DNA of 64,000 nt from Candidatus Thermoflexus tengchongensis (GTDB lineage Bacteria > Chloroflexota > Anaerolineae > Thermoflexales > Thermoflexaceae), in the NCBI GenBank assembly GCA_016842085.1, contig JAEVEX010000006.1, positions 1 through 64,000 of the forward strand. Direction: 5' to 3'. A model generated the notes under the pieces. The model searched no databases. It was given only the letters and a program-made list of their open reading frames with translations, and had not been told where the DNA came from. Of the stretch, positions 1 through 64,000 are shown piece after piece. The translations under genes and the position numbers were made by a program. Position 1 is the first letter of the stretch; the number at the start of each line of letters is the position of its first letter.

Positions 1-126
1 GGGGACAATGTGAATTTGCGGGTGCGGTTGATTGCGCCGGTGGCGATTGAGGAGGGGCTGCGCTTCGCCATCCGGGAAGGCGGGCTGACCGTCGGCGCCG
101 GCGTCGTCACCCGCATCCTGGATTAG
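1..126 (+). CDS. tuf: Elongation factor Tu, C-terminal fragment
   Basis: The open frame entering from the window edge encodes 41 residues ending in [10 protein letters not shown], the typical C-terminus of EF-Tu (domain 3, beta-barrel). EF-Tu delivers aminoacyl-tRNA to the ribosome as a GTP complex. Only the last part is visible, so the GTPase domain cannot be checked. It lies just upstream of rpmG, tRNA-Trp, secE and nusG, the order known from many bacteria, which supports the call. Confidence 0.9.
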
Positions 127-195
127 AAGAACGGAAGTCCATCGCCCCCGGGGAAATGCAGGCTGGCCTCGGGTGTTCCGTTCCACCCCCCGGGC

Positions 196-224
196 TGGAC
201 AGAAGAACGAGGTTCTGGTAAAGT
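196..224 (+). promoter_or_regulatory. Candidate sigma-70 promoter for rpmG-trnW-secE
   Basis: TGGACA is followed after exactly 17 bases by TAAAGT, close to the -35/-10 consensus. It lies in the tuf-rpmG gap, about 120 bases before the rpmG start. This is inferred from sequence pattern only. Confidence 0.45.
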
Positions 225-344
225 AAGTCAAGGGTTACACGGTGGGCCTTCTTCCGGAGGCTCGTGGAGCCGGGCCGACCGTCAAAGGGGGCCGGCCCGG
301 CTCCAGGCGGTCATTCTCCATCTTTGAATCGGGCCGAGGCAGCT

Positions 345-506
345 ATGGCGAAAGAAGTCAGGGTAGTAATCACGCTGGCATGCACGGAGTGCAAAGAGCG
401 CAATTACACAACACAGAAGAATCGGAACAACGATCCGAACCGTCTGGAGCTTCGAAAGTATTGCCCGCGATGTCGTAAACATACTTTGCACCGGGAAACC
501 AAGTAA
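345..506 (+). CDS. rpmG: 50S ribosomal protein L33
   Basis: The 53-residue protein starts [17 protein letters not shown] and carries two CxxC pairs (CTEC and CPRC), the zinc-binding form of L33, a small large-subunit protein near the E site. The ORF track opens at 264, but L33 homology begins only at the internal ATG at 345, which gives the normal family length. It sits between tuf and tRNA-Trp, as in other bacteria with the secE-nusG neighbourhood. Confidence 0.92.
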
Positions 507-529
507 ATTTCCCGGAGGATCGGATTCGC

Positions 530-602
530 AGGCCGGTAGCTCAACAGGCAGAGCAGCGGACTCCAAATCCGCAGGTTCCAGGTTCGAGTCCTGGCCGGCC
601 TG
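530..602 (+). tRNA. trnW: tRNA-Trp (CCA anticodon)
   Basis: A cloverleaf can be drawn. The acceptor stem AGGCCGG pairs fully with CCGGCCT, the D arm is GCTC/GAGC, the anticodon stem is GCGGA/TCCGC around loop CTCCAAA with anticodon CCA, and the T arm CCAGG-TTCGAGT-CCTGG is perfect. The discriminator base is G, as expected for tryptophan. The 3' CCA is not encoded. It lies between rpmG and secE, a classical position. Confidence 0.95.
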
Positions 603-614
603 CCTTGGATTGCC

Positions 615-649
615 CTGGGACACCGTCATACGGTGTCCCAGTTTGTGTT
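615..649 (+). terminator. Hairpin with T-rich tail between tRNA-Trp and secE
   Basis: CTGGGACACCG pairs perfectly with CGGTGTCCCAG around the loop TCATA and is followed by TTTGTGTT. It begins 13 bases after the tRNA. It could be a partial terminator, or a processing or stabilising hairpin that separates the tRNA from the secE-nusG message. Confidence 0.6.
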
Positions 650-681
650 AGGAGTTACACAGCAAAAGGAGTGTATATCCG

Positions 682-990
682 GTGGCGAAGGCTGCAGAAA
701 CCCGGCGATTCTTGCGGGGTGAGTGGGCCCCCCTTCGATATCTGCGAGAGGTTCAGGGGGAGCTCAAGAAAGTCCGCTGGCCAGACCGGGAAGAGCTGTA
801 TCGGTTAACCGGGGTGGTTCTGGCGGTCACAATTGGGATGTCGATCCTCCTGGGGCTGGTGGATTATTTCTTCTTCTGGCTATTCGGTGGAATTTTCACC
901 ACGCCTCAGGATCCTCTGCGATTGGGCATCGCGATTGTGGGTAGTCTGGTGGGTCTGGGTGCCCTTGCTTACGCGTTAACCAGGGATTAG
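682..990 (+). CDS. secE: Preprotein translocase subunit SecE
   Basis: SecE is the small essential clamp of the SecYEG channel in the inner membrane. The 102-residue product has the conserved cytoplasmic amphipathic motif (REVQGELKKVRWPDREEL, residues 22-39) followed by a hydrophobic segment (about 45-70) and a second hydrophobic stretch near the C-terminus (about 82-98). The start is GTG at 682, preceded by an AAAGGAG-like site. It is followed by nusG, the near-universal pairing. Confidence 0.93.
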   Translation: MAKAAETRRFLRGEWAPLRYLREVQGELKKVRWPDREELYRLTGVVLAVTIGMSILLGLVDYFFFWLFGGIFTTPQDPLRLGIAIVGSLVGLGALAYALTRD

Positions 991-1094
991 AGGATCCGGA
1001 TCAGGCAGGAGTGATGGGAGGTCGCTTCCGTCGTCGGAATCTCCTTCCCATATCTGCCAGCAGGGATATCCATACGAGGGGAAGGGATGGGTGT

Positions 1095-1128
1095 GGCTGG
1101 GCGGGGTGTGGGGAAGTCCCGCCCAGCC
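1095..1128 (+). promoter_or_regulatory. Hairpin in the secE-nusG gap
   Basis: GGCTGGGCGGG pairs with CCCGCCCAGCC in the 303-base gap 991-1293, followed by CTGTTTGG. The tail is a poor T-run, so this may be a weak terminator or attenuator. The rest of the gap holds no gene that I can support. Confidence 0.4.
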
Positions 1129-1293
1129 CTGTTTGGCGAAAGGGGAACGCTGCTGGTCTCCTCCTGAGGGCTTTTGGGGCCAGGCCGACGCGGGTAGGAG
1201 ACCTTCTGTGCGCTCCATCTGAACCCGAGTGCATAAATCCTGGCGGTTTTAAGCGAAGTTCTCTTAATTTCTGTCGTTAGAAAAGGGAGACCT

Positions 1294-2001
1294 ATGAACT
1301 GGGAAGAAGAGCGGTCCTTGCCTCAGGAATCCTTTGAAGTAGATGAGGAATCCCTGGAAGAGTTGCTGCGTGAGCTGGAGATCGAGGAACCCCCCACGAC
1401 GTCGATCCGCGATAAAGAGGAGGAGGAGCGCGCGGCGGTTTCCCGGGCGGAGGAGGAAGGCCCGCCGGTGGCCTCTCAGGAACGGGCCTGGTATATTGTG
1501 CATTGTTATGCCGGCTCTGAGCACAAGGTGAAGCACAGCCTGGAGCAGCGGATCGCCTCCCTGGGTATGCAGCACAAGATCTTCAACATCGTGGTCCCGG
1601 AGGAGGAAGAGATCGAGATCCGGGAGGGGAAGAAGCGGCCGGTCCGACGGCGAATTTACCCGGGCTATATCCTGGTGGAGATGATCATGGACGAGGACTC
1701 CTGGGCGGTGGTCCGATTCACGCCTGGAGTCACCGGTTTTGTGGGAATGGGCAATCAACCCACTCCACTGCGCCCGGAGGAGGTCCAGGCGATTTTCAAG
1801 CGCATGGAGAGCAAGGCCCCACGAATTCGCGTCACCTTCAAACCCGGGCAGAAGGTCCGCATCACGGAAGGACCTTTCGCGGATTTTGTGGGGATCGTCG
1901 ACGATATCGATCCGGATAAAGCCAAGGTCCGGGTTCTCGTCTCCTTCTTTGGGCGAGAAACGCCGGTGGAGCTGGATTTTACTCAGGTGGAGAAAATTTA
2001 G
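1294..2001 (+). CDS. nusG: Transcription termination/antitermination protein NusG
   Basis: NusG binds RNA polymerase and links it to Rho or to the ribosome. The NGN domain starts near residue 67 (RAWYIVHCYAGSEHKVKHSL) and the C-terminal KOW domain contains FKPGQKVRITEGPFADFVG. The product is 235 residues, against roughly 180 for ordinary NusG. The excess is an N-terminal extension of about 65 residues that is very rich in Glu and Asp and shows no domain that I recognise. The ATG at 1294 has GGGAGACCT upstream. Confidence 0.95.
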   Translation: MNWEEERSLPQESFEVDEESLEELLRELEIEEPPTTSIRDKEEEERAAVSRAEEEGPPVASQERAWYIVHCYAGSEHKVKHSLEQRIASLGMQHKIFNIVVPEEEEIEIREGKKRPVRRRIYPGYILVEMIMDEDSWAVVRFTPGVTGFVGMGNQPTPLRPEEVQAIFKRMESKAPRIRVTFKPGQKVRITEGPFADFVGIVDDIDPDKAKVRVLVSFFGRETPVELDFTQVEKI

Positions 2002-2198
2002 TCAGGAGTTAGGCAGTTGACCTCTTGCTGAGGGCCTTTTGGGCCGTAGGGGGCGCCTTCGGTGCCTTCCACGGCCTCTCGTTCGAGATGTTTCTTCAGG
2101 TGGGGTTTTTTCATGAGATGCGGGCCCACCAGAGGTGGCCCGCTCTCCACAGAAAGCTTCTCATCTACGGGGCATTTCGTTTCGTAAGGAGATCATCT
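2002..2198 (+). promoter_or_regulatory. nusG-rplK intergenic leader with stem-loops
   Basis: Just after the nusG stop, GTTGACC is followed by a small CCTC-TTGCT-GAGG hairpin and then TTTT. Farther on, GCGGGCCCACC and GGTGGCCCGC (about 2120-2143) form a stronger stem. This is where r-protein autoregulation by L1 occurs in many bacteria. I see no ORF here; the ORF track simply reads upstream into the leader. A role in L1 or L11 control is inference. Confidence 0.4.
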
Positions 2199-2624
2199 AT
2201 GGCGAAGAAGGTCAAAGCGGTCATCAAGCTTCAGATCGAAGCGGGCAAGGCGAACCCGGCACCTCCAATTGGGCCGACTCTGGCCCCTCATGGGGTCAAT
2301 GTGATGGCGTTTTGTAAGGAATACAACGCCCGCACGGCGCACATGGCCGGCCAGATTGTGCCGGTGGAGGTCACGATCTACACGGATGGCTCCTTCACGA
2401 TGGAGCTCAAGACTCCGCCGGTGTCTGATCTTCTCCGTCGAGCAGCCGGCATCGAGAAAGGCTCCTCGGAGCCGAACCGGCAGATCGTCGGTCGGATCAC
2501 CCGACAGCAGCTCCGGGAGATCGCGGAGCTTAAAATGAAGGATCTGAACACGGAGGACATCGAGGCGGCTATGCGGATGATCGCCGGCACGGCCCGTAGT
2601 ATGGGGATCCAGATCGTGGATTAG
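2199..2624 (+). CDS. rplK: 50S ribosomal protein L11
   Basis: L11 forms the GTPase-associated stalk base and contacts 23S rRNA and elongation factors. The 141-residue protein starts [20 protein letters not shown], contains the conserved [17 protein letters not shown] segment, and ends in the rRNA-binding domain ([12 protein letters not shown]). The ORF track opens at 2025, but the family start is the ATG at 2199, with TAAGGAG a few bases before. It is followed by rplA. Confidence 0.96.
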
Positions 2625-2747
2625 ACGTTACGCCGTTGACCCCCTTTGCGGGGGCTATTCTATCTCCTGGGATGGGGCAGCGGCGGATATCCGGATGAAG
2701 ATGTGGGAGGGCCGGAACGGCCCGTGCGCACCACAGGAGGCTCAAAA

Positions 2748-3467
2748 ATGGGCGAACGAGGGAAGAAATATCTGGAGGCGTTGAAGAAGGTGGATCGGGA
2801 GCGCCTCTATTCTCCGCGCGAGGCGCTGGAGCTGGTCAAGGAGACCAGCTACACCCGATTCGATGGCACGGTTGAGGTTCACATGCGTCTGGGGGTGGAT
2901 CCGCGCCATGCGGACCAGCAGGTGCGTGGGGTGGTTGTTCTTCCCCACGGGCTGGGCAAGCAGGTCCGTGTTCTGGTGTTCGCGGCCGGGGAGGCCGCGC
3001 GGATCGCCCAGGAGGCCGGTGCGGATTACATCATCAGCGATGATGAAGGGATCAAACGGATCCAGGAGGGATGGACGGACTTCGATGTGGCCATCGCGAC
3101 GCCAGATATGATGCCGAAGGTCGGCCGATTGGGACGGATCCTGGGCCCCCGCGGGTTGATGCCGAACCCCCGGGCGGGCACGGTGGTGAATCCGGAGGAT
3201 CTTCCCCGGGCGATCCGGGAGGCGAAAGCGGGCCGGGTGGAGTTCCGGGTGGATAAGACCGCCAACCTCCACGTGCCCATCGGCAAGGTCAGTTTCTCGG
3301 TGGATCAACTGCTGGAGAATTTCGCAGCCCTGATGGACGCGGTGAAGAAAGCCCGACCCTCCGGGTTGAAGGGACCCTACATCCGAAAGGTGGTCGTCAG
3401 CGCGACCATGGGGCCCGGCATCAAAGTGGATCCGGTGGCTGCTCAGTCTCTGGAAATCGCTGCCTGA
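2748..3467 (+). CDS. rplA: 50S ribosomal protein L1
   Basis: L1 is the 23S rRNA L1-stalk protein and often a translational repressor of its own operon. The 239-residue product begins [20 protein letters not shown] and includes the signatures [21 protein letters not shown] and [14 protein letters not shown]. The true start is the ATG at 2748 behind CAGGAGG, not the ORF-track start at 2646. The 123-base gap after rplK contains another GTTGACC plus CCCCC-TTTGC-GGGGG hairpin. Confidence 0.96.
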
Positions 3468-3863
3468 TGGAGAAGGGGAATGCGTTTCGGGCTGGGCTGA
3501 CTGCCTCCGGCTGCCGGCCCAGTCCCCGGATATAACTGTCTGATCTGACCCCTGCCGTTGAAATCAGGTGCGCTTTCGCTTAATGGGGTAGATCCCCGCC
3601 TGTCGAGGCAGGGCGCAGAACGAACCTTCCCTCGTCGATCGGGAATCGGCGAGAGGGTTGCCGGTGCGCCCCTGCCTGGACTGGCGGGGGCGCACCGGTT
3701 TTTTGTATTCATAGCTTGCGCGGTCGGTGGTCGCTCCATTCGAGCGGCCCCTAATCCCCGGATTGCCCGGGGAGAGGCCATCCACACCGGAGAAAGCAAA
3801 ATACGTTCCGACCCTGCAGGAAAACCGGTGGCGCAACTGCTAACTTATTCGAGGAGGTGGGGC
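3468..3863 (+). promoter_or_regulatory. rplJ leader (L10 leader-like) with attenuator
   Basis: A gene-free leader of nearly 400 bases precedes rplJ. It contains a strong intrinsic terminator (3661-3704): CCGGTGCGCCCCTGCC pairs with GGCGGGGGCGCACCGG apart from one wobble, followed by six Ts. Upstream segments (such as CCCTCGTCG/CGGCGAGAGGG) could form an alternative structure. L10 leaders in other bacteria bind L10-L12 and control rplJL. That equivalence here is inferred from position and structure. Confidence 0.6.
3661..3704 (+). terminator. Intrinsic terminator/attenuator upstream of rplJ
   Basis: A 16-bp stem with a six-base loop (TGGACT) is followed by TTTTTT. It lies 160 bases before the rplJ start, so it can either end the rplKA message or attenuate rplJL. 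Confidence 0.75.
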
Positions 3864-4403
3864 TTGCCGTTTACGCGCGCTGAGAAGGAACAGATGATCG
3901 CGCAGTATCGGGAGCTGCTCTCCCACAGCCAGGCCCTGATCCTTGCGGACTACCAGGGGCTGGACGCGCAGGGCATGTATCGGCTTCGCCAGAAGGTCAA
4001 GAAGTCCGGTGGGGCGTTCCATGTCACGAAGAACACGCTCCTCCGTATCGCCCTGCAGCAGGCCGGGTGGATCGTGCCGGAGGATCTGCTGGAAGGCCCC
4101 ACGGCGGCGGCCTTCTGCCTGGAGGATCCTCCTGCGGTCGCTAAAGCGCTGCTGGAGTTCGCCGAGGAAAGCAAGGTCCTCAAGATCAAGGGCGGGCTGC
4201 TGGATGGGCGCCGGCTGCGCCCGGAGGATGTGAAGGCGCTTTCCGAATTGCCGCCGCGACCAGTGGTGCTGGGCCAGGTCCTGGGGGCGATCCAGGCCCC
4301 GGCGGCCCACCTGGCCGGCGTGCTGACCGCTGTTCTGCAGCAGGTCGTCGGCGTGCTGCAGGCGCGGGCCGATCAACTGAAAGAGACTTCCCAAACCGCT
4401 TAA
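3864..4403 (+). CDS. rplJ: 50S ribosomal protein L10
   Basis: L10 anchors L7/L12 dimers to the ribosome stalk. The 179-residue product begins (TTG start) [18 protein letters not shown] and has the family core ([31 protein letters not shown]). The TTG at 3864 is chosen because GAGGAGGTGGGG lies directly before it and L10 proteins begin a few residues before the TRAEK motif. The ORF track start at 3558 lies inside the structured leader. It is cotranscribed with rplL, 22 bases downstream. Confidence 0.93.
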
Positions 4404-4425
4404 ATCCTCTGGAGGTGATTTTCCC

Positions 4426-4818
4426 ATGGCGGATCTTCAGAAGCTGGTCGAGGAGTTGAGCAGCCTGACTTTGCTGGAAGCCGTGGAGCTTGTGAAGTTG
4501 CTGGAGGAGCGCTGGGGCGTGAAGGCGGCCGCTCCTGTCGCTGTTGCCGCTGCTGTCCCGGCTGCGGCCCCCGGTGCCCCGGCTGCCGCCCCGGCCGTTG
4601 AGGAGAAAACGGAGTTCGATGTGATCCTCAAGGAGGTCGGGCCGAAGAAGATCGAGGTAATCAAGGTGGTGCGCCAGCTGACCAACCTGGGCCTCAAAGA
4701 GGCCAAGGATCTGGTCGAGGCCGCCCCCAAGCCGGTCCTCGAGGGCGTCAGCAAGGAAGTGGCTCAGGACGCCAAGGCGAAGCTGGAGGCCGTGGGCGCT
4801 GTCGTGGAGATCAAGTGA
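4426..4818 (+). CDS. rplL: 50S ribosomal protein L7/L12
   Basis: This 130-residue stalk protein has an N-terminal dimerisation helix ([20 protein letters not shown]), an Ala/Pro-rich hinge of about 25 residues, and the C-terminal factor-binding domain ([24 protein letters not shown]). It recruits GTPase factors to the ribosome. Start ATG 4426 follows CTGGAGGTGATTTTCCC. Confidence 0.97.
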
Positions 4819-4858
4819 AGCCACGCAGCGTGGAGAGGGGGTGTCAGGAAAGCGAAAT

Positions 4859-4891
4859 CGTGGGGCGGGCAACTTCACCGCCCGCCCCACG
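4859..4891. terminator. Bidirectional hairpin between rplL and GH5-like gene
   Basis: CGTGGGGCGGGC pairs perfectly (12 bp) with GCCCGCCCCACG around a 9-base loop. It lies between converging genes and probably ends both transcripts. Neither side has a long T-tract. Confidence 0.6.
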
Positions 4892-4952
4892 ATCCCCCCG
4901 AACCCGGTCTGTGGGCGAAGGGCGGCCAGACCGTGGGCCTTCCCTGTTCGCG

Positions 4953-6182
4953 TCAGCCATGGGCGGAATCGCCCGCTTGCAGAAACCGCGCATAGAGCTC
5001 ACGTAAGGCGTCCCCGGGACGCGCCTCGTAATCCTCGGGCACCGGCAATGGGGCCGGAGGAGAAACGACCGGGCGCTTCCGGGCGGCGAAGCGGGCGACG
5101 GCTTCCACGGCGGGTTTTCGGCTCCCATCCGGCCGCAGCAACCCGAAGTGCCGCTCGTGCACCAGCCGGTCGCACGGGGGGCGATCCCACAGATCCGGAT
5201 GGTAATCACTGAAACACCAGATGAACGCCCCCAGCGCTCCTGCCTGATACAGGGCCTCCAGCGCTCGCTCCAGGAAAGCAGCTGCTTCCTCTTCCGAAAT
5301 GAGGGTTACCTCAAGGGAGCGATCTTCCAGCCGGATCGGAACCTTATAGGTGGGTTGACCTGGTGGGGCCGTGGGCAGCCCGAACTCTTCGAAGAGCACG
5401 GGTTTCCCACCCAGGCTGGCGGTGAGACGCGTCAGGAAGGCCAGCGCCTGCTCATCCAGCGGATGCCGCGCCCATCGGGCGTAAACCGGGTAGCCGTGCA
5501 TGCAAAGGAAATCCAGCATGGGCGCCAGGGTGCGGATCCGAAATCCCAGATCTTCCTCCAGGACCGGGCTATGGAAGCCGATGGTGATGGGATGTGCTGG
5601 GTCAAACGCCCGAAGGGCCTGGGTCAGGGTGGATAGCCAGCGGGCCGCCGCCTCCGGCGTGCGGGGGCGTAACACGAGATCCGGCTCGTTCCCCAGATCC
5701 CAGGCGAGCAGGGCTGGGTGATCTCGCAATGCCTGTGCCGCCGCTTCCAGCATCCGAACCTGGGCTTCCAGGGCGAGGGGATCCTCGTAAAGATCCCGAA
5801 GGCGTCCTTTCACCGTGCGCCCGCCTGCGATCAGGCGAAAGCGGGGATCGCTTTCCCGCTCCCCGTTGAGCAACCACGGTGGCAACCAGTTAACCCCGCT
5901 CATATGGCCGGTGAACAACGTAACGATCACCCGCAGCCCATGCATGTGGGCCAGGTCCAGGACCTGACGGAGACGCTCGAGCATCCGTGGATCCACGGCA
6001 TGAGGTTCGGGCATGAAATCTTCCCACATGAGGAAGATGCGGACCCCATCCAGATGCCACGAGGCGATCTCCGCCATATCGGCCCGGACTTCTTCGGGGT
6101 CAAATTGTTTCCACCAGAACATCGCTTTGGTGCGCGGCCAGTAATTCACGCCGACCAGAAAATGAAAACCCCATGCCGCCAT
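4953..6182 (-). CDS. GH5-like glycoside hydrolase (putative mannanase/mannosidase)
   Basis: The protein (about 409 residues) is a TIM-barrel glycosidase. It starts near FHFLVGVNYWPR, has the acid/base motif DLGNEP and the nucleophile motif LFEEFGLP, matching clan GH-A and resembling GH5 endo-mannanases. No signal peptide is visible, so it should act in the cytoplasm on imported oligosaccharides. The ATG at 6182 is preferred over the TTG at 6206 because GGAGGG lies just before it. It is the last gene of the operon with GH130 and the Opp-type transporter. Beta-mannan specificity is inference. Confidence 0.72.
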   Translation of the reverse strand: MAAWGFHFLVGVNYWPRTKAMFWWKQFDPEEVRADMAEIASWHLDGVRIFLMWEDFMPEPHAVDPRMLERLRQVLDLAHMHGLRVIVTLFTGHMSGVNWLPPWLLNGERESDPRFRLIAGGRTVKGRLRDLYEDPLALEAQVRMLEAAAQALRDHPALLAWDLGNEPDLVLRPRTPEAAARWLSTLTQALRAFDPAHPITIGFHSPVLEEDLGFRIRTLAPMLDFLCMHGYPVYARWARHPLDEQALAFLTRLTASLGGKPVLFEEFGLPTAPPGQPTYKVPIRLEDRSLEVTLISEEEAAAFLERALEALYQAGALGAFIWCFSDYHPDLWDRPPCDRLVHERHFGLLRPDGSRKPAVEAVARFAARKRPVVSPPAPLPVPEDYEARPGDALRELYARFLQAGDSAHG

Positions 6183-6202
6183 CGGCGTTCCCTCCACAAG
6201 AA

Positions 6203-7078
6203 TCAACGTCCCCGGCAGAATCGTTCCACATCTTCTTTCTGAACTGTCGCCACCCCGATCACCGTATCAGCCCCGCCGTAGTAAACATAATATGTGCCAT
6301 CAATCTCCACGGCTCCACATGTGAAAACCACATTGGGGACCTGTCCCTCCCGTTCCCATGGGGTTTCCGGGGAAAGAATGGGTGCTTCCTGGCGTCGGAT
6401 CACCCGGGCGGGATCTTCCAGATCCAGGAGGGCGATCCCGAGCCGATACACCCGATCATCATCCACCCCATGGTAGAAGAGCAGCCAGCCCCATTCCGTC
6501 CGGATCGGTTGCGCGCCAGCTCCGATCTTCCAGGACTCCCAGGTCCCCGGACGGGGCCGCATGATCACCTGATGATCCGTCCAGTGGATCAGATCGTCCG
6601 AATAGGCGAGCCAGATGTCCGGGGGTCTCCGATGGAGCATCGCATACCGCCCGTTGATCTTCTCCGGGAAGAGGGCCGCATCCTTGTTGTCTTCATCCGG
6701 AAGAAGAATCCCGTGTCGCGTCCAGGTGATGAAGTTCGTGGTGGAGGCCATGGAGATCCGGACCTCGGACCCAGAGTAGGCGGTGTAAAGGACATAGAAT
6801 TTCCCTTCCAGCCACGTAATGCGCGGATCCTCCACCCCCCGGGCTTCCCAGGGCGCAGCCGGGCTCAGGACCGGCTGGTCCAGCCGGTAAAAGGTGAGGC
6901 CATCCGGGCTGACCGCATACCCCAGGCGGGAGATCATATCCTCGCCCATGGCCCGGTAGAGCATGTGAACCAGGCCGTTATGATAGACAACGCCGGCGTT
7001 AAAGACATAGCGGGACTCCCATGGATGATGGGGCAGGGGTTTCAGGATGGGTTCAGGATGACGGGTGAGATGAAGCAT
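6203..7078 (-). CDS. GH130 family glycoside phosphorylase
   Basis: The product (about 291 residues) is a five-bladed beta-propeller enzyme of the GH130 type. Motifs include VFNAGVVYHNGLVHMLYRA, GVEDPRITWLEGKFYVLYTA and YVYYGGADTVIGVA. GH130 enzymes phosphorolyse beta-1,4- or 1,2-mannosides such as mannosyl-glucose and manno-oligosaccharides, giving mannose-1-phosphate. The ATG at 7078 follows AGGAGGG and is preferred to upstream starts. The pairing with a GH5-like gene and an oligosaccharide-type importer supports a mannoside pathway. The exact linkage cannot be read from sequence. Confidence 0.85.
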   Translation of the reverse strand: MLHLTRHPEPILKPLPHHPWESRYVFNAGVVYHNGLVHMLYRAMGEDMISRLGYAVSPDGLTFYRLDQPVLSPAAPWEARGVEDPRITWLEGKFYVLYTAYSGSEVRISMASTTNFITWTRHGILLPDEDNKDAALFPEKINGRYAMLHRRPPDIWLAYSDDLIHWTDHQVIMRPRPGTWESWKIGAGAQPIRTEWGWLLFYHGVDDDRVYRLGIALLDLEDPARVIRRQEAPILSPETPWEREGQVPNVVFTCGAVEIDGTYYVYYGGADTVIGVATVQKEDVERFCRGR

Positions 7079-7298
7079 CGGAGCCCTCCTCATGATCGTG
7101 TTGAGATGGGATACGGCGGGCAACCTCCCGCCGGATGGACCAGACCAGAAGCGCCAGGAATCCCCCGCTGATCAGCAGAGCCAGAACATCCACCACGAAG
7201 GCGGGAGATCCGGGTGACAGGAAGGGAAGCGCCATCAGGGCAAGCAGGAACAGCGTCAGGCCCATGGTGAAGGCGAGGCGGCTGAGGGCGGGCGCCAT
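7053..7298 (-). CDS. Small two-helix membrane protein
   Basis: An 81-residue ORF overlaps the end of oppF and the start of the GH130 gene. It has two hydrophobic segments (LAFTMGLTLFLLALMALPFL and VVDVLALLISGGFLALLVW) and a charged tail. The ATG at 7298 has GGAG upstream with good spacing. I do not recognise the family. Tight packing in the operon and two clear membrane helices suggest a real gene, perhaps a transporter accessory. Confidence 0.6.
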   Translation of the reverse strand: MAPALSRLAFTMGLTLFLLALMALPFLSPGSPAFVVDVLALLISGGFLALLVWSIRREVARRIPSQHDHEEGSDASSHPSS

Positions 7299-8287
7299 GG
7301 GGGGATCTCCTGAGCGAAATGGCAGGCCACCTGGTGATCGGCCGGACCTTCCAGGGCAGGTGGGGTCTCCCGACAGATCGGTTGGGCGTAAGGGCAGCGC
7401 GGATGGAAGCGACAGCCGGAGGGCGGCCGTCGCGGATCCGGCGGATCGATCTCCTGAAGCGCCACCGGGCGGGTCGCCTGTGCGATCCGGGGATCCGGGA
7501 CGGGAACTGCGGAGAGAAGGGCCTGGAGATAGGGATGACGGGGGTTCTCCAGGACCCTGCGGAAGGCACCGTGCTCCACGATCTTCCCCAGATACATGAC
7601 CGCCAGCTGCCCTTCCTCCGCCAGGTATCGGGCGGTTGCCAAGTCGTGGGTGATATAGAGGATGGCGATGCCCAGGCGGCGGTTCAGCTCGCGCAGCAGC
7701 TGCAGGATGGAGAGCCGTAGCGAGACATCGATCATGGAGACCGGCTCGTCGGCCACGATCAGGCACGGCTGCACCGTGAGCGCCCGGGCGAGGAGCACGC
7801 GCTGGCGCTGGCCCCCGCTCAGCTGATGGGGATATTTATCCAGGAACAGCTCCGGCGGCGTCAGCCCGACCTGTTCCAGGAGCTCCGCTGCCCGCTCGCG
7901 GGCCTCCCGTTCATTCCGGGCGATCCGGTGGTGAAGAAGAGGGGCCTTTAATGATTGATAAACCGTGCGGACCGGGTTCAGGGCGGCGAAGGCGTCCTGA
8001 TGCACCAGCTGGACAGCCCGCCGGTATTTGAGGAAAGTGCGACGATCCATGGCCCATAGATCCTGTCCCTGGAAAAGGATGCGCCCCCGGGTCGGTCGGT
8101 AGAGGCCCGCCACCAGTTTGCCCAGGGTGGTTTTCCCGCTTCCGGTTTCCCCGACCAGCGCCAGGATCCCGCCCTCGGGGATCGTCAGCGATACCCCAGC
8201 GACTGCCTCCACCCGCTCCCGCGAGAGCCATCCTCGTCGGAAGATCAGCCAGACCTCTTCCAGCGCAACCAGTGTTCGGTTCCTCAT
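7256..8287 (-). CDS. Oligopeptide/oligosaccharide ABC transporter ATPase (OppF/DppF type)
   Basis: The product has Walker A GETGSGKTTLGK, signature LSGGQRQRVLLARAL, Walker B CLIVADEPVSMID, and the C-terminal OppF zone with a CRFHPRCPYAQPIC cysteine motif (CxnCP..C, an Fe-S or metal motif typical of the family). It powers import together with the OppD-like ATPase encoded just upstream. The start is uncertain: the ATG at 8287 fits homology, while a GTG at 8386 would add 33 unlike residues. The D at the Walker B end precedes S rather than the usual A, a mild change. Confidence 0.88.
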   Translation of the reverse strand: MRNRTLVALEEVWLIFRRGWLSRERVEAVAGVSLTIPEGGILALVGETGSGKTTLGKLVAGLYRPTRGRILFQGQDLWAMDRRTFLKYRRAVQLVHQDAFAALNPVRTVYQSLKAPLLHHRIARNEREARERAAELLEQVGLTPPELFLDKYPHQLSGGQRQRVLLARALTVQPCLIVADEPVSMIDVSLRLSILQLLRELNRRLGIAILYITHDLATARYLAEEGQLAVMYLGKIVEHGAFRRVLENPRHPYLQALLSAVPVPDPRIAQATRPVALQEIDPPDPRRPPSGCRFHPRCPYAQPICRETPPALEGPADHQVACHFAQEIPPWRPPSAASPSPWA

Positions 8288-8424
8288 ATGGGGCTCTCTG
8301 AGCCTTTGTTCTACAGGACTCACACCGTTGGGCTTGAATGGCGGAGGCGAGATAGCCCCTTTATCCTTGAACTCCTGAAGGGGCACAGCCGGCCTTTCTC
8401 TGAGAGCTTTTAAGGTTGTTAGCC

Positions 8425-9435
8425 CTACAGCTTATAGGCTGGGGCCTCCTGAGCGACCCGTTGCCAGTGATGACATGCCACCCGACGGCTGCCGACATCC
8501 TCGAGGGCCGGCTCCACCCGACGGCATATTTCATCCGCATACGGACATCGGGGGTGGAAACGGCAACCCGGAGGCGGATGTCGCAGATCTGGAGGGGCCC
8601 CGGGGATTGGACGCTTCCCAGTCAGATCCCCGCGGAGGGTCGGCACCGCCTGAAGGAGACCCCGGGTATAGGGATGATAGGGTATTTCGAAAAGAGTCTC
8701 GGGGGGTGCCTCTTCCACGATCTGACCGGCATACATAATCAGAACCCGGCGAGCCGTCTTCGCTACCACTGCCAGATCGTGGGTCAGGAGGAGCATCGTC
8801 AGCCCCAGCTGCTCCTGGATCTCCCGCAGGATCTCCAGAATATGGGCCTGCGTGATCACATCCAGGGCGGTGGTGGGCTCGTCCAGGATCAGGAGCCGGG
8901 GGGTCATGAGCAGGCTCATAGCGATCAGCACCCGCTGGCGCATCCCCCCGCTGAGCTCATGGGGATAAGCCCGGAGAACCCGGGAGGGCTCCAGGCGGAC
9001 CATGCGCAGGCACCGGGCGGCCCGGTCCAGGATCTCCTCACGGGGCATCGGATGGTGAGCCCGAACGGTCTCGATCATCTGCTCCGCGATGCGCATGACC
9101 GGGTTAAGGGCGTTCTGGGCTCCCTGGAAGACCATCGCGATGTCCCGCCATCGGCGCTCCCGCATTTGAGAGGCGCTTAACTGGAGAAGCTCTACCGGCT
9201 TCCCTTCGCCGTCCCCCCACCACAACAGGCGTCCGCCGGAGATGAAGCCGGGCGGCGGGACCAGGCGGATCAGTGCCAGGGCGGTGGTGCTCTTGCCGCT
9301 TCCGCTCTCCCCGACCAGGGCGACGAATTCCCCATGGGCCAGGTCAAACGACACGCCATCCACGGCGATCAGGCGCCCGTGCCATCCCAGGTCAAAAGTT
9401 ACTTGCAGATCGCGAACCTGCAGCAAGGGCTTCAT
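8425..9435 (-). CDS. Oligopeptide/oligosaccharide ABC transporter ATPase (OppD/DppD type)
   Basis: This 336-residue ATPase has Walker A GESGSGKSTTALAL, signature LSGGMRQRVLIAMSL, Walker B LLILDEPTTALD, and the C-terminal CRFHPRCPYADEIC motif. It pairs with the OppF-like protein. Its ATG overlaps the stop of the upstream permease (ATGA), so the two are translationally coupled. Family-5 binding-protein systems import peptides, but in Thermotoga and relatives they often import beta-glucans or manno-oligosaccharides. Confidence 0.93.
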   Translation of the reverse strand: MKPLLQVRDLQVTFDLGWHGRLIAVDGVSFDLAHGEFVALVGESGSGKSTTALALIRLVPPPGFISGGRLLWWGDGEGKPVELLQLSASQMRERRWRDIAMVFQGAQNALNPVMRIAEQMIETVRAHHPMPREEILDRAARCLRMVRLEPSRVLRAYPHELSGGMRQRVLIAMSLLMTPRLLILDEPTTALDVITQAHILEILREIQEQLGLTMLLLTHDLAVVAKTARRVLIMYAGQIVEEAPPETLFEIPYHPYTRGLLQAVPTLRGDLTGKRPIPGAPPDLRHPPPGCRFHPRCPYADEICRRVEPALEDVGSRRVACHHWQRVAQEAPAYKL

Positions 9436-10292
9436 GCCGGTGCCCGGAGACGAGGGTTCAGGATCTCATCCAGCCCATGGGCGAAGAAGATGGCCCCCAG
9501 CTGGAAGAGGACAATCACCGCCATCGGCGCGACCACGTAGTGAAGGGCATTGGGGATATAGATTGCGCCGGTCTGGAACACGGCCAGGTTGAGCATGGTG
9601 CCCCAGTTGGTCGGGGAGAAGGGAGCCAACCCCAGGAAGATCAGCCCGACACTGGCCGTGATGGCATCCCGCATGATCCGGATGAAATGAATGACCACGA
9701 AGGGCGTCAGGTTGGGGAACAGCTCTCGCAGCAGGATATGGGCGGTCCCCAGGCCCAGGACGCGGGCGGCCTCGACGAACTCCCGCTCCTTCAGCGAGAG
9801 GATCTGGGAGCGGACGGCCCGGGCCAGCGGTCCCCACATCCACAGGCTGATCAGCGCGGCGAATCCAATCGGATCCCGGACCTGGAACACGGAGCCGATC
9901 AGGAGGTAAACCGGCACCGCAGGCACAGTGAGCTGAATGTTGGTCAGCAACATCAGGAAAGCGTCTACCATCCCCCCGGAATAGCCAGCGAGGGCTCCGA
10001 TCCCCACGGCCAGGGATGTCGTGAAGAGGGCCGTGAGGACCGCGATCGCCAGCACGTCCCGGGAGCCGTGGACGATCTGGGCCAGCACATCCCGGCCGGC
10101 GTAATCGGTCCCCAGCGGGTGGGCCAGGGACGGCGGGCGGAAGCGCTCGGCGTAGCGCATCGTGGGATCCAGGGGGATGAGCTCGGGCCCGATCAGCGCC
10201 ATCAGCAGATAACCGGCCAGGATCAGGCCCCCGGCCAGAGCCCGTCGGTTTCCCCGCAATGCGCTCAGGAAATCGCTCAGGAATGCGCGCAC
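9432..10292 (-). CDS. ABC transporter permease, OppC/DppC type
   Basis: The 286-residue inner-membrane permease carries the OppC N-terminal segment (HPLGTDYAGRDVLAQIVHGSR) and the EAA loop (REFVEAARVLGLGTAHIL) that docks on the ATPases. About six membrane helices are apparent. The start is GTG at 10292, one base past the dppB-like stop. Confidence 0.93.
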   Translation of the reverse strand: MRAFLSDFLSALRGNRRALAGGLILAGYLLMALIGPELIPLDPTMRYAERFRPPSLAHPLGTDYAGRDVLAQIVHGSRDVLAIAVLTALFTTSLAVGIGALAGYSGGMVDAFLMLLTNIQLTVPAVPVYLLIGSVFQVRDPIGFAALISLWMWGPLARAVRSQILSLKEREFVEAARVLGLGTAHILLRELFPNLTPFVVIHFIRIMRDAITASVGLIFLGLAPFSPTNWGTMLNLAVFQTGAIYIPNALHYVVAPMAVIVLFQLGAIFFAHGLDEILNPRLRAPA

Positions 10293-10293
10293 C

Positions 10294-11280
10294 TTAATCC
10301 TCCATCCGGATGCGGGGATCCAGCAGCGGGTAGACGAAGTCCGTGATCAGGTTGGCCAGCACAATGGCCGCTGTGGTGAGGATCAGCAACCCCCGCATCA
10401 TGCCGTAATCCCGGTGATCCAGGGCGAACTTGAAGAACCATCCGATCCCGGGATAATGGAAGACCGTTTCGATCAGGACGGATCCCCCAAACATCCCACC
10501 GAAGGCCAGGGCCAGGCCGGTGACCATAGGGAGGATCGCATTGCGCCCGACATAATGAGTAAGGATGCGGCGTTCCGGGAGGCCCCGGGCCCTGGCGAAG
10601 GTGATGAAATCCTCCCCCAGCACGGAGATCGCGCTTCCTTTCATCGCCAGAGCCCATGCCCCGATGTTCTCGAGCGTATAGGCCAGGATCGGCAGCGCGG
10701 CGTGGTGGAACACGCTGAGGATGAAGGGCAGGTTGAACCCGGGGGTCAGGCTGCTGTCGTAGGCCCCCTTCGAGGGAAACCATTTCAGGTTAAGGGCGAA
10801 GAGGATCAGCAGCAGGAGCGCGGTCAGGTAATCGGGCGTCGCATCGGTCAGGGAGGCGTAGCTGGTGATCAGGGGGTCAAGCCAGGAGCGCCGGCGGACA
10901 GCGATCACCAATCCCAGCAGAGCTCCGATTCCGAAGCTCAGGAGGAGGGAGATCGACAGGACGAAGACTGTCCAGGGCAGGGCCTGGAAGAGGATCTGGT
11001 TCACGGAGATCCGGTAAAAGTAGGAAAAGCCCAGGTTCCCCCGCAGAAGCTCCCCCAGCCACTCCAGATAGCGGTCCAGGAGCGGGCGGGTGGGGTCATA
11101 CCCCACCATGCTGCGCACCTGGGCATAGGCCACCTCAATGGAGACGCCGCGGGTCTGGGCGATCTCCTGAGCCATCAGGTAGAAGATATCCCCTGGCGCC
11201 TGTTCGACCACCACGAAGGTGATGCTGGCGACCAGCCAGATGGTCAGCGCGGCCAGAAGCACCCGTCGGATCCACCGCAT
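10294..11280 (-). CDS. ABC transporter permease, OppB/DppB type
   Basis: The 328-residue permease starts MRWIRRVLLAALTIWLVASI and contains the EAA-like loop ITFARARGLPERRILTHYVGRNA. It forms the membrane channel with the OppC-type protein. It is preceded by a 193-base gap with a strong hairpin after the binding-protein gene. Confidence 0.93.
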   Translation of the reverse strand: MRWIRRVLLAALTIWLVASITFVVVEQAPGDIFYLMAQEIAQTRGVSIEVAYAQVRSMVGYDPTRPLLDRYLEWLGELLRGNLGFSYFYRISVNQILFQALPWTVFVLSISLLLSFGIGALLGLVIAVRRRSWLDPLITSYASLTDATPDYLTALLLLILFALNLKWFPSKGAYDSSLTPGFNLPFILSVFHHAALPILAYTLENIGAWALAMKGSAISVLGEDFITFARARGLPERRILTHYVGRNAILPMVTGLALAFGGMFGGSVLIETVFHYPGIGWFFKFALDHRDYGMMRGLLILTTAAIVLANLITDFVYPLLDPRIRMED

Positions 11281-11377
11281 GCGGACTTTGTCCTTTTTCG
11301 CGATCCATCAGGAGATGCGCGGTTGATTTCCCCATGGAAATCAGATCCGGACAGCTCGCTCCGCCGGAGCGGTTGCA

Positions 11378-11412
11378 GGGCAGGCCGGACATCCTGAGCG
11401 TCCGGCCTGCCC
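11378..11412 (-). promoter_or_regulatory. Hairpin between binding-protein gene and permease
   Basis: GGGCAGGCCGGAC pairs perfectly (13 bp) with GTCCGGCCTGCCC around a 9-base loop. On the minus strand no T-run follows. Such stem-loops after binding-protein genes commonly stabilise the upstream message or partly stop transcription, raising binding protein over permease. That role is inferred. Confidence 0.6.
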
Positions 11413-11473
11413 CCTTGTCCTGCACGTGAGCAGATTTCCCGGGGAAGCCGCGTAGCCGCTGTTCCCATGATCG

Positions 11474-13285
11474 CTACGGAGCCGGCTTCAGGATCCCCTC
11501 GATGAGCAGGTGGGCGTAAAAGCGCTCGATCGCACCCGGAGCCACCGTCCACAGCGGGTCGTTCTCCGCCGGCCACCCGGTCACCCGGACGCCGTCCACG
11601 TGGAAGATCATCAATCGCTTCTCCAGCAGGCTGAGGACCGGGAGGTTCTCGTTGGTGATCCAGGCCAGCTGGCGGACGATGGCCTTCTGGCGCTCCGGAT
11701 CTGGCTCCTTCAGCAGGCGGTCCAGCGCCTGGGCGATGTTCACGTCTTCTCCCTGGGGCCCCTTCGCCGCGGTCATCAGATCCTTCGCCCCGGTGAACTC
11801 CGCCGCCTCCCCCTGGTAGAGGCGATCGTAGCCGGTCAGCGGATGGGCGGTGCCCCACCAGGCGCTGCCGAACTGGATCGCCATATCGAACTGGCCGCCC
11901 CGCAGGGTGGTCGGATACACCCCGGGTTCGACGGCCCGGGTCCGAACCTGGAAGCCCTGGTTGTTCAGCTGGGTGGCGATGGCCTCTGCAGCCAGCACCC
12001 AGTCGGTGGCCCCGGCCTGAGCCAGGATCTCAAATTCAGGGGTTCGACCCGCCGGATCCCGCCACTTGCCATCCGGCCCCTTCGTCCAGCCCAGCTCTTT
12101 GAGCAGGGCTTCTGCCTTCGCCGGATCGGGATGGTAAGCGGTGAGGGTGCCCAGGAAATCCTTCCCCAGCCATTGCTCCTCAAAGGACTTGAGGACACCG
12201 TGGGAATAGGGGGCCGAGGTAAGCCCGGCGAAGTAAGCGACCTCCCGCACCTTGTCGCGATCGATCAGATAGGCGATGGCCTTGCGGAAGCGGACATCGT
12301 TGAAGGGCGCTTTGCGCAGGTTGAAGAGCAGGGCGAACTCCGAGAGATCGGTGACCAGGTGGAGACGCGTCTTCGGCTGCCGCTGCAGGATCTGGTCCGC
12401 AACGTCCTTCGGGGCGGCCGCGTGGCTGGCGTCCAGCTCCCCGGCTAGGTGGAACGCCCACATCACCTCGTTCGAGGTCCAGCGCAGGAAGCGGATGCGA
12501 TCGATCTGGATCCTGTTCGCGGCGTAATGGTGCGGGTTCTTCGTCAGGATCATCTCTGAGGCGCTGACGCTCTCCACCTGGAAGGGGCCGATGGCGATGG
12601 GCTTCTCCGGCTTGAAGTTGGAGACCTCCTGGCGGACTTTGTTCAGTGCCTCCTCGGCCTCGGGGCCGGTCTGACCCAGCCACTTGGCGGCCTCCTCGGC
12701 GAATTTCCCATAGGCTGCCATGTTGACCAGGATGGGGGCGCTGCTGATGAGGGCCCTGGGGTTCGCCAGCGGTTGCTTCCACACGATGACTGCTGTCCGA
12801 TCGTCGGGCGTCTCCACCCGATCCACCTCACCGGGCCAGTTCCACATCAACTTCATCAGGATAAAGGAGGCCCACACATCCTTGCTGGTGAAGGGCGTTC
12901 CATCCGACCAGCCAGTCTGCCGCAGCCGGAAGGTGATCCGGTCCGGGGCTTCCTGGAAGGATTCCGCCAGGCTGGGGATCGCCTCGCCGGTGGCGGGGAC
13001 ATAGATCAGGAGGGGCTGGAAAACGAACCACCAGGCCCCGCCGACCCCGCCGGGAGCGAAGGGGTTGCCATGATAGGCCGGTGGGACCTCCCATCCGGTG
13101 CCCAGCACGAATTCCTTCGGGCGTGGGACAGGGGTGGGGGTGACGACTTTTTCGATCACAACGGGGGTGGGGGAAGCGGCTGGCCCGGGGGAGGGCGTGG
13201 GGGCAGGCGCGCAGGCACTCAGCACGAGGGCCAGCGCCGTGATGACGAAAACACACCACGTTATCATACCGGATCCTCGGGACAT
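11474..13285 (-). CDS. ABC transporter substrate-binding lipoprotein (family 5)
   Basis: The 603-residue protein begins with a signal ending in the lipobox LSAC, then a Pro/Thr/Ser linker (APAPTPSPGPAASPTP), then the SBP_bac_5 fold (typical IPSLAESFQEAPDRITFRLR). It captures the substrate outside the membrane for the OppBCDF-like importer. GGAGAGGAGG precedes the ATG at 13285. Family-5 proteins bind peptides or oligosaccharides. The GH130 and GH5 partners argue for a beta-manno-oligosaccharide, as shown for Thermotoga homologues. Confidence 0.92.
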   Translation of the reverse strand: MSRGSGMITWCVFVITALALVLSACAPAPTPSPGPAASPTPVVIEKVVTPTPVPRPKEFVLGTGWEVPPAYHGNPFAPGGVGGAWWFVFQPLLIYVPATGEAIPSLAESFQEAPDRITFRLRQTGWSDGTPFTSKDVWASFILMKLMWNWPGEVDRVETPDDRTAVIVWKQPLANPRALISSAPILVNMAAYGKFAEEAAKWLGQTGPEAEEALNKVRQEVSNFKPEKPIAIGPFQVESVSASEMILTKNPHHYAANRIQIDRIRFLRWTSNEVMWAFHLAGELDASHAAAPKDVADQILQRQPKTRLHLVTDLSEFALLFNLRKAPFNDVRFRKAIAYLIDRDKVREVAYFAGLTSAPYSHGVLKSFEEQWLGKDFLGTLTAYHPDPAKAEALLKELGWTKGPDGKWRDPAGRTPEFEILAQAGATDWVLAAEAIATQLNNQGFQVRTRAVEPGVYPTTLRGGQFDMAIQFGSAWWGTAHPLTGYDRLYQGEAAEFTGAKDLMTAAKGPQGEDVNIAQALDRLLKEPDPERQKAIVRQLAWITNENLPVLSLLEKRLMIFHVDGVRVTGWPAENDPLWTVAPGAIERFYAHLLIEGILKPAP

Positions 13286-13307
13286 GGCGAACCTCCTCTC
13301 CTCAGGA

Positions 13308-14306
13308 TCAGGTGAGAGGGCTCCCGCACGACTGACGGATGATCAATTGGGTTTCGATCCGGATGTGGAGGGCCGGTTGCTCCGGGTTTTTGATGAGATC
13401 CAGCAGCCGTGCGACAGCCAGAACCGCCATTTTGGACCGGAAGACCCGCATGGTGGTGAGGGGGGGCTCGGTGTGCACCGCGAGGGGATCATCGTCGAAG
13501 CCGACCACGGCGATATCCTCCGGGATCCGCAGGCCGTGTGCCCGGATCGCCCGCATGGCGCTGGCGGCTGTCGGATCGTTAGCGGCGACCACCGCCGTGG
13601 GCCGGGCCCGTTGGAGCAGCGTGCTCATCGCCAGGAATCCCCCTTCGAAACCCCGCTCGCCCTCCGCCACCAGTGCCGGATCGAAGGGCATGCCATGAGC
13701 CTCCAGGGCCTGACGGTAACCTTCGAGCCGCTCCCGAAAGCTCAGGTTGTCCAGCGTCTCCGCGATAAAGGCGATGCGGCGATGCCCCAGGCGGATCAGA
13801 TGGGCAGTCGCCTGGAAGGCACCGCCGGTGTTGTCCGTGAAGACACTATCTACTCCCGGCACGTGGTTGTCAACCAGCACCACCGGAAGGCCACGCTCTT
13901 TTAACCCCTGGATCAGGGAGGCGGGCAGATCGCAGCCCACCAGGAGCAGGCCATCCACGCGGTTTTCCTTAATCAGGGCAGGGAGCGCCTCGTCCTCCAC
14001 GGTGGCGAACTGGAGATGGTAGCGATGCCGGCGCAGCTCACGCTCTACGGCCGTCAGGATTTCGCCGTAGAAGGTGTGTGGGGAAAGGGATTGGAGCGCA
14101 TGGATCAGAAAGCCGACATTCTCCGTGCGGCGCAGCACCAGGCTGCGGGCGGCCATATCCGGGGCATACCCCAGCTCCTCTGCAATTCGCAGAATCCGCT
14201 GGCGGGTTGTCTCATCCACCCGCCCCCGCCCGCTCAACGCCCGCGAGACGGTCGCAACCGAAACCCCCGCTCGTTTTGCAATCGCTTTCAAAGTAGGGCG
14301 AGACAT
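13308..14306 (-). CDS. LacI-family transcriptional regulator
   Basis: The 332-residue protein has the LacI helix-turn-helix and hinge (TLKAIAKRAGVSVATVSRAL) followed by a periplasmic-binding-like sugar-sensing domain (ENRVDGLLLVGCDL, TAVVAANDPTAASAMRAI). It is the first gene of the transporter/glycosidase operon, only 22 bases before the binding-protein gene. A LacI-type operator overlaps its promoter, so autoregulated control of the whole operon by an imported sugar is likely. Confidence 0.94.
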   Translation of the reverse strand: MSRPTLKAIAKRAGVSVATVSRALSGRGRVDETTRQRILRIAEELGYAPDMAARSLVLRRTENVGFLIHALQSLSPHTFYGEILTAVERELRRHRYHLQFATVEDEALPALIKENRVDGLLLVGCDLPASLIQGLKERGLPVVLVDNHVPGVDSVFTDNTGGAFQATAHLIRLGHRRIAFIAETLDNLSFRERLEGYRQALEAHGMPFDPALVAEGERGFEGGFLAMSTLLQRARPTAVVAANDPTAASAMRAIRAHGLRIPEDIAVVGFDDDPLAVHTEPPLTTMRVFRSKMAVLAVARLLDLIKNPEQPALHIRIETQLIIRQSCGSPLT

Positions 14307-14419
14307 AACGCCATAAAACTCGATTAAATTGTCGATACATGCAGATAATTATTTTATATTAATGGAAATATTTTCAATAAAACCCAATATTAGAATTTAT
14401 ATTTGCGAACAACAATTGA

Positions 14420-14466
14420 GAAATCGTTTTCATAGTAATTTTATCCAACAGGAGGGGATTTGTCAA
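14420..14466 (-). promoter_or_regulatory. Promoter with LacI-type operator
   Basis: On the minus strand TTGACA (14466-14461) is followed after 17 bases by TAAAAT (14443-14438), a near-consensus promoter. Directly downstream, at the expected transcription start, lies GAAAACGATTTC (14431-14420). It is palindromic except for one pair and matches the classic LacI-family operator pattern GAAAnCGnTTTC. The region and the 5' UTR are clearly AT-rich compared with the surroundings. Confidence 0.75.
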
Positions 14467-14736
14467 GAGGGTGCTTGGGGGGCCGTTCGAAAAATCAGGA
14501 GACGGGTAAGCCGAAGGCGAGGTCTCAGGAGGAAGGAAGAAAAGGCACAAAGCCGGTGAGGGATCCTTCCGGTAGGATTGGACCAGAGAGGATAGGGTGG
14601 AGAGGGGAAAGCGAGACTGACGGCCTTTCCCTCTTTCTGGGTTTGGGTGGGCCATGGGTTCCCCTGCCCCCATCCGTGGTATCCCCCGCCCGCGGAATCC
14701 GAAACCCCATGCGGCGGGGGGATTACACCCTCCTAA
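14467..14736. other. Intergenic, no feature seen
   Basis: About 270 bases between the LacI promoter and the PIN remnant. The short ORFs on both strands have no recognisable protein content. I see no RNA gene. Confidence 0.5.
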
Positions 14737-15021
14737 TACAGTGATGCCACCCTGGAAGAGCTGGTGGTGCTTCACCGGCCGCGCATTCGGGAGAAGTACG
14801 GCCTCAGCGACGAGGATATTCGCACCGTGGTGGCGCTGATTCTCCTCCGGGGAGAGCACATCACGCCCCAGGTACAGATCCGTGCATGTCGTGACCCTCA
14901 CGATGACAGGTTCCTCGAGGGGGCGGTGAGCGGCCGGGCGGACCTCATTGTCAGCGGCGACGAGGATCTGCTTGTCCTCCCCACGTTACTGCCATTCCCG
15001 GAGTGGCTGCTCCCAGCCTGA
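14737..15021 (+). pseudogene. PIN-domain toxin remnant, N-terminus missing
   Basis: The frame reads SDATLEELVVLHRPRIREKYG through RACRDPHDDRFLEGAVSGRADLIVSGDEDLL, the middle and C-terminal part of COG1569-type PIN toxins (RNases of toxin-antitoxin pairs). A TAA lies directly before the recognisable part. The first 40 or so residues, including the conserved N-terminal Asp (DTNV), are absent, and no antitoxin is next to it. The later acidic residues (DPHDD, SGDEDL) remain. It is most likely an inactive leftover of an accessory module. Confidence 0.7.
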
Positions 15022-15101
15022 CTAGGAACCGGCCGCCGGGCGAGGACCCTGCCCATCGCTTTCACCCCCTATGCGTGCTGGAGCTCCACAAACTTCGATC
15101 G

Positions 15102-15608
15102 TTACTCCGGCAAGCGGGCCCTCCACTTCCAGAAGCCAATATGGATCGGAGCCGGCCCCCAGAGCCCCCACTCCTGAAGGATCCGTCGCATCGCCCGGTC
15201 GCCTTCCGGAGAGACGGAATACCAGAGGCCATCAAATTGAGTTGAGCCGGGGCCGATCAGGCCTTCCAGGAATACCACTCCCGACGCGCCGTTCCGGGGT
15301 GGATAGTAGATCAGGCGATCCCATGGGATCCATTTGCCTCCCTCCCGGATGTAGCGGGTGATGACCACGCCTTCTCCCGGATGGGGGGAAGGATCCATGG
15401 GATGGGTGATGTCTTCGAAGCCAAAGAAGGCGAAGGCCTGAAGGAGCTGGGGATCTGTGATCTCCACCTCCCTGCATAATCCAGGGACACGGATGACAAC
15501 CTTATCAGGCGGGCCTTTTGCCAGCACGGGTCCCGGAGCCATCATCCAGACCAGCCAGGGGACCCATGCGATGCCCAGCAGGGCCATCTTGCGGCTTTTC
15601 AAGAGCAT
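15102..15608 (-). CDS. Predicted secreted protein, unknown family
   Basis: This 168-residue product starts at the ATG at 15608, directly behind a perfect AAGGAGG. It has a signal peptide (about residues 8-30, ending PVLAKG) and a mature part with no family that I recognise (VVIRVPGLCREVEITDPQLL, EDITHPMDPSPHPGEG). The ORF track merges it with two upstream genes in the same frame (15102-16538). It is the last gene of the Cys-rich cluster and may share that function. Confidence 0.65.
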   Translation of the reverse strand: MLLKSRKMALLGIAWVPWLVWMMAPGPVLAKGPPDKVVIRVPGLCREVEITDPQLLQAFAFFGFEDITHPMDPSPHPGEGVVITRYIREGGKWIPWDRLIYYPPRNGASGVVFLEGLIGPGSTQFDGLWYSVSPEGDRAMRRILQEWGLWGPAPIHIGFWKWRARLPE

Positions 15609-15640
15609 AAATACCTCCTTCCAAGGAGCGATCGGTCGCT

Positions 15641-16007
15641 TTACGCATCCAATGAGGTGCGGCCATAGAACACGACGTAAGAGCCATACACGTATTGGCA
15701 ATTGGGCTGGCATGGGGCATCTTTCATCAGGCACTCGCAACATGAGGTAAGCAAAGCCCGTGCTGTCCGTGCAATACCAGCACCACTGGCCCGCGGAGAT
15801 CGAAGATGGGCAGCCGCTGGGACATGGAGTCGAAGAAGGGGGTCGGCATAGTTGGTAGCATCCATAGGTATAAGCGTAGGCTTCTTGAGCGAACACAGGA
15901 ATCAGGGAGAGCGCCATGCCCAGGATACTCCCTGCCAGTTTCGCCAGGAACCGCCGCCGGGTGAGAACCCGGCCCATCGCTTCCACCAGCTCCTCCTGAA
16001 CGGTCAT
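15641..16007 (-). pseudogene. Cys-rich exported protein with Tat-like signal, frameshifted
   Basis: Starting at ATG 16007 behind GGGGAG, the frame reads MTVQEELVEAMGRVLTRRRF, a Tat-type RRRFLAK signal. A Cys-rich domain follows (CYQLCRPPSSTPC, WCWYC). Near 15745-15765 the homology moves to another frame, continuing SCCECLMKDAPCQPNCQYV and ending at 15641. The paralogue at 16992-17363 shows the intact order (WCWFC then YKCCEA), so one base was gained or lost here. Whether this is mutation, sequencing error or recoding cannot be told. The Cys pattern recalls the methylamine dehydrogenase light chain, but the second cofactor Trp is not evident. Confidence 0.65.
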
Positions 16008-16984
16008 CGCTCCCCCTCGGAGGAAGGCCCATGCGGTCCCTCCACCACGCGGCGCAGGTCCGCACATCCCAGCCGCAATCCCCACTGGAGCACCCGGTAG
16101 CGGAAGTTCCCCTCCTCCCAGAGCAGGGCGGTGGCGTCCTCCGGGGGGCTCTGGATACAGCGGGCGGGCTGGCCGCGGACGAGCAGGCGCTCTGTCGGAC
16201 CGATTGGATTGGGCGGCCCGCCCTGCCATCCCCGCCGGGCGGTCTCCACCACCAGCACCCCATAGCCCCGCGAAAAGACCGGTGCCTCCACCCACCCTCC
16301 TTCTCGACTCCACACTCCCTCTCGTCCCCACCATAGCCGTTCCTGTTCCTGAACCACCGGGATATACACTTCGCGTATCGCCCCAGGCAGATCCTTCACT
16401 TCCAGCTCCTTTAAAAAGGACCCTTCCGGCAGCCACCTGACCCCCAGGGGTTGGAAGGGCAGCCGCACCACCAGCACCACCACCCGCAACGAGGCTTCCC
16501 CCAATGGCCCTATCACCCGGCCTGTCAGCTCCCAGCATCCTTCGCTGGGGAAATACATGCTGCCCGCCTGAAACCCCAACATCCCATACCCCGGCAGATC
16601 ATATTTGCCCACGGCCGGGGGAGCTGGAGCATCCAGCCGGCGCCCCACCACCTCCAGCCGGCCCGGAATCCCCCGATCCCATCCCATTTTCCAGACCAGC
16701 GAGCCATCTGGACGCCACTGCTCGGGATCAGGGGCGATCGTCCCAGCGCCATCCATCCACAGAACACCATTTCCATGGCGCTCAGGGACAGGCGGGCCCA
16801 CGCGAATGGGATCCGGTGGATTGCGGCCGTTGGGAGAGGTGACTGGACACGCGCGGAGGGCAGAGGAGGTGAGGGTGGGGAGAGAAGGAGGCAGGCGGGT
16901 GGAGTCCCCAACGAAGGATTTCCGTTGGGAAGAAGTAAGCGCGCATGCGGTCGCCAGAAGGCAAACGATCAACCCTCGACGCAA
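16004..16984 (-). CDS. Predicted lipoprotein paralogue A
   Basis: A TTG start at 16984 gives MRRGLIVCLLATACALTSSQ, a lipoprotein signal. It follows a GGGGGAG-containing region at the end of the previous gene. The paralogue at 19588 begins similarly (MRRVLRLG...VAC), which supports this choice over the ORF-track start at 17098. The conserved body includes WDRGIPGRLEVVGRRLDAPA and FPSEGCWELTGRV. The C-terminal half (about 150 residues) is absent in paralogue B. Function unknown. Its end overlaps the Cys-rich gene start (16007), suggesting cotranscription. Confidence 0.65.
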   Translation of the reverse strand: MRRGLIVCLLATACALTSSQRKSFVGDSTRLPPSLPTLTSSALRACPVTSPNGRNPPDPIRVGPPVPERHGNGVLWMDGAGTIAPDPEQWRPDGSLVWKMGWDRGIPGRLEVVGRRLDAPAPPAVGKYDLPGYGMLGFQAGSMYFPSEGCWELTGRVIGPLGEASLRVVVLVVRLPFQPLGVRWLPEGSFLKELEVKDLPGAIREVYIPVVQEQERLWWGREGVWSREGGWVEAPVFSRGYGVLVVETARRGWQGGPPNPIGPTERLLVRGQPARCIQSPPEDATALLWEEGNFRYRVLQWGLRLGCADLRRVVEGPHGPSSEGER

Positions 16985-16991
16985 GGCACCT

Positions 16992-17363
16992 TCACTCCCC
17001 CATGCCCGGCTCTGGAGCATAACCTGTCCGCTCATACCAGGAAGCAAACACCTTATCGCAATCCCGAGCGCAGGTAGCCCCCGGGTTCTTAGCCTCACAG
17101 CATTTATACGTGCGGGATCCGTAGTCGCAGAACCAGCACCACTTCGTCTGATACGGATGGTTACCGGTCGAGCAATCCGGCAAGCTCAGCGGACCTCCAG
17201 GGGGGTGACAGAGATGACAGCAGGCCACATCATAGGCTTCGACAAAGGAAACCCGCCGCATCGCCATGGCTGCCCCCAGGACGGCCGCCCCCAGCCTGAC
17301 CAGGAACTGGGGGCGGGCGATCACCCGCCCCACGGCCTCCACCAGCGCTTCGTGAAACGTCAT
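16992..17363 (-). CDS. Cys-rich exported protein, intact paralogue
   Basis: The 123-residue product starts MTFHEALVEAVGRVIARPQF, matching the paralogue at 16007, with GGGAG upstream of ATG 17363. The signal region aligns with a Tat signal, but the twin arginine has become R-P (ARPQFL). The mature domain has ten cysteines (CCHLCHPP, WCWFC, YKCCEA, CARDC). The WCW[YF]C and Yx-CC motifs are shared by both copies, so disulfide or cofactor chemistry outside the membrane is likely. A distant likeness to the methylamine dehydrogenase light chain is possible but unproven. Confidence 0.65.
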   Translation of the reverse strand: MTFHEALVEAVGRVIARPQFLVRLGAAVLGAAMAMRRVSFVEAYDVACCHLCHPPGGPLSLPDCSTGNHPYQTKWCWFCDYGSRTYKCCEAKNPGATCARDCDKVFASWYERTGYAPEPGMGE

Positions 17364-17742
17364 CGCCATACTCCCATAGGGATCATTAGACCCCGTCCCA
17401 GCCGATGCGGATCCCCCCGGAGCATCCATCCCTGCCGGCATAACCGCCTGACTGGGAAACCGATAACCGTGCCCCTCCTCCTACCCGCAGGCCCCCATCT
17501 ACCTATCCCCCATCATAGCCGCCTTGCGGCCCCATGGATCCGCCCGGAGAGGAGCACCTGGCCTACCGGCTGGTGGGCCGTCCGTTCCCCACCGTCGCCG
17601 CGGGAACCCGGAGCCCCGCTCCGGTGTATTCCCTCATGAAAATCCCCTTCGGAGCCCGGCGGCCCCCGGGCCCGGGATCGCCCCGGGGAGAAGGAGCCGG
17701 GCTCCGGAAAAGGGGCCGAACGCCGGAGAACAGGAGGCCGAT
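17364..17742. promoter_or_regulatory. Divergent intergenic region
   Basis: This 379-base region separates the minus-strand Cys-rich cluster from the plus-strand regulator. I see no clear -35/-10 pair and no RNA gene. It should carry both divergent promoters. Confidence 0.35.
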
Positions 17743-18477
17743 ATGCGTGAAGCGATTCTCTGGGTGCGGGATGCGCCGGCGATCGCCGTCGCCCTGGCCC
17801 GGGCCCTCACCGAAACCCTTGGACAGCCCGCTCGCCCCTTCCCACTCTCCGCTTCCCATCTTCCGCCCGGGCCCGCGCTGCTGGAGCTGCGGGCCCCCGG
17901 AGCCGCCCTGCTGCTCCGGGCCGCGGCCCGCTCACGGGCTTTCCCTCTTGCCGTCATGACCACCAGCCCTACTCCCCTGGAGGCGTGGGTGATCGGGGAG
18001 CTGGGCCTGGAGGGGGTGATCGATAAGCAGGAGCCCTGGCCCCGCTTTGTGGAGCGGGTGGAGGCGCTGCTCCGGGGGGAGCCCGCCTGGTCCCCCCATT
18101 CCTGGACCGCCCGGCAGGCCTTCGAACCGGCCTGGGGGAGGCGGCTGCGAAGCCTGAGCCCGGCGGACTGGCAGCGATGGCGGGATCTGACCACCGGGCT
18201 GCCGGTGAAAGCCCTGGCCTGCCGCTGGGAGTTGTCTCGCCAGGGAGCGGTGAAGGGATTGGTGCGGCTATATCGACGGCTGGGAGTAGCGGACCGATGG
18301 GCCGCTGCCCTCCTGGCCCATGAGCTGGGCATCGTGCGGTTCGAGGAGGGAAGGATCGGCTGGTCCGAAGCCATTGAGGCGTATCTCGCCGGTCGGGAGC
18401 CGGACCTCCTCTCGCAGCGCTCAATCTCCGCCGCAGTCTCCGCCCTCGCGGGGATGCTGCCGCACGAATCACCTTAA
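17743..18477 (+). CDS. LuxR-type (response-regulator-like) transcription factor
   Basis: The 244-residue product starts at ATG 17743 behind CAGGAGG. The N-terminal half looks like a degenerate receiver (ILWVRDAPAIAVALARAL) without a clear phosphoacceptor Asp. The C-terminal part resembles a LuxR helix-turn-helix (LSPADWQRWRDLTTGLPVKA, ELSRQGAVKGLVRLYRRLGV). It is divergent from the Cys-rich/lipoprotein cluster and may control it. The ORF track start at 17524 is too far upstream. The family assignment is moderate. Confidence 0.6.
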   Translation: MREAILWVRDAPAIAVALARALTETLGQPARPFPLSASHLPPGPALLELRAPGAALLLRAAARSRAFPLAVMTTSPTPLEAWVIGELGLEGVIDKQEPWPRFVERVEALLRGEPAWSPHSWTARQAFEPAWGRRLRSLSPADWQRWRDLTTGLPVKALACRWELSRQGAVKGLVRLYRRLGVADRWAAALLAHELGIVRFEEGRIGWSEAIEAYLAGREPDLLSQRSISAAVSALAGMLPHESP

Positions 18478-18491
18478 TACGAGAACCGCGC

Positions 18492-18515
18492 AGGGCAACT
18501 GCTTGCAGTTGCCCT
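18492..18515 (+). terminator. Hairpin after LuxR-type gene
   Basis: AGGGCAACTG pairs perfectly with CAGTTGCCCT around loop CTTG, 14 bases after the stop. The T-tail is weak (ACTTCC). Confidence 0.5.
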
Positions 18516-18641
18516 ACTTCCACGACAGGATGGCGTTCTTACCTTTCCGCCGGGGAGGCGCCCTGGCAGTAACGGCCCGCGTATTCCACATCAGAGGCGT
18601 AGACTTTTGTGCCGTCCCCTGCGCATGGAGCGCCCACATCC

Positions 18642-18959
18642 TTACTCTTGTTCTTCGTTCAGCTCCTTCAGGATTCGCTCCAGGTCCTCCAGAGGGATCC
18701 ATCCCCATGCGTGGAGGCGGTGGGATCGATCCAGGACCGCGGTGGCCGGCAAGACGTTGAATCCGTATTGTCGTCGCAGATCCCCCTCCGGATCGTGAAG
18801 CCAGCGGATCTCGGAAGCCCCGGCCGATTGCAGAGCGCGGCAGGCGGCCTCTTCCCCTTCGCAGATCCCCACGAGGAAGCGCCGGATAGGAGCGGGCAAC
18901 CTCTTCGTGGCCTCGAGGAATTCCGCGCATGCGCTGCAGTCGGAGGAGACAAAGAGCAT
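18642..18959 (-). CDS. Thioredoxin-like protein (MauD-like), N-terminally truncated
   Basis: The 105-residue frame begins MLFVSSDCSACAEFLEATKR, giving a CxxC active site, and has the cis-proline region YGFNVLPATAVLD. It matches the thioredoxin core of MauD-type proteins, which are normally longer, with an N-terminal membrane helix and about 100 residues before the CxxC. A TGA lies just before the ATG. The preceding DNA belongs to lipoprotein paralogue B in another frame, so a deletion probably fused the two genes. Activity is doubtful without export. Confidence 0.6.
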   Translation of the reverse strand: MLFVSSDCSACAEFLEATKRLPAPIRRFLVGICEGEEAACRALQSAGASEIRWLHDPEGDLRRQYGFNVLPATAVLDRSHRLHAWGWIPLEDLERILKELNEEQE

Positions 18960-19588
18960 GGATCACGCCCGCGCTCGGGGAAGGGGCGCAAGCGGAGCAC
19001 CAGGACGACGAAGGTGAGGGTGTGAGAGTCAACACGCCCGGTGACCTCCCAGCAGCCCTCGGTGGGGAAAATCAAGGTGGAGACCTGGAAGCCGGTGTCG
19101 CCATAGCCTGGCGGCACATGGGCCCGGAGGGGTGGAGCGGGGGCGTCCAGACGTCGCCCTTCGATCTGTAAGGTCCCGGTGATGCCCACGCGATCCCATC
19201 CCCACTTGATCGGGATCGAGCCATCGGGCAGAGGATACAGAGGAAGCAGGCTCCCAGGCCATTTCCCTATATCAATGGGCCACGGTCCAGGATACATATC
19301 CGTGGGCCACGCCCCACGATATCCTCGCTGCCGGGGAGCTTTAAAGACGAGCTTCCCGCCTTCTGGGATATGGGTGAACAGGGTTTGCTGGGGGTTGCTG
19401 TAGTTGCCCCCCACGCCCAGCGGAGGTTTGAGAAAAGTCATGGGAAGGCTGACGGGACAGGTGCGGACCAGGCGCTGGATCTCCGCCCAGGAGAGCTCTT
19501 TGGAGGCGTGGGGCGGTGGAGCCGTCTGACAGGCGACGATCCACCATCCCATCCAGCCGATCAGACCCAGCCGGAGGACCCGACGCAT
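18668..19588 (-). pseudogene. Lipoprotein paralogue B, truncated and out of frame at the 3' end
   Basis: Starting MRRVLRLGLIGWMGWWIVAC (lipobox VAC), the first 210 or so residues match paralogue A (WDRVGITGTLQIEGRRLDAP, FPTEGCWEVTGRV). From about 18960 the frame runs through the thioredoxin gene in the wrong frame and stops at 18668, so the last 100 residues are not meaningful. The C-terminal half found in paralogue A is missing. This fits an internal deletion joining lipoprotein and thioredoxin genes. Confidence 0.6.
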
Positions 19589-20062
19589 GGCATGTCCGTC
19601 TCCGCATCGTTTTCAGGCGAGAGCCCCCGGATCCCAGGCCCGGGCGAGCATGGCCCCTAAGAACGCGATCCCCCAGCCGGTCCGGTGGTCGCCGCCCGAG
19701 GAACCCGCCATCCGAACGCTTGCCCGGAGAGCCCCCGCGAAAAGGACCCGGGCGTCCTCCTGGCCCCTGTTCGATTCCTGCTTCCCATGATAGCCCTTCC
19801 GTGGCCCTGGAGATCGATCGGGAAGGGAGCATCCGGTCCACCGGCCGGTGGACAAAGGATTCCCGGGAAATGGGAACACCCGATTCGTTCCCGGTGTTAT
19901 TGTTTCAGAGACGGGACGTGGGGACGCAAGGCGGCTGTGCCCTTGACGCCGGGGTCAAGCCTCCTCAAAAATAAGAAGGCCTGCGAAGCGAGACACCGCC
20001 CCGATCTTCGGAGAGCTTCCACCCTGTTGCTCCCTGAAAATCCCCACGGTCGGGAGGCGCGG
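19589..20062. other. Gene-free stretch before the ECF sigma gene
   Basis: A 474-base region with overlapping spurious ORFs. A CTTGAC-GCCGGG-GTCAAG inverted repeat lies at 19942-19959, about 100 bases before the sigma gene, and could be a regulatory site. I see no protein family in either strand. Confidence 0.35.
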
Positions 20063-20641
20063 TTGGAGCGGAAGGATCGGGCGCATCCGCCGGAGGGGCC
20101 GGATGAGGCGCTATGGGAAGAGGTGATCCGCCAGCATCAGGAGCCGGTCTTCCGGTTGCTCTATCTCATGCTGGGCGACGCCGAGGAGGCCGCCGATACG
20201 GCCCAGGAGACCTTCCTCCGGGCGTTCCGGGCCTGGGACCGTCGGGACCCGAACCGCCCGCTTCGTCCCTGGCTGCTCCGCATTGCTGTCCATCTGGCCC
20301 GGAACCGCCGCCGCGCCCTCGGGCGTTACTGGAGGGCCCTCCACCGCTGGGCCCGGCTCCAGGGCCCGCCCTCGGGAATGAGGGATGAAATCCTGGAGAC
20401 CGTCGCGCGGCAGGAGGAGGCGGAGCGCCTCTGGCGGGCGATCCGGCGTCTGGGGCTCATCGATCAGGAGACGATCTATCTGCGCTATTTCCTGGAGCTG
20501 TCCGAAGCGGAGATCGCTCAGGTCCAGAACGTGGCCATCGGCACGGTGAAATCCCGTCTGCATCGCGCGCTCCATCGATTGCGCGCCGTGGTGGAGCGGG
20601 AATTCCCCGACCTCATCGGCAGGCCTCATGGGGAGGGTTGA
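20063..20641 (+). CDS. ECF-type RNA polymerase sigma factor
   Basis: The 192-residue product has sigma region 2 (EVIRQHQEPVFRLLYLMLGD, AADTAQETFLRAFRAW) and region 4 (QETIYLRYFLELSEAEIAQV, VAIGTVKSRLHRALHRLR). ECF sigmas direct polymerase to stress or envelope genes. The TTG start at 20063 sits right after GGGAGGCGCGG. The ORF-track start at 19685 is not supported. The stop overlaps the ribosome binding site of a membrane-protein gene, a typical sigma/anti-sigma layout. Confidence 0.9.
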   Translation: MERKDRAHPPEGPDEALWEEVIRQHQEPVFRLLYLMLGDAEEAADTAQETFLRAFRAWDRRDPNRPLRPWLLRIAVHLARNRRRALGRYWRALHRWARLQGPPSGMRDEILETVARQEEAERLWRAIRRLGLIDQETIYLRYFLELSEAEIAQVQNVAIGTVKSRLHRALHRLRAVVEREFPDLIGRPHGEG

Positions 20642-20642
20642 G

Positions 20643-21419
20643 ATGGAGCCTCGTCCGCCTTCCGAATGGGAGGATCGCGTCCGGGAGCTCGCCCGGCAAT
20701 TCCCTTACCCTCCGGCTCCCGATCTCCGAAGCCGGATCCCGCGTCCCGGGGTGAGGCGGCCCCGGGGCCGGCGCTGGGCCTGGGCGGCTGGGGCCTTCGG
20801 CGCTTTCATGCTGGCGCTGGGGATCCTCCTGGCCTCCCCGGCCCGCGCAGGGCTCCTGGAGTTCCTCCAGATCGGAGCCGTGCGGATCCGGCTCCAGCCT
20901 CTCCCAACCCCATCGAAGCCGGGCGCAACTCCCACGCCGGCCGCTGAGGCCGTCCCGGAGACCCGCATGCCGGGGATCCTGGACCTGGCGGGGGAGACGA
21001 CCCTGGAGGCGGCGCAGGCCCGCGTGCCCTTCCCCATTCGTCTGCCCACCTATCCGCCGGATCTCGGGCGCCCGGATCATGTTTATCTGCAAGGCATGGG
21101 CGGGCCGGCGGTGATCCTGGTGTGGCGGGATCCCATGCGGCCGGATCGAATCCGGCTCGCCCTGTTCGAGATCGGCCCGGGAGCGCTGATCGAAAAGATC
21201 ACGCCGCGGGTGCTCACCGCCACCACCGTGCATGGCCGGCCGGCCCTGTGGGCGGAAGGCCCTTACCTCCTGCAGACCCGATCCGGCGGCTGGGAGCTGC
21301 GGCGGCTGGTGGAAGGCCATGTGCTCCTCTGGACCGAGGGGGAGGTGACTTACCGGTTGGAGACTGATCTGGGGATGGAGGAAGCCGTGCGGATCGCGGA
21401 GTCTCTGTCCGCTCCGTAG
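20643..21419 (+). CDS. Single-pass membrane protein, putative anti-sigma partner
   Basis: Starting at ATG 20643 behind GGGGAGGG (one base past the sigma stop), the 258-residue protein has a short cytoplasmic N-terminus, a membrane helix (about 42-68, WAAGAFGAFMLALGILLASP), a Pro/Thr linker (TPAAEAVPE) and an outer domain resembling DUF4367-type sensor domains (GRPALWAEGPYLLQTRSGGW). The zinc HxxxCxxC anti-sigma motif is absent. Its role as anti-sigma is inferred from position. Confidence 0.6.
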   Translation: MEPRPPSEWEDRVRELARQFPYPPAPDLRSRIPRPGVRRPRGRRWAWAAGAFGAFMLALGILLASPARAGLLEFLQIGAVRIRLQPLPTPSKPGATPTPAAEAVPETRMPGILDLAGETTLEAAQARVPFPIRLPTYPPDLGRPDHVYLQGMGGPAVILVWRDPMRPDRIRLALFEIGPGALIEKITPRVLTATTVHGRPALWAEGPYLLQTRSGGWELRRLVEGHVLLWTEGEVTYRLETDLGMEEAVRIAESLSAP

Positions 21420-21595
21420 CGTTCATCCGGGATCTTCCCGGAGCGGACCCCAGAATGTATTTTTCCCCCAGGGAAAAGTGGCCGCTATCCTGCGCCCCGA
21501 TTACAATAATCCCGGTTATCCGAAATCCGGGCGCTCCTTCCGCCTCGGAGGAGTTTTCCGGCCCGGGTGGATCTGAACCCCTCAGGAGGTGTCGC

Positions 21596-22132
21596 ATGGC
21601 CGTGGAGCGCTTTGGGGCGGTCACGTTTCGCGGCAAGCCGTTGACGGTGATCGGGGAGCCCCTGCGGGTGGGCGATCCGGCCCCCGATGTGGAGCTGGTG
21701 GCCCCTGATCTGAGCCCCTTCCGGATCCGCAGCACCGACGGCAAGATCCGCATCCTCAGCGTGGTTCCCTCCCTGGACACCGGGGTGTGCGATGCCCAGA
21801 CCCGCCGGTTCGACCAGGAGGTGGCCCAGTTTGGAGATGAGGTCGTGCTGATCACCGTCAGCGCCGATCTCCCCTTCGCCCAGCGCCGCTGGGCCGCCGA
21901 GGCCAACGCCCAGCACGTGATCCTGGCCTCGGATCATCGGGAGATGGCCTTCGGGCAGGCCTACGGGACATGGGTGAAAGAGCTGCGCCTGGAGCAGCGG
22001 GCGGTCTTCGTGCTGGACCGCGATGGGACGATCCGATATGCGGAATATGTCCCCGAGATCGCCCAGCACCCGAACTACGACGCTGTCCTCGAGGCAGTCC
22101 GCACCCTGGTAGGCCAGCCGGAGCCCCGCTGA
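21596..22132 (+). CDS. tpx: Thiol peroxidase (Tpx), one-cysteine variant
   Basis: This 178-residue peroxiredoxin starts MAVERFGAVTFRGKPLTVIG behind CAGGAGGT. It has the peroxidatic motif PSLDTGVCDAQTRRF and the following SADLPFAQRRW. It reduces hydroperoxides using reduced thioredoxin. In E. coli Tpx the resolving Cys lies in RFCGAEG. Here the same place reads RWAAEAN, and the protein has only one Cys. It should therefore form an intermolecular disulfide or use another reductant. The ORF-track start at 21455 is not supported. Confidence 0.92.
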   Translation: MAVERFGAVTFRGKPLTVIGEPLRVGDPAPDVELVAPDLSPFRIRSTDGKIRILSVVPSLDTGVCDAQTRRFDQEVAQFGDEVVLITVSADLPFAQRRWAAEANAQHVILASDHREMAFGQAYGTWVKELRLEQRAVFVLDRDGTIRYAEYVPEIAQHPNYDAVLEAVRTLVGQPEPR

Positions 22133-22289
22133 CCGGAAGCCTCCGTCCCAACCTCAAGGGGAGGGGGATGGCGCGGCCGTCTCCCTCCCCCCTTCTCCCT
22201 GAGCCTCCCTCGAGCCTGATCCGATTGGAAAGGAACAAAGGGCCGTGCTATGCTGAGGAATTGGCCCATCCCAGTGAGAAGGCGGCCTT

Positions 22290-25202
22290 GTGGCCATGGC
22301 GAAGGGGAAGATCATCGTTCGCGGTGCCCGCGAGCACAACCTCAAGAACATCACGGTGGAGATCCCTCGCGAGAAGCTCGTGGTCATCACCGGCCTCTCC
22401 GGCTCCGGGAAATCCAGCCTGGCCTTCGACACCCTCTACGCCGAGGGCCAGCGGCGATACGTGGAGTCTCTCTCCGCCTACGCTCGACAGTTCCTGGGGC
22501 TGATGGAAAAGCCGGATGTGGATCAGATCGAGGGGCTCTCGCCGGCCATCTCCATTGACCAGCGGGGGGCATCCCACAACCCCCGCTCCACCGTGGGGAC
22601 GGTGACGGAGGTCTACGATTACCTCCGCCTGCTCTTCGCTCGCGCTGGGATCCCCCATTGCCCCCGCTGTGGTCGCGAGGTCCAGAAGCAGAGCCCCGAG
22701 CAGATCGTGGAGGCCATCCTCGCCCTCCCGGAGGGCTCCCGCATTCTGATCCTGGGCCCGGTGGTGCGGGGCCGCAAGGGCCACCACGGCCCGGTCTTCG
22801 AGGAGCTCCGTCGTATGGGCTTCGTCCGCGCCCGGGTGGACGGGGTCATCCGGGATCTGGATGAGCCCATTGAGCTGGATCGCTACAGGATCCACCACAT
22901 CGAGGCGGTGGTGGATCGCCTGGTCGTGCGCCGGGACGGGGCGGATCGCTCCCGCCTGCAGGATTCCGTGGAGACCGCCTTGCGGCTGGGGGATGGGCTG
23001 GTGATTGTGCACAACGCCTCGGCGGAGCCGCCGGAGGACCTGTTGTTCAGTGAGCACTTCGCATGCCCCTACTGCAACATCAGCCTGCCCGAGCTGGAGC
23101 CTCGCCTGTTCTCCTTCAACAGCCCGAAGGGCGCCTGCCCAACCTGCGAGGGCCTCGGGGTGCAGCTGGAGCTGGATCCGGACCTGCTCATCCCGAACAA
23201 GGACCTCTCCCTGGCGGAGGGGGCGATCGTCGCCTGGGGTGGAGAGGATGAGGGCGGCTACTACTGGCAGCTGCTGGAAGCGGCCTGCCGGGCCTTCGGC
23301 ATTCCCACCGACGTGCCGGTGCGGGCCCTTTCCCCCGAGCAGCTGCATCTCCTTCTGTATGGCGCCGGCGAAGGCGTGCGGGTTCCGGTTCGCTATCAGG
23401 CCCGGGATGGGAGCTGGCGGGTTTATGAAGCGCCCTTCGAAGGGGTGATCCCCAACCTGCGCCGCCGGTATGAGGAGAGCACTTCGGATTACTTCCGGGC
23501 GCGGGTGGAGGGATGGATGAGCGAGCGGCCATGCCCGGCCTGCGGCGGAGCGCGGCTGCGTCCGGAGGCCCTGGCCGTTACGGTGGCCGGCAAAAACATT
23601 TACGAAGTCACCCGGATGTCCGTCGTCGAGGCCATGCGCTGGATCGAGGCGCTGCGCGGGGACAGCGGGCAGCCGCCGCTGCTCTCCGAGCGCCAGCGGG
23701 CCATCGTGGGCCAGGTGCTGCAGGAGCTGCACAACCGGCTGCGCTTCATGGTGGACGTGGGCCTGGATTACCTCACGCTGGATCGGCCGACGGCGACCCT
23801 GTCGGGGGGCGAGGCGCAGCGCATCCGCCTGGCCACCCAGATCGGGAGCCAGCTCACCGGCGTGCTCTATGTGCTGGACGAGCCGAGCATCGGCCTGCAC
23901 CCGCGGGATAACGAGCGTCTGATCCGGACCCTGAAACGGCTCCGCGATCTGGGGAACACGGTGCTGGTGGTGGAGCACGACGAGGCCATGATCCGGGCCG
24001 CTGACTGGGTGATCGACCTGGGGCCGGGGGCCGGAGAGCATGGAGGGTATGTGGTGGCCCAGGGTCCGGTAGAGGCGATCATGCGCAATCGCCAATCCCT
24101 CACCGGGGCTTATCTGGCTGGTCGATTCACCATCCCGATCCCGGCCCGCCGTCGCCCGGGCAACGGGCGCTTCCTGATCGTCCGGGGAGCCCGGGAACAC
24201 AACCTGAAGAACATCGACGTGCGCTTCCCCCTGGGGTGCTTCATCTGCGTGACCGGCGTCTCAGGCTCCGGCAAGAGCACCCTGGTGGTGGAGATCCTCT
24301 ACAAGCGTCTGGCTCAGATCCTCTACGGCGCCCGCGACCCGGCGGGGGCCCATGAGGCGATCGAGGGCGTCGAGTTCATTGATAAAGTGATCAACATCGA
24401 TCAGTCTCCGATCGGGCGGACCCCTCGTTCCAACCCGGCGACCTACACCGGGGTGTTCACGGATATCCGGGATCTCTTCGCCAGCCTGCCGGAGAGCAAG
24501 CTGCGGGGGTATGGTCCGGGGCGCTTCTCCTTCAACGTGAAGGGTGGTCGCTGCGAGGCGTGCGAGGGCCAGGGGCAGATCCAGATCGAGATGCAATTTC
24601 TCCCCGATGTGTTTGTGACCTGCGAGGTGTGTCGGGGAGCGCGCTTCAACAAGGAGACGCTGCAGATCCGCTATCGGGGGAAGAACATCGCCGATGTGCT
24701 GAACATGACCGTGGATGAAGCCTATGAGTTCTTCGAGGCCTTCCCCACGATCCGGCGGAAGCTCCAGACCCTGCGGGATGTGGGGCTGGGTTACATCCGG
24801 CTGGGCCAGCCGGCGCCGACCCTCTCCGGCGGCGAGGCGCAGCGGGTCAAGCTGGCGAAGGAGCTCTCCCGCCGGCCGACCGGCCATACCCTCTACATCC
24901 TGGATGAACCCACCGTGGGCCTCCATGCGGCCGATGTCCAGAAATTGATCGATGTCCTGCAGCGTTTTGTGGACCAGGGCCATACGGTGATCGTCATCGA
25001 GCACAATCTGGATGTCATCAAAGTGGCCGACTGGATCATCGATCTGGGTCCGGAGGGGGGAGAGCAAGGCGGATATGTGGTGGCGGAAGGCACTCCCGAG
25101 GAGATCGCCCGGATGGAGGCTTCGTATACAGGCCAGTTCCTGCGTCGGATCCTTCGAGGAGGCAATGTTTCCCCCAACGGACGTCGGCGCGGGAAGCGTT
25201 GA
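22290..25202 (+). CDS. uvrA: Excinuclease ABC subunit A
   Basis: UvrA recognises bulky DNA lesions and loads UvrB in nucleotide excision repair. The 970-residue product has two ABC ATPase modules ([37 protein letters not shown]) with signatures [16 protein letters not shown] and [16 protein letters not shown], and zinc modules (CPYC/CPTC and CEAC/CEVC). GTG at 22290 is preferred for its GAGAAGG site; ATG at 22296 is the alternative. Gene context is solitary. Confidence 0.97.
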
Positions 25203-25209
25203 AAAAACG

Positions 25210-25238
25210 GGGGGTGGGCTGCAAAGCGGCCCACCCCC
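25210..25238. terminator. Bidirectional terminator after uvrA
   Basis: GGGGGTGGGC and GCCCACCCCC form a 10-bp stem. On the minus strand it is followed by CCGTTTTTTC, a proper T-run, so it is a good terminator for the minus-strand gene at 25244-25570. On the plus strand the tail is weak. Confidence 0.7.
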
Positions 25239-25243
25239 ACGCT

Positions 25244-25570
25244 TTATGAGACTGCTGGGATTTCCTCTGTTGGTGGCGCCCGTTCCCCGCGGCCGGTCAC
25301 CAGCGCGATCCCCATTTGCTCAGCCATAACCTCACAGCTGGGATCCGCGTGGATCCCATAGGTGTAGACCAGACAAGGTCCGGTGATGCCGGCCTCGGCG
25401 AGGCGTTTGCGGAATCCTTCCGACCGCATCCGGTTGGCCCACGCCTGGATAGCCCGAGGACTTTGTCGGGCCTTTGCCTCCACGACCGCCCACAGGATCC
25501 GCTGATCCGGCGCCTGCACGGGGATCACCGCATCGACTTCCGTTTCGTGATTCATCGTCATTGATTTCAC
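25244..25570 (-). CDS. PD-(D/E)XK nuclease-like fragment
   Basis: The 108-residue product contains VDAVIPV...WAVVEAKARQSP, the D...EAK core of PD-(D/E)XK nuclease folds, followed by helices (IQAWANRMRSEGFRKRLAEA) and a final strand (CLVYTYGIHADPSCEVMAEQ). Related proteins (DUF3782-like) have a long N-terminal coiled coil that is absent here. It is probably a truncated remnant. The start is uncertain: GTG at 25570, or an ATG a few codons later. It has its own terminator downstream. Confidence 0.45.
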   Translation of the reverse strand: MKSMTMNHETEVDAVIPVQAPDQRILWAVVEAKARQSPRAIQAWANRMRSEGFRKRLAEAGITGPCLVYTYGIHADPSCEVMAEQMGIALVTGRGERAPPTEEIPAVS

Positions 25571-25634
25571 CCCTACTGGAAATCCCCGGTGTTGAAGGAC
25601 ACAAACTACCCCCGCGTCTGGATGATCGAGGGGC

Positions 25635-25664
25635 TTGTCAGCTCCAGGCGGCCCCTTTTATATT
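25635..25664 (+). promoter_or_regulatory. Candidate promoter for the aldolase gene
   Basis: TTGTCA is followed after 18 bases by TATATT, about 40 bases before the aldolase start. It is an AT-rich island in a GC-rich context. Confidence 0.5.
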
Positions 25665-25701
25665 ATGGGCGTCATTCATATGGATCGGGAGGGACTTCTC
25701 C

Positions 25702-26460
25702 ATGATCCCCAATCAGGCCCTGCGTCGGTTACGGAAGGGAGAGGCGACTGTTGGTGCCTGGCTGGGCCTGGGCAGCCCATATGCGGCCGCCCTGATGGCC
25801 CGTATGGGATTTGACTGGCTGGTGGTGGATACGGAGCACAGCCCCTTCGGTTACGATGCGATGGCCCAGAGTGTGATGGCCATCCTCCCCACGGGCACTG
25901 CACCTCTGGTCCGTGTTCCATGGAACGATCTGGTCTGGGTCAAGCTGGCCCTGGACACGGGAGCGCTGGGGATTGTGGTGCCCATGGTCATGAGCGGGGA
26001 AGAGGCTCGACGGGCGGCGGAGGCCGCCCGCTTCCCACCTCGCGGGATCCGCTCGGTGGGGGCCTGGCTGGGACCCCGCCTGCATGGGGAGGATTACCTC
26101 CAGGCCATCGATGAGGAGATCCTGGTGGTGGTCCAGATCGAGCACATCCGGGCGGTGGAACGGGCGGAGGAGATCTGCACGGCGGAGGGGGTGGATGTGG
26201 TCTTCATCGGCCCCAACGACCTGGCTTCCTCGATGGGCCTGCGGGGGACCGATTTTCGGGAGAACCCTGCCTGGGAGGAGGCGGTCCAGACCGTCCTGCG
26301 GGCTGCCCAGCAGGCTGGCCGGCCGGTCGGGATGATGTGTATGTCCATTGAGGAAGCCCTGCAGCGACGGGCCCAGGGGTTCCAGTTCCTGGCGGTTGCT
26401 TCTGATGCTCGTTACATCGAGCAGATGGCCCGGGAGATCCTGCAGCGGTGGCGGGCGTGA
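25702..26460 (+). CDS. HpcH/HpaI family aldolase
   Basis: This 252-residue class II (metal-dependent) aldolase cleaves 2-keto-3-deoxy acids or 4-hydroxy-2-oxo acids to pyruvate and an aldehyde. The motifs WLVVDTEHSPFGYDAMAQ, VQIEHIRAVERAEEI and DVVFIGPNDLASSMG carry the metal-binding Glu and Asp. It starts MIPNQALRRLRKGEATVGAW behind GGGAGGG. The ORF-track start at 25474 is not supported. The exact substrate (dehydro-deoxyglucarate or hydroxy-oxoheptanedioate) is not resolved. Confidence 0.88.
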   Translation: MIPNQALRRLRKGEATVGAWLGLGSPYAAALMARMGFDWLVVDTEHSPFGYDAMAQSVMAILPTGTAPLVRVPWNDLVWVKLALDTGALGIVVPMVMSGEEARRAAEAARFPPRGIRSVGAWLGPRLHGEDYLQAIDEEILVVVQIEHIRAVERAEEICTAEGVDVVFIGPNDLASSMGLRGTDFRENPAWEEAVQTVLRAAQQAGRPVGMMCMSIEEALQRRAQGFQFLAVASDARYIEQMAREILQRWRA

Positions 26461-26488
26461 ACGCTCTACGTATAGAACCTCAACGCAA

Positions 26489-26517
26489 CCGGGCCCGGCG
26501 GCCTTCGCCGGGCCCGG
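26489..26517. terminator. Bidirectional hairpin between aldolase and tRNA-Gln
   Basis: CCGGGCCCGGCG pairs perfectly with CGCCGGGCCCGG around loop GCCTT, lying between converging features. Confidence 0.6.
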
Positions 26518-26521
26518 TCTG

Positions 26522-26593
26522 CTGGGGAGGGAGGACTCGAACCTCCACCCTCGGCTCCAAAGGCCGGTGTCCTGCCCCTTAGACGACTCCCCA
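26522..26593 (-). tRNA. trnQ: tRNA-Gln (TTG anticodon)
   Basis: The minus strand folds into a cloverleaf with acceptor TGGGGAG/CTCCCCA, T arm GGAGG-TTCGAGT-CCTCC, and anticodon loop CTTTGGA giving anticodon TTG (glutamine). The anticodon stem CCGGC/GCCGA has one mismatched end pair. CCA is not encoded. Confidence 0.88.
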
Positions 26594-26643
26594 GCGCTTC
26601 TCTCCCATTATAGCGCGCTCAGGAAGGCCACGCCACTCAGGGT

Positions 26644-27140
26644 GCAGCTTTTGGAGCTTTTGGAGTGCGGTGCCTGGGCACCGCTTTGCACTCCCAAGGG
26701 CGGCGTCGAGCCGCCGCTTTTGGAGCTTTTGGAGTGCGGTGCCTGGGCACCGCTTTGGACTCCAAGAGCGGCGTCGAGCCGCCGCATTCCTAAAAGAACG
26801 TGCGGTGCCTGGGCACCGCTTTGGACTCCCAAGGGCGGCGTCGAGCCGCCGCTTTTGGAGCTTTTGGAGCTTTTGGAGTGCGGTGCCTGGGCACCGCTTT
26901 GGACTCCAAGAGCGGCGTCGAGCCGCCGCATTCCTAAAAGAACGTGCGGTGCCTGGGCACCGCTTTGCACTCCCAAGGGCGGCGTCGAGCCGCCGCTTTT
27001 GGAGCTTTTGGAGTGCGGTGCCTGGGCACCGCTTTGGACTCCAAGAGCGGCGTCGAGCCGCCGCATTCCTAAAAGAACGTGCGGTGCCTGGGCACCGCTT
27101 TGGACTCCCAAGGGCGGCGTCGAGCCGTCGCACTCCTAAA
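26644..27140. repeat. Tandem array of seven double-hairpin repeats
   Basis: GCGGTGCCTGGGCACCGC occurs seven times (starts 26667, 26736, 26802, 26880, 26946, 27015, 27081), each followed by a second palindrome GCGGCGTCGAGCCGCC (last copy GAGCCGTCG). Two subunit types alternate: type I continues CCCAAGGG and ends CTTTTGGAG; type II continues CCAAGAG and ends ATTCCTAAAAGAACGT. Spacings are 69, 66, 78, 66, 69 and 66 bases, all multiples of three, which leaves long spurious ORFs on both strands. It lies between tRNA-Gln and the PCuAC gene. Confidence 0.95.
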
Positions 27141-27152
27141 AGAAAGAAAGAA

Positions 27153-27644
27153 TCAGGGGGCCATCTCCTTCACGGGCACGAGGACAGGGATCTCGCCGCT
27201 CCGCTCGAACCGGAGCGTCATGGTGAACGTCTCCCCCACCTGGAGATCGCGTTTCAGCCCGATCAGCATGACATGAAGCCCGCGGGGCTTAAACTCCACC
27301 CGTCCCCGGGCCGGGATCTCCACGCGGGGGACCGGCTGCATCTTCGCTACATCCCCTTCCATCCGGGTTTCATGGAGCTCCGCCCTTTCGGCCACACCGG
27401 AGGCAGCGCCGATCAGCGCATCGGGCTGATCGCCGTCGTTTACCACCACAAAGTAGACGGCGCTGGTGCTCTCCCCCCCATGGCTCATCCCCTGCCCCAT
27501 TTCATGGCCTATCCCCATCGCCCCGGGGCGAGCCCAGGCATCCTGAACGCGAATCCTCGGGCCGGTGGCCGCTGGAGCCGCGCATGCGGCGACGACAAGG
27601 CCGAGCAGCATCGCGATTGAACGGATGATCCTCGAAGGGAACAT
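27153..27644 (-). CDS. PCuAC-type periplasmic copper chaperone lipoprotein
   Basis: The 163-residue product has a lipoprotein signal (lipobox AAC), a Met/His-rich insert (MGIGHEMGQGMSHGG) and the PCu(A)C copper site with His and Met ligands (HETRMEGDVAKM, then RGLHVMLIGL). These proteins deliver Cu(I) to the CuA site of oxidase subunit II. It is the last gene of the oxidase operon, next to SCO, which fits that job. Confidence 0.92.
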   Translation of the reverse strand: MFPSRIIRSIAMLLGLVVAACAAPAATGPRIRVQDAWARPGAMGIGHEMGQGMSHGGESTSAVYFVVVNDGDQPDALIGAASGVAERAELHETRMEGDVAKMQPVPRVEIPARGRVEFKPRGLHVMLIGLKRDLQVGETFTMTLRFERSGEIPVLVPVKEMAP

Positions 27645-27680
27645 GCTTTTCCCCCGAATGAGATGAGAGAGCGAAACCGA

Positions 27681-28340
27681 TCAAGAGCCGGAGCGCTCCC
27701 GCACCAGGCGTCGGATTTTCTCCATCGCGTCCTTCAGCTCGGTTCGGCTTCCCGGCAGAAGCGCCCGCACCCGCCCCTGGCGGTCCACCAGGAAGATGCG
27801 ATCGGTGTGGTTGATGAAGTAAGTCACCTCGTTGCTGGAGGCCTCGGGTGTCGCCGCAGCGGGCGTGCCGTGGATGACATACACTCGCTCCGTGTAGATC
27901 CCCAGGACCTCCGTCAGGTGGCGGATGGTGGACGGATCCCCGGTGAGGAAAGCCCAGTTCGTGAAATCCACCTTACGGGCCCGGGCGTAGCGGCGCAGGA
28001 CCTCCGGCGTGTCCCGTTCGGGATCAAAGGTGATGGTGACGAAGAAAACCTGATCCGACAGACCCTCGGCGGCGACCTGTTCCTGGATCTCCCGCATCCG
28101 GGCGGTGATCAGGGGGCAGACATCCGGGCAATGGGTGTAGATCATCCCCAGGACCACCACCTTGCCCCGGGTCTGGCCCAGCCAGAAGGTGTGGCCCTCC
28201 TGGTCCGTGAACGGCCAGTCCGGGATGGTCATATAGACCGGGAGGGATTCCGCCCGGGCGTCCAGGGCGATCTTCACGGCCCCCGCAGCGGCGACAAAAA
28301 GCAGGCCAATTCCAACTCCCAACCAGAACCAGCGCGGCAT
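27681..28340 (-). CDS. SCO1/SenC family copper chaperone
   Basis: The 219-residue thioredoxin-fold protein has an N-terminal membrane anchor (residues 4-22), the CPDVC copper/redox motif, and the third copper ligand His in YFINHTDRIFLVD. SCO proteins mature the CuA centre of cytochrome oxidases. It follows the subunit I gene in the same operon. Confidence 0.94.
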   Translation of the reverse strand: MPRWFWLGVGIGLLFVAAAGAVKIALDARAESLPVYMTIPDWPFTDQEGHTFWLGQTRGKVVVLGMIYTHCPDVCPLITARMREIQEQVAAEGLSDQVFFVTITFDPERDTPEVLRRYARARKVDFTNWAFLTGDPSTIRHLTEVLGIYTERVYVIHGTPAAATPEASSNEVTYFINHTDRIFLVDRQGRVRALLPGSRTELKDAMEKIRRLVRERSGS

Positions 28341-28422
28341 TCTATTCAGGCCTCCTTGTGGGACCAGCCCCAGGGAATCCTTCGCTTCTCCTTATGGCCT
28401 GAAGGACCACATTACCTGAATT

Positions 28423-30072
28423 TTACCGGATTGGCGCCGGATTGGAAGGCAGGAACCCGTAGGCGGAGAACGGTGAAGTCTGAAGCACCTGGGTGAGCAC
28501 CGGCGTATAGGAGATCACGATCAGGACGGCGGCCACGGCCAGCCAGACCCGCCAGCGCTCGAAGGCGATGGGTGCGTCCGCGGCGGTGTGCAGGGCTTCG
28601 GCCATCGGCACCTCCACCCGGGCTGGTTGCCGGGAGAACCACAGGGTCATCGCCATATTCAGCAGGAACAGCACGCCGGCGATGAACATCAGGGCCCCGC
28701 CCACTGCCGCCATGATCAGGAAGGGCATCCACTCCGGCAACAGATACGGCGAGAATCCCAGATTCGTCCGCCGGGGCTCCCCTTCCAGCCCACCCCGCAT
28801 CATCCCCACCGCAAAGATCAGCACGCCGATGAACCACAGATACATGTTCGCCAGGGCCACCTTCCGGCTCCACAGGGCTCGGCCGGTGAGATAGGGAACC
28901 AGCCATGTGGCCATGGCCATGAAGGTCAGGGTCACCGCCGTGCCCACAGTAAGGTGCAGGTGGCCGGGGACCCAGGAGGTGTTGTGGACCACCAGGTTGA
29001 CGTTGTAAGAGGCGTTGACGATGCCGCTGATCCCGCCGAAGACGAAAGCGATCATGGAGAGCGTTGCGCCGGCAAAGGCCGGCTCATCCCACGGAAGCCG
29101 GAAGATCCAGTCGATCCATCCCCGTCCGCCCCGCTGTCGCCCCGCATATTCCAGAGAGGCCATCAGGTTGAAGGCGGTCAGCAGGCTGGGGATGGTCACC
29201 AGGAACGTCCCGAAGGCGTGCAGCAGCTTCCACTCCTGCCCGATGGCCGGGTCGGTGTATTGATGATGCACTCCGATGGGGGTGGAAAAGATCAGCAACA
29301 TGAGGAAGGCCAGGCGGGCCATCGGATCGCTATACAGCTTGCCGCCCGCCAGCCGGGGGACCATCGTATACCAGACCACGTAGGCGGGTAGCAGCCAGAA
29401 ATAAACCAGCGGGTGCCCGAAATACCAGAACAGGGTCCGGGCCAGCATCGGGTTGGTCTGCTTGACCAGGCCCAGAGACCACGGGAGCAGCAGGAAGAGA
29501 ACTTCGATGGCGACCCCGAGGGTGGCGATATACCAGAGGACGAAAACCACAATAGAGCCGAAGGCCATCAGCGGGGTGCGCTGCCCAGGGTTTTCCCGTC
29601 GCCAGGCGACATACGTGAGGATCAGGTTGGCCCCGCTGACCCAGGAGCCCACGATGAGTAGGGTGGCACCCAGGTAGAAGGCCGGGTGAGCCATCAGGGG
29701 CGGATAGAACGTGTAGAGGACGTTCGCCTGACGGGTGAGGATGGCGTAGCCGGCGGCGGCAACCCCTACGGTCATCAGCCCGAAGCCGGTCCACCCCAGG
29801 GCCAGGCTGTAAAGGGGTCGCCCCAGGGAAGCCCGCACGGCCACGGTGAGCAGGGCCACGATGTTGAAGGTGGTCCACACCAGGGCGTTCAGCACCCCAT
29901 GGAAAGTCAGGCCCTGGTAGTAATCATACCAGGGCATGGGTGGCAGCAGCTTCGCCCGGCTCAGGGCCTGGAGCAGGCCGAAGAAGATGCCGACCGCGAT
30001 GGCGATATAAGCAATGTAAAGATGCCAGCGGATCAATCGTTTTTCGCTCTCAGGCATTGCGAGGGCTCCCAT
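28423..30072 (-). CDS. Cytochrome c oxidase subunit I, B-type (ba3-like)
   Basis: The 549-residue protein is a heme-copper oxygen reductase with about 13 membrane helices. Visible ligands are the low-spin heme His (TFHGVLNAL), the CuB/active-site segment (WYFGHPLVYFWLLPAYVVWY with the His-Tyr pair), the paired His (GVHHQYTD), and the heme-binding HLHLTVG. The small size of subunits II and IIa and the subunit I sequence place it with ba3-type enzymes of thermophiles. ATG 30072 has GGGAGGTCGCT before it; the ORF track starts 21 codons earlier. Confidence 0.93.
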   Translation of the reverse strand: MGALAMPESEKRLIRWHLYIAYIAIAVGIFFGLLQALSRAKLLPPMPWYDYYQGLTFHGVLNALVWTTFNIVALLTVAVRASLGRPLYSLALGWTGFGLMTVGVAAAGYAILTRQANVLYTFYPPLMAHPAFYLGATLLIVGSWVSGANLILTYVAWRRENPGQRTPLMAFGSIVVFVLWYIATLGVAIEVLFLLLPWSLGLVKQTNPMLARTLFWYFGHPLVYFWLLPAYVVWYTMVPRLAGGKLYSDPMARLAFLMLLIFSTPIGVHHQYTDPAIGQEWKLLHAFGTFLVTIPSLLTAFNLMASLEYAGRQRGGRGWIDWIFRLPWDEPAFAGATLSMIAFVFGGISGIVNASYNVNLVVHNTSWVPGHLHLTVGTAVTLTFMAMATWLVPYLTGRALWSRKVALANMYLWFIGVLIFAVGMMRGGLEGEPRRTNLGFSPYLLPEWMPFLIMAAVGGALMFIAGVLFLLNMAMTLWFSRQPARVEVPMAEALHTAADAPIAFERWRVWLAVAAVLIVISYTPVLTQVLQTSPFSAYGFLPSNPAPIR

Positions 30073-30216
30073 AGCGACCTCCCAATGGCTGGAACTCATG
30101 ATTGGGGTCCTCCCGCGCACTCGATCAGCGATCATGTTGCCGGGAGGGTGACCATGCTGCTATCGGCTTGTCGTGATCTTTTCCCTCCTCGCCGCGGAGG
30201 TGAAGGAGCGTTCCGC

Positions 30217-30594
30217 TTACAGGGCTTTGCGGATGATGTCGGTCACCGAGATCACCCCCAGCAGGCGTTCCCGGATCACCGGCGCGCGCCGGATCCCGGT
30301 GAGGGCGAAGAGACGGGCCACGTTCTCCACCGAGAGATCGGGGTTCACCACAATGCACGGCTTGGTCATGATCTCCCGGACCAGCACGGACTGCGGGCTC
30401 AGGCCCTGGGCGACGACCTTGTAGACAATGTCGGTCTCCGTGACGATACCGTAGGCGTCCTCCTCATTGGCCCGCTCGACGATGAGGGCCCGCAGGCCTT
30501 TCTCCTTCATCAGGGCCACGGCCTCTGCGACCGTGGCGGAGGGCTCAATGGTGACCACCTCGGTGGTCATGATGTCCTTCGCTTTCAGCCCCAT
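30217..30594 (-). CDS. CBS-domain protein
   Basis: This 125-residue protein consists of a pair of CBS motifs (IMTTEVVTIEPSATVAEAV and IMTKPCIVVNPDLSVENV), with the nucleotide-binding ITETD-like ending (GIVTETDIVYKV; GVISVTDIIRKA). CBS pairs bind adenine nucleotides and sense energy state. Its position inside the oxidase operon suggests a link to respiration. A GGGGG-containing site precedes its ATG. Confidence 0.9.
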   Translation of the reverse strand: MGLKAKDIMTTEVVTIEPSATVAEAVALMKEKGLRALIVERANEEDAYGIVTETDIVYKVVAQGLSPQSVLVREIMTKPCIVVNPDLSVENVARLFALTGIRRAPVIRERLLGVISVTDIIRKAL

Positions 30595-30616
30595 GGCGCA
30601 CCCCCTGTGTGCGGTC

Positions 30617-31132
30617 TTAACGGGCCCAGCATGCCAGCGCCGAGGCCATTGCCCGCGGTGTCGGGAGAGAAGGCCCCTCCGCCGTCCGCGGCTCGACGAT
30701 CACCTTCGCTGACATCGCGTGATGGCCCAGTCCGCAATACTCATGGCAGACGATCAGATATTCCCCAGGTTGATCGAAACGGGCCTGCGCCCGGTTCACC
30801 ACGCCCGGCACGGCCATCATGTTGACGTTGGTGTTGAGGATCTTGAAGCCGTGCTGGACATCTTTGCTGGTCAGGTTGAAGGTGACGGTGGAGCCTGCGG
30901 GGATTCGGATCTCGCGGGGATTAAAGAGCCACATTTGGGCGACCACGTTCACCACATACTGGCCTGGAGCAACTTCCACCACAGCGGGCTGATCGAAGGG
31001 CGGGATATCCGTGACACAGGTGGGCACGCGGATCCCCAGGCCGAAGGCGCCGATGACAATGGCGACGAAGAAAGCGGTCATCAATAAACCAGCCCCAAAG
31101 ATAGCGGTGCGTTCAAACGGATCTTTCACCAT
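30617..31132 (-). CDS. Cytochrome c oxidase subunit II (ba3-type)
   Basis: The 171-residue protein has a single N-terminal helix (residues 12-33) and a cupredoxin domain with the CuA site: His in DVQHGFKI, then CHEYCGLGHHAM (CxxxCxxxHxxM). It receives electrons from a cytochrome c or blue-copper donor. The single helix and short form match B-type oxidases. GGAGGTCCGGC precedes the ATG. Confidence 0.93.
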   Translation of the reverse strand: MVKDPFERTAIFGAGLLMTAFFVAIVIGAFGLGIRVPTCVTDIPPFDQPAVVEVAPGQYVVNVVAQMWLFNPREIRIPAGSTVTFNLTSKDVQHGFKILNTNVNMMAVPGVVNRAQARFDQPGEYLIVCHEYCGLGHHAMSAKVIVEPRTAEGPSLPTPRAMASALACWAR

Positions 31133-31172
31133 GCCGGACCTCCTGGGATTAGCCAGATGACGCGTGAAGGAT

Positions 31173-31298
31173 TCAGAAAGCGGTCATCCCTCGAGGAAGC
31201 AGGATGGTGAGATACAGGCCGAACCACATGGCAGCGAACAGCAAAATCATGCCGAGGAACAAAAGCAAAGCGGCGCGGGGCTGGAACGTCTCGTGCAT
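31173..31298 (-). CDS. Oxidase subunit IIa-like small membrane protein
   Basis: A 41-residue ORF (MHETFQPRAALLLFLGMILL...) has one membrane helix and starts behind AAAGGAGG. B-type oxidases carry a one-helix subunit IIa that replaces the first helix of subunit II; its gene usually lies just before subunit II, as here. It is too short for its own ORF-track entry and is merged in 31173-31526. Confidence 0.8.
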   Translation of the reverse strand: MHETFQPRAALLLFLGMILLFAAMWFGLYLTILLPRGMTAF

Positions 31299-31338
31299 CC
31301 TTCGCCTCCTTTCCCGGTATTCTGGAAATAGGCAACAC

Positions 31339-31839
31339 TCACCGGATCTCCAGCGTTTGAGCTGTGAGGGTCTCTGGAACCGATGGGACGGCAGTGCCGT
31401 TGGTCCCATTACGGGATTGCATCGCCCGGATCTGACGTCCCCTCTCCGCCACCTGGGCGAAAGTCGTGGAGCCCAGAAGTTGCTGGAGGTAGGCCTGGGC
31501 CTGGGCCCAGATGGGGTGGATGGCACAGAAGCTCCAGCGCGGGCAGAGGTGGGGTTCCCGGGAGCAGCGATTCAGGCGGATGGGGCCTTCCATGGCTTCC
31601 AGGACCTCCAGCAGGGTGATCGATTCCGCCGGCCGGGCCAGCCGCACCCCACCCCGCCGACCCCGGCTGGCTTCAATAAAGCCTGCCGTGCAGAGATCCC
31701 GGATGATCTTTTGCAGAAACGCATACGGGATCGCCTGTCGCCGCGCGATATCCCGGGCCCGAGCGCGCATCCCCGGCGGGAGCATCGCCAGATCCAGGAT
31801 CACCCGCATCGCATAATCGGCCCGCCGACTGATCTCCAT
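31339..31839 (-). CDS. Rrf2-family Fe-S transcriptional regulator
   Basis: The 166-residue product starts MEISRRADYAMRVILDLAML behind GAGGGGCG and has the Rrf2 winged helix and three cysteines (CSREPHLCPRWSFC), the Fe-S ligand pattern of NsrR/IscR-type regulators. It heads the ba3 oxidase operon and probably controls it in response to oxygen, NO or Fe-S status. The ORF-track start at 31968 is too long. The signal sensed is not known. Confidence 0.9.
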   Translation of the reverse strand: MEISRRADYAMRVILDLAMLPPGMRARARDIARRQAIPYAFLQKIIRDLCTAGFIEASRGRRGGVRLARPAESITLLEVLEAMEGPIRLNRCSREPHLCPRWSFCAIHPIWAQAQAYLQQLLGSTTFAQVAERGRQIRAMQSRNGTNGTAVPSVPETLTAQTLEIR

Positions 31840-31946
31840 CGCCCCTCCTGTGAAATTCGGACATTGTGGACCCGCATGGTCCGCTTTGAGGATAGGCCCC
31901 TTCTGGCATGGACGAGTAGTGTCATTCCTCACAGATTCGTAATGAG

Positions 31947-31961
31947 GGGGATCATATCCCC
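31947..31961. promoter_or_regulatory. Inverted repeat upstream of Rrf2 operon
   Basis: GGGGAT-CAT-ATCCCC is a perfect 6-bp inverted repeat about 110 bases before the rrf2 start. It could be an operator for the Rrf2 protein. No direct evidence exists, and the spacing to a promoter is not clear. Confidence 0.35.
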
Positions 31962-32193
31962 TTGCCAACCCGGAGGTCCGGGGGCAGGGCCTCTCGGGGA
32001 GCTTTCTGGGGGCCGGTCAGGGCGCTAAGGGTTGCGCTGCTGACCTCGAGGGGCTTCTGGGGCTGGCCCGGCTCCCGGGGCGGCCGGGCCACCAACGGGG
32101 AGGGGCCATCCTGTTTCCCCGAACTGGAGCTCAACGGCGTGAGTCCCGATTAAAATAGACGTAACCTGTCTGCGGGGTCGTGGATGAACGCGA

Positions 32194-32280
32194 CGGGGCG
32201 GGATGTTCGGTCGACATGGCTGGCTCGCAAGCGAGCGCCTCTGGAGCCGAACGGTGCGAACCCTGCCTGGGAGAGCCCCG
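32194..32280 (+). ncRNA. Candidate structured RNA or leader element
   Basis: Nested pairings give a three-way-junction shape. The outer stem CGGGGC/GCCCCG closes a long arm GTTCGG/CCGAAC capped by GCTCG-CAAG-CGAGC, plus a short CCC-TGCCT-GGG hairpin. It lies in the 728-base gap between the divergent rrf2 gene and the CpXC gene (+), which otherwise holds no gene. It may be a small RNA or part of the CpXC gene leader. I do not match it to a known riboswitch. Confidence 0.4.
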
Positions 32281-32308
32281 CTGTTGATTCGGGTCTATGC
32301 GAGGGCAG

Positions 32309-32324
32309 GTTGCGTTAAAATTAA
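32309..32324 (+). promoter_or_regulatory. Shared GTTGCGTTAAAAT motif (copy 1, CpXC gene)
   Basis: GTTGCGTTAAAATTAA on the plus strand, 244 bases before the CpXC gene. The same 13-16 bases occur upstream of two minus-strand units (38781-38796 and 43167-43179). TAAAAT could be a -10 box. Confidence 0.45.
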
Positions 32325-32567
32325 CCCGGTACCGTTCCTCCCTGGCTGTTTCTCTTGACGGAAGCAGGTCGGTGGATAATGGCTGCCTGGGCCCCTTATC
32401 TTGTTAAAGGTGATCCGGTTGATCTCCATCCGGGCGCTTTTGGGGAGGAAGGAGGGGGGAATATGCTGTCCCATCTCCTCGATCGGAGCCCAGCGGCGTA
32501 AGCCTTACTTCAAACCGGATGCCGGGGGGAATAGAGGCCTTCCATGATTCAGATCAGGAGGAATGGC

Positions 32568-33938
32568 ATGCCCTTTCCACCCACCCCGATGACCATTCGC
32601 TGTCCTTTCTGCGGCCAACCCGTTCAGGTTCAGGTTCGCCAGATCATCGACGTTTCCGAAGAGCCCCATCTGAAGCGGCTGCTTCTCACGGGTCGTCTGA
32701 ACTCCTTTGTCTGCCCCCGATGCGGCAACCGGGTGAGCTTCGCGGCGCCTTTCCTTTATCACGACCCGGAGAAGGAGCTCGCCCTCGTGTTCATCCCGAT
32801 CCAGGCGAACCTGAAGGAGGTGGATCGCCAGCGGATCGTTGGGCAGCTCACGGATGCGATCCTGCGACAGCTGCCCCGGGAGAAGCGCAGGGCCTATTTG
32901 CTTCAGCCGAAGGAGTTCTTCACCATCCAGAGCCTCCTGGAGGCGATCCTCCGGGCCGACGGCTACACGGATGAGGATCTTAAGGCGATGGAGGAGCGGA
33001 CGCTCCTCCTGCAGCGGATCCTGAACACCAGGCGCATGGAGGACGTGGAGGAACTGATCCGGGAGAATGCGGAGAAAATCGACGCGGAGTTCTTCCGCCT
33101 CTTCCATGAAGCGCTGACGACCGTCCAGGAGGAGGGATCAGCGGAGGAGTTCGCCCGGATCATGGCGATTCGAGACCGCCTGCTTGAGCTGACGCCTTAC
33201 GGGCAGACCGTTCGTTCCCGAACGCAGATCATTGAGAAATTCACCCGTGCGCCCAGCGGCGAGACCCTGCTGGAAGCCCTCCTGGAGGCACCGGATCCGG
33301 AGACCCGCCAGACGCTGGTGGCGCTGGGCCGTCCCTTCCTGGATTATCGCTTCTTCCAGAACCTGACCCGTCGGATCGAGGAGGCGGAAGCGGCTGGTCG
33401 GCAGGAGGAAGCCGAGCGCCTTGTGGCCCTGCGCCGGGAGATCCTGGAGGCCCGGGAGGCGGTCGACCAGGAGGTCCGTCGGATCTACGAAGAGCGGGCC
33501 CGCCTGATCCGGGAACTGCTGAGCGCTCCTTCTGAACGGGAGCTGCAGGAACGCCTGATCCAGCGCATCGCGGAGATCGATAACATCTTCTTCGATGTGC
33601 TCCAGATGAACATCGAGGCCGCGCTGGAGGCGGGCGATACCCGACTGGCTCAGGCGTTGAACCTGCTGGGGCAGATCGCCATGGCGATCCTCCAGCAGAC
33701 GCTGCCGCCGGAGCTCCGGCTGCTGAATGTCTTGCTGAACGCCCGCTCGGAGGAACAGCGCCGACAGATTCTGGAACGAAACCGCCGGTTGTTGACGCCG
33801 GAGTTCCAGCAGTGGTTGCAACAAATGGAGGCCCGGATGCGGGAGGAGGGCCGGGCGGAGATGGCGGAACAGATCGCTGCCATCCGTTCCCTGGCTGAGC
33901 AGGTGGCGGCCACCCCCGCTATCCTTCGGCCTTCGTAA
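32568..33938 (+). CDS. CpXC-domain protein with long coiled coil
   Basis: The 456-residue protein starts MPFPPTPMTIRCPFCGQPVQ behind CAGGAGGAA. The N-terminal CpXC domain has two CPxC pairs (CPFC, CPRC), likely binding zinc, and the conserved HLKRLLLTGRLNSFVC. From about residue 140 the rest is Glu/Arg/Leu-rich helix, probably coiled coil (RRIEEAEAAGRQEEAERLVA). No enzyme motif is visible. Function unknown. CpXC proteins are common in Chloroflexota. Confidence 0.8.
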   Translation: MPFPPTPMTIRCPFCGQPVQVQVRQIIDVSEEPHLKRLLLTGRLNSFVCPRCGNRVSFAAPFLYHDPEKELALVFIPIQANLKEVDRQRIVGQLTDAILRQLPREKRRAYLLQPKEFFTIQSLLEAILRADGYTDEDLKAMEERTLLLQRILNTRRMEDVEELIRENAEKIDAEFFRLFHEALTTVQEEGSAEEFARIMAIRDRLLELTPYGQTVRSRTQIIEKFTRAPSGETLLEALLEAPDPETRQTLVALGRPFLDYRFFQNLTRRIEEAEAAGRQEEAERLVALRREILEAREAVDQEVRRIYEERARLIRELLSAPSERELQERLIQRIAEIDNIFFDVLQMNIEAALEAGDTRLAQALNLLGQIAMAILQQTLPPELRLLNVLLNARSEEQRRQILERNRRLLTPEFQQWLQQMEARMREEGRAEMAEQIAAIRSLAEQVAATPAILRPS

Positions 33939-33976
33939 CGGAGGCGGAAGCCTGTTTTCCCGTAAGGATCTCCAGT

Positions 33977-34735
33977 ATGGCGGATGTGATCCTTTCTCAG
34001 CCGACTCACAGTCTGTGGCGGGCGGGGGGGCATCCCCGAGCGATCCGGGTGATGCGGATCCTTCGGGAGAGCCCTCGCGTGAGCACGCTGATTCTGGACG
34101 CCCGGATTGAGGCCCAGCCGGGTCAGTTTGTGATGGTATGGCTGCCCGGCTATGAGGAAAAGCCGTTCAGCCTGGCGGAAGCCGATCCGGTGACCCTGAC
34201 GGTGGCCCGGGTGGGCCCCTTCTCCACGGCCCTGCATGCCCTGCAGCCCGGCGACCGATTATGGATCCGGGGCCCCCTGGGCCATGGGTTCACCCTGGAG
34301 GGCCAGCGGATCCTCCTGGTGGGTGGGGGCTATGGGGTGGCCCCCCTGGCGTTCCTGGCCCGTCAGGCGATCGCACGAGGGATCCAGGTGACGGCTCTGA
34401 CAGCCGCCCGGCGCGCCGAGGATGTGCTCTATGGGGATCGTTTTCGGGCTCTGGGGGCTTCGGTTGTGGTAGCGACGGAAGACGGCTCTGCCGGGGAGCT
34501 CGGGCGGGCTCCGGAGGTGGCTGCCCGTGTGCTGCGCTCGGGCTCTTACGATGCCCTTTATGGGTGTGGACCCGAGGGGATGCTGGAGGGGCTCCGAGCG
34601 CTGGCCGCCGAGTTCGGCATCCCGGCGCAGCTCAGCTATGAGGCCTACATGCGGTGCGGCATCGGGCTGTGCGGTTCATGTGAGCGGGAAGGCGTGGTGT
34701 TGTGCCTGGAGGGTCCCGTGTTGCGGTTCGAGTAA
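33977..34735 (+). CDS. pyrK: PyrK-like dihydroorotate dehydrogenase electron-transfer subunit
   Basis: The 252-residue protein has a ferredoxin-reductase-like FAD domain (PGQFVMVWLPGYEEKPFSLAEA), an NAD-binding domain (GQRILLVGGGYGVAPLAFLA) and a C-terminal 2Fe-2S site (MRCGIGLCGSCEREGVVLC). PyrK links dihydroorotate oxidation to NAD in pyrimidine synthesis. No pyrD lies next to it in the window, so the partner must be elsewhere, or it serves another oxidoreductase. Confidence 0.82.
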   Translation: MADVILSQPTHSLWRAGGHPRAIRVMRILRESPRVSTLILDARIEAQPGQFVMVWLPGYEEKPFSLAEADPVTLTVARVGPFSTALHALQPGDRLWIRGPLGHGFTLEGQRILLVGGGYGVAPLAFLARQAIARGIQVTALTAARRAEDVLYGDRFRALGASVVVATEDGSAGELGRAPEVAARVLRSGSYDALYGCGPEGMLEGLRALAAEFGIPAQLSYEAYMRCGIGLCGSCEREGVVLCLEGPVLRFE

Positions 34736-34783
34736 TATGCTGTATGGGCTTAGAGAGCCTGTTCAGGTAACTGCGGTTGTAGG

Positions 34784-35347
34784 ATGAACCGACCATCCCC
34801 GCCCTGGGTGAAAAATCCAGGAATGGGCTCAGAGTCCTTTCTCTTTTGCCCGCGTTGTGGCGCGCGCCTGACGCATCGTTTCCTGTTCGGTCGGGAACGC
34901 CCGGTCTGTCCGGCCTGTGGATATATCGTTTTCTATGATCCGAAGGTCGCCGTAGGGGTACTGGTGGAACATGATGGGAAGGTTCTGCTGGTGCGACGGC
35001 GCTACGATCCGGGAAAGGGGGGATGGGCGCTTCCTGCCGGATTCGTGGAGATGGATGAGGGGCCAGTTGCGGCCGCGATTCGGGAATGCCGTGAGGAGAC
35101 CGGGCTCCTGATTCGCATCTGCGGCCTGCTGGATGTCTTCGCGGTCTCTATGGACCCCCGGGGCCCTGCCGTTCTCATCGTATATTATGGGGTCCCCATC
35201 GGCGGTTCCCTGCAGCCTGGGGACGATGCGCTGGAGGCCGGTTTCTTTCCACCCGATGGCCTTCCCTCTCCACTGGTTTTCGCCAGCACACGCCGTGCCC
35301 TCTGGCGATGGCGGCGCAAAAAGGGGTTCCTGGAACGGCGGTTTTAA
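34784..35347 (+). CDS. Nudix hydrolase with N-terminal zinc ribbon
   Basis: The 187-residue protein has a zinc ribbon (FCPRCGARLTH, VCPACGYIVFYDP) and the Nudix box GFVEMDEGPVAAAIRECREE. This layout is shared by NADH pyrophosphatase-like and related Nudix enzymes that clean nucleotide diphosphate compounds. The ribosome binding site is weak, so the start could also be the ATG 13 codons later. Confidence 0.88.
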   Translation: MNRPSPPWVKNPGMGSESFLFCPRCGARLTHRFLFGRERPVCPACGYIVFYDPKVAVGVLVEHDGKVLLVRRRYDPGKGGWALPAGFVEMDEGPVAAAIRECREETGLLIRICGLLDVFAVSMDPRGPAVLIVYYGVPIGGSLQPGDDALEAGFFPPDGLPSPLVFASTRRALWRWRRKKGFLERRF

Positions 35348-35389
35348 AAAGAGGAGAACCCGGAACGTTCGAGAGGGGGAGGGTTGCCT

Positions 35390-36673
35390 TCAACGGCCCT
35401 CCCACCCCTCGAACCCCCCCGCCTTGTGTCGAGGGTGAGCCCGATGGATTCGAGTTTCCTCGCGCCAGCTGGGGAGGAGAATGGGGCCCAGGCTGAGTAA
35501 GAGGAACAGAAGAAGCCACGGCCCGAGGCGCTCCATCAGGGACTGCCAGAGCGGTTGGGGTTGCAGCGCGGCTTCCGCCTCATCCTCCAGGCGGGCCAGC
35601 GAGCGCCCCAGGACCCGGCGCACACCGTTCTCACAGGAGACCCCTCCCGCGTAAGCCTCCAGCACCCGCCGGAGCCCTCCGATTCCCTCCTGATCATGGA
35701 TATAGCGAACCACGGCCCAGGAAAGGGCATAAGCCTGAGAGGCTCGCAAAGGGTCGGAAGGGAAATCCCCGCACAGGCTCGCCAGCGAAACGCCCTCCAG
35801 GCGGGGCTCCTGAAGGGCGCGCAGCAGGGCCGGATCCGGCCAGCCTTCGTTCAGCAATGCCCAACCCTCATCCAGCCACGCGGGGAGGGGCTGCCCCCCA
35901 GACAGATCGTCCAGGATCACATGGGTGAGCTCATGGGGGATCAGGCGGCGAAGGAGTTCCAGGCCGGCTCCATCCGCGGAGGCGATCAGGATCACCGCCC
36001 GCCAGCGAGGGCGAGCCTCCCCCCCGATCTCCAGTCCGGCCAGACGAAACGCCGCCTGAGCCAGTTCGCGGTCGGCATACCAGAACAGCTCGATGGGCTC
36101 CGACGCTTGATAGCCCAAGGGCCTGCTGATCCGATCCAGGCTCTGATGGGCCAGCTCCAGCACCGCCCGGGCCAGTCCGGGATCTCCCGCATGCCAGTAA
36201 AGATGGAGAGGGCCTGAGGAGACCGTGTGCCAGGCCACCCGGTTGTCCAGATATCGAACCGTTCGACGCTCGGTAGACCACCAGTGCCCCTCGCGATCCT
36301 GAACTTCCCACCAGAACGTGAGCGGCACGAAGGGCGGCAGAGGATCCCGACGAAGGTCCCGTTCGTAAGTGATTCGAGACGGGATCTGGGATCCCGGAAC
36401 CACACGCACCCGCTGGGGAAGTTCGGCGTCGGGGAGGGTGTAGTAAAGAATCGCTTCAATGATGGGGAGAGGGCTTTCGAGCTCCAGGATAAAACGCATG
36501 CGTTGACCGAAGGTATACTCCAGCTCCACCCGGGCCGGAAGCGGGGCCTGAACCTCGAGAGGAGGAAAGATCGTCAGAACCCCCAGAAGCCCCATCGCGA
36601 TCCATCCCGGGGACCTGAATACAGGAAACCCGAACTTTCTGAGAAAGCCGGGAACGCTCACGGCCATCTTCAT
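35390..36673 (-). CDS. Membrane-anchored peptidase, MA (gluzincin-like) family
   Basis: The 427-residue product has an N-terminal signal/anchor, an all-beta region, the zinc site RRLIPHELTHVILDD (HExxH), a downstream Glu (WLDEGWALLNEGWPD) as third ligand, and a C-terminal membrane helix (LGPWLLLFLLLSLGPILLPS). It is likely an extracytoplasmic metalloprotease. Its ATG overlaps the stop of the AEC transporter gene (ATGA). The ORF track start at 37114 is inside that gene. Confidence 0.78.
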   Translation of the reverse strand: MKMAVSVPGFLRKFGFPVFRSPGWIAMGLLGVLTIFPPLEVQAPLPARVELEYTFGQRMRFILELESPLPIIEAILYYTLPDAELPQRVRVVPGSQIPSRITYERDLRRDPLPPFVPLTFWWEVQDREGHWWSTERRTVRYLDNRVAWHTVSSGPLHLYWHAGDPGLARAVLELAHQSLDRISRPLGYQASEPIELFWYADRELAQAAFRLAGLEIGGEARPRWRAVILIASADGAGLELLRRLIPHELTHVILDDLSGGQPLPAWLDEGWALLNEGWPDPALLRALQEPRLEGVSLASLCGDFPSDPLRASQAYALSWAVVRYIHDQEGIGGLRRVLEAYAGGVSCENGVRRVLGRSLARLEDEAEAALQPQPLWQSLMERLGPWLLLFLLLSLGPILLPSWREETRIHRAHPRHKAGGFEGWEGR

Positions 36674-37581
36674 CCCCGTAGCCAGGCGATCCACGCGCTG
36701 AGGGTGAGCGGGCTGAGCAGGGTGGACAGGAAAATAATCCCGGCGATGGTACGGGGGTAGACCCCGAATTCCACCGCCATCACCACGCTCGAGATAGCGG
36801 CGGGCATGGCGCTCTCCAGCAGCCCAGCCTGCCGGGCTGGTCCTTCCAGCCCCCAGATCTGAGCCAGGGGGATGGCCACCAGTGGAATCACCGTTAGACG
36901 CAGAAAAGCCCCCAGACCCATTAAAAACCACCGGTCCTCCAGCTGAATATGAGCCAGCTCCAGACCGAGCACGATCAGGAGGACCGGAATAGCACCCCGG
37001 CTGAGAAGGGCAATCCCGGCTTCCACGGGCTCCGGAGGAGCCCATCCGCTGAGGCGCACCAGGGCGGCCAGCAGAGCGGCATAGAAACTGGGAACGATCA
37101 GCATAGATCTCCACCCGGTCCGGCCACCGGTGTGCACGGCCATCAGCACGCCGATTGTGTTCAGAAGGATGTTGTTGGTCATGAAATAGAGCACCGCCCG
37201 GGCGAGGGCGGCCTCGCCGAAGGCACGCTGGACCACTCCCAGCCCGTAGCTTCCAGCGTTGACAAACATCGCCGTCAGCATCAGGGCCGTCCGTTCTGAT
37301 GCGGAGAGCCCCAGGGCGAGGCTGAGCAGGAGCCCGAGACTGCCGGCGACGAGGGGGATGGAGATCGAGAACCCCAGGAAGCGCGCCAGTTCCTCTCCTG
37401 TGATATCGGAGCGGGTGAGGGAGATGTAAACCAGGGCGGGATTGAGGATGTAAAAGGAAACACGCGCCATGGGGTGCGGAGGGATCTTCAACCAGCGCCC
37501 TGCCAGCCAGCCCACCGCGATCGCCAGGAGGACCGGCGTGAGATCGTGAAAGAAGATCTCCGGGACGAGGCGAAGGATCAC
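36670..37581 (-). CDS. AEC-family (auxin efflux carrier-like) transporter
   Basis: The 303-residue, roughly ten-helix protein starts (GTG) MILRLVPEIFFHDLTPVLLA and has the typical NPALVYISL and FVNAGSYGLGV motifs of the bile/arsenite/auxin-type carriers. Bacterial members export or import dicarboxylates or other small acids. Substrate unknown. It is flanked by the HEAT-repeat gene (19 bases upstream) and the peptidase gene. Confidence 0.88.
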   Translation of the reverse strand: MILRLVPEIFFHDLTPVLLAIAVGWLAGRWLKIPPHPMARVSFYILNPALVYISLTRSDITGEELARFLGFSISIPLVAGSLGLLLSLALGLSASERTALMLTAMFVNAGSYGLGVVQRAFGEAALARAVLYFMTNNILLNTIGVLMAVHTGGRTGWRSMLIVPSFYAALLAALVRLSGWAPPEPVEAGIALLSRGAIPVLLIVLGLELAHIQLEDRWFLMGLGAFLRLTVIPLVAIPLAQIWGLEGPARQAGLLESAMPAAISSVVMAVEFGVYPRTIAGIIFLSTLLSPLTLSAWIAWLRG

Positions 37582-37599
37582 CTGCGAATGCTCCTGTCG

Positions 37600-38679
37600 T
37601 CAGCGCCGGCCGTAATCCCGATCTTCTTCCTCTTCATCCTCCTCCTCTTCCGGTTCCTCCTCTTCCAGCTCCTCCAGGCCCAGCCGCTTCGTCTCCCACC
37701 ACATCAACCAGTCTTCTGCTTCCTCTTCTTCGGCCTCCAGATCCATCTCCAGGAGCGGCATGAACGTCTCCGCGCCCTCCAGCAGCTCCAGCTCCTCCAG
37801 CGCCTCCTCGGCCAGCGCTGCCAGATCCTCGTCCTCCCCCTGGGCGATTTCCGTCAGGATCTCGCGAGCCCGTGGGCCTCCGATCTCCCCCAGCGCCCAG
37901 ATCGCCGCCTCCTGGATCTCCGCGTCCCCTTCTTCGATCAATCGCTCCAGGATGGGAACCGCCTCCCGGATCCCGATCTCGCCGGCTGCGACCACGGCCT
38001 CATAGCGCACGGCCGGGCTGGGACTGCGCAGCGCTTCCATCACGTAAGGTGTCCAGCGGGCCTCCCCCGTTCGTCCCATGGCGAAGATCGCACTGATCCT
38101 CATTCGCTCATCCGGATCCGCATAGGCCCGTTCGATCATCTGCGGGAGGTCGGGCTCCAGGGTGTTCCCCAGGGCCTCCAGCGCGCGCCGCCGCACCTCC
38201 AGAGGCTCTTCGAGGTTATAGAAGGTGTGGCGCAGCGCGTCGATGGCCGGCCGCACGGCGGAGAGCGGGATCTGTTCCATAATGCAGGCGTTATAGAAGT
38301 AACGCCCCAGGCCGATAGCGGCACGGGCGCGGACTTCCGCAGCGGGATCTTTCTCGAAGAGCTCGAAGAACCGGCGCATCAGTTGAAGGTCCTGATCCTC
38401 ATACCATAGCCCATCGATGGCCATCGCCCGCACTTCCGGATCCGGATCGCTCAGGGCCATGCGGAAGACGCGACCGAAGTCCACCTCCATGTTCTCCTCG
38501 CTGATGTCCACCAGATGGCTCATGATCGCCCGGCGTCGGGCCGGCGATAGCGTGAGCCAGACCTGAGCGACGCGGGCGAATTCCTCATCGCTCAGATCGG
38601 AGAGCCAGTACAGGCGAGCGATCGAAAGCGGGGTTGCCTCATCCTTCAGATGAGCCAGCAGAGTTTCCACCGACGGCAT
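37600..38679 (-). CDS. HEAT-repeat protein with acidic tail
   Basis: The 359-residue product begins MPSVETLLAHLKDEATPLSI behind GAGGAGG and is built of HEAT/PBS-lyase-like helical repeats (AVRYEAVVAAGEIGIREAVP, AEIQEAAIWALGEIGGPRAR). The last 60 residues are almost purely acidic (EEEEPEEEEDEEEEDRDYGR). It should be a protein-binding scaffold. No enzyme motif is present. The shared GTTGCGTTAAAAT motif lies about 100 bases upstream. Confidence 0.85.
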   Translation of the reverse strand: MPSVETLLAHLKDEATPLSIARLYWLSDLSDEEFARVAQVWLTLSPARRRAIMSHLVDISEENMEVDFGRVFRMALSDPDPEVRAMAIDGLWYEDQDLQLMRRFFELFEKDPAAEVRARAAIGLGRYFYNACIMEQIPLSAVRPAIDALRHTFYNLEEPLEVRRRALEALGNTLEPDLPQMIERAYADPDERMRISAIFAMGRTGEARWTPYVMEALRSPSPAVRYEAVVAAGEIGIREAVPILERLIEEGDAEIQEAAIWALGEIGGPRAREILTEIAQGEDEDLAALAEEALEELELLEGAETFMPLLEMDLEAEEEEAEDWLMWWETKRLGLEELEEEEPEEEEDEEEEDRDYGRR

Positions 38680-38780
38680 CAGATCCTCCTCTCTATGTAC
38701 AGGAAGTGCCCACCCGCCCCGGGTCTCTTCACGTTTCTCCCAATCGGGACCTGTGTGAGGAAAATCAACGACGCGCCTTC

Positions 38781-38796
38781 TTAATTTTAACGCAAC
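38781..38796 (-). promoter_or_regulatory. Shared GTTGCGTTAAAAT motif (copy 2, HEAT gene)
   Basis: GTTGCGTTAAAATTAA on the minus strand, identical over 16 bases to the copy at 32309-32324. It lies between the HEAT gene (downstream) and a glycosidase gene. Confidence 0.45.
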
Positions 38797-38827
38797 GTCA
38801 TGCTGCCCGTTTATCCAGAGCCCCAGA

Positions 38828-40066
38828 TCAATGACCCCCTGGGCGGAGCCCGGCGAGGTAGGCCTGCAGCGCGCTGAAGGCAGGGCGTGGAACTCCTCGT
38901 GTATCCAGGATGCTATAAAGGACGTTATCATCCCGCTCCGGCCCGAACCCTTTCGGCCCGAAATCCAGGTTCCACAGGATCGCCATTCGAACGAATCCCC
39001 AGGCGCGCATCCGCTCAAATCCCTCCACGATCCATCGGGCCTGTTCGTCCAGGGAATTGTCCAGGGCGAATTCGAACCCGGGCGGTACCGTCCCATATTC
39101 CTCCGCGGACGCCCAGCCGAATTCCGTTACGCATAGCGGCTTCGCATCCCCGATGATCTCCCGGTAACCCCAGAGCGTCGACTTGAAGCTCCAGCTATGG
39201 TGGGGGTTGTCAAAAGGGCCTCGAAAGCGGGCGGTTCGGGCTTCCGGCAGGAGCGGGGCCTCCTCCGCCAGCACATCCGGGCCAATGTTGTAACCGTTGT
39301 GGTGAACCCCCACGCAATCCGCGTAGTTCAGCAAACCCGCCTGCACCATGCCCTGCAGGTAGCGGAAATCATCCACCGCGTTCACCCCATCGTCGATCCC
39401 GGTGGGGGAAAGCGCCCCGCTGATCACCATGATCCCGGGATCCTCCGCCTTGATGGTCGTGTAAGCCACCCGAAGCAGCTCCACGTAATCCTCCGGGCGT
39501 AACCCCCGGGAAGTTTGCCATTCCCGTTTCAGGTTCTGTTCGTTCCAGACCTCGATGGCATGGATCCGCCCGCGATGCCGGCGGATCAGCGTCCGGAGAA
39601 AGCGGGCGAGATCCTCCGGGCGATCCGGCGGCCCATGGATCCCCCCTTCCCGCCGGCTCCACTCCGGCGCAGTGACCACGCTCAGCACCACCTTCACGTT
39701 CTCCAGCTCGGAGACGATCAGAAATCCCTCCAGGATGCCCCAATCATAGCGACCGGGCTCCGGCTCGTGCATCGACCAGAGGACCTGCTGCTTCACCCAG
39801 GGGAATCCCACCTGACGGACCACGCGAAGGGTATCCCGTGGGTCTCCCACGTATCCGTGTACCTGGACTCCGATGAGGAAAGGTTCGGGGGCAGAGCGCG
39901 GGGTTGGCGATGATCCTGGGGAAGCTGACGGAAGGACGGAAGGTGTGGCAGAGATCTCCGGCTGGGGCGCAGTGGAGCGCCAGAGCGCGAAGCCCAGGAT
40001 GCTCATCTCCAGAGCGACCAGGATGACGGCCAGTTGCAGAATCCAGCGGCGAATGGCTCGATTCAA
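38828..40066 (-). CDS. Membrane-anchored clan GH-A glycoside hydrolase
   Basis: Start TTG at 40066 follows GAGGAGGGACTCGCGG and gives 412 residues: an N-terminal membrane helix (WILQLAVILVALEMSILGFA), a Ser/Pro linker and a TIM-barrel domain with acid/base AIEVWNEQNL and nucleophile LCVTEFGWAS, resembling GH39/GH5-type enzymes. It likely acts on extracellular glycans. It is a paralogue of the C-terminal domain of the next protein upstream. The ORF track start (GTG 40141) lies in a terminator hairpin and is rejected. Confidence 0.8.
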   Translation of the reverse strand: MNRAIRRWILQLAVILVALEMSILGFALWRSTAPQPEISATPSVLPSASPGSSPTPRSAPEPFLIGVQVHGYVGDPRDTLRVVRQVGFPWVKQQVLWSMHEPEPGRYDWGILEGFLIVSELENVKVVLSVVTAPEWSRREGGIHGPPDRPEDLARFLRTLIRRHRGRIHAIEVWNEQNLKREWQTSRGLRPEDYVELLRVAYTTIKAEDPGIMVISGALSPTGIDDGVNAVDDFRYLQGMVQAGLLNYADCVGVHHNGYNIGPDVLAEEAPLLPEARTARFRGPFDNPHHSWSFKSTLWGYREIIGDAKPLCVTEFGWASAEEYGTVPPGFEFALDNSLDEQARWIVEGFERMRAWGFVRMAILWNLDFGPKGFGPERDDNVLYSILDTRGVPRPAFSALQAYLAGLRPGGH

Positions 40067-40108
40067 CCGCGAGTCCCTCCTCGGACGGTAAGAATCATAA
40101 GATTGAGA

Positions 40109-40143
40109 CCGTGGGAAGGGCGGCTGTGCCGCCCCTCCCACGG
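40109..40143 (-). terminator. Hairpin between the two glycosidase genes
   Basis: CCGTGGGAAGGGCGGC pairs with GCCGCCCCTCCCACGG (one mismatch) around loop TGT, in the gap between paralogous genes. It probably uncouples their transcription. Confidence 0.65.
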
Positions 40144-40220
40144 CCCCGAAATGCTACGGACAAGCCCTGCTGATGGCAGGCCCTGTTTGTGCCTCTGCCC
40201 TGGCTGGCGATGCGGAACGG

Positions 40221-43010
40221 TTAACGTCCTCCCATCACCTGATGCAGCGTCTCGCAGGCGGGGCAGGAGCCATCCGGCCGGATGATCGCATAGCCGGCCA
40301 TGGGATCCGCCCCGTAGTTCTTGAAGTCCACATTCCAGATGATCATCAATCGCACCTTCCCGCTCTGAGCCGAGAGCTGCGCAGCCCGGGCCAGCCATTC
40401 CGCCTGCTGCTGAACCGTTACGTCCTTCGCCCAGGCGAAGGAAGGCGCCACAGCTTCCAGAGGCGGATATCCATCATCAGACAGATAGCCCAGCTCGGTG
40501 AAGCACAAACGTCGAGCGCCCCCGAAGGCGTTCCAGTAAGTGTTCACCATCCCCCAGAAGTAACGCGTGTAGTAATTGTCCCGGGGATCGCCGCTGGTCC
40601 AATCCGGCGGGACAATCCCTTCGTTGTAGTGAATGCCGATACAATCCGCGTAATTCGCTGCGCCCGCGGCCGCCATCCCGGCCACATAACGATCATCGTT
40701 CCACACGCGATGGGAACCGAAAGCGCCCTCCGCGCCAGTCGGAGCGGGGGCCCCGCTGATCACCATGGTCCCCGGGTTGCGGCTCTTGATGGCGCTGTAA
40801 GCTCGCCGCAGCATATCGGTGTAGCTCACAGGGTCGATGTGGCCGGTCGGCCACTCCCGATCGATGTTCTGTTCATTCCAGACCTCGATCCCATCGGCTC
40901 CCAGAGCCGCCACACCGCCCAGGAACTGGGCGAAGGCGTCAAAGTAACCCGGATTGGGAGTTCCCATCTGCTCCGGGAAGCCCACGATGCCCAGGAGGAT
41001 CTTGAAGCCGTTGGCATGGGCCTGCTGGATCAACCCGGCGACGCTGCTGGGATCCTGGCCGGGGGACCAGCGGACCTGGCGTTTGACCCATGTCATACCG
41101 GCATAGCGCATAAGATCCGGCCGGGAGAAGCTGTCCACATGGCCGCCCAGCTCAAAGCCACCGCCGATCGGGCGAGGACGGGGCGTGCTGGTGGGACGGG
41201 GCGTCGGGGAAGGGCCCGGCGTGGGGCTGGGCCCGGGCGTCCGTGTAGGCCCCGGAGTGCGGGTGGGGGTAGGGGTGGGCACGGGGGTTCCCGTCGCCAC
41301 CACCCCGGTGGTCTCCCCCTGGGCTTTCTCGCTGGGACCTGCGCGCAGGATCAGCGCGATATGGAAGGGGCCGTTTGCTTCCGCAGGCGGGGCCCATTCC
41401 GCGCGTCCATCGGCCAGGGGGCGGGTGATCTCGGCCACCACCTGGCCGTCCGGCCCGGTGATCCGCCAGACCCATTCCATCGCGGAGAGACCCGGAGCAT
41501 GGCCGCTCTGGCGATAGGCCTGCAGGGCCTCTACCGTGCCCGGTGCCGTTCCTCCACTCAGCAGCCCTCGTAAGGTCAGCCCCCGAAGCCGATACGTCTG
41601 GATGAGAGATAGCTGGCGATCGAGGAGGCCGGTCGTGGGCATCCAGACCGTGTGGAGCTGCCCCGCCTCATCGAAGTACTGGTAGCGGTAAACGCCTGCC
41701 TCGGCCAGGAATTGAAGATCCTGAGCGACGGTGGAAGGGACGAGAGTGAGAGTGATGCCCGCCGTGAGGGTCAGCGGCCCGGAGGGCTCCAGACGGCCCA
41801 GATGGGCCAGGGCTTCATCAAAGGAAACGAACCGCGCGCTGGAAGGACCGAGGTCCACCGCCAGGCCCGGCCCCACCAGTTGCAGCTGATAGCGGTTCAC
41901 CTGGCCGATCAGCCATCGCAGGCTTTGCTCGACCAGACCACCCGGGACATACGCCGTGGGGTCGTCGGGAGCTTCCACGTAAAGGACATCCGCGAGGCGG
42001 CCCAGTTGCTTCCAATCGTAGCCGCCGGTGAGGAAGCGGCCTTGCTCCCCGGGCAGGGGAAGGGGAACCGCGACGGCCAGCACCTTCCCCTGCTCGTGTA
42101 AGGCCTGGCCGAGCCGGCCGAGGAAGTCCATGAAGGCGTGCTGCTGATCCGCTGTAAGGCCCCGATAATCGATCAGGACGCCGTTATAGTTGCGGGCCTG
42201 GAGGGTGTTCACGATCTCCGCGATATGCGCCTGATAGACGGTGGGGTTTGTCAGCAGGGCAGCCAGAGCGGCCGTGTTGGGCGCTCCGCCCGGGAGGTAG
42301 TTCCGCACCAGCAGCCACGTGACATAGCGCCCCTGGGGATCCGGCGGCGGAAGAGCGTTCACATCCCCCATCAGACGGCCGCCCAGGCCCAGGGTTAATC
42401 CCGCCACGCTCACCTCGTTCACGACCTCCAGCGCCCGGGCATCCGGAGCGATCCCCGCTTCCTGGATCGCTCCAAAGGCGGGAACGGGGACCTGCGCGGC
42501 CGTGACGATGACATAGCGGGGGGCAGTATGGGTTTCGCCGCTCAGAAGGCCCTGGGATTCCTCCAGCTCCCCGCCGATCCACGTCCAGCCCTGACCGGTC
42601 CAGCCCCACGCATCCGCGATCGTCCACGGCTCCAGACCGTCTGGAATATACACCGTCAGACGCAGCGGCGTGCGGACCTCGCCACAGAAGCGCAGCAGGT
42701 AATAAGGTGCGACCGGTTTGAGGGTCGGCGGCAGGCGGTTCAACGCTTCCCGAAGCGAAGCGTCCGGTTCCGTCAGCGGCCAGACCGCCACCCGCACGCT
42801 CTGGGCGGGATCTGCTGGGGCGAGATGGAAGGTGGGGCTCTGGAAGGGTTGCTGGGCCGTGACGGTTTCACAGGCAGCCTGGGTGGACTGAACCATCCAC
42901 AGACCCGCTCCGAGCAGGGCCAGAAGGGCCACAGCTCCCAGCCCAAGGATCCACTTCCACGGGAAGGATCCTCCCGGGGAAGGGCGTGTTCTCGGACGTG
43001 CGAGCGTCAT
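40221..43010 (-). CDS. Two-domain surface protein: GH18-like domain plus GH-A glycosidase
   Basis: The 929-residue protein starts at ATG 43010 behind GGAGG. Order: membrane helix (WKWILGLGAVALLALLGAGL); an outer domain; a GH18/YaaH-like barrel around residues 250-420 (NYNGVLIDYRGLTADQQHAF, LADVLYVEAPD); another beta region; a Pro/Thr repeat linker (TPTPTRTPGPTRTPGP); and a C-terminal GH39/GH5-like barrel (IEVWNEQNIDREW; LCFTELGYLS). The GH18 catalytic DxxDxDxE is degraded (VLIDYRG), so that barrel probably binds rather than cuts. Confidence 0.8.
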   Translation of the reverse strand: MTLARPRTRPSPGGSFPWKWILGLGAVALLALLGAGLWMVQSTQAACETVTAQQPFQSPTFHLAPADPAQSVRVAVWPLTEPDASLREALNRLPPTLKPVAPYYLLRFCGEVRTPLRLTVYIPDGLEPWTIADAWGWTGQGWTWIGGELEESQGLLSGETHTAPRYVIVTAAQVPVPAFGAIQEAGIAPDARALEVVNEVSVAGLTLGLGGRLMGDVNALPPPDPQGRYVTWLLVRNYLPGGAPNTAALAALLTNPTVYQAHIAEIVNTLQARNYNGVLIDYRGLTADQQHAFMDFLGRLGQALHEQGKVLAVAVPLPLPGEQGRFLTGGYDWKQLGRLADVLYVEAPDDPTAYVPGGLVEQSLRWLIGQVNRYQLQLVGPGLAVDLGPSSARFVSFDEALAHLGRLEPSGPLTLTAGITLTLVPSTVAQDLQFLAEAGVYRYQYFDEAGQLHTVWMPTTGLLDRQLSLIQTYRLRGLTLRGLLSGGTAPGTVEALQAYRQSGHAPGLSAMEWVWRITGPDGQVVAEITRPLADGRAEWAPPAEANGPFHIALILRAGPSEKAQGETTGVVATGTPVPTPTPTRTPGPTRTPGPSPTPGPSPTPRPTSTPRPRPIGGGFELGGHVDSFSRPDLMRYAGMTWVKRQVRWSPGQDPSSVAGLIQQAHANGFKILLGIVGFPEQMGTPNPGYFDAFAQFLGGVAALGADGIEVWNEQNIDREWPTGHIDPVSYTDMLRRAYSAIKSRNPGTMVISGAPAPTGAEGAFGSHRVWNDDRYVAGMAAAGAANYADCIGIHYNEGIVPPDWTSGDPRDNYYTRYFWGMVNTYWNAFGGARRLCFTELGYLSDDGYPPLEAVAPSFAWAKDVTVQQQAEWLARAAQLSAQSGKVRLMIIWNVDFKNYGADPMAGYAIIRPDGSCPACETLHQVMGGR

Positions 43011-43166
43011 CCGGTCTAACCTCCTGGTGAAATTGGAGAATGAAGGATTTCCAGAAGGGGGGCGGCCTGCCTGCCCCCATATGTCCTTCCTTTGGAGCTC
43101 CAGGGAGATCGAAGGTGCTCCCTCCAGCCTCAAAGGCCCTCAGGGAAGGTCCATTGCGTAGTTCCT

Positions 43167-43179
43167 ATTTTAACGCAAC
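43167..43179 (-). promoter_or_regulatory. Shared GTTGCGTTAAAAT motif (copy 3, two-domain glycosidase)
   Basis: GTTGCGTTAAAAT on the minus strand, 157 bases before the start of the two-domain protein. CTGACA lies 16 bases before TAAAAT, so this copy resembles a promoter with a -35 box. Confidence 0.45.
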
Positions 43180-43250
43180 TCACCCGGATGTCAGCGCACG
43201 AGAGGGAATCCCGGCTAAAGGTGAGGCTCGGGGATGCTTCAAGCAGGCGA

Positions 43251-44726
43251 TCAGAGCTCCCGTCCCGTGCGACGGGGCTCGCGACGCCGAAGAGGGGTGC
43301 GGTAGGGGGGGAGATCCAGGGTGATCACGGTCACCCGGGTCTCATCGCTCAGTCGTGCGGCGATCCGGGCGTCCAGATGTTCCAGCGGGGTCGCGGTGGT
43401 GATCACCGTGGGCGCGCCCGCCAGATAGCGATAGTTCAGGAGCTGATACAGTTTCTCCCGTGCCCATGGGGTGGCGCTCTCGGTTCCCAGATCATCCAGC
43501 ACCAGGAACGGCGCCAGTTTCACTTCGTCGAAGCGCTGGTCATAGGGCTGATCGCTTTTCGGGTGGAAAGCGGCTCGCAGCCAGTCCAGGAGATCCGGCA
43601 CCCCCACAAAAAGGGCGGGGATCCCCCGGGAGGCGACGACGTGGGCGATGGCGGCGGCCAGATGGGTCTTGCCGGAACCATATGGGCCGGCCAGGACCAG
43701 CCAGCCATGCGGGTTCTCGGCGTAAGCCCGGGCTATCCGGAGCGCTTCCCGCAAATTGTCCCGCTCGTGAGGAGAGAGCTCCGGCCGATCCCGGAAGGTT
43801 TCGAAGGTCATTTCCCGCAGCAAGGGGAGAAGATTGAGATCCGGCCCGGTGGAGGGCGCGCCCCGCCGGAAGTCCGGAGCCAGGATCACGATAATTTCCA
43901 CCAGGCGGGAATCCTGAAGCCGGGAGCGCAGGCGGGGCTCGAAGGCTTCCATGGAGAGATTGGTCGTGATCACCGTTGGGAGACGGGCGTTGTAGCGCCA
44001 GTCCAGGAGCTGGAACAGCTTCTCCTGGGCCCACGGCGTGCTCTGCTGAGCGCCCAGGTCATCCAGGATCAGCACGGGAGCTTCCCGCAGCTCCCAGAAT
44101 CGTTCCTCGTAAGAGCTTTCGGCTTCCGGGTGGAAGGTCGCCCGCAGTTCGTCCAGGAGATCCGGTACATTGATGAAGAGGGCCGGCACTCCTCGTTCCA
44201 GGAGGCGATGGGCGATGGCCGCGGCCAGATGGGTTTTGCCGCATCCCGTTCCCCCGCGCAGCACCAGCCATCCCTCGGGGCGTTCCGCGAAGGCCTGGGC
44301 CCGTTCCCAGGCCCGCCGGAGGCTTCGAGCCTGGTCAGGGGGCAGCCCGAGCCCATCGGGGAGGAAGGTCTCAAAGCGCTTATCCTGGAGCACCCGCAGA
44401 GGGCTGGCGGAGCGGATCCGCTGGCGGAGCTCCGCCGCCTGCCGCTCGGCCTGGCATACACAGGGCACCGCCCGACCGAACAACGGATGGCCGGGGGGCA
44501 CATCGTAGGAGACATACCCCAGCCCCCCACAGTGGGGGCAGGCCTCCGGACCCGCCCCGGCCTGGGGGACAGCTCCCGCTTCCGCGCGGATTGCTCCGGA
44601 AGAGATCCCCGAAACGGGGGAAGAGGATTCGTGGCGCGTCGCCTCTTCTCCCTGCAGTCCCTGCGGCTTTTCCTCAACGCTGGAGCTTTTTCCACGACTC
44701 GACAACACGTCGCCGATGTGTTTCAT
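43251..44726 (-). CDS. DnaC/DnaI-like helicase loader with two AAA+ domains
   Basis: The 491-residue protein has an N-terminal zinc-type motif (CPHCGGLGYV...CVC) and then two complete DnaC-like ATPase domains. Domain 1: Walker A GGTGCGKTH (about 158-166), Walker B VLILDDLG (218-225). Domain 2: GPYGSGKTH (347-355) and LVLDDLG (408-414). DnaC-type proteins load DnaB helicase and normally have one ATPase domain. It lies in an operon with DnaD and DnaB and overlaps the dnaD-like gene. Confidence 0.9.
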   Translation of the reverse strand: MKHIGDVLSSRGKSSSVEEKPQGLQGEEATRHESSSPVSGISSGAIRAEAGAVPQAGAGPEACPHCGGLGYVSYDVPPGHPLFGRAVPCVCQAERQAAELRQRIRSASPLRVLQDKRFETFLPDGLGLPPDQARSLRRAWERAQAFAERPEGWLVLRGGTGCGKTHLAAAIAHRLLERGVPALFINVPDLLDELRATFHPEAESSYEERFWELREAPVLILDDLGAQQSTPWAQEKLFQLLDWRYNARLPTVITTNLSMEAFEPRLRSRLQDSRLVEIIVILAPDFRRGAPSTGPDLNLLPLLREMTFETFRDRPELSPHERDNLREALRIARAYAENPHGWLVLAGPYGSGKTHLAAAIAHVVASRGIPALFVGVPDLLDWLRAAFHPKSDQPYDQRFDEVKLAPFLVLDDLGTESATPWAREKLYQLLNYRYLAGAPTVITTATPLEHLDARIAARLSDETRVTVITLDLPPYRTPLRRREPRRTGREL

Positions 44727-45366
44727 CTATCCCTCCCGTGTCCCGACCTTCCGCAGCCCAGCGTTCCAGGATCCGGCGGACATAGGACCAGCGGCGGACG
44801 TTGCGAGAGACCGCGATCCGGATGGCTTCCTCGATCCATTCCGCCGGGTAGGTCTTCGCAGCCTCCTCCAGCTCCTGAGCGATCAGCGGGGTCAGCAGCC
44901 CGATATTTTGCTCATAGAGCGCGAAGAGGTTCGGGCGATCGGCCACCAGCACCGCCGACTCCCCCAGATCCAGGCTGGGAGGGCGATCCCCCCGACGGAT
45001 GGCTTCGTAAGCCATGCGCCCCCTGGGGGTGTTGAGGAAATACAGATCATCGGTCTGCCCGTCCTCCTCCAGACGGACGTGCAGGAGCGTCCCTCGAGCC
45101 ACCGCCCGGTTCAGGCTTTCCCGGATCTCAGTGGCGGAGAGCGTGCTCGTAAGAGCGGGATCCGTTTCCAGCTCCGATCGCCGGACGTAGCGCAGAGGCC
45201 CGCTTCGGCGAGCCAGGTGGTAGAGGCAGGCCAGCGTGACCCGCAGTTCCCCCGGGTGGTCGATCTGGGGGAGCAATTCCGTGAAGAAGGCCTCCGGGAT
45301 CGGCACCGTGCGGGTCCTGCCCGAGGGAAAGCCGGCAAACGTTTTCTTTTCCCTTCGGTTCTTCAC
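44674..45366 (-). CDS. DnaD-like primosome protein
   Basis: The 230-residue protein has a winged-helix-like N-terminal half (TDPALTSTLSATEIRESLNR) and the DnaD C-terminal domain (LYEQNIGLLTPLIAQELEEA; WIEEAIRIAVSRNVRRWSYV). DnaD-type proteins help place helicase and loader at origins. GTG start overlaps the dnaB stop, and its end overlaps the loader gene, so all three are coupled. Confidence 0.85.
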   Translation of the reverse strand: MKNRREKKTFAGFPSGRTRTVPIPEAFFTELLPQIDHPGELRVTLACLYHLARRSGPLRYVRRSELETDPALTSTLSATEIRESLNRAVARGTLLHVRLEEDGQTDDLYFLNTPRGRMAYEAIRRGDRPPSLDLGESAVLVADRPNLFALYEQNIGLLTPLIAQELEEAAKTYPAEWIEEAIRIAVSRNVRRWSYVRRILERWAAEGRDTGGIDETHRRRVVESWKKLQR

Positions 45367-46718
45367 AGCCGGATCTCCTGCTTGTGCAGATCGATGAACT
45401 GGGCCTGGGAAGGCCGGAAATACAGCTCGACCGTCCCCAGCGGGCCGTTCCGGTGTTTGGCCACAATGATCTCCGCGATGTTCTTGCGGTCCGTGTCCGG
45501 ATTATAAATCTCATCCCGGTAGATGAAGATCACCACATCGGAGTCCTGCTCGATGCTCCCGCTTTCGCGGAGATCCGCCAGGATCGGGCGCTTATCGTGA
45601 CGTTGTTCGACGGCGCGGGAGAGCTGAGAGGCGGCCACCACCGGGATGTTGAGTTCCCGGGCCAGGCTCTTCAGCGCGCGGGAGATGTAAGAGATCTCCT
45701 GCACCCGGTTCTCCGCCCGGATATCGGCGGTCATCAGCTGCAGGTAGTCCACGATCAGCATATCCAGCCCGTGCTCCGCGTAAAGCCGGCGCGCCTTCGC
45801 CCGCAGCTGCATGGCGGAGATGGCCGGCGTGTCATCGATCCAGATGGGCAGCTCCGATAGCGCGCTCACTGCGTGGACGAAGCGTGGCCATTCGTCCTCC
45901 CGCAGCTCCCCCAGGCGCAGGCGCTGGCCCTCGATCCCGGTTTCCTGAGCCACCAGGCGATGGACGACCTGCTCGGCGGACATCTCCAGGGAGAAAATGG
46001 CGACCCGCTGGCGGTAACGTTTGGCGGCGTTCAGGGCGAAGGAGAGCAGAAGGGAGGTTTTGCCCACCCCCGGCCGGGCGGCCACGATCACCAGGTCCGA
46101 ACGCTGCAGGCCCCCCAGCAACCGATCCAGATCCCGGAACCCTGTGGGGATCCCCAGGGGCTCCCCGCGATGTTCATAAAGATACTCGATGTGCTCGTAA
46201 TAGGTTCGCAGGAGATCCCGGATGGACTGGACATCGCGGATCAGGCGGCGCTGAGCCACAGCGAAGAGGGCGGCTTCCGCTCGATCCAGCAGCTCATCCA
46301 CATCGCCGTGGGCATCCTCATAGGCCATCCGGGCGATCTGGGTGGCAGCCTCCAGCAGGCGCCGACGGATCGAATCCCGCTCCACCAGGCGGGCGTAATC
46401 CATCGCGTGCACCGTGGTGGGAACCCGCGCGGCCAGGCCGATCAGGAAGCCCCGTCCGCCGACTTCCTGGAGGCGCCCCTGGCGCTCCAGCTCATCCGCC
46501 ACCGTGACCGGGTCGATCGCCTCCCGGCGATCGTGCAGGGCCAGGTAGGCCTCCCAGATCCAGCGATGCTTTTCCAGGAAAAAGTCCTCCGGCCGCAACA
46601 TGGTCGCCAGCGTATGCATGAGCTCCGGATCCAGGAGCACAGCGCCCAGGACCGCCTCTTCCGCCTCCAGGTTATGAGGCGCCAGGGGGACCTGTTCCAC
46701 ACGCTCGAGATCGGGCAT
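45363..46718 (-). CDS. dnaB: Replicative DNA helicase DnaB
   Basis: The 451-residue helicase starts MPDLERVEQVPLAPHNLEAE behind GGAGGC. It has the N-terminal helical domain and the RecA-like motor with Walker A ARPGVGKTSLLLSFALN, Walker B LDMLIVDYLQLM, and the DnaB motif QLSRAVEQR. It unwinds the fork. It carries no intein, unlike many DnaB proteins. The ORF-track start at 46847 is not supported. Confidence 0.97.
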   Translation of the reverse strand: MPDLERVEQVPLAPHNLEAEEAVLGAVLLDPELMHTLATMLRPEDFFLEKHRWIWEAYLALHDRREAIDPVTVADELERQGRLQEVGGRGFLIGLAARVPTTVHAMDYARLVERDSIRRRLLEAATQIARMAYEDAHGDVDELLDRAEAALFAVAQRRLIRDVQSIRDLLRTYYEHIEYLYEHRGEPLGIPTGFRDLDRLLGGLQRSDLVIVAARPGVGKTSLLLSFALNAAKRYRQRVAIFSLEMSAEQVVHRLVAQETGIEGQRLRLGELREDEWPRFVHAVSALSELPIWIDDTPAISAMQLRAKARRLYAEHGLDMLIVDYLQLMTADIRAENRVQEISYISRALKSLARELNIPVVAASQLSRAVEQRHDKRPILADLRESGSIEQDSDVVIFIYRDEIYNPDTDRKNIAEIIVAKHRNGPLGTVELYFRPSQAQFIDLHKQEIRL

Positions 46719-47520
46719 CCGCGATGCCTCCTTCCGGGATGTGGGGGAAGCCTCCCCCCGTTGCCGAGCGAAGGGGACGATGGCCGGTTCGTTCCCGGTG
46801 TCCCGCTCCTGCCTGCCGGTGATGCGCTGGGCGTTGGAGACCTTCATCCGCAGGCGTGTGGGACGGTGGGGATCACAGGCTACCCGAAGGTCTGTGGTGG
46901 TGTCACCCTAAAATATACCATAACCCGGGTCGGCGTTCATCATCCTCTTTCTATGCTGGGATCCGATCCGCCGGGCTTCTTCTTCCAGGACCCCTCCCGA
47001 TCCGGTTCGCCTGGGGAGGGGACAGGGTTTTTCCCGGTCACGCCGACCCGCGCACATACCCGCCTGCAAGGGGCTGCAGGGTGGTGCCAGGGCTTTTCGT
47101 AAGAATAGGGGGTGCAGGGGGCTTTTTGCCCCCTGCCGGGGGGCTGCGGGGGGTGTCCCCCCACCTTCTCCCTCCACCGCCTGTCTGGATGGGTAAGAGC
47201 TTCGAAAAGCCCTGGGGTGATGCGGAAAGCGGGGGGAAACATGGCGAAGTCCGCGCGGCTGATGAGCGGTTGTCCGGGTGTGAGGCTTCCGCCCATGGGC
47301 ATCTCCCTGGTCTCCGGGGCGGGCTGGCCGGTCGGCAATGGGATCTTGCTCGCCGTGTCCTTGCCTGGTGGGGTATGGAAATGCTGGCGGGTATTTGAGC
47401 CGTTGCACTCTGCCCACCGTTGTGCTATAAAGTTCGTCGGGTGTAATGGTATTGGTACTTTGCCAGCGGAGAAAGGGCGGGCGTGCGGGCGGTGGAGTCT
47501 TGCGCCCGTCGGCGATGTGC
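46719..47520. other. Gene-poor stretch
   Basis: About 800 bases with no credible gene; ORFs on both strands have no family resemblance. A perfect CAGGGGGC-TTTTT-GCCCCCTG hairpin lies at 47115-47135, and AT-rich DNA near 46910 (TATATTTTAGG on the minus strand) may hold the dnaB promoter. Confidence 0.4.
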
Positions 47521-47595
47521 AGCTAACAAACGTTTCCAGCCGACCTGATCCGCTTTGCTCTGCTACGTGGGCGGCTGAAGCGCAGGTTGTTAGGC
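47521..47595 (+). other. attC-like recombination site
   Basis: The outer boxes AGCTAAC (R'') and GTTAGGC (R', fits GTTRRRY) bound an imperfect palindrome. The inner arms CGTTTCCAGCCG and CGGCTGAAGCG pair with a bulged base, as in the L boxes of integron attC sites. Length is 75 bases, inside the attC range. It lies 32 bases before a toxin-antitoxin operon, a typical integron-cassette cargo. No integrase is in the window. Confidence 0.5.
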
Positions 47596-47627
47596 GGCTA
47601 TCTGCCCGGTGAGCAAGGAGGCAAGCG

Positions 47628-47867
47628 ATGAAAACATGGAGGGAATGGATTGTCTCGAATCCCTCGGTGATGATGGGGAAACCGGTGATCGTGGGAACCC
47701 GGATCACCGTAGAACTCATTTTGGAAAAGCTGGCTGCCGGCGAGACGATAGAGGATCTGCTCGAAGCCCATCCCCGGCTGACGCGAGAGGCCATTCGAGC
47801 GGCCCTTGCCTTTGCCGCCGAGGCCTTGCGAGCTGATGTGGTGTATCCCATCGAGGGGCCGGCGTGA
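47628..47867 (+). CDS. DUF433-family antitoxin
   Basis: The 79-residue protein (IVSNPSVMMGKPVIVGTRIT, then ILEKLAAGETIEDLLEAHPR) is a typical DUF433 helix-turn-helix antitoxin, which pairs with DUF5615 PIN-like toxins. AAGGAGG precedes ATG 47628. Its stop overlaps a GTG that opens the broken toxin frame (GTGA). Confidence 0.9.
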   Translation: MKTWREWIVSNPSVMMGKPVIVGTRITVELILEKLAAGETIEDLLEAHPRLTREAIRAALAFAAEALRADVVYPIEGPA

Positions 47868-47983
47868 AGATTCTGGCCGATGAAGGGGTGGACCGTCCTA
47901 TCGTGGAGCGGCTGCGCCAGAGCGGCCATCGGGTATAGTATGTTGCCGAGATGGAGCCAGGGATTTCCGACACCGTGGATCGG
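47864..47983 (+). pseudogene. DUF5615 PIN-like toxin, disrupted
   Basis: The frame from GTG 47864 reads KILADEGVDRPIVERLRQSG, the DUF5615 N-terminus with its catalytic Asp, but hits TAG at 47936. Past the stop, in the same frame, YVAEMEPGISDTV continues the family pattern for about 14 residues, and then homology is lost. A normal toxin has 110-120 residues. The toxin is dead while the antitoxin is intact. Confidence 0.75.
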
Positions 47984-47989
47984 CCCAAA

Positions 47990-48473
47990 AGGTCGAGGAG
48001 CATCAGGACCACCCCAGGGAGACGCATCCGCGCTATCCGGATTCCTCTATCCCATCCCACATTCCGAAAACAGGATGCTCGAAAAACTCCCCGGTCAAGC
48101 TGCTATCCGTCGGATCTATACGAGGGGGTAAGACGACCGCGGTCCATCCGCATGGATGGAGGGCTGGGGAGGCCAGATGACCCATCCCGCTGAGCGCTGG
48201 CCCGATCGGGTTAATCCCGGGAGGAAGAAGCCCTGTCTTTCCTCAGGGCTTTCCGGCGTTCGGAGGCGCGCGGTTATTCCCTTCCCTGGGGCTTTTGAGG
48301 GCTGCGGTGCCCCTCGCAGCTCTCCAGAGATGAACACGGGGAGAGACGATCCCCTCTATAGAAACCCCGTTGTATGGAAAGCCTGGCTCAGCCCCAAAAG
48401 CCCCCTGTCCGGGGGGACTGCGTCCAGCGTTACAGGAGCCTTCGGGATGCGATCCTGACGGCAAAGCGGACCT
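47990..48473. other. Intergenic region after the toxin remnant
   Basis: About 480 bases with no supported gene. A hairpin AAGCCCTG...CAGGGCTT followed by TCC lies at 48228-48251 and could be a terminator. GC-rich repeats with ggggcttttgagggc-like text are present but not resolved. Confidence 0.4.
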
Positions 48474-48992
48474 TTATTCCTCCCCGCCTTCCCCCAGGTC
48501 GTCCAGGTCGAGGGACTCGATCAGGTCGCGGAAGGGGGATTCCTCGAGCTTGGCCTCGGGGCTCTCGAGGCTTTCACTTTCGATTTCCTCCTCGCGCGGG
48601 TTGACTCCCGCCCGTTCCATCACATCTTCGTCGACGTAGATGGGAACCCTGGCCCGGACGGCGAGGGCGATGGCGTCGCTGGGTCGGGAGTCGATCTCCA
48701 GGCGTCGGGAATCCATCTGGATCACAATACGGGCGTAGAAGGTATCGTTACGGAGGTCGTTGACCACTACGTAAAGGACGGTCCCCCCCATCTCGGTGAT
48801 GACGTTCTTCAACAGATCGTGGGTCAGGGGGCGGGCGACTTCAATCTGTTGCAGCTCGATATTGATGGCCTCTGCCTCGTAAGGGCCGATCCAGATCGGA
48901 AGATAGCGGTCGCTCTCTCGTTCCCGCAGGATGATCACCCGGTGCTGGGACATCAGGCTGGCGCGGATGCTATCGATCACCACTTCAATCAT
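48474..48992 (-). CDS. Bifunctional nuclease (DUF151) family protein
   Basis: The 172-residue protein starts MIEVVIDSIRASLMSQHRVI and has the BFN core (YLPIWIGPYEAEAINIELQQ; EIDSRPSDAIALAVRARVPI). Members are reported as bifunctional DNase/RNase or act in stress responses. The C-terminal 40 residues are a Glu/Ser-rich tail. Confidence 0.9.
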   Translation of the reverse strand: MIEVVIDSIRASLMSQHRVIILRERESDRYLPIWIGPYEAEAINIELQQIEVARPLTHDLLKNVITEMGGTVLYVVVNDLRNDTFYARIVIQMDSRRLEIDSRPSDAIALAVRARVPIYVDEDVMERAGVNPREEEIESESLESPEAKLEESPFRDLIESLDLDDLGEGGEE

Positions 48993-49141
48993 CGGAGCCT
49001 CCCCCGGTTCAATCCACCGACGCCATCCGAATTCTTACCCTTTGATTATACCACCAAGGTCAAGAGCCGCGTATCGCCATGGGTATTCACGGAAGGGCCG
49101 GGCAGGGATGGCGGGGCCCTGGAGGCCGGCCGGGGCGGCTG

Positions 49142-49292
49142 GTAGGAGCCGCGTGTAGGAGCCGCGTGTAGGAGCCGCTTCAGCGGCGACCTGAGGGGTC
49201 GGGGCTGAAGCCGTCGGGGCTGAAGCCCCTCCTACCGGGTGGCCTGGCCGGGCTATCAATCCGAACCGGTAGGAGCCGCTTCGGCGGCGACA
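49142..49292. repeat. REP-like palindromic repeats
   Basis: GTAGGAGCCGCGT occurs twice in direct tandem, then GTAGGAGCCGCTTCAGCGGCGAC. The reverse form (GGGGCTGAAGCCCCTCCTAC) follows, and GTAGGAGCCGCTTCGGCGGCGAC occurs again at 49270. These are REP/BIME-type extragenic palindromes between the DUF151 gene and hutH. Confidence 0.8.
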
Positions 49293-49426
49293 CGCGATGT
49301 AGAGCGTCTCCGGTGCTCTGTATAACCTCACCAGCCCTGCGGATCATCCTGCGCTGACTTTGCCGGCGGGATAGATACGCCACAAACTTGGAGACGGAAG
49401 CTCCATATGACCCGGAGGCGGGATCC

Positions 49427-50986
49427 ATGGCGGTTCTCGAGCTGGATGGGGAGCACCTGACGCTGGAGGATGTGGTGGCGGTCGCGCGGGAGCGGCGACC
49501 GGTGGCGCTGACCCCGGCTGCCTGGGCGCGGGTCCGGCGCAGTCGGGAAGGGGTAGAGCGACTGCTGGAACGGGGCGCGGTGATTTACGGGGTGACCACG
49601 GGGTTCGGGCATCTGCGAAACGTTCGGATCTCCCCGGAGCAAGCCGCTCAGCTTCAGCACAACCTGCTCCAGAGCCATGCCGTAGGGGTTGGCCCCGAGC
49701 TCTCCGAAGAGCAGGTTCGGGCGATGATGGTGGCCCGCCTGAACACCCTGGCTCGAGGCCACTCCGGGGTCCGCCCCGAGGTCCTTCAGCTGCTGGTGGA
49801 GATGTTAAATCGGGGGGTCCATCCGGTGGTCCCCGCCCAGGGCTCTCTGGGGGCGAGCGGCGATCTGGCCCCGCTGGCCCATATGGCGCTGCCCATGATC
49901 GGGCTGGGGGAGGCGATCGTGGATGGTCGGCGGATGCCGGGGGCGGATGCGCTGGCGGCGGTAGGGTTGCGGCCGTTGCGCCTGGAGGCCAAGGAGGGGC
50001 TGGCGCTGATCAATGGGACAGCCTTTATGGCCGGGCTGGGCGCGCTGATCACCTATGATGCCGAAGTCCTCGTGCAGACAGCGGATATCGTGGGGGCGAT
50101 GATCCTCGAGGCGCTGGAAGGTTCCGCCATGCCTTTCGACGAGCGCCTTCATCGCGTGCGCCCGCATCCCCGTCAGATGGATTGTGCGGCTTTCCTGCGG
50201 CGGCTGGTGGAAGGAAGCGAGCTGCTGAGCGACCCGCGGAACCCCTCGCGGGTCCAGGACGCCTATTCCCTGCGCTGCATGCCCCAGGTGCACGGCGCGG
50301 TGCGGGATGTGGTGGCGTATGCCCGCTGGGCCCTGGAAATCGAACTGAACAGCGCCACGGACAACCCGCTGATCTTCTGGGAGGAAGGGGAGGAGGAGCC
50401 CACGGTGCTTTCCGGAGGCAATTTCCACGGGGAGCTGATCGCCCTGGCGATGGATTACCTGGCCATCGGCCTGGCCGAGCTGGCCAACATCTCCGAGCGG
50501 CGGCTGAACCGTTTGCTGGATCCGGCGGAGAACGAGGGCCGTTATCCGCCTTTCCTGGCCCTGGAGCCGGGCCTGCATTCCGGGTTCATGCTGGTGCAGT
50601 ATACAGCGGCGGCCCTGGCTTCAGAGAACAAGGTGCTGGCCCATCCGGCCAGTGTGGACACGATCCCTTCCTCCGCGGGCACGGAGGACCATGTGAGCAT
50701 GGGGGCCACCGCGGTGCGCCATGCCGAGTTGGTGCTGCGCAATGCGCAGCGGGTGGTAGCGGCCGAGTGGTTCGCGGCTGGTCAGGCGATCGATCTGCGC
50801 CGACAGCAGGCCGGGCGTCCCCTGCGCATGGGTAAAGGGACGGAGGCTGCTTACCGGGTCCTCCGTCAGCATATCCCTTTCCTGGCTGGGGATACGGTGA
50901 TGGCCCCGTGGATGGAGCAGGCTTACCGGCTGGTAGCCGGGGGGGCCATTCTTCAGGCTGTGCAGGAGGCCCTGAATACGGCTTAA
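49427..50986 (+). CDS. hutH: Histidine ammonia-lyase
   Basis: The enzyme (about 519 residues) removes ammonia from L-histidine to give urocanate. The MIO cofactor triad Ala-Ser-Gly is in QGSLGASGDLAPLAHM, with the substrate-side LLQSHAVGVG (Ser-His pair typical of His lyases rather than Phe/Tyr lyases) and the TDNPLIF motif. ATG 49427 follows GGAGGCGGGATCC. No hutU, hutI or hutG lies near, so it is an orphan in this window. Confidence 0.9.
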   Translation: MAVLELDGEHLTLEDVVAVARERRPVALTPAAWARVRRSREGVERLLERGAVIYGVTTGFGHLRNVRISPEQAAQLQHNLLQSHAVGVGPELSEEQVRAMMVARLNTLARGHSGVRPEVLQLLVEMLNRGVHPVVPAQGSLGASGDLAPLAHMALPMIGLGEAIVDGRRMPGADALAAVGLRPLRLEAKEGLALINGTAFMAGLGALITYDAEVLVQTADIVGAMILEALEGSAMPFDERLHRVRPHPRQMDCAAFLRRLVEGSELLSDPRNPSRVQDAYSLRCMPQVHGAVRDVVAYARWALEIELNSATDNPLIFWEEGEEEPTVLSGGNFHGELIALAMDYLAIGLAELANISERRLNRLLDPAENEGRYPPFLALEPGLHSGFMLVQYTAAALASENKVLAHPASVDTIPSSAGTEDHVSMGATAVRHAELVLRNAQRVVAAEWFAAGQAIDLRRQQAGRPLRMGKGTEAAYRVLRQHIPFLAGDTVMAPWMEQAYRLVAGGAILQAVQEALNTA

Positions 50987-51020
50987 AGCAGACGGCCCGT
51001 ATTGGAACAACCGCCTTTTG

Positions 51021-51049
51021 TTGCGATGCCTCCATGAGCCCGTTATAAT
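51021..51049 (+). promoter_or_regulatory. Promoter for tig-clpP-clpX
   Basis: TTGCGA is followed after exactly 17 bases by the perfect -10 box TATAAT, about 140 bases before the tig start. Confidence 0.7.
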
Positions 51050-51190
51050 TCCACGTGACCGGTTCTAACCTTGAAAGCCCTCCGGAAGCCTCCGATTCTG
51101 GCGATGGGCCGGGAAGATCCATCGCCTGAGGAAGATGCTTCTGGCAGGAGGAAGGAAGGCTGACGATTCTGGTTCTGGAGGGAATGATCG

Positions 51191-52528
51191 GTGCGGATCA
51201 CAACGGAAACCCTTCCGCAGCGCCAGGTGGCGTTGACCATCGAGGTCGACCCGGAACGTGTGGAGAAGGCGATGCGTCAGGTGGCCCGGCGCTTCGCTGA
51301 GCGTTATGACATCCCTGGTTTCCGCCGTGGCAAAGCTCCGTATGAGATCGTAGTCCGAACCTTCGGTCGGGAAGTGATCTTTGAGGAGGCGGTGGAGGTC
51401 CTGAGCCAGGAAGTCTACCGGGAAGCCCTGGACCAGCTGGGCCTGGATCCCTATGGGCCGGGCCAGCTGGAACGGGTCGAACCGGAGCCCCTGACGTTCC
51501 GCGTGATCGTCCCCCTGAAGCCCGAGATCCGGCTGGGGGATTACCGATCCATACGCCTGCCCTACGAACCGCCGGAGCCAACTGAGGAAGAGGTTATGGA
51601 AGTCCTCGAGCGCTTGCGGGAGGACAACGCCATCATCGAGCCCCTTTCGGAGGGGGTGGCGGAGCCGGGGATGATGGTCACAGTGACCCTGCAGGCGAAG
51701 GATGCGGAAGGGAAGATCGTTCTGGAGGACGAGGTCTCCTTCGTGCTGGGTCAGGAAGAGCCTCCTCTGCCCGGGCTGGGGGAGCGGATCGCGGGCATGG
51801 CGTTAAACGAGACACGGACGTTTGAACTGCCCTGGCCAGGAGATGAATCCCGTGTCCTCCAGGTGGAGGCCACCCTGACCGGGGTTTCCCGGTATTTGCT
51901 GCCGGAGCTCGACGATGCCCTGGCTCAGACCATCGGTGAGTTCGAGACCCTCGAGGAGTTGAAGGCGAAGATCCGTCAGGATCTCGCTGCCCATAAGCGT
52001 CGTCAATACGACGCGGAGTATGCCGAGCGCGCGCTGGAGGCGCTGGTGGATCAGGCGGAGGTGGAGTTCCCCCCGCAGATGCTGGAGGAGGAGATCAATG
52101 ATCTGGTGGAGGATCTGGAGCGCTCCCTCCGGCGGCAGGGGAAGGATCTGGAGAGCTACCTGAAAGAGCGGAATCAGACCCTGGAGGCGCTGCGGGAGGA
52201 ACTCCGGCCGCAGGCCGAACGCCGGATTCGCCGGGGGCTGGTCCTTTACCAGCTGGCCCGGGAGGAGGGGCTATCGGTCCCGGACGAAGTGGTGGAAAAA
52301 GAGGCCCAGGCGTTACGCCAGCGGGCTTATGTATCGGAGGAGGCCTGGAAGCATCTGGGGCCGGAGGTCTCTGCCACGATTCGCTCCCGGCTTCTGGCCC
52401 GCCGGGCTCTGGAGCGTCTGGTGGAGATTGCCCGGGGCGACCTGGCGGTAGCGGCGGAAGCCGGGCCCGCGGGTGAAGCAGAGGCTCCCGTCGTGGAAGG
52501 GACCTCCACCCCGGGGACCGCCGAATAG
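51191..52528 (+). CDS. tig: Trigger factor
   Basis: The 445-residue ribosome-associated chaperone starts (GTG) RITTETLPQRQVALTIEVDP. It has the ribosome-binding signature GFRRGKAPYEIV, an FKBP-like prolyl isomerase domain (about 155-240) and the helical arm domain. It guards nascent chains. GGAGGG precedes the GTG. It begins the tig-clpP-clpX operon, a widespread arrangement. The C-terminal 25 residues are an Ala/Pro/Thr tail. Confidence 0.96.
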   Translation: MRITTETLPQRQVALTIEVDPERVEKAMRQVARRFAERYDIPGFRRGKAPYEIVVRTFGREVIFEEAVEVLSQEVYREALDQLGLDPYGPGQLERVEPEPLTFRVIVPLKPEIRLGDYRSIRLPYEPPEPTEEEVMEVLERLREDNAIIEPLSEGVAEPGMMVTVTLQAKDAEGKIVLEDEVSFVLGQEEPPLPGLGERIAGMALNETRTFELPWPGDESRVLQVEATLTGVSRYLLPELDDALAQTIGEFETLEELKAKIRQDLAAHKRRQYDAEYAERALEALVDQAEVEFPPQMLEEEINDLVEDLERSLRRQGKDLESYLKERNQTLEALREELRPQAERRIRRGLVLYQLAREEGLSVPDEVVEKEAQALRQRAYVSEEAWKHLGPEVSATIRSRLLARRALERLVEIARGDLAVAAEAGPAGEAEAPVVEGTSTPGTAE

Positions 52529-52579
52529 AGCAAGGAAGTTCGGTGAAACCCTGTATGGGAACCCGAAAGGAGGCTGGTG

Positions 52580-53245
52580 ATGGCTCGAGGAGAAATGCCG
52601 GAGATGTTGATTCCGATGGTGATCGAGAACACGGGGCGCGGCGAGCGCGTTTATGATATCTACTCGCTGCTCCTGAAAGAGCGGATCATCTTCCTGGGGA
52701 CGCCGATCACGGATCAGGTGGCCAATCTGGTGGTCGCTCAGCTGCTCTATCTGGATCGGGAGGACCCGGAGGAGGAGATCCGGCTTTACATCAACTCGCC
52801 CGGCGGGTTGATCTATCCGGGCCTGGCGATCTACGACACGATGCAGCAGGTGCGCGCTCCGATCTCCACGATCGCTGTGGGCTGGACCGCCAGCATGGCC
52901 ACCGTGCTTCTGGCGGCGGGGACAAAGGGTCGCCGCTTCGCCCTGCCGCATGCGACGATCCACATGCATCCGGCCGGCGGCGGTGCCCATGGCTATGCTC
53001 CGGATGTGGAGATCCAGTATAAAGAGCTGATGCGGATGCAGAACCTGATCTTCGAGCTGCTGGCCCGCCATACCGGCCAGCCGGTGGAACGCATCGCCGA
53101 TGATTTCGACCGGGATTACTATATGTCGGCGGAGGAGGCCGTCAAATACGGGATCATCGACGAAGTGCTCAAGCCGCCGCCGCACAAGGAGCTCCCGCCG
53201 CTGCCGACCCAGGCGGTCACTACCCCGGATGGCCGCAGGGAGTGA
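52580..53245 (+). CDS. clpP: ATP-dependent Clp protease proteolytic subunit
   Basis: This 221-residue serine protease has catalytic Ser in [15 protein letters not shown], His in [10 protein letters not shown] and Asp in [17 protein letters not shown]. It forms the ClpP barrel and works with ClpX encoded next. The Ser region differs from the usual GQAASMGA (here WTASMAT). ATG 52580 follows AAAGGAGG; the ORF track starts one codon earlier at GTG. Confidence 0.95.
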
Positions 53246-53248
53246 GGG

Positions 53249-54526
53249 ATGCAACGCGCGCGCAGGGAGGCGCCCCGTTGCTCCTTCTGTCGGCGGGATC
53301 CGGACGAAACGGGCCGGCTCCTCGCAGGCCCGGAGGGGGTTTACATCTGCGAGGAGTGCGTGGAGACGAGTTATCGCCTCCTTCGGGGAGAGGGCAGGGA
53401 TGCCTGCCCCTCCCCGGGTTTCCCCCGCCGTCTCCCTTCCCCTCGTGAGATCTATGCCTATCTGGATCAGTATGTGGTGGGCCAGGACCGGGCCAAACGG
53501 GTGCTCTCCGTAGCGGTTTACAACCACTACAAGCGGATCGCCAGTGGCGGACGATGGGAGGACGTGGAGCTCGAGAAAAGCAACATCCTGCTCATCGGCC
53601 CTACCGGATGCGGCAAGACCCTGCTGGCCCGCACCCTGGCCCGTTTTCTGGATGTCCCTTTTGCCATCGCCGACGCCACTTCGCTGACGGAAGCCGGTTA
53701 TGTGGGGGAGGATGTGGAGAACATTCTCCTCCGGCTGATCCAGGCTGCGGATTACGATGTGGCCCGGGCGGAGAAGGGCATCGTCTACATTGATGAAATC
53801 GACAAGATCGCGCGCAAATCCGGCGATAATCCCTCCATCACCCGCGATGTCTCCGGCGAGGGCGTGCAGCAAGCCCTGCTCAAGATCATCGAGGGCACGA
53901 TTGCCAACGTTCCCCCTCAGGGCGGCCGCAAGCACCCGCATCAGGAGTTCATCCAGATCGATACGACCAATATCCTTTTCATCTGCGGTGGTGCCTTCGA
54001 AGGGCTCTCGAAAATCATCGCCGAGCGCATGGGGTTGCGGGGACACATCGGATTCCCGGGTGAGGCCAGAGTTCGAGGTCGGGTCTCCCTCTCGGAGGCC
54101 GAGCTGTTACAGCAGGTGACCCCGGAGGATCTCATCCGGTTCGGGTTGATCCCCGAGCTGGTCGGACGGCTCCCGGTGGTGATCCCGGTGGATCCGCTGG
54201 ATCGGGAGTCGCTGAAGGCGGTGCTCACGCGCCCGCGCAACGCGCTGGTGAAGCAGTTCCAGCGGCTGTTCGCTCTGGATCATGTGGAGCTGATCTTCAC
54301 GCCGGATGCGATCGAGGCGGCTGCTGAGGAAGCGATACGCCTGGGGACGGGCGCGCGGGCCTTGCGATCGATCCTGGAGCGAACCCTGCTGGATGTGATG
54401 TATGAGATCCCCTCTCACCCCCAGATCCGCCGCTGCATCGTCACCGCCGAGGCTATCCGGGGGCAGAGGATGCCGCTGTTGCTGAACGAATCCGGTCAAT
54501 TTGTGGAGCTGCGCCGGGCGGCATAA
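53249..54526 (+). CDS. clpX: ATP-dependent Clp protease ATPase subunit ClpX
   Basis: The 425-residue unfoldase has the N-terminal zinc domain ([18 protein letters not shown]), Walker [14 protein letters not shown], Walker [15 protein letters not shown], pore loop GYVGEDVEN, and the ClpP-docking loop HIGFPGE (IGF). It feeds substrates to ClpP. It starts three bases after the clpP stop. Confidence 0.96.
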
Positions 54527-54660
54527 AACGCATCAAAAGGCTGGTGTGAAGCGCCGAAGACGCCCCGCGTTTTCTCCTCCCTTCTCGCGGTCCGAAGGGG
54601 CCCATGGGGAGGAAAGAGGGATCATCCTGTCTTTCCAATCAAAGCCTCAGTGCGCAAGTC

Positions 54661-55908
54661 CTACCGGTAAAACGTCCTTCGCACGACCTCCAATCCCTCG
54701 ATGAGCCGATCCACTTCCTCGAACGTGTTGTAAAGATAGAAACTGGCCCGGGCGGTCGCGGTGAGCCCCAGGCGTTCGTGCAGCGGCATGGCGCAATGAT
54801 GGCCGGCCCGAATACAGATCCCTTCTCGATCCAGGATGGTCGCGATGTCGTGGGGATGCACCCGATCCATCGCGAAGGCCACCACGCCCCCGCGCTCCGC
54901 CGGGGGAGGGCCAACGATCCGAACACCCGGGATTTCGCTCAGCCGCTCCATGGCGTAGGCGGCCAGCAGCTGTTCGTGGCGGTGGATGGCTTCCAGGCCG
55001 ATGCGGCTCAGGTAATCCACCGCCGCCCCCAGGCCAATCGCCTCGGCGATCGCCGGGGTTCCGGCCTCAAACTTATAGGGGAGATCATTCCACTCCGCGC
55101 CTTCAAAGGTGACCCGGCGGATCATATCGCCGCCGCCCAGGAAGGGCGGCATCGCCTCCAGGAGTTCCCGCCGTCCCCACAGCACACCGATACCTGTCGG
55201 CCCGCACATCTTGTGGCCTGAGAAAGCCAGGAAGTCGCATCCCAGCTCCTGAACGTTCACCGGGATGTGGGGCACCCCCTGAGCCCCATCGACCAGCACA
55301 ATCGCCCCCGCGGCATGGGCCTTCTCAATGATCGGCCGCAGCGGATTGATGGTCCCCAGCACATTGGACATCATGGTCACCGCCACCAGGCGGGTGCGCT
55401 CGGTGATCAGCGTATCCAGAAGATCCAGCCGCAGACGACCCTCCTCATCGATCGGGATATAGCGGATGCGAAGCCCTTTTTCCTGAGCGACCAGGAACCA
55501 TGGGACCAGGTTGCTGTGATGCTCCATTTCGGTGAGGAGGATCTCATCGCCTTCCCGGAGGAAAGGACGGGCCCAGGCGTAGGCGACCAGGTTGATGGCT
55601 TCCGTGGTGTTCCGGGTGAAGATGATCTCCCTGGGGGAGGCAGCACCGATAAAGACAGCGATCTTACGGCGTGCTTCCTCGTAAAGGGCCGTGGCCTGTT
55701 CGCTCAGCATGTAAACTCCCCGGTGAACGTTCGCATGGGTGGTCCGGTAGTATTCGTTCATCGCCTCGATCACCGGGATCGGTTTCTGGGAGCTGGCTGC
55801 GCTGTCCAGGAAGACCAGGGGTTTTCCATGGATGGTCTGGTGGAGGATGGGGAAATCCGCCCGGATGCGTTCGACATCCAGTTCGGTTCGCAGCGCCACG
55901 CTTTTCAT
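54661..55908 (-). CDS. sufS: SufS-type cysteine desulfurase
   Basis: The 415-residue PLP enzyme takes sulfur from cysteine for Fe-S assembly. It has the N-terminus MKSVALRTELDVERIRADFP, the PLP Lys in FLAFSGHKMCGPTGIGVLWG, and the active-site Cys in IRAGHHCAMPL (group II SufS pattern). GGAGGG precedes ATG 55908. It is the last gene of sufCBDS. No sufU or sufE is in the window, so the sulfur acceptor is elsewhere. Confidence 0.95.
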   Translation of the reverse strand: MKSVALRTELDVERIRADFPILHQTIHGKPLVFLDSAASSQKPIPVIEAMNEYYRTTHANVHRGVYMLSEQATALYEEARRKIAVFIGAASPREIIFTRNTTEAINLVAYAWARPFLREGDEILLTEMEHHSNLVPWFLVAQEKGLRIRYIPIDEEGRLRLDLLDTLITERTRLVAVTMMSNVLGTINPLRPIIEKAHAAGAIVLVDGAQGVPHIPVNVQELGCDFLAFSGHKMCGPTGIGVLWGRRELLEAMPPFLGGGDMIRRVTFEGAEWNDLPYKFEAGTPAIAEAIGLGAAVDYLSRIGLEAIHRHEQLLAAYAMERLSEIPGVRIVGPPPAERGGVVAFAMDRVHPHDIATILDREGICIRAGHHCAMPLHERLGLTATARASFYLYNTFEEVDRLIEGLEVVRRTFYR

Positions 55909-55987
55909 ACGGCCCTCCACAAGGGTTCATACGGACAATCAGGGCTTTTCATTAGCAAGCAGGGGCTGGCACCGTTAGAGGCTGGGC

Positions 55988-56006
55988 GGGGCGCCGAAGG
56001 CGCCCC
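55988..56006 (-). promoter_or_regulatory. Hairpin between sufD and sufS
   Basis: GGGGCGCC-GAA-GGCGCCCC is a perfect 8-bp stem with a three-base loop in the 130-base gap. There is no T-run, so it may stabilise or pause rather than terminate. Confidence 0.45.
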
Positions 56007-56038
56007 ACTCAGCCCCCAGGGCCCCTGGCCGGAATCCC

Positions 56039-57376
56039 TCAGAACTCCTCTTCGGGCGGGACGCCCAGCTTGCGGTGGATGATCGTATCCGCCTGGCGCC
56101 GGATATCGGGCACCGGAATGCGATCCAGAACCGGAGCGAAGAACCCTTCCACAATCAGGCGGGTGGCGACAGGCCGGGAGAGCCCACGGGACATCAAATA
56201 GAAAAGCTCCTCTTCATTGATCTGCCCCACGGTCGCGCCATGGGTGCACCGCAGGTCGTTGGCCATAATCTCCAGGCCCGGGATGGAGTCGGCCCGAGCG
56301 TGCGGGGAGAGGATCAGGTTGCGGTTGGCCTGATAGGCATCGGTCTTCTGAGCCCCCGGATGTGCCCGGATCATCCCCTGCCAAACGGAGCGGGCGCGAT
56401 CTTTAAGGGCGACCTTGTAAAGCAAATCGCTCTTGGTGTAGGGAGCGATATGATCCTGCTCGGTATCATAGTCCGCATGTTGCTGACCGTCAAAGAAGAA
56501 GACGCCCGACATATAAGCGGTGGCGCCGCGGCCGATCAGGGCGACTTCCAGGAAGGTTTTGGTGATCCCCCCGCCCATCCCGATTACCACCCAATCGAGG
56601 GTGCTATCGCGGTCGACGAAAGCCCGCTCGTGGGTGAAATTCCACATATAGCGGCCCCAGTTCTGGAGGGCGATGTAGGTCAGCCGCGCGTTCTCTTTTA
56701 CATGGATCTCCACGGTTCCGTTGTGGAAGGCTGCTCCTACCGCATCGTCAGCCAGCCGCTCGTCGATGAAGGTAACCTGGGCGCCGGGCTCCACCACGAT
56801 CAGGATGCGGGAGAAATCGGTGGGGACGCCCTGGAGCCCGATCACGGCCCGCAAGGGCAGCGTGACCTCCAGATCCCGGGGCACATAGAGGAAGATCCCG
56901 TTGCGCCAGAACGCGGCGTTCATCGCCGCGAAGAAGCCATCTCCCGGCCGCACGATCTGACCCAGATAGGGAGCGACCTGGTCCGGGTGCTCCCGGATCG
57001 CGGTCGGCAGATCCGTGAAAATCAACCCCCGGCGCTCCAGCCGTTCGTCCACCCAGCGGAGAAGGGACTGGCCGTTGAAAAGCAACAGCCCCCCTGCGAG
57101 ATCGTCCCGCCGCTCCGGGATCTGCCGCATTGCCTCCGGCGGGGTTGCCCCATCGCCGACGAGGACGGTCGCCAGGTCCTCGATCGCCAGAGCCCGGATA
57201 TCGGTGCGCCGCCAGGCCTCATCGTTCGGCCCCGGCTTAGGGGTCTCGCGCAGGATCTGCCAGGCCTCCCGGCGGGCCTGACGGAGCCATTCGGGCTCTT
57301 CGCGGGTCTCCAGGAATGCCTCGAACGCTTCGGGGCCAATGCCCCGAGCCTCTCGAATGAGATGCGTCTCCGCCAT
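56039..57376 (-). CDS. sufD: Fe-S cluster assembly protein SufD
   Basis: The 445-residue beta-helix protein is a paralogue of SufB and forms the SufBC2D scaffold. It has the typical PLRAVIGLQGVPTDFSRILI and the late motif DLRCTHGATVGQINEEELFY, with the key Cys and His of the SufD-SufB interface. The ATG at 57376 is about 12 bases after GGGAGG. Confidence 0.93.
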   Translation of the reverse strand: MAETHLIREARGIGPEAFEAFLETREEPEWLRQARREAWQILRETPKPGPNDEAWRRTDIRALAIEDLATVLVGDGATPPEAMRQIPERRDDLAGGLLLFNGQSLLRWVDERLERRGLIFTDLPTAIREHPDQVAPYLGQIVRPGDGFFAAMNAAFWRNGIFLYVPRDLEVTLPLRAVIGLQGVPTDFSRILIVVEPGAQVTFIDERLADDAVGAAFHNGTVEIHVKENARLTYIALQNWGRYMWNFTHERAFVDRDSTLDWVVIGMGGGITKTFLEVALIGRGATAYMSGVFFFDGQQHADYDTEQDHIAPYTKSDLLYKVALKDRARSVWQGMIRAHPGAQKTDAYQANRNLILSPHARADSIPGLEIMANDLRCTHGATVGQINEEELFYLMSRGLSRPVATRLIVEGFFAPVLDRIPVPDIRRQADTIIHRKLGVPPEEEF

Positions 57377-57581
57377 TGTATGCTTGAACCTCCCTGGAAG
57401 CTTATGCCATGGACAAACCAGCTACCTCACAATCCAGAGGATGGCCACGAAGGGCATGGTTGGGGTGGTGGGGCGGGCCGCTTCGCCACCCCGCCTCGCC
57501 ACCCTCCAAAACCTCAGGAGTGGAGTGACGCCTTTGTTTCCTGCCCGGGGCTTTGGGGAAGGCCGCGCTCACCGGGCGTGG

Positions 57582-57615
57582 GGCGCCCCGGCCGGGAAAG
57601 ACGGACCGGGGCGCC
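57582..57615 (-). promoter_or_regulatory. Hairpin between sufB and sufD
   Basis: GGCGCCCCGG and CCGGGGCGCC form a 10-bp stem inside the 276-base gap between sufB and sufD. The rest of the gap holds no gene. It may tune relative expression of the downstream part of the operon. Confidence 0.45.
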
Positions 57616-57652
57616 GCCGATCGCCCGACCTCCTCCTGCAACCCCGGTGGGG

Positions 57653-60600
57653 TTAACCCACCGAGCCGGACATCTGCAGGCGGATGAGCCGGTTCATCTC
57701 CACCGCGTATTCCATCGGCAGCTCCTTCACCAGGGGCTCGACGAAGCCAGTGACGATCATCGCTGCTGCCTCCTCCTGGGGGATGCCCCGGCTCATCAGG
57801 TAGAACAGCTGCTCGTCGCTGATCTTGCTCACGGTGGCCTCGTGGCCGATGGTGACGTTGTCCTCTTCGATCTCCATATACGGATACGTGTCGGAGCGGG
57901 AGATCTCATCCAGGATCAGGGCATCGCAGTTCACACTGACCACCGACCCTTCCGCCCCCGGGTAGACCCGCACCAGGCCCCGATAGGAGGTGCGGCCGCC
58001 GTCCTTGCTGATGGACTTGGAGATGATGCGAGAGCGGGTGTGCGGTGCCGCGTGGATCGCCTTCCCCCCTGCATCCTGATGCTGGCCGCGGCCTGCAAAA
58101 GCGATGGAAAGGATCTCCCCGCGGGCCCCCGGCTCCATCAGATAAACGCTCGGGTACTTCATCGTCACCTTGGATCCCAGATTGCAATCGACCCACTCCA
58201 TCACCGCATCCCGGTAAACCACCGCCCGCTTGGTCACCAGATTGTAGACATTGGTGGACCAGTTCTGGATGGTGGTGTAGCGGACGCGAGCGCCCGGCTT
58301 GACGATGATCTCCACCACCGCGCTGTGCAGGGAGTCCGTGGTGTAGATGGGCGCCGTGCAGTTGTGCACAGCGAACCCGCGCACCAGATAGGAGTTGGGT
58401 TCCTCAACGTCCAGGTTGAAGACGAACCCCTCGTAAGGCACCCGGCGGATGGCTTTGATCGGGACCAGGAAGTAATCCCCGGCGTCGCGAACCTCCCCCA
58501 TGCGCCGCCCATGCGTCCAGGTGAGGATGAACTGGTCCCTGCGGCGGATCCGACGGCCCCCAATGAAATCCGGGCCGCCCTTGCGGACCTGGATGCTCGC
58601 GTAGATGCCCTGGCGCGCCAGAAGCTCCTGGATCTGCCGGGCCAGCGTCTCCGAAACCGTGGCGATCCGGCGCAGCTCGGCCGAGCCCCGGGGCCATCGG
58701 TTTCCATCCCCGGCGAGGTAAGCGTCGAGGAGGGGTGCGATCTGCTCCGGCGGCAGCGCCATCACCGCCTCGCTCAGACGCTTTTCGGCGGCGCCCTTCC
58801 CTGCATGCTCCAGGCAGAACTCCATCAGCTCCCGGGAGTACACGGAGATCGTGACGGCGTGCTTGCCCCGTATGTGGACCACCTGGGGCTTCTTCCCCGT
58901 CACCTGCTGGATGAGGCGTTTGACCTCCTCAATCGCATGGACCTCATGCTCGCCGAAGGAGAAGGCGACCACCGGCTGGCGAAGCGTCTTGTGGATGTAT
59001 ACGGAGCCCTCCGCCAGGTAGTAACCCAGCAGCCGCAGAAGCTCTGGCGTGAAGGCCGGATTATAACCCTCCGCCTGGACTTTCGGGAAGACCAGGAAAT
59101 CGCCTTCCCGCAGGTCTCCAGCGGGCACATACACCGGCTTTGCCTGAAGCAGGCGGCCGGTATCCACCTCAGGTCGCCATCCATGGCGCGGCCGCCGTCG
59201 GACCCGGACATCCTCCCGGCGCACGATCAGAACGGGATGCTCGGGGGTCAGCCGGAAGGTGTTATAGCGGGAGACCGGCTGGATCTCGATCAGATCCCCC
59301 CGATAGGGTCGAACCATCACCGCGCGGACTTTCGCCTTGCGGCCGGTTTCCGTGACTACGAAGTCCCCTGGCTTCACCGCCTCGATGTTCACCCAGCGGT
59401 CGCCCGTGCTCACCTGCTCCCCGGCCGGGAGACAGCCCTCCACATAATGCACGAACGCCCCTTCCTCGGCGATGATCAGCGTCCGCTCGAACTGCCCCAC
59501 GTTCTGGGCGTTGATGCGGAAGTAGGCCTGGAGGGGCAGATCCACGTGGACCCCCGGCGGCACATAGATGAAAGATCCGCCGGACCAGACGGCGGAGTTC
59601 AGGGCGGCGAACTTGTTGTCATCGGGCGGGACCACCGTGCCGAAATACTCCCGCACCAGGTCCGGATACTCCCGCACCGCCGTGTCGGTATCCACGAAGA
59701 TCACGCCCAGCTTGCGCAGATGCTCCTGGAGGTTGTGATACACAACCTCGGAGTTGTGGACGATGATCCCCTCGGCAACGAAGTTGTGAGGTCCCTCCAC
59801 CTCGATGTCGTAGACAGGCTCCACTCCCGCAGGCGTGATCGCTTCGATGCGGGCGAACCCAACGAACTCAGTGATGTGCTTGCGGAAGGTTGTGTTGTGG
59901 GCGCTGGAGTAGTCCTGATGATACTTCCGCGTCCCGAACCGCTCCAGGCGCCGGGGCGAGCGACAGCCCAGGCGCTCGAAATCCCCCGAGAGCTGCAGGC
60001 GATAGCCGACAATCCGGCGCTTCGGATCCTTCGGGTGTTTGGATTCAAAGCGATGGATGCTGGAGGTCCGGATGCCGCATGTCAGGGCCAGTGCTTGCAT
60101 GTCCTCGATGAGGGCGGGATTCGCGCTGGTCAGCACTACGTCATGGTTCTTCGAATTGTTGCGCACATAACCATCTGCATCCACATAGCCGCCGAGGAAA
60201 GCCAGGCGCTGGTCCTCAGGCGCTGAAAACACCCATGACGGCACCCGCTTGGTATGGGCGTTGCCAGAGAAGCCGTTGGCCTGCAGGTAACGGGCCAGAG
60301 CGGTGGAATAGATTGTTAAACGATAAGGATCGCCGTTTCGGGCTTCCACCCCGAAGAGCTGGCGGGTTATCCGCTGGAACTCCGTGCGCAGGGCTGCTTC
60401 AGACTCGGGGATAGCGATTTCAACACGCCCCTTGCGGCCTGTATGGTCGAAGCGAATGAAGCCATCCCCCATGTAGAGCCCCAGCCACCACATCAGGTCG
60501 GTGGAGGTCCGCTCGGGGAGGTGGACTGCCTTCCATCGGGCGGAGGCCTCTTCGGGCTTCGGCTGTTGGAGCGGTTGCGCCTGCCCGATGTCAGGGAGAC

Positions 60601-61300
60601 GCCGGGCGATGGCCACCAGATCCCCGGGTTTCAGCTCATAAAGGTACTTCCAGGTCAGCTGATATCGTCCGCGCCGCTTGCCAGGGGCCCGCCGGTAATC
60701 CAGGACGAGGAACGGATGATTGGCGGTGGCTCGAATGCTTCGATTGGCCACCCGGACTTCGAAAACCTCCCGTTCCCCCTTGTAGGCGGTGGCCCGGACG
60801 CGGGCCGGGATCAGCCGGCCGGTTTCCTCGTCAAATGAGAAGACAACATCGCCGGGCTGGACGTCCCGGATCGGAACAGGGCCTCGCGCCGTATAGACCC
60901 GGGTGTCTCCGCTCAGACACTCATACTGCGCGCCCACCCCTGCCAGGAATTTGCGCTCTGCCTCGGGGATGCCCAGGAGCTCAAAGGTGCGCCGGATCTC
61001 CTCGGGCACCTCGTCCCAGGAGCGGCTCTTCTTATCCGTGGGCTTGATGTAGTAGTAGATGTCATCGAAATTGATCGCCGAGAGATCCGCCCCCCAGGTG
61101 GGCATGGGCTTGGCGAAGAAGATCTCCAGGGCCCGCAGGCGGAACTCCCGCATCCAGTCCGGCTCCCCCTTGAGCCAGGAGATTTCCTCCACGATCTCCC
61201 GCGAGAGGCCCTTGCGCGCCTTGTAGACATAGCGCTCAGGCATCGAGAAGCCATACTTATAGGTCCCCAGCTCGCTCAAATCAAAGGTCTCCGTCGCCAT
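57653..61300 (-). CDS. sufB: Fe-S assembly protein SufB with two inteins
   Basis: The precursor is 1215 residues from ATG 61300 (GGGAGGGGTC upstream). Removing two inteins leaves about 468 residues, the normal SufB size. Exteins read TYKYGFSMPERYVYKARKGL ... GAQYE | SEVVYHN ... FVHYVEG | CTAPIYTTDS ... ISDEQLFYLMSRGI. SufB is the cluster-building scaffold with SufC and SufD. Intein 1 is residues 128-516 and intein 2 is 623-980 of this frame. Both have Cys first and His-Asn last, with Ser and Cys as +1 residues. The unspliced protein cannot be a working scaffold. Confidence 0.96.
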   Translation of the reverse strand: MATETFDLSELGTYKYGFSMPERYVYKARKGLSREIVEEISWLKGEPDWMREFRLRALEIFFAKPMPTWGADLSAINFDDIYYYIKPTDKKSRSWDEVPEEIRRTFELLGIPEAERKFLAGVGAQYECLSGDTRVYTARGPVPIRDVQPGDVVFSFDEETGRLIPARVRATAYKGEREVFEVRVANRSIRATANHPFLVLDYRRAPGKRRGRYQLTWKYLYELKPGDLVAIARRLPDIGQAQPLQQPKPEEASARWKAVHLPERTSTDLMWWLGLYMGDGFIRFDHTGRKGRVEIAIPESEAALRTEFQRITRQLFGVEARNGDPYRLTIYSTALARYLQANGFSGNAHTKRVPSWVFSAPEDQRLAFLGGYVDADGYVRNNSKNHDVVLTSANPALIEDMQALALTCGIRTSSIHRFESKHPKDPKRRIVGYRLQLSGDFERLGCRSPRRLERFGTRKYHQDYSSAHNTTFRKHITEFVGFARIEAITPAGVEPVYDIEVEGPHNFVAEGIIVHNSEVVYHNLQEHLRKLGVIFVDTDTAVREYPDLVREYFGTVVPPDDNKFAALNSAVWSGGSFIYVPPGVHVDLPLQAYFRINAQNVGQFERTLIIAEEGAFVHYVEGCLPAGEQVSTGDRWVNIEAVKPGDFVVTETGRKAKVRAVMVRPYRGDLIEIQPVSRYNTFRLTPEHPVLIVRREDVRVRRRPRHGWRPEVDTGRLLQAKPVYVPAGDLREGDFLVFPKVQAEGYNPAFTPELLRLLGYYLAEGSVYIHKTLRQPVVAFSFGEHEVHAIEEVKRLIQQVTGKKPQVVHIRGKHAVTISVYSRELMEFCLEHAGKGAAEKRLSEAVMALPPEQIAPLLDAYLAGDGNRWPRGSAELRRIATVSETLARQIQELLARQGIYASIQVRKGGPDFIGGRRIRRRDQFILTWTHGRRMGEVRDAGDYFLVPIKAIRRVPYEGFVFNLDVEEPNSYLVRGFAVHNCTAPIYTTDSLHSAVVEIIVKPGARVRYTTIQNWSTNVYNLVTKRAVVYRDAVMEWVDCNLGSKVTMKYPSVYLMEPGARGEILSIAFAGRGQHQDAGGKAIHAAPHTRSRIISKSISKDGGRTSYRGLVRVYPGAEGSVVSVNCDALILDEISRSDTYPYMEIEEDNVTIGHEATVSKISDEQLFYLMSRGIPQEEAAAMIVTGFVEPLVKELPMEYAVEMNRLIRLQMSGSVG
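58361..59434 (-). mobile_element. Intein 2 in SufB (358 residues, LAGLIDADG type)
   Basis: Starts CLPAGEQVSTGDRWVNIEAV (block A), block B FRLTPEHPVLIVR with the conserved His, endonuclease motifs LLRLLGYYLAEGSVY and IAPLLDAYLAGDGNRW, and block F/G VFNLDVEEPNSYLV...FAVHN. The next extein residue is Cys (CTAPIY). This is the SufB site used by mycobacterial inteins, to my recollection. The acidic residues of both LAGLIDADG helices (E, D) are kept, so a working homing endonuclease is possible. Confidence 0.92.
59753..60919 (-). mobile_element. Intein 1 in SufB (389 residues, LAGLIDADG type)
   Basis: Starts CLSGDTRVYTARGPVPIRDV (block A), block B RSIRATANHPFLVLD with TxxH, endonuclease motifs LMWWLGLYMGDGFIR and LAFLGGYVDADGYVR, and block F/G PVYDIEVEGPHNFVAEGIIV ending HN. 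The +1 residue is Ser (SEVVYHN). Both LAGLIDADG Asp residues are intact. Confidence 0.93.
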
Positions 61301-61311
61301 GACCCCTCCCT

Positions 61312-62091
61312 TCACGCGGTGGGTTGCTCAGCGAACTGCTCGCGCAGCCACTCGTAGCCTTTCTCCTCCAGTTCCAGGGCCAGCTCCGGCCCACCGGAGG
61401 CCACGATGCGGCCGTTATACATCACGTGGACGAAATGGGGCTTGACGTAGTTCAGGATCCGCTGATAGTGGGTGATCAGCAGGATTCCCATGTGGGGGCC
61501 GAAGATCCGGTTGATCCCCTCGGCCACCGTACGCACCCCGTCGATATCCAGCCCCGAGTCCGTCTCATCCAGGATGGCCATCTCCGGCTGGAGCACGGCC
61601 ATCTGGAGGATCTCCAGGCGCTTCTTCTCGCCGCCCGAGAAGCCATCGTTGACATATCGAGCGGCGAAGGAATCTTCCAGCCCGAGCAGGGCCAGCTTCT
61701 CCCGGAGGAGCTTCCGGAACTCCGGGATCGGGATCCCTTTGTCTTCCGGGTTCAGGCGCTTGCGGCGCTCGTTGAGGGCGGTGCGCAGGAAGTTCGCCAC
61801 CGTGACCCCGGGCACCGCCACCGGATACTGAAAGGCCAGGAACAGGCCCAGATGGGCCCGCTCATCCGGGGGAAGCTCCAGAATGTTCTGCCCCTTCCAG
61901 AGCACCTCCCCCTGTTCCACGGTATAAGCCGGGTGCCCCATCAGAACATACGCGAGGGTGGTCTTGCCGGAACCGTTCGGACCCATCAGGGCATGGATCT
62001 CCCCCTTGCGAACCGTCAGGTTCACCCCCCGCAGGACGGGTTTGCCCTCCACCCGAACATGCAGATCCCGAATGATCAGCGCATCCTCCAT
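61312..62091 (-). CDS. sufC: Fe-S assembly ATPase SufC
   Basis: The 259-residue ABC ATPase has Walker [18 protein letters not shown], signature [15 protein letters not shown], and Walker [15 protein letters not shown] (SufC-type D-E-T-D). It drives conformational change in SufBC2D. The ATG at 62091 with GGGAGGTC upstream gives the family length; the ORF track starts 19 codons earlier. It is first in sufCBDS, 11 bases before sufB. Confidence 0.95.
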
Positions 62092-62259
62092 TGTCGTATG
62101 ACCTCCCGACAGGTGGGTGTGGAATTTTCCATCCCCCGCCTCCGTCAATATGGCAGGGGAGAGGAGAGTCCGGAACCAGCGGTCCAGTTCCCGCCAGACC
62201 GCGGGAAAAGCGCCCCCGAGAAGGGAGGGTTCCCTCTTCAGCCCCTGGACTCAGGCCTT

Positions 62260-62288
62260 ATCTTACCACGTCGGCTTGTGTTTGTCAA
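62260..62288 (-). promoter_or_regulatory. Promoter of sufCBDS
   Basis: On the minus strand TTGACA (62288-62283) is followed after 17 bases by TAAGAT (62265-62260). The 5' UTR to sufC is about 160 bases. Confidence 0.75.
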
Positions 62289-62319
62289 TACTTTTTATAG
62301 AAATCAGAGAAATTGACAA
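62282..62319. promoter_or_regulatory. Inverted repeat covering both -35 boxes (candidate SufR operator)
   Basis: TTGTCAAT (62282-62289) and ATTGACAA (62312-62319) are perfect inverted copies separated by 22 bases. Each contains one of the two divergent TTGACA boxes, so one bound repressor could shut both promoters. Confidence 0.6.
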
Positions 62320-62341
62320 TTGCAGCGGGGTCCGGTAAGAT
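62313..62341 (+). promoter_or_regulatory. Promoter of sufR
   Basis: TTGACA (62313-62318) is followed after 17 bases by TAAGAT (62336-62341), the mirror image of the sufC promoter. Confidence 0.75.
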
Positions 62342-62434
62342 AAAGGGAGAGCCGCCTGGGGCGGATGGAGGCCTGGAGGTCCCATCCGGGCTCTGGGGCA
62401 GGAGACTCCTGGTCGGGTGAAAAAGGAGTGGTCG

Positions 62435-63091
62435 ATGAGCCAGACCCGTCAGCAAATCCTGCAGCGTTTAAAGGAACGAGGGCGGATGACCGTCGCTCAG
62501 CTCGCGGAGGAGCTGGGGCTGACGCCGGTTACGGTTCATTATCACTTAAACATCCTGCAGCGTCAAGGGCTGGTGGATGCCCAGCTGGAGCGCCGGGGTG
62601 TAGGGCGGCCCCGGCTGATCTTCTTCCTGCGGGAGGAGGCCCTTTCCCAGTTTCCCCATGGCTATCATCGACTGGCGGCCCGTCTCCTGAACGAATTGAA
62701 AGCCCGGTTGCCGGAGGAGGAAATCCACCGCCTTTTTATTGCGATGGCCCAGGAGATCGCGGTGGAACACGGGGAACGGGTGCGGGCCTGTAAAACTCTG
62801 GAGGAGAAGCTGGAGGCGCTGGTCGAGCTGCTGGGGGAGGAGGGCTTCCTGGCCCGCTGGGAGCAGCTGGGCAATGAGCTGCGTCTGCATCAATATAACT
62901 GCCCATATAACTATGTAGTCCATCACCACCCGGAAGTGTGTGATCTGGATCGCACGCTGATTGCCCTGACGCTGGGGGCCGATGTGGAGCGCTCCAGTTG
63001 CATTTTGAGCGGGGATATGTGCTGTACTTTCATTATTAAGCCACAGACTGCTCCGCTTTCTGTGGAGCTTCCGTCTGGAGCCCACGGATAA
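62435..63091 (+). CDS. sufR: SufR-like Fe-S sensing repressor
   Basis: The 218-residue protein has an N-terminal winged helix (GRMTVAQLAEELGLTPVTVH) and a C-terminal Cys cluster (CPYNYVVHHHPEVC, then CILSGDMCC) like the Fe-S ligands of SufR. SufR represses suf genes when cluster-loaded. ATG 62435 has AAAGGAG upstream. It is divergent from sufCBDS with a shared palindromic promoter, which fits control of both. Confidence 0.88.
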   Translation: MSQTRQQILQRLKERGRMTVAQLAEELGLTPVTVHYHLNILQRQGLVDAQLERRGVGRPRLIFFLREEALSQFPHGYHRLAARLLNELKARLPEEEIHRLFIAMAQEIAVEHGERVRACKTLEEKLEALVELLGEEGFLARWEQLGNELRLHQYNCPYNYVVHHHPEVCDLDRTLIALTLGADVERSSCILSGDMCCTFIIKPQTAPLSVELPSGAHG

Positions 63092-63220
63092 GCGCGTCGG
63101 GGGGGAGGCGGGTGGCTTCACCGGCGCGTTTGCGCCTTTTATAGAGGCTCTGAGCGGCTGTCCCCCCGGCCCCCAAAGCCGTGGGGGAATATCCTGATCC
63201 CACTCTAAGGAGGGCGCACA

Positions 63221-63568
63221 ATGAATGAGATGAACCCGAATACTCCCTCTCCCTCTCCATCCCCCCAATCCCAGGAGGAGCTGGTCCAGAAAATCCGGGA
63301 GGCCCTTCGGGCGGTGGTGGATCCCGAGATCGGTATGAATGTGGTCCAGCTGGGCCTGATCCGGAACATCGAGATCCAGCCGGACCTCATTCAGATCACC
63401 ATGATCCTCACCACCCCCTTCTGCCCGGCGGGCCCTTATCTTCTGGAGCAGGTACGCTATGTGACGGAGCAGGTCACGGGCCGGCCGACGAAGGTGATCC
63501 TGGGGATGGAGATGTGGGATCCTTCCATGATGGAAGAGGATGCCCTGGCGGAGTGGGGATTGTGGTAG
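63221..63568 (+). CDS. MIP18 family (DUF59) Fe-S assembly factor
   Basis: The 115-residue protein has a Pro/Ser-rich N-terminus and the DUF59 core (IREALRAVVDPEIGMNVVQL, MTTPFCPAG-like TTPFCPAGPYLLEQV with the conserved Cys). SufT/MIP18 proteins help carry clusters to targets. TAAGGAGG precedes the ATG. It lies beside sufR, supporting a suf-linked role. Confidence 0.9.
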   Translation: MNEMNPNTPSPSPSPQSQEELVQKIREALRAVVDPEIGMNVVQLGLIRNIEIQPDLIQITMILTTPFCPAGPYLLEQVRYVTEQVTGRPTKVILGMEMWDPSMMEEDALAEWGLW

Positions 63569-63667
63569 GGTGGGAGGAGGGGCCATCCCGCCTCCTGGAG
63601 GAGAGCCGAATGGCGCAAGCCCTGAGTGAAGCGGCTGCAAGCCGTTGCGCTGTTCGTGAAACGAGTC

Positions 63668-64000
63668 TCAGGGAGCTGGAAGGAGCACGCTGCGATCCTC
63701 CGGCTGCTTTCCATTCCACTCCACCGTTGCCCGCTCTCCGCTTTCCAGATCATAGAGCCCAATCCGAAAGGCAGCGGGTCGTATGCCGGCAGGGATCGGG
63801 TGGCGATCGATGATCCGATCCCCCGGGCGCCATGCGTCGGTGGGCGCAAGACCCCCGGCCATCGGCCCATCCGCCTGGCCGATCATTCGCCCCTCGGAAT
63901 CCAGAAGGTGAACGAACACCTGCCATCGGCGGCGGGGCGCTGCCTCTGCTTCCCAGAGCAGGACCAGCTCGCCGGTCGACCGCTTCACCTGCCAGCCTCG
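63668..64000 (-). CDS. C-terminal part of a large membrane-protein-like ORF (partial)
   Basis: The frame is open to the window edge and encodes at least 110 residues (WQVFVHLLDSEGRMIGQADG, WRPGDRIIDRHPIPAGIRPA, LYDLESGERATVEWNGKQPE). This beta-sandwich pattern is common at the C-terminus of Chloroflexota glycosyltransferase-family-39-like membrane proteins. The N-terminal part lies outside the window, so the full function cannot be stated. Confidence 0.6.
   Translation of the reverse strand, partial: RGWQVKRSTGELVLLWEAEAAPRRRWQVFVHLLDSEGRMIGQADGPMAGGLAPTDAWRPGDRIIDRHPIPAGIRPAAFRIGLYDLESGERATVEWNGKQPEDRSVLLPAP

Follow-up and report, generated by a model that had tools for sequence, protein, structure and literature searches.

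To our knowledge, MauE and MauD are known almost exclusively as accessory proteins of methylamine dehydrogenase. They are thought to oxidize or isomerize the cysteines of the light chain of this enzyme, and in the mau cluster of methylotrophs (MauE-MauD-MauA) both are encoded beside this small, Tat-exported and Cys-packed protein. A passage of PMC7794033 that cites van der Palen et al. 1997 connects MauE with the formation of disulfides in the beta subunit of methylamine dehydrogenase. Also, Streptomyces loci with MauE, with or without MauD, beside small precursors bearing at least eight cysteines and with no other mau genes were proposed as RiPP clusters (decRiPPter, PMC7794033). The operon of Chloroflexota described here, in which Cys-rich proteins (CysR) are paired with lipoproteins, is therefore a variant and not the first case of such an arrangement. 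Our literature search retrieved no description of it, and the Thermoflexus genome paper (PMC8129789) mentions neither MauE nor Cys-rich proteins.

In this study, we analyzed an island in the window, i.e. the whole stretch of 64,000 nucleotides under study, which is located on contig 67 (103 kb) of a 3.9-Mb draft genome of the hot-spring bacterium Candidatus Thermoflexus tengchongensis. The relatives used for comparison included Candidatus Thermoflexus sinensis and a Chloroflexota MAG. In minus-strand 5′ to 3′ direction, the island comprises lipoprotein B, a thioredoxin fragment, CysR A, lipoprotein A, CysR B and a secreted protein, with a divergent plus-strand gene between the thioredoxin fragment and CysR A. 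Lipoprotein B (19588 to ~18957, minus strand) has a core domain with the motif FPTEGCW and a signal/lipobox MGWWIVAC, and is truncated at a deletion junction (18955–18959), where ~1,989 bp are absent in comparison to G008, the closest relative holding the locus. The adjacent 3′ piece (18959–18642, minus strand) encodes the C-terminal fragment of a MauD-like membrane thioredoxin, in which CxxC is kept (SSDCSAC) and the N-terminal membrane helix is lost. CysR A (17369–16992, minus strand) is a predicted exported protein with ten cysteines in the mature part and the motifs WCWFC and YKCCE. Its partner, lipoprotein A (16984–16004, minus strand; 326 amino acids), consists of an FPSEGCW core domain and a genus-specific C-terminal domain. 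In CysR B (16007–15644, minus strand), the Tat signal (RRRF) and WCWYC are intact, while a frameshift near 15755 places the rest (CCECLMKDAPCQPNC...) in another frame. The secreted protein (15608–15102, minus strand) belongs to a family with LAKGPPDKV... and is the downstream partner of CysR B, in the same order as in Ca. T. sinensis. The paralogous Tat-type Cys-rich genes, the paralogous lipoproteins, the secreted protein and the thioredoxin fragment that a sequence-only reading had proposed were thereby all confirmed; Pfam has no match for the CysR, the lipoproteins or the secreted protein of the island. The divergent gene (17743–18477, plus strand), which is found at the same position in G008, had been taken for a regulator. 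Its divergent orientation was verified, but a Pfam search gave nothing above cut-off, so that the regulator role is unproven; the HTH-like C-terminus was recognized by eye only and an assignment as LuxR regulator is unsupported. True LuxR-type genes adjoin some related modules (L023, L149).

Comparison with G008 revealed the kind of damage in the window. Positions 18956–21999 align to 4950–7992 of G008 and positions 18644–18958 to 2646–2960, both with ~95.6% identity, and the 1,989 bp of G008 between the two blocks are absent from the window, with a few bases of shared sequence at the junction. The absent stretch encodes MauE, MauD1, an ABM/af470-like protein and the N-terminal half of MauD2; in G008, the lipoprotein B ORF runs in frame into the MauE domain, forming a fusion. 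As judged from this alignment, the thioredoxin fragment of the window is the remnant of MauD2 left by the deletion. In CysR B, an indel near 15755 follows WCWYCTDSTGFAYL, and the continuation CCECLMKDAPCQPNCQYVYGSYVVFYGRTSLDA is read in another frame, so that the CC motif and the last ~34 residues are out of frame; in Ca. T. sinensis, the reading frame of the orthologue continues across this point. In CysR A, ARPQF(L) is present where nearly all relatives carry a twin arginine (RRQF and similar), which indicates a degraded Tat motif. The rest of the window genome contains no MauD1 orthologue, just weak thioredoxin matches, no ABM-like gene, and no MauE save marginal partial DoxX-like matches (best E = 3.8e-5, positions 4–87). 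The dN/dS ratios were 0.25 for lipoprotein B and 0.36 for the MauD fragment, which is not clearly above the 0.05–0.26 of flanking genes; dN/dS was therefore rejected as a test of decay, and the damage might be of recent date. In a draft genome, misassembly could in principle simulate both the deletion and the frameshift, but the exact gap that separates blocks of equal identity on a 103-kb contig favors real damage. On the basis of sequence comparison, the island is a damaged version of an operon that relatives have kept intact, and the window copy is probably non-functional.

In the intact loci, the predicted operon combines CysR and lipoprotein genes with genes for MauE, a MauD-like thioredoxin, an ABM/af470-like protein and a Cys-poor membrane protein, and it is also present in another family and in other classes of the Chloroflexota. 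In G018, which belongs to another family, the order is ABM-like protein, MauE, MauD (CxxC), membrane protein, CysR, lipoprotein, CysR, lipoprotein, while in G483, from outside the class, it is membrane protein, ABM-like protein, CysR, lipoprotein, MauE, MauD. G001 contains another, divergent set of genes for MauE, MauD, a CysR-like protein, lipoprotein and membrane protein, and two genomes (G536, G420) carry MauE, MauD, a CysR-like protein, the membrane protein, the ABM-like protein and a lipoprotein with PxxGCW motif. Ca. T. sinensis (G005) has nine CysR genes alternating with lipoprotein genes on two contigs. Co-occurrence of the Cys-rich and lipoprotein families outside the window, on which the earlier proposal of a system depended, was thus found in G018, G483, G001 and Ca. 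T. sinensis. CysR relatives were detected in 5 of 100 relatives, with a patchy distribution within the genus (4/9 genomes), in 8 of 396 genomes of the class including weak matches, and in 6 of 400 genomes drawn across the phylum, the window's own genome and weak matches included. FtsX-type permease genes adjoin related modules, in G426 together with an ABC ATPase gene.

The proposed exported Cys-rich system with MauD-type disulfide handling was supported by these relatives, since they carry both MauE and MauD-like thioredoxins. With a PF07291 cut-off of 27 bits, scores were 90.4 bits in G018, 99.2 bits in G227 and 89.7 bits for the lipoprotein-MauE ORF of G008, so that the MauE of the intact operons clearly belongs to PF07291. 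Against TIGR02661, whose cut-off is 188.6 bits, the MauD-like protein reached 46.3 bits (E = 3.3e-12), and it is classified as MauD-like and not as MauD proper. MauE carries a CGCFG pair and MauD is membrane-anchored with CxxC. The combination of MauE and MauD with a precursor of at least eight cysteines, known from Streptomyces, is found in the intact relatives but not in the window, where MauE is deleted; the likeness is one of gene neighborhood, and the CysR of Chloroflexota differs by its Tat signal and its PxxGCW lipoprotein partner. Homology across the operons extends to the ABM-like and membrane proteins, although it is weak for the G483 membrane protein. The ABM-like protein shows weak similarity to PF13826/PF03992 below the cut-offs. 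A function of the membrane protein as CcdA/DsbD thiol relay was rejected, as the best PF13386 score was 18.8 (cut-off 24.9) and the G018 protein contains no cysteine.

The CysR family is characterized by a Tat signal, 10–16 cysteines and the pattern ACCxLC...WCWxC...CCE. The twin-arginine signal model TIGR01409 matches 10 of 13 members, the window CysR A being unmatched, and comparison of CysR A with its Ca. T. sinensis counterpart (ω = 0.155) points to purifying selection. Profile searches against the PDB with alignments of CysR and of the lipoprotein gave chance-level matches only, AlphaFold models were poor (pLDDT 53 and 47), and when the low-confidence model of the lipoprotein was used for a fold search, the matches to Ig-like sandwiches were weak and partial, all of them above E = 0.001. 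Likeness to the methylamine dehydrogenase light chain had also been noted from the sequence. It holds at the level of the module, but not for the protein itself: CysR does not match PF02975 even at E = 10, where a real MauA scores 181 bits, the window genome has no PF02975 match at all, and a profile-profile comparison (hhalign, shallow alignments) gave a probability of 0.2% with E = 0.37. W77 and W79 of WCWxC are invariant in A1, and there is no conserved C-terminal Trp as a second residue for a TTQ-type cofactor; membership in the MauA/TTQ family was therefore rejected. The MauB heavy chain family PF06433 matched in none of 10 genomes, in a search in which no positive control gave a match either. 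Besides these differences, the CysR operon adds the lipoprotein, the ABM/af470-like protein and the membrane protein to what is found in the mau cluster, and its partners are duplicated in arrays. Cys-rich ORFs recur next to MauE, and the comparison with MauA is thus apt for the module even though CysR itself lacks PF02975.

This recurrence was quantified by a survey starting from MauE, which matches in 116 of 301 genomes of the phylum. Sixty of the best MauE loci were screened for ORFs that combine at least seven cysteines with a Tat-type motif and a hydrophobic stretch. Such an ORF was found on the same strand within 3 kb at 21 of the 60 loci and never on the opposite strand, while 39 of the 60 had no CysR-like ORF under these settings. 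At 1–2 kb downstream of MauE 16 ORFs were counted versus 0.29 expected from the rate 4–10 kb away (Poisson P ~7e-23, indicative only because the loci are not all phylogenetically independent). The Cys-rich proteins near MauE represent several mutually unalignable families, and one of them (L155) is a genuine PF02975 member.

The pairing of CysR with the lipoprotein encoded downstream was analyzed by a mirror test, in which mature CysR and lipoprotein core diverged in parallel among 12 pairs (r = 0.88, p = 5e-5) and also among six paralogous pairs of a single genome (r = 0.88, p = 0.0015). Linked gene duplication alone could produce such a correlation. Within the array, the C-terminal tail of the lipoprotein and the Tat signal of the next CysR are homogenized (88–96% DNA identity in blocks of 110–350 bp), whereas mature CysR and lipoprotein core are divergent, a pattern that fits a possible exchange of the CysR-lipoprotein cassette between conserved flanks. 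The core domain of lipoproteins A and B is common to a PxxGCW lipoprotein family of Chloroflexota without Pfam entry, which occurs in 29 of 400 genomes; most members stand alone without CysR or MauE. An obligate pair was therefore rejected from the lipoprotein side, and its wider spread marks the lipoprotein as a recruited partner.

Taken together, we consider it probable that the operon makes disulfide-rich exported proteins matured by MauE and MauD, that each CysR acts with its own lipoprotein, and that the island is a damaged copy of such an operon. CysR would leave the cell via the Tat pathway in intact relatives, and outside the membrane MauE (CGCFG) and MauD (CxxC) would oxidize or isomerize its 10–16 cysteines. 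The mature protein may then act at the cell surface and bind the lipoprotein encoded just downstream, except for CysR B, whose partner would be the secreted protein. The ABM-like protein might oxidize CysR, e.g. at the conserved Trp, and a role of the membrane protein in the same process is conceivable. We counted against this explanation the poor AlphaFold models, the loss of CxxC in the MauD2 homologue of Ca. T. sinensis (DPENPASA), the occurrence of the lipoprotein domain without CysR, and the majority of surveyed MauE loci with no CysR-like ORF.

Alternatively, CysR could be secreted peptides for competition, RiPP- or bacteriocin-like and matured by MauE and MauD, with the lipoprotein as immunity protein or receptor of the producer and arrays that diversify by cassette exchange. 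The tandem array of nine CysR genes, the homogenized flanks around a diverging core, the patchy presence in the genus, the FtsX-type permeases with the ABC ATPase of G426 and the proposed Streptomyces RiPP clusters agree with this. However, the CysR-lipoprotein operons lack a peptidase/export cassette, a modification enzyme and any known family of bacteriocins, selection on CysR was purifying and not diversifying in the tested pair, and the lipoprotein domain is common without CysR, so that we regard competition peptides as rather unlikely. The cysteines might also bind a metal or iron-sulfur center, making CysR a small redox or metal-trafficking protein whose thiols are kept reduced by MauD; the dense cysteines with CC and CxxC pairs and the Tat export, which is typical of cofactor-loaded proteins, would suit this. 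Against such a function, for which we see little probability, stand the link of MauE to disulfide formation in the cited passage of PMC7794033, the lack of any metal-protein Pfam match above cut-off, and the Cys-free G018 membrane protein, which would be a possible electron relay. That CysR is a true light chain relative with a TTQ-like modified Trp is highly improbable, since the E-D-A type neighborhood, the Tat export, the loosely similar CPPG...W...CC pattern, the kept Trp of WxC and the authentic PF02975 protein of L155 are opposed by the missing family and profile similarity, the unconserved second Trp and, as a weak negative, the missing PF06433.

Neither Pfam nor NCBIfam has a separate family for the CysR-lipoprotein cassette, a duplicating pair of genes that is newly delimited here. 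A broader and, in our view, unlikely interpretation is that the Chloroflexota possess surface effector systems, in which MauE and MauD fold Tat-exported Cys-rich proteins that diversify as CysR-lipoprotein cassettes for competition or recognition and the ABM/af470-like protein possibly oxidizes the Trp of WxC; if this were true, the clients of MauE and MauD would form a wider class with MauA as one specialized branch. Irrespective of this, our results suggest that in Chloroflexota MauE and MauD are commonly dedicated to assisting exported Cys-rich proteins, many of which are otherwise unrelated to each other. Thereby, the function of MauE and MauD becomes testable outside methylotrophs, and the two proteins provide a handle for finding Cys-rich clients.

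A genuine member of the PF02975 (MauA-like) family with a Tat signal is encoded in the Chloroflexota genome G613 (locus L155, contig C32, 10952-11443), where it adjoins a MauE gene. The protein retains a Trp close to the first position of the Trp-derived TTQ cofactor and carries an SWC motif further on. MauB was not detected in G613; the protein is of the MauA type, apparently without its heavy chain.

Several MauE/MauD-linked Cys-rich genes of the CysR-like type (Tat-exported Cys-rich proteins) are followed downstream by a gene for a conserved small protein with the motif GRVI[IV]ELW (L124, L135 and L149). FtsX/MacB-type permease-like genes, in some cases accompanied by an ABC ATPase (both called by eye), adjoin MauE/MauD-linked Cys-rich genes at L062 (G426), L060 (G483), L139 and L152. 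Fusions of MauE were also observed: one ORF of G008 combines a PxxGCW lipoprotein domain with a complete MauE domain (L022, contig C19, 4377-5606), and ORFs of approximately 490-840 aa at L074-L078 join MauE to a CxxC thioredoxin-like domain.

Adjoining the window island is a PIN domain (PF13470; 32 bits) of which the C-terminal part is present (14764-15021), apparently a toxin-antitoxin remnant.

Ca. T. sinensis encodes a MauD-like protein (L019, contig C201 of G005, 2975-3511) with DPENPASA in place of the CxxC motif, a loss that suggests a non-redox role or decay.

Follow-up and report, generated by a model that had tools for sequence, protein, structure and literature searches.

In cyanobacteria, the gene for the regulator SufR (Synechocystis sll0088) lies divergent from the sufBCDS operon, and its product, a winged-helix protein with C-terminal cluster cysteines, represses both the suf operon and its own gene (PMC8593673, PMC13421787). 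The cyanobacterial operator reads CAAC-N6-GTTG, with suf and sufR served by separate sites of high and low affinity (PMC6034842). The same motif has been reported for Streptomyces (PMC8593673, PMC13421787, PMC11995493), and in S. avermitilis it is located at the −10 region (PMC11995493). Actinobacterial sufR genes, including Rv1460 of Mycobacterium tuberculosis and the S. avermitilis homolog, are the first genes of their suf operons, and Rv1460 requires three cysteines, C203, C216 and C244 (PMC6034842). According to a 2021 review, reports of SufR were limited to Cyanobacteria and some Actinobacteria (PMC8593673), and none of the papers in the library we searched treats SufR, Chloroflexi and a regulon together. 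Here, we analyze a suf–sufR locus from the chloroflexotal class Anaerolineae that shares the divergent gene order and the protein architecture of the cyanobacterial system and in which a counterpart to its autoregulation and co-repression may exist. Where cyanobacteria use separate CAAC-N6-GTTG sites, this locus features one longer, AT-rich core.

A suf locus with a divergent SufR-type regulator

The window, that is, the whole 64-kb stretch of DNA analyzed here, contains a suf operon on the reverse strand and, divergent from it, sufR followed by a gene for a SufT/PaaD-like protein (Table 1). sufR neighbors the operon, divergent from sufC, in this genome and across at least eight families. The N-terminal winged helix-turn-helix of SufR was recognized above cut-off by PF12840, PF01022 and PF13412. 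Its three ligand cysteines are conserved in suf-linked orthologs and have the same C-X12-C-X27-C spacing as Rv1460, from which the locus differs in the divergent placement of the regulator gene. An extra cysteine, C189, is present in suf-linked orthologs and missing from the unlinked paralogs listed. The spacing here is C-X12-C-X19-C-X6/7-C instead of the cyanobacterial C-X12-C-X13-C-X14-C (PMC8593673), with X19 in place of X13 before the third cysteine. Against the NCBIfam model SufR_cyano (TIGR02702), the protein scored 86 bits over its full length, below the 178.8-bit cut-off. Among solved structures, we found distant winged-helix regulators but no SufR; the best match was 1uly (E = 1e-7).

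Table 1 Features of the suf–sufR region, with coordinates in the window
Feature	Position	Strand	Basis or remark
sufD	56039-57376	-	TIGR01981
sufB with two inteins	57653-61315	-	TIGR01980, PF14890
sufC, first gene of the suf operon	61312-62091	-	TIGR01978, E = 1.8e-103
Outer inverted repeat, TTATCTTACC / GGTAAGATAA	62258-62267 / 62334-62343	.	Perfect pair
suf promoter	62260-62288	-	
suf promoter −10 box, TAAGAT	62265-62260	-	17 nt from −35; TGG extended −10 at 62268-62266
suf promoter −35 box, TTGACA	62288-62283	-	Sequence reading and scan; invariant in genus
Inner inverted repeat, TTGTCAAT / ATTGACAA	62282-62289 / 62312-62319		Perfect; N22 between arms
34-bp element, GTCAATA-N20-AATTGAC	62284-62317	.	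Two outward −35 boxes plus operator core; kept in six congeners
Operator core, candidate SufR site, 24 nt, TACTTTTTATAGAAATCAGAGAAA	62289-62312	.	Conservation, leave-family-out profile, split promoters
sufR promoter	62313-62341	+	
sufR promoter −35 box, TTGACA	62313-62318	+	Sequence reading and scan; invariant in genus
sufR promoter −10 box, TAAGAT	62336-62341	+	17 nt from −35; invariant in genus
sufR, winged-helix regulator, 218 residues	62435-63091	+	C156-X12-C169-X27-C197
SufT/PaaD-like Fe–S assembly protein, downstream of sufR	63221-63568	+	PF01883

The genome encodes a second SufR-like regulator (L074, G000:C1:23371-23970) that is 41% identical and has its own TTGACA-17-TATGCT promoter; we rejected it as a co-regulated gene, its promoter being devoid of the core described below. 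Within the leader of sufR, a search for RNA elements gave a single sub-threshold match, to a c-di-AMP element (18 bits, E = 0.5; gathering score, 38), which we dismissed as chance. The SufB inteins carry LAGLIDADG domains. At the site of the first one, GAQYE|SEVVYH, SufB of one congener (G002, locus L168) has no intein, and insertion of this intein thus varies within the genus.

Two outward promoters account for most of the inverted repeat

A first-pass annotation of this DNA had described mirror-image promoters and, around their −35 boxes, a perfect inverted repeat with N22 between its arms. Both descriptions hold: TTGACA, 17 nt and TAAGAT were found on either strand by direct reading and by a promoter scan, and the repeat TTGTCAAT/ATTGACAA is perfect. 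An outer pair that had escaped the annotation is centered, like the inner repeat, at 62300.5. Both promoters have the sigma-A (sigma-70 type) form of TTGACA, 16–18 nt and TANNNT, from which transcription start sites are predicted near 62348 (+) for sufR and near 62253 (−) for suf. Promoters of this kind are common in the genome, with 85 occurrences of TTGACA-N17-TANNNT (TAAGAT in nine of them) versus two for the reversed control. A further back-to-back TTGACA pair, 8 nt apart, is located at G000:C73:80828-80893.

The repeat as a whole is rare. Allowing up to three mismatches, it matched once in the window versus 0.03 times expected in shuffles; the exact repeat with N22 occurs at a single place in the 3.89-Mb genome (two others at three mismatches), and its 16 letters at window composition would be expected 5e-5 times per genome. 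In congeners, however, the shared repeat shrinks to TGTCAAT/ATTGACA, and variation surrounds the −10 box of sufR, where letters outside the hexamer are not conserved. Only this genome, therefore, has the eighth pair of the repeat and the outer letters flanking the −10 hexamers. The most plausible reading of the arms is as a pair of ordinary, outward-facing sigma-A −35 boxes, which alone would yield most of the repeat.

The annotation had further supposed that both transcripts are controlled symmetrically, a point that the data do not support. The TGG preceding the suf −10 box was kept in all five congeners compared, while the sufR promoter has no conserved extended −10. Given this one-sided element, the promoters are mirrored in sequence but probably unequal in strength.

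A conserved AT-rich core lies between the −35 boxes

Within the genus, 17 of the 24 columns between the −35 boxes are invariant, as opposed to 8 of 34 in the two −35/−10 spacers (Fisher P = 5e-4). When a core-only profile was built without the family of the window, this stretch ranked first in 64 kb on both strands. The operator is best read as this apparent 'spacer' of about 24 nt, with the repeat arms as −35 boxes.

AT-rich DNA at this position could also act as an UP element only, aiding RNA polymerase at both promoters with no repressor involved. UP elements sit just upstream of −35 boxes, and the core, AT-rich inside a window of 64% GC, is directly upstream of both. Its letters are, however, conserved beyond composition: the leave-family-out score beats shuffles of the core's own letters (P = 6.5e-4), and a C at column 22 is nearly fixed. 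The remaining TTGACA promoters of the genome also lack the core, and its retention at both sufR and sufC (see below) points to a specific regulator. We consider the UP-element explanation highly improbable.

The symmetry of the core was assessed at two levels. In the genus of the window, 5 of 12 mirrored pairs are complementary, which is at chance level, and the core is asymmetric, a second departure from the symmetric control proposed earlier. Across 47 distinct elements, the best dyad axis coincides with the exact center of the −35 repeat, where 0.62 of inner pairs are complementary versus 0.50 or less for slid axes; covariation between the operator halves was not detected in these elements (P = 0.94). 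Some lineages feature a near-perfect palindrome, ATATTTAAGATAAATATCTTAAATAT (loci L145 and L146). The simplest reading of this pattern would be a dimer on a degenerate dyad.

The core is retained where the promoters have split

Within the class Anaerolineae, at least eight families have the core between divergent sufC and sufR genes. Six of these (labeled f1, f27, f34, f53, f55 and f59) show the same N22 spacing, with the frame GTCAA-N24-TTGAC, in which flanks are added to the N22 that separates the 6-mers. In family f60, the frame is 2 nt longer between the −35 boxes, and in the large family f35 it is longer by ~9 nt, at about N31, with an extended core. The f35 elements (for example, L018, L042 and L096) represent a variant of the operator layout, in which units resembling AATNATAA occur two or three times at intervals of ~9 bp.

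The divergent arrangement of sufR and sufC is missing from many f27 genomes and from every f21 genome sampled. At these split promoters, sufR and sufC each keep the core beside their own −35 box, and the opposite −35 box is gone. The sufR promoter of f27 reads ATATTTATGATATTTATCTAGTATATTGACA and the sufC promoter AATATACTAGAAAAATATGATAAATATTGACT, the same element in the other orientation. It is thus the core, and not the repeat, that accompanies sufR and sufC when their promoters separate. No other observation speaks as strongly for regulation through the core, with the arms serving as −35 boxes.

The annotation had instead assigned SufR binding to TTGTCAAT/ATTGACAA itself, a reading in which the −35 boxes would be half-sites. 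In its favor, both arms match perfectly, and many families preserve the distance between them. The split promoters, where one arm is left and the core retained, speak against this assignment, as do the shifted arm distance with an extended core in f35 and the presence of TTGACA boxes at many other promoters. We regard the repeat as the binding site as quite unlikely. Two other parts of the earlier interpretation stand. One common site serving both the suf and sufR transcripts is well supported. The site also differs from CAAC-N6-GTTG; neither in the window nor in the compared loci do the 400 nt preceding sufR contain that motif.

The site is largely confined to sufR and sufC promoters

A sequence-only profile made from 30 elements identified one place in the genome of the window and, elsewhere, mainly sufR and sufC promoters. 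With the family of the window left out of the profile, the same place was the only one recovered in this genome (E = 0.16), with no further match up to E = 10 and, thus, no other operator site in either search. In congeners, the leave-family-out profile matched suf loci and, at E = 3, partially one other place. These E values are rough, and the profile was trained on suf loci. Suf-bearing congeners have one site per genome, as seen here. Among class genomes with the highest-scoring SufR, 35 of 37 had a profile match, although the compared genomes are related and such counts do not represent independent events.

Scanning 84,980 prokaryote genomes for an exact pattern, drawn from suf loci although the scan itself was blind to genes, yielded 100 stretches, compared with about two expected by chance (an estimate from 19 fixed bases and 257 Gb). 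Among the 80 of these stretches that were listed, 79 are located at sufR or sufC, 76 of them between both genes, and all but one belong to Chloroflexota by name, the exception being Neobacillus.

Two congeners, G005 and G008, lack sufC, a suf-type SufR and the site; these genomes are 90–94% complete and contain no sufC at E ≤ 1e-60. In genomes without a strong SufR match, the core was missing from seven of the eight sufC promoters scored. Upstream of distant SufR-like proteins from other classes of the phylum, it was mostly missing as well.

Further sites in relatives are weaker (E from 2e-4 to 0.05). They precede a rhodanese–sufE pair, an Fe/Mn superoxide dismutase (SOD) gene (two genomes of one genus), a cysteine-synthase type PLP enzyme, a DtxR-type regulator, an ABC solute-binding protein and SufR-like genes. 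None of these weaker sites is in the genome of the window. The set would fit an Fe–S or iron regulator. The operator-like sites of relatives that precede the SOD, cysteine-synthase type, rhodanese–sufE, DtxR-type and solute-binding protein genes were recorded at L212, L226, L213, L189, L188 and L225.

The main rival to a SufR site is that the core serves an iron-dependent global regulator of the Fur or DtxR type, with SufR not the binder. This genome encodes three Fur-family proteins, words similar to GATAAT/ATTATC occur in elements from other families, the core of relatives resembles a Fur box in parts, and the weak sites upstream of the SOD, DtxR-type and solute-binding protein genes are of a kind that such a regulator might control. 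A global regulator would, however, be expected to have many sites, not the single one found in this genome and in each suf-bearing congener. G005 and G008 retain three Fur-family proteins yet have no suf genes, sufR or site. Furthermore, sufR itself is preceded by the site wherever the promoters are split, and the seven sufC promoters without it come from genomes without a strong SufR match. Taken with these observations, an iron-dependent global regulator appears unlikely.

Discussion

We favor the core as a SufR operator on the basis of its conservation, its retention at split promoters, its near-exclusive placement at sufR and sufC, the Rv1460-like cysteines and the absence of the site from G005 and G008. 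Counted against this assignment are the non-palindromic core in the genus, the lack of covariation between its halves, the 86-bit SufR score and the three Fur-family proteins. On balance, a two-way promoter with a central operator, at which holo-SufR would repress suf and sufR together, is the likely arrangement.

The proposed mechanism draws on the layout and on the known behavior of cyanobacterial SufR (PMC8593673, PMC13421787); SufR as the binder, repression as the outcome and cluster state as the signal are all inferred from these. Two sigma-A promoters would stand back to back, with their −35 boxes flanking one AT-rich operator of 24–26 bp. A SufR homodimer carrying a [4Fe-4S] cluster would bind the operator and lie against both −35 boxes, blocking RNA polymerase on both sides and keeping sufCBD and sufR (with sufT) off while Fe–S supply is adequate. 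Cluster loss would release SufR and turn both transcripts on.

One site placed to block two promoters is a common repressor layout. This locus differs in having its two −35 boxes immediately next to the operator, with a spacing that several families share, and in the natural promoter splitting that parts the −35 box from the operator.

For the class as a whole, we think it reasonably probable that SufR of Anaerolineae reads an operator unlike CAAC-N6-GTTG, an AT-rich element of 24–26 bp (approximately ATATTTAtGATAwwTATCtTAAATAT) fixed between outward −35 boxes, so that one repressor closes two promoters, and that in some lineages the regulon has come to include sufE, SOD, cysteine synthesis and metal regulators. 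If true, an operator conserved across a class of Chloroflexota would extend Fe–S feedback control to this phylum and provide a second SufR DNA code for comparison with CAAC-N6-GTTG. It would also offer a clean natural case of promoter boxes and operator parted by evolution. Control of Fe–S assembly in these bacteria becomes testable on a 34-bp probe.
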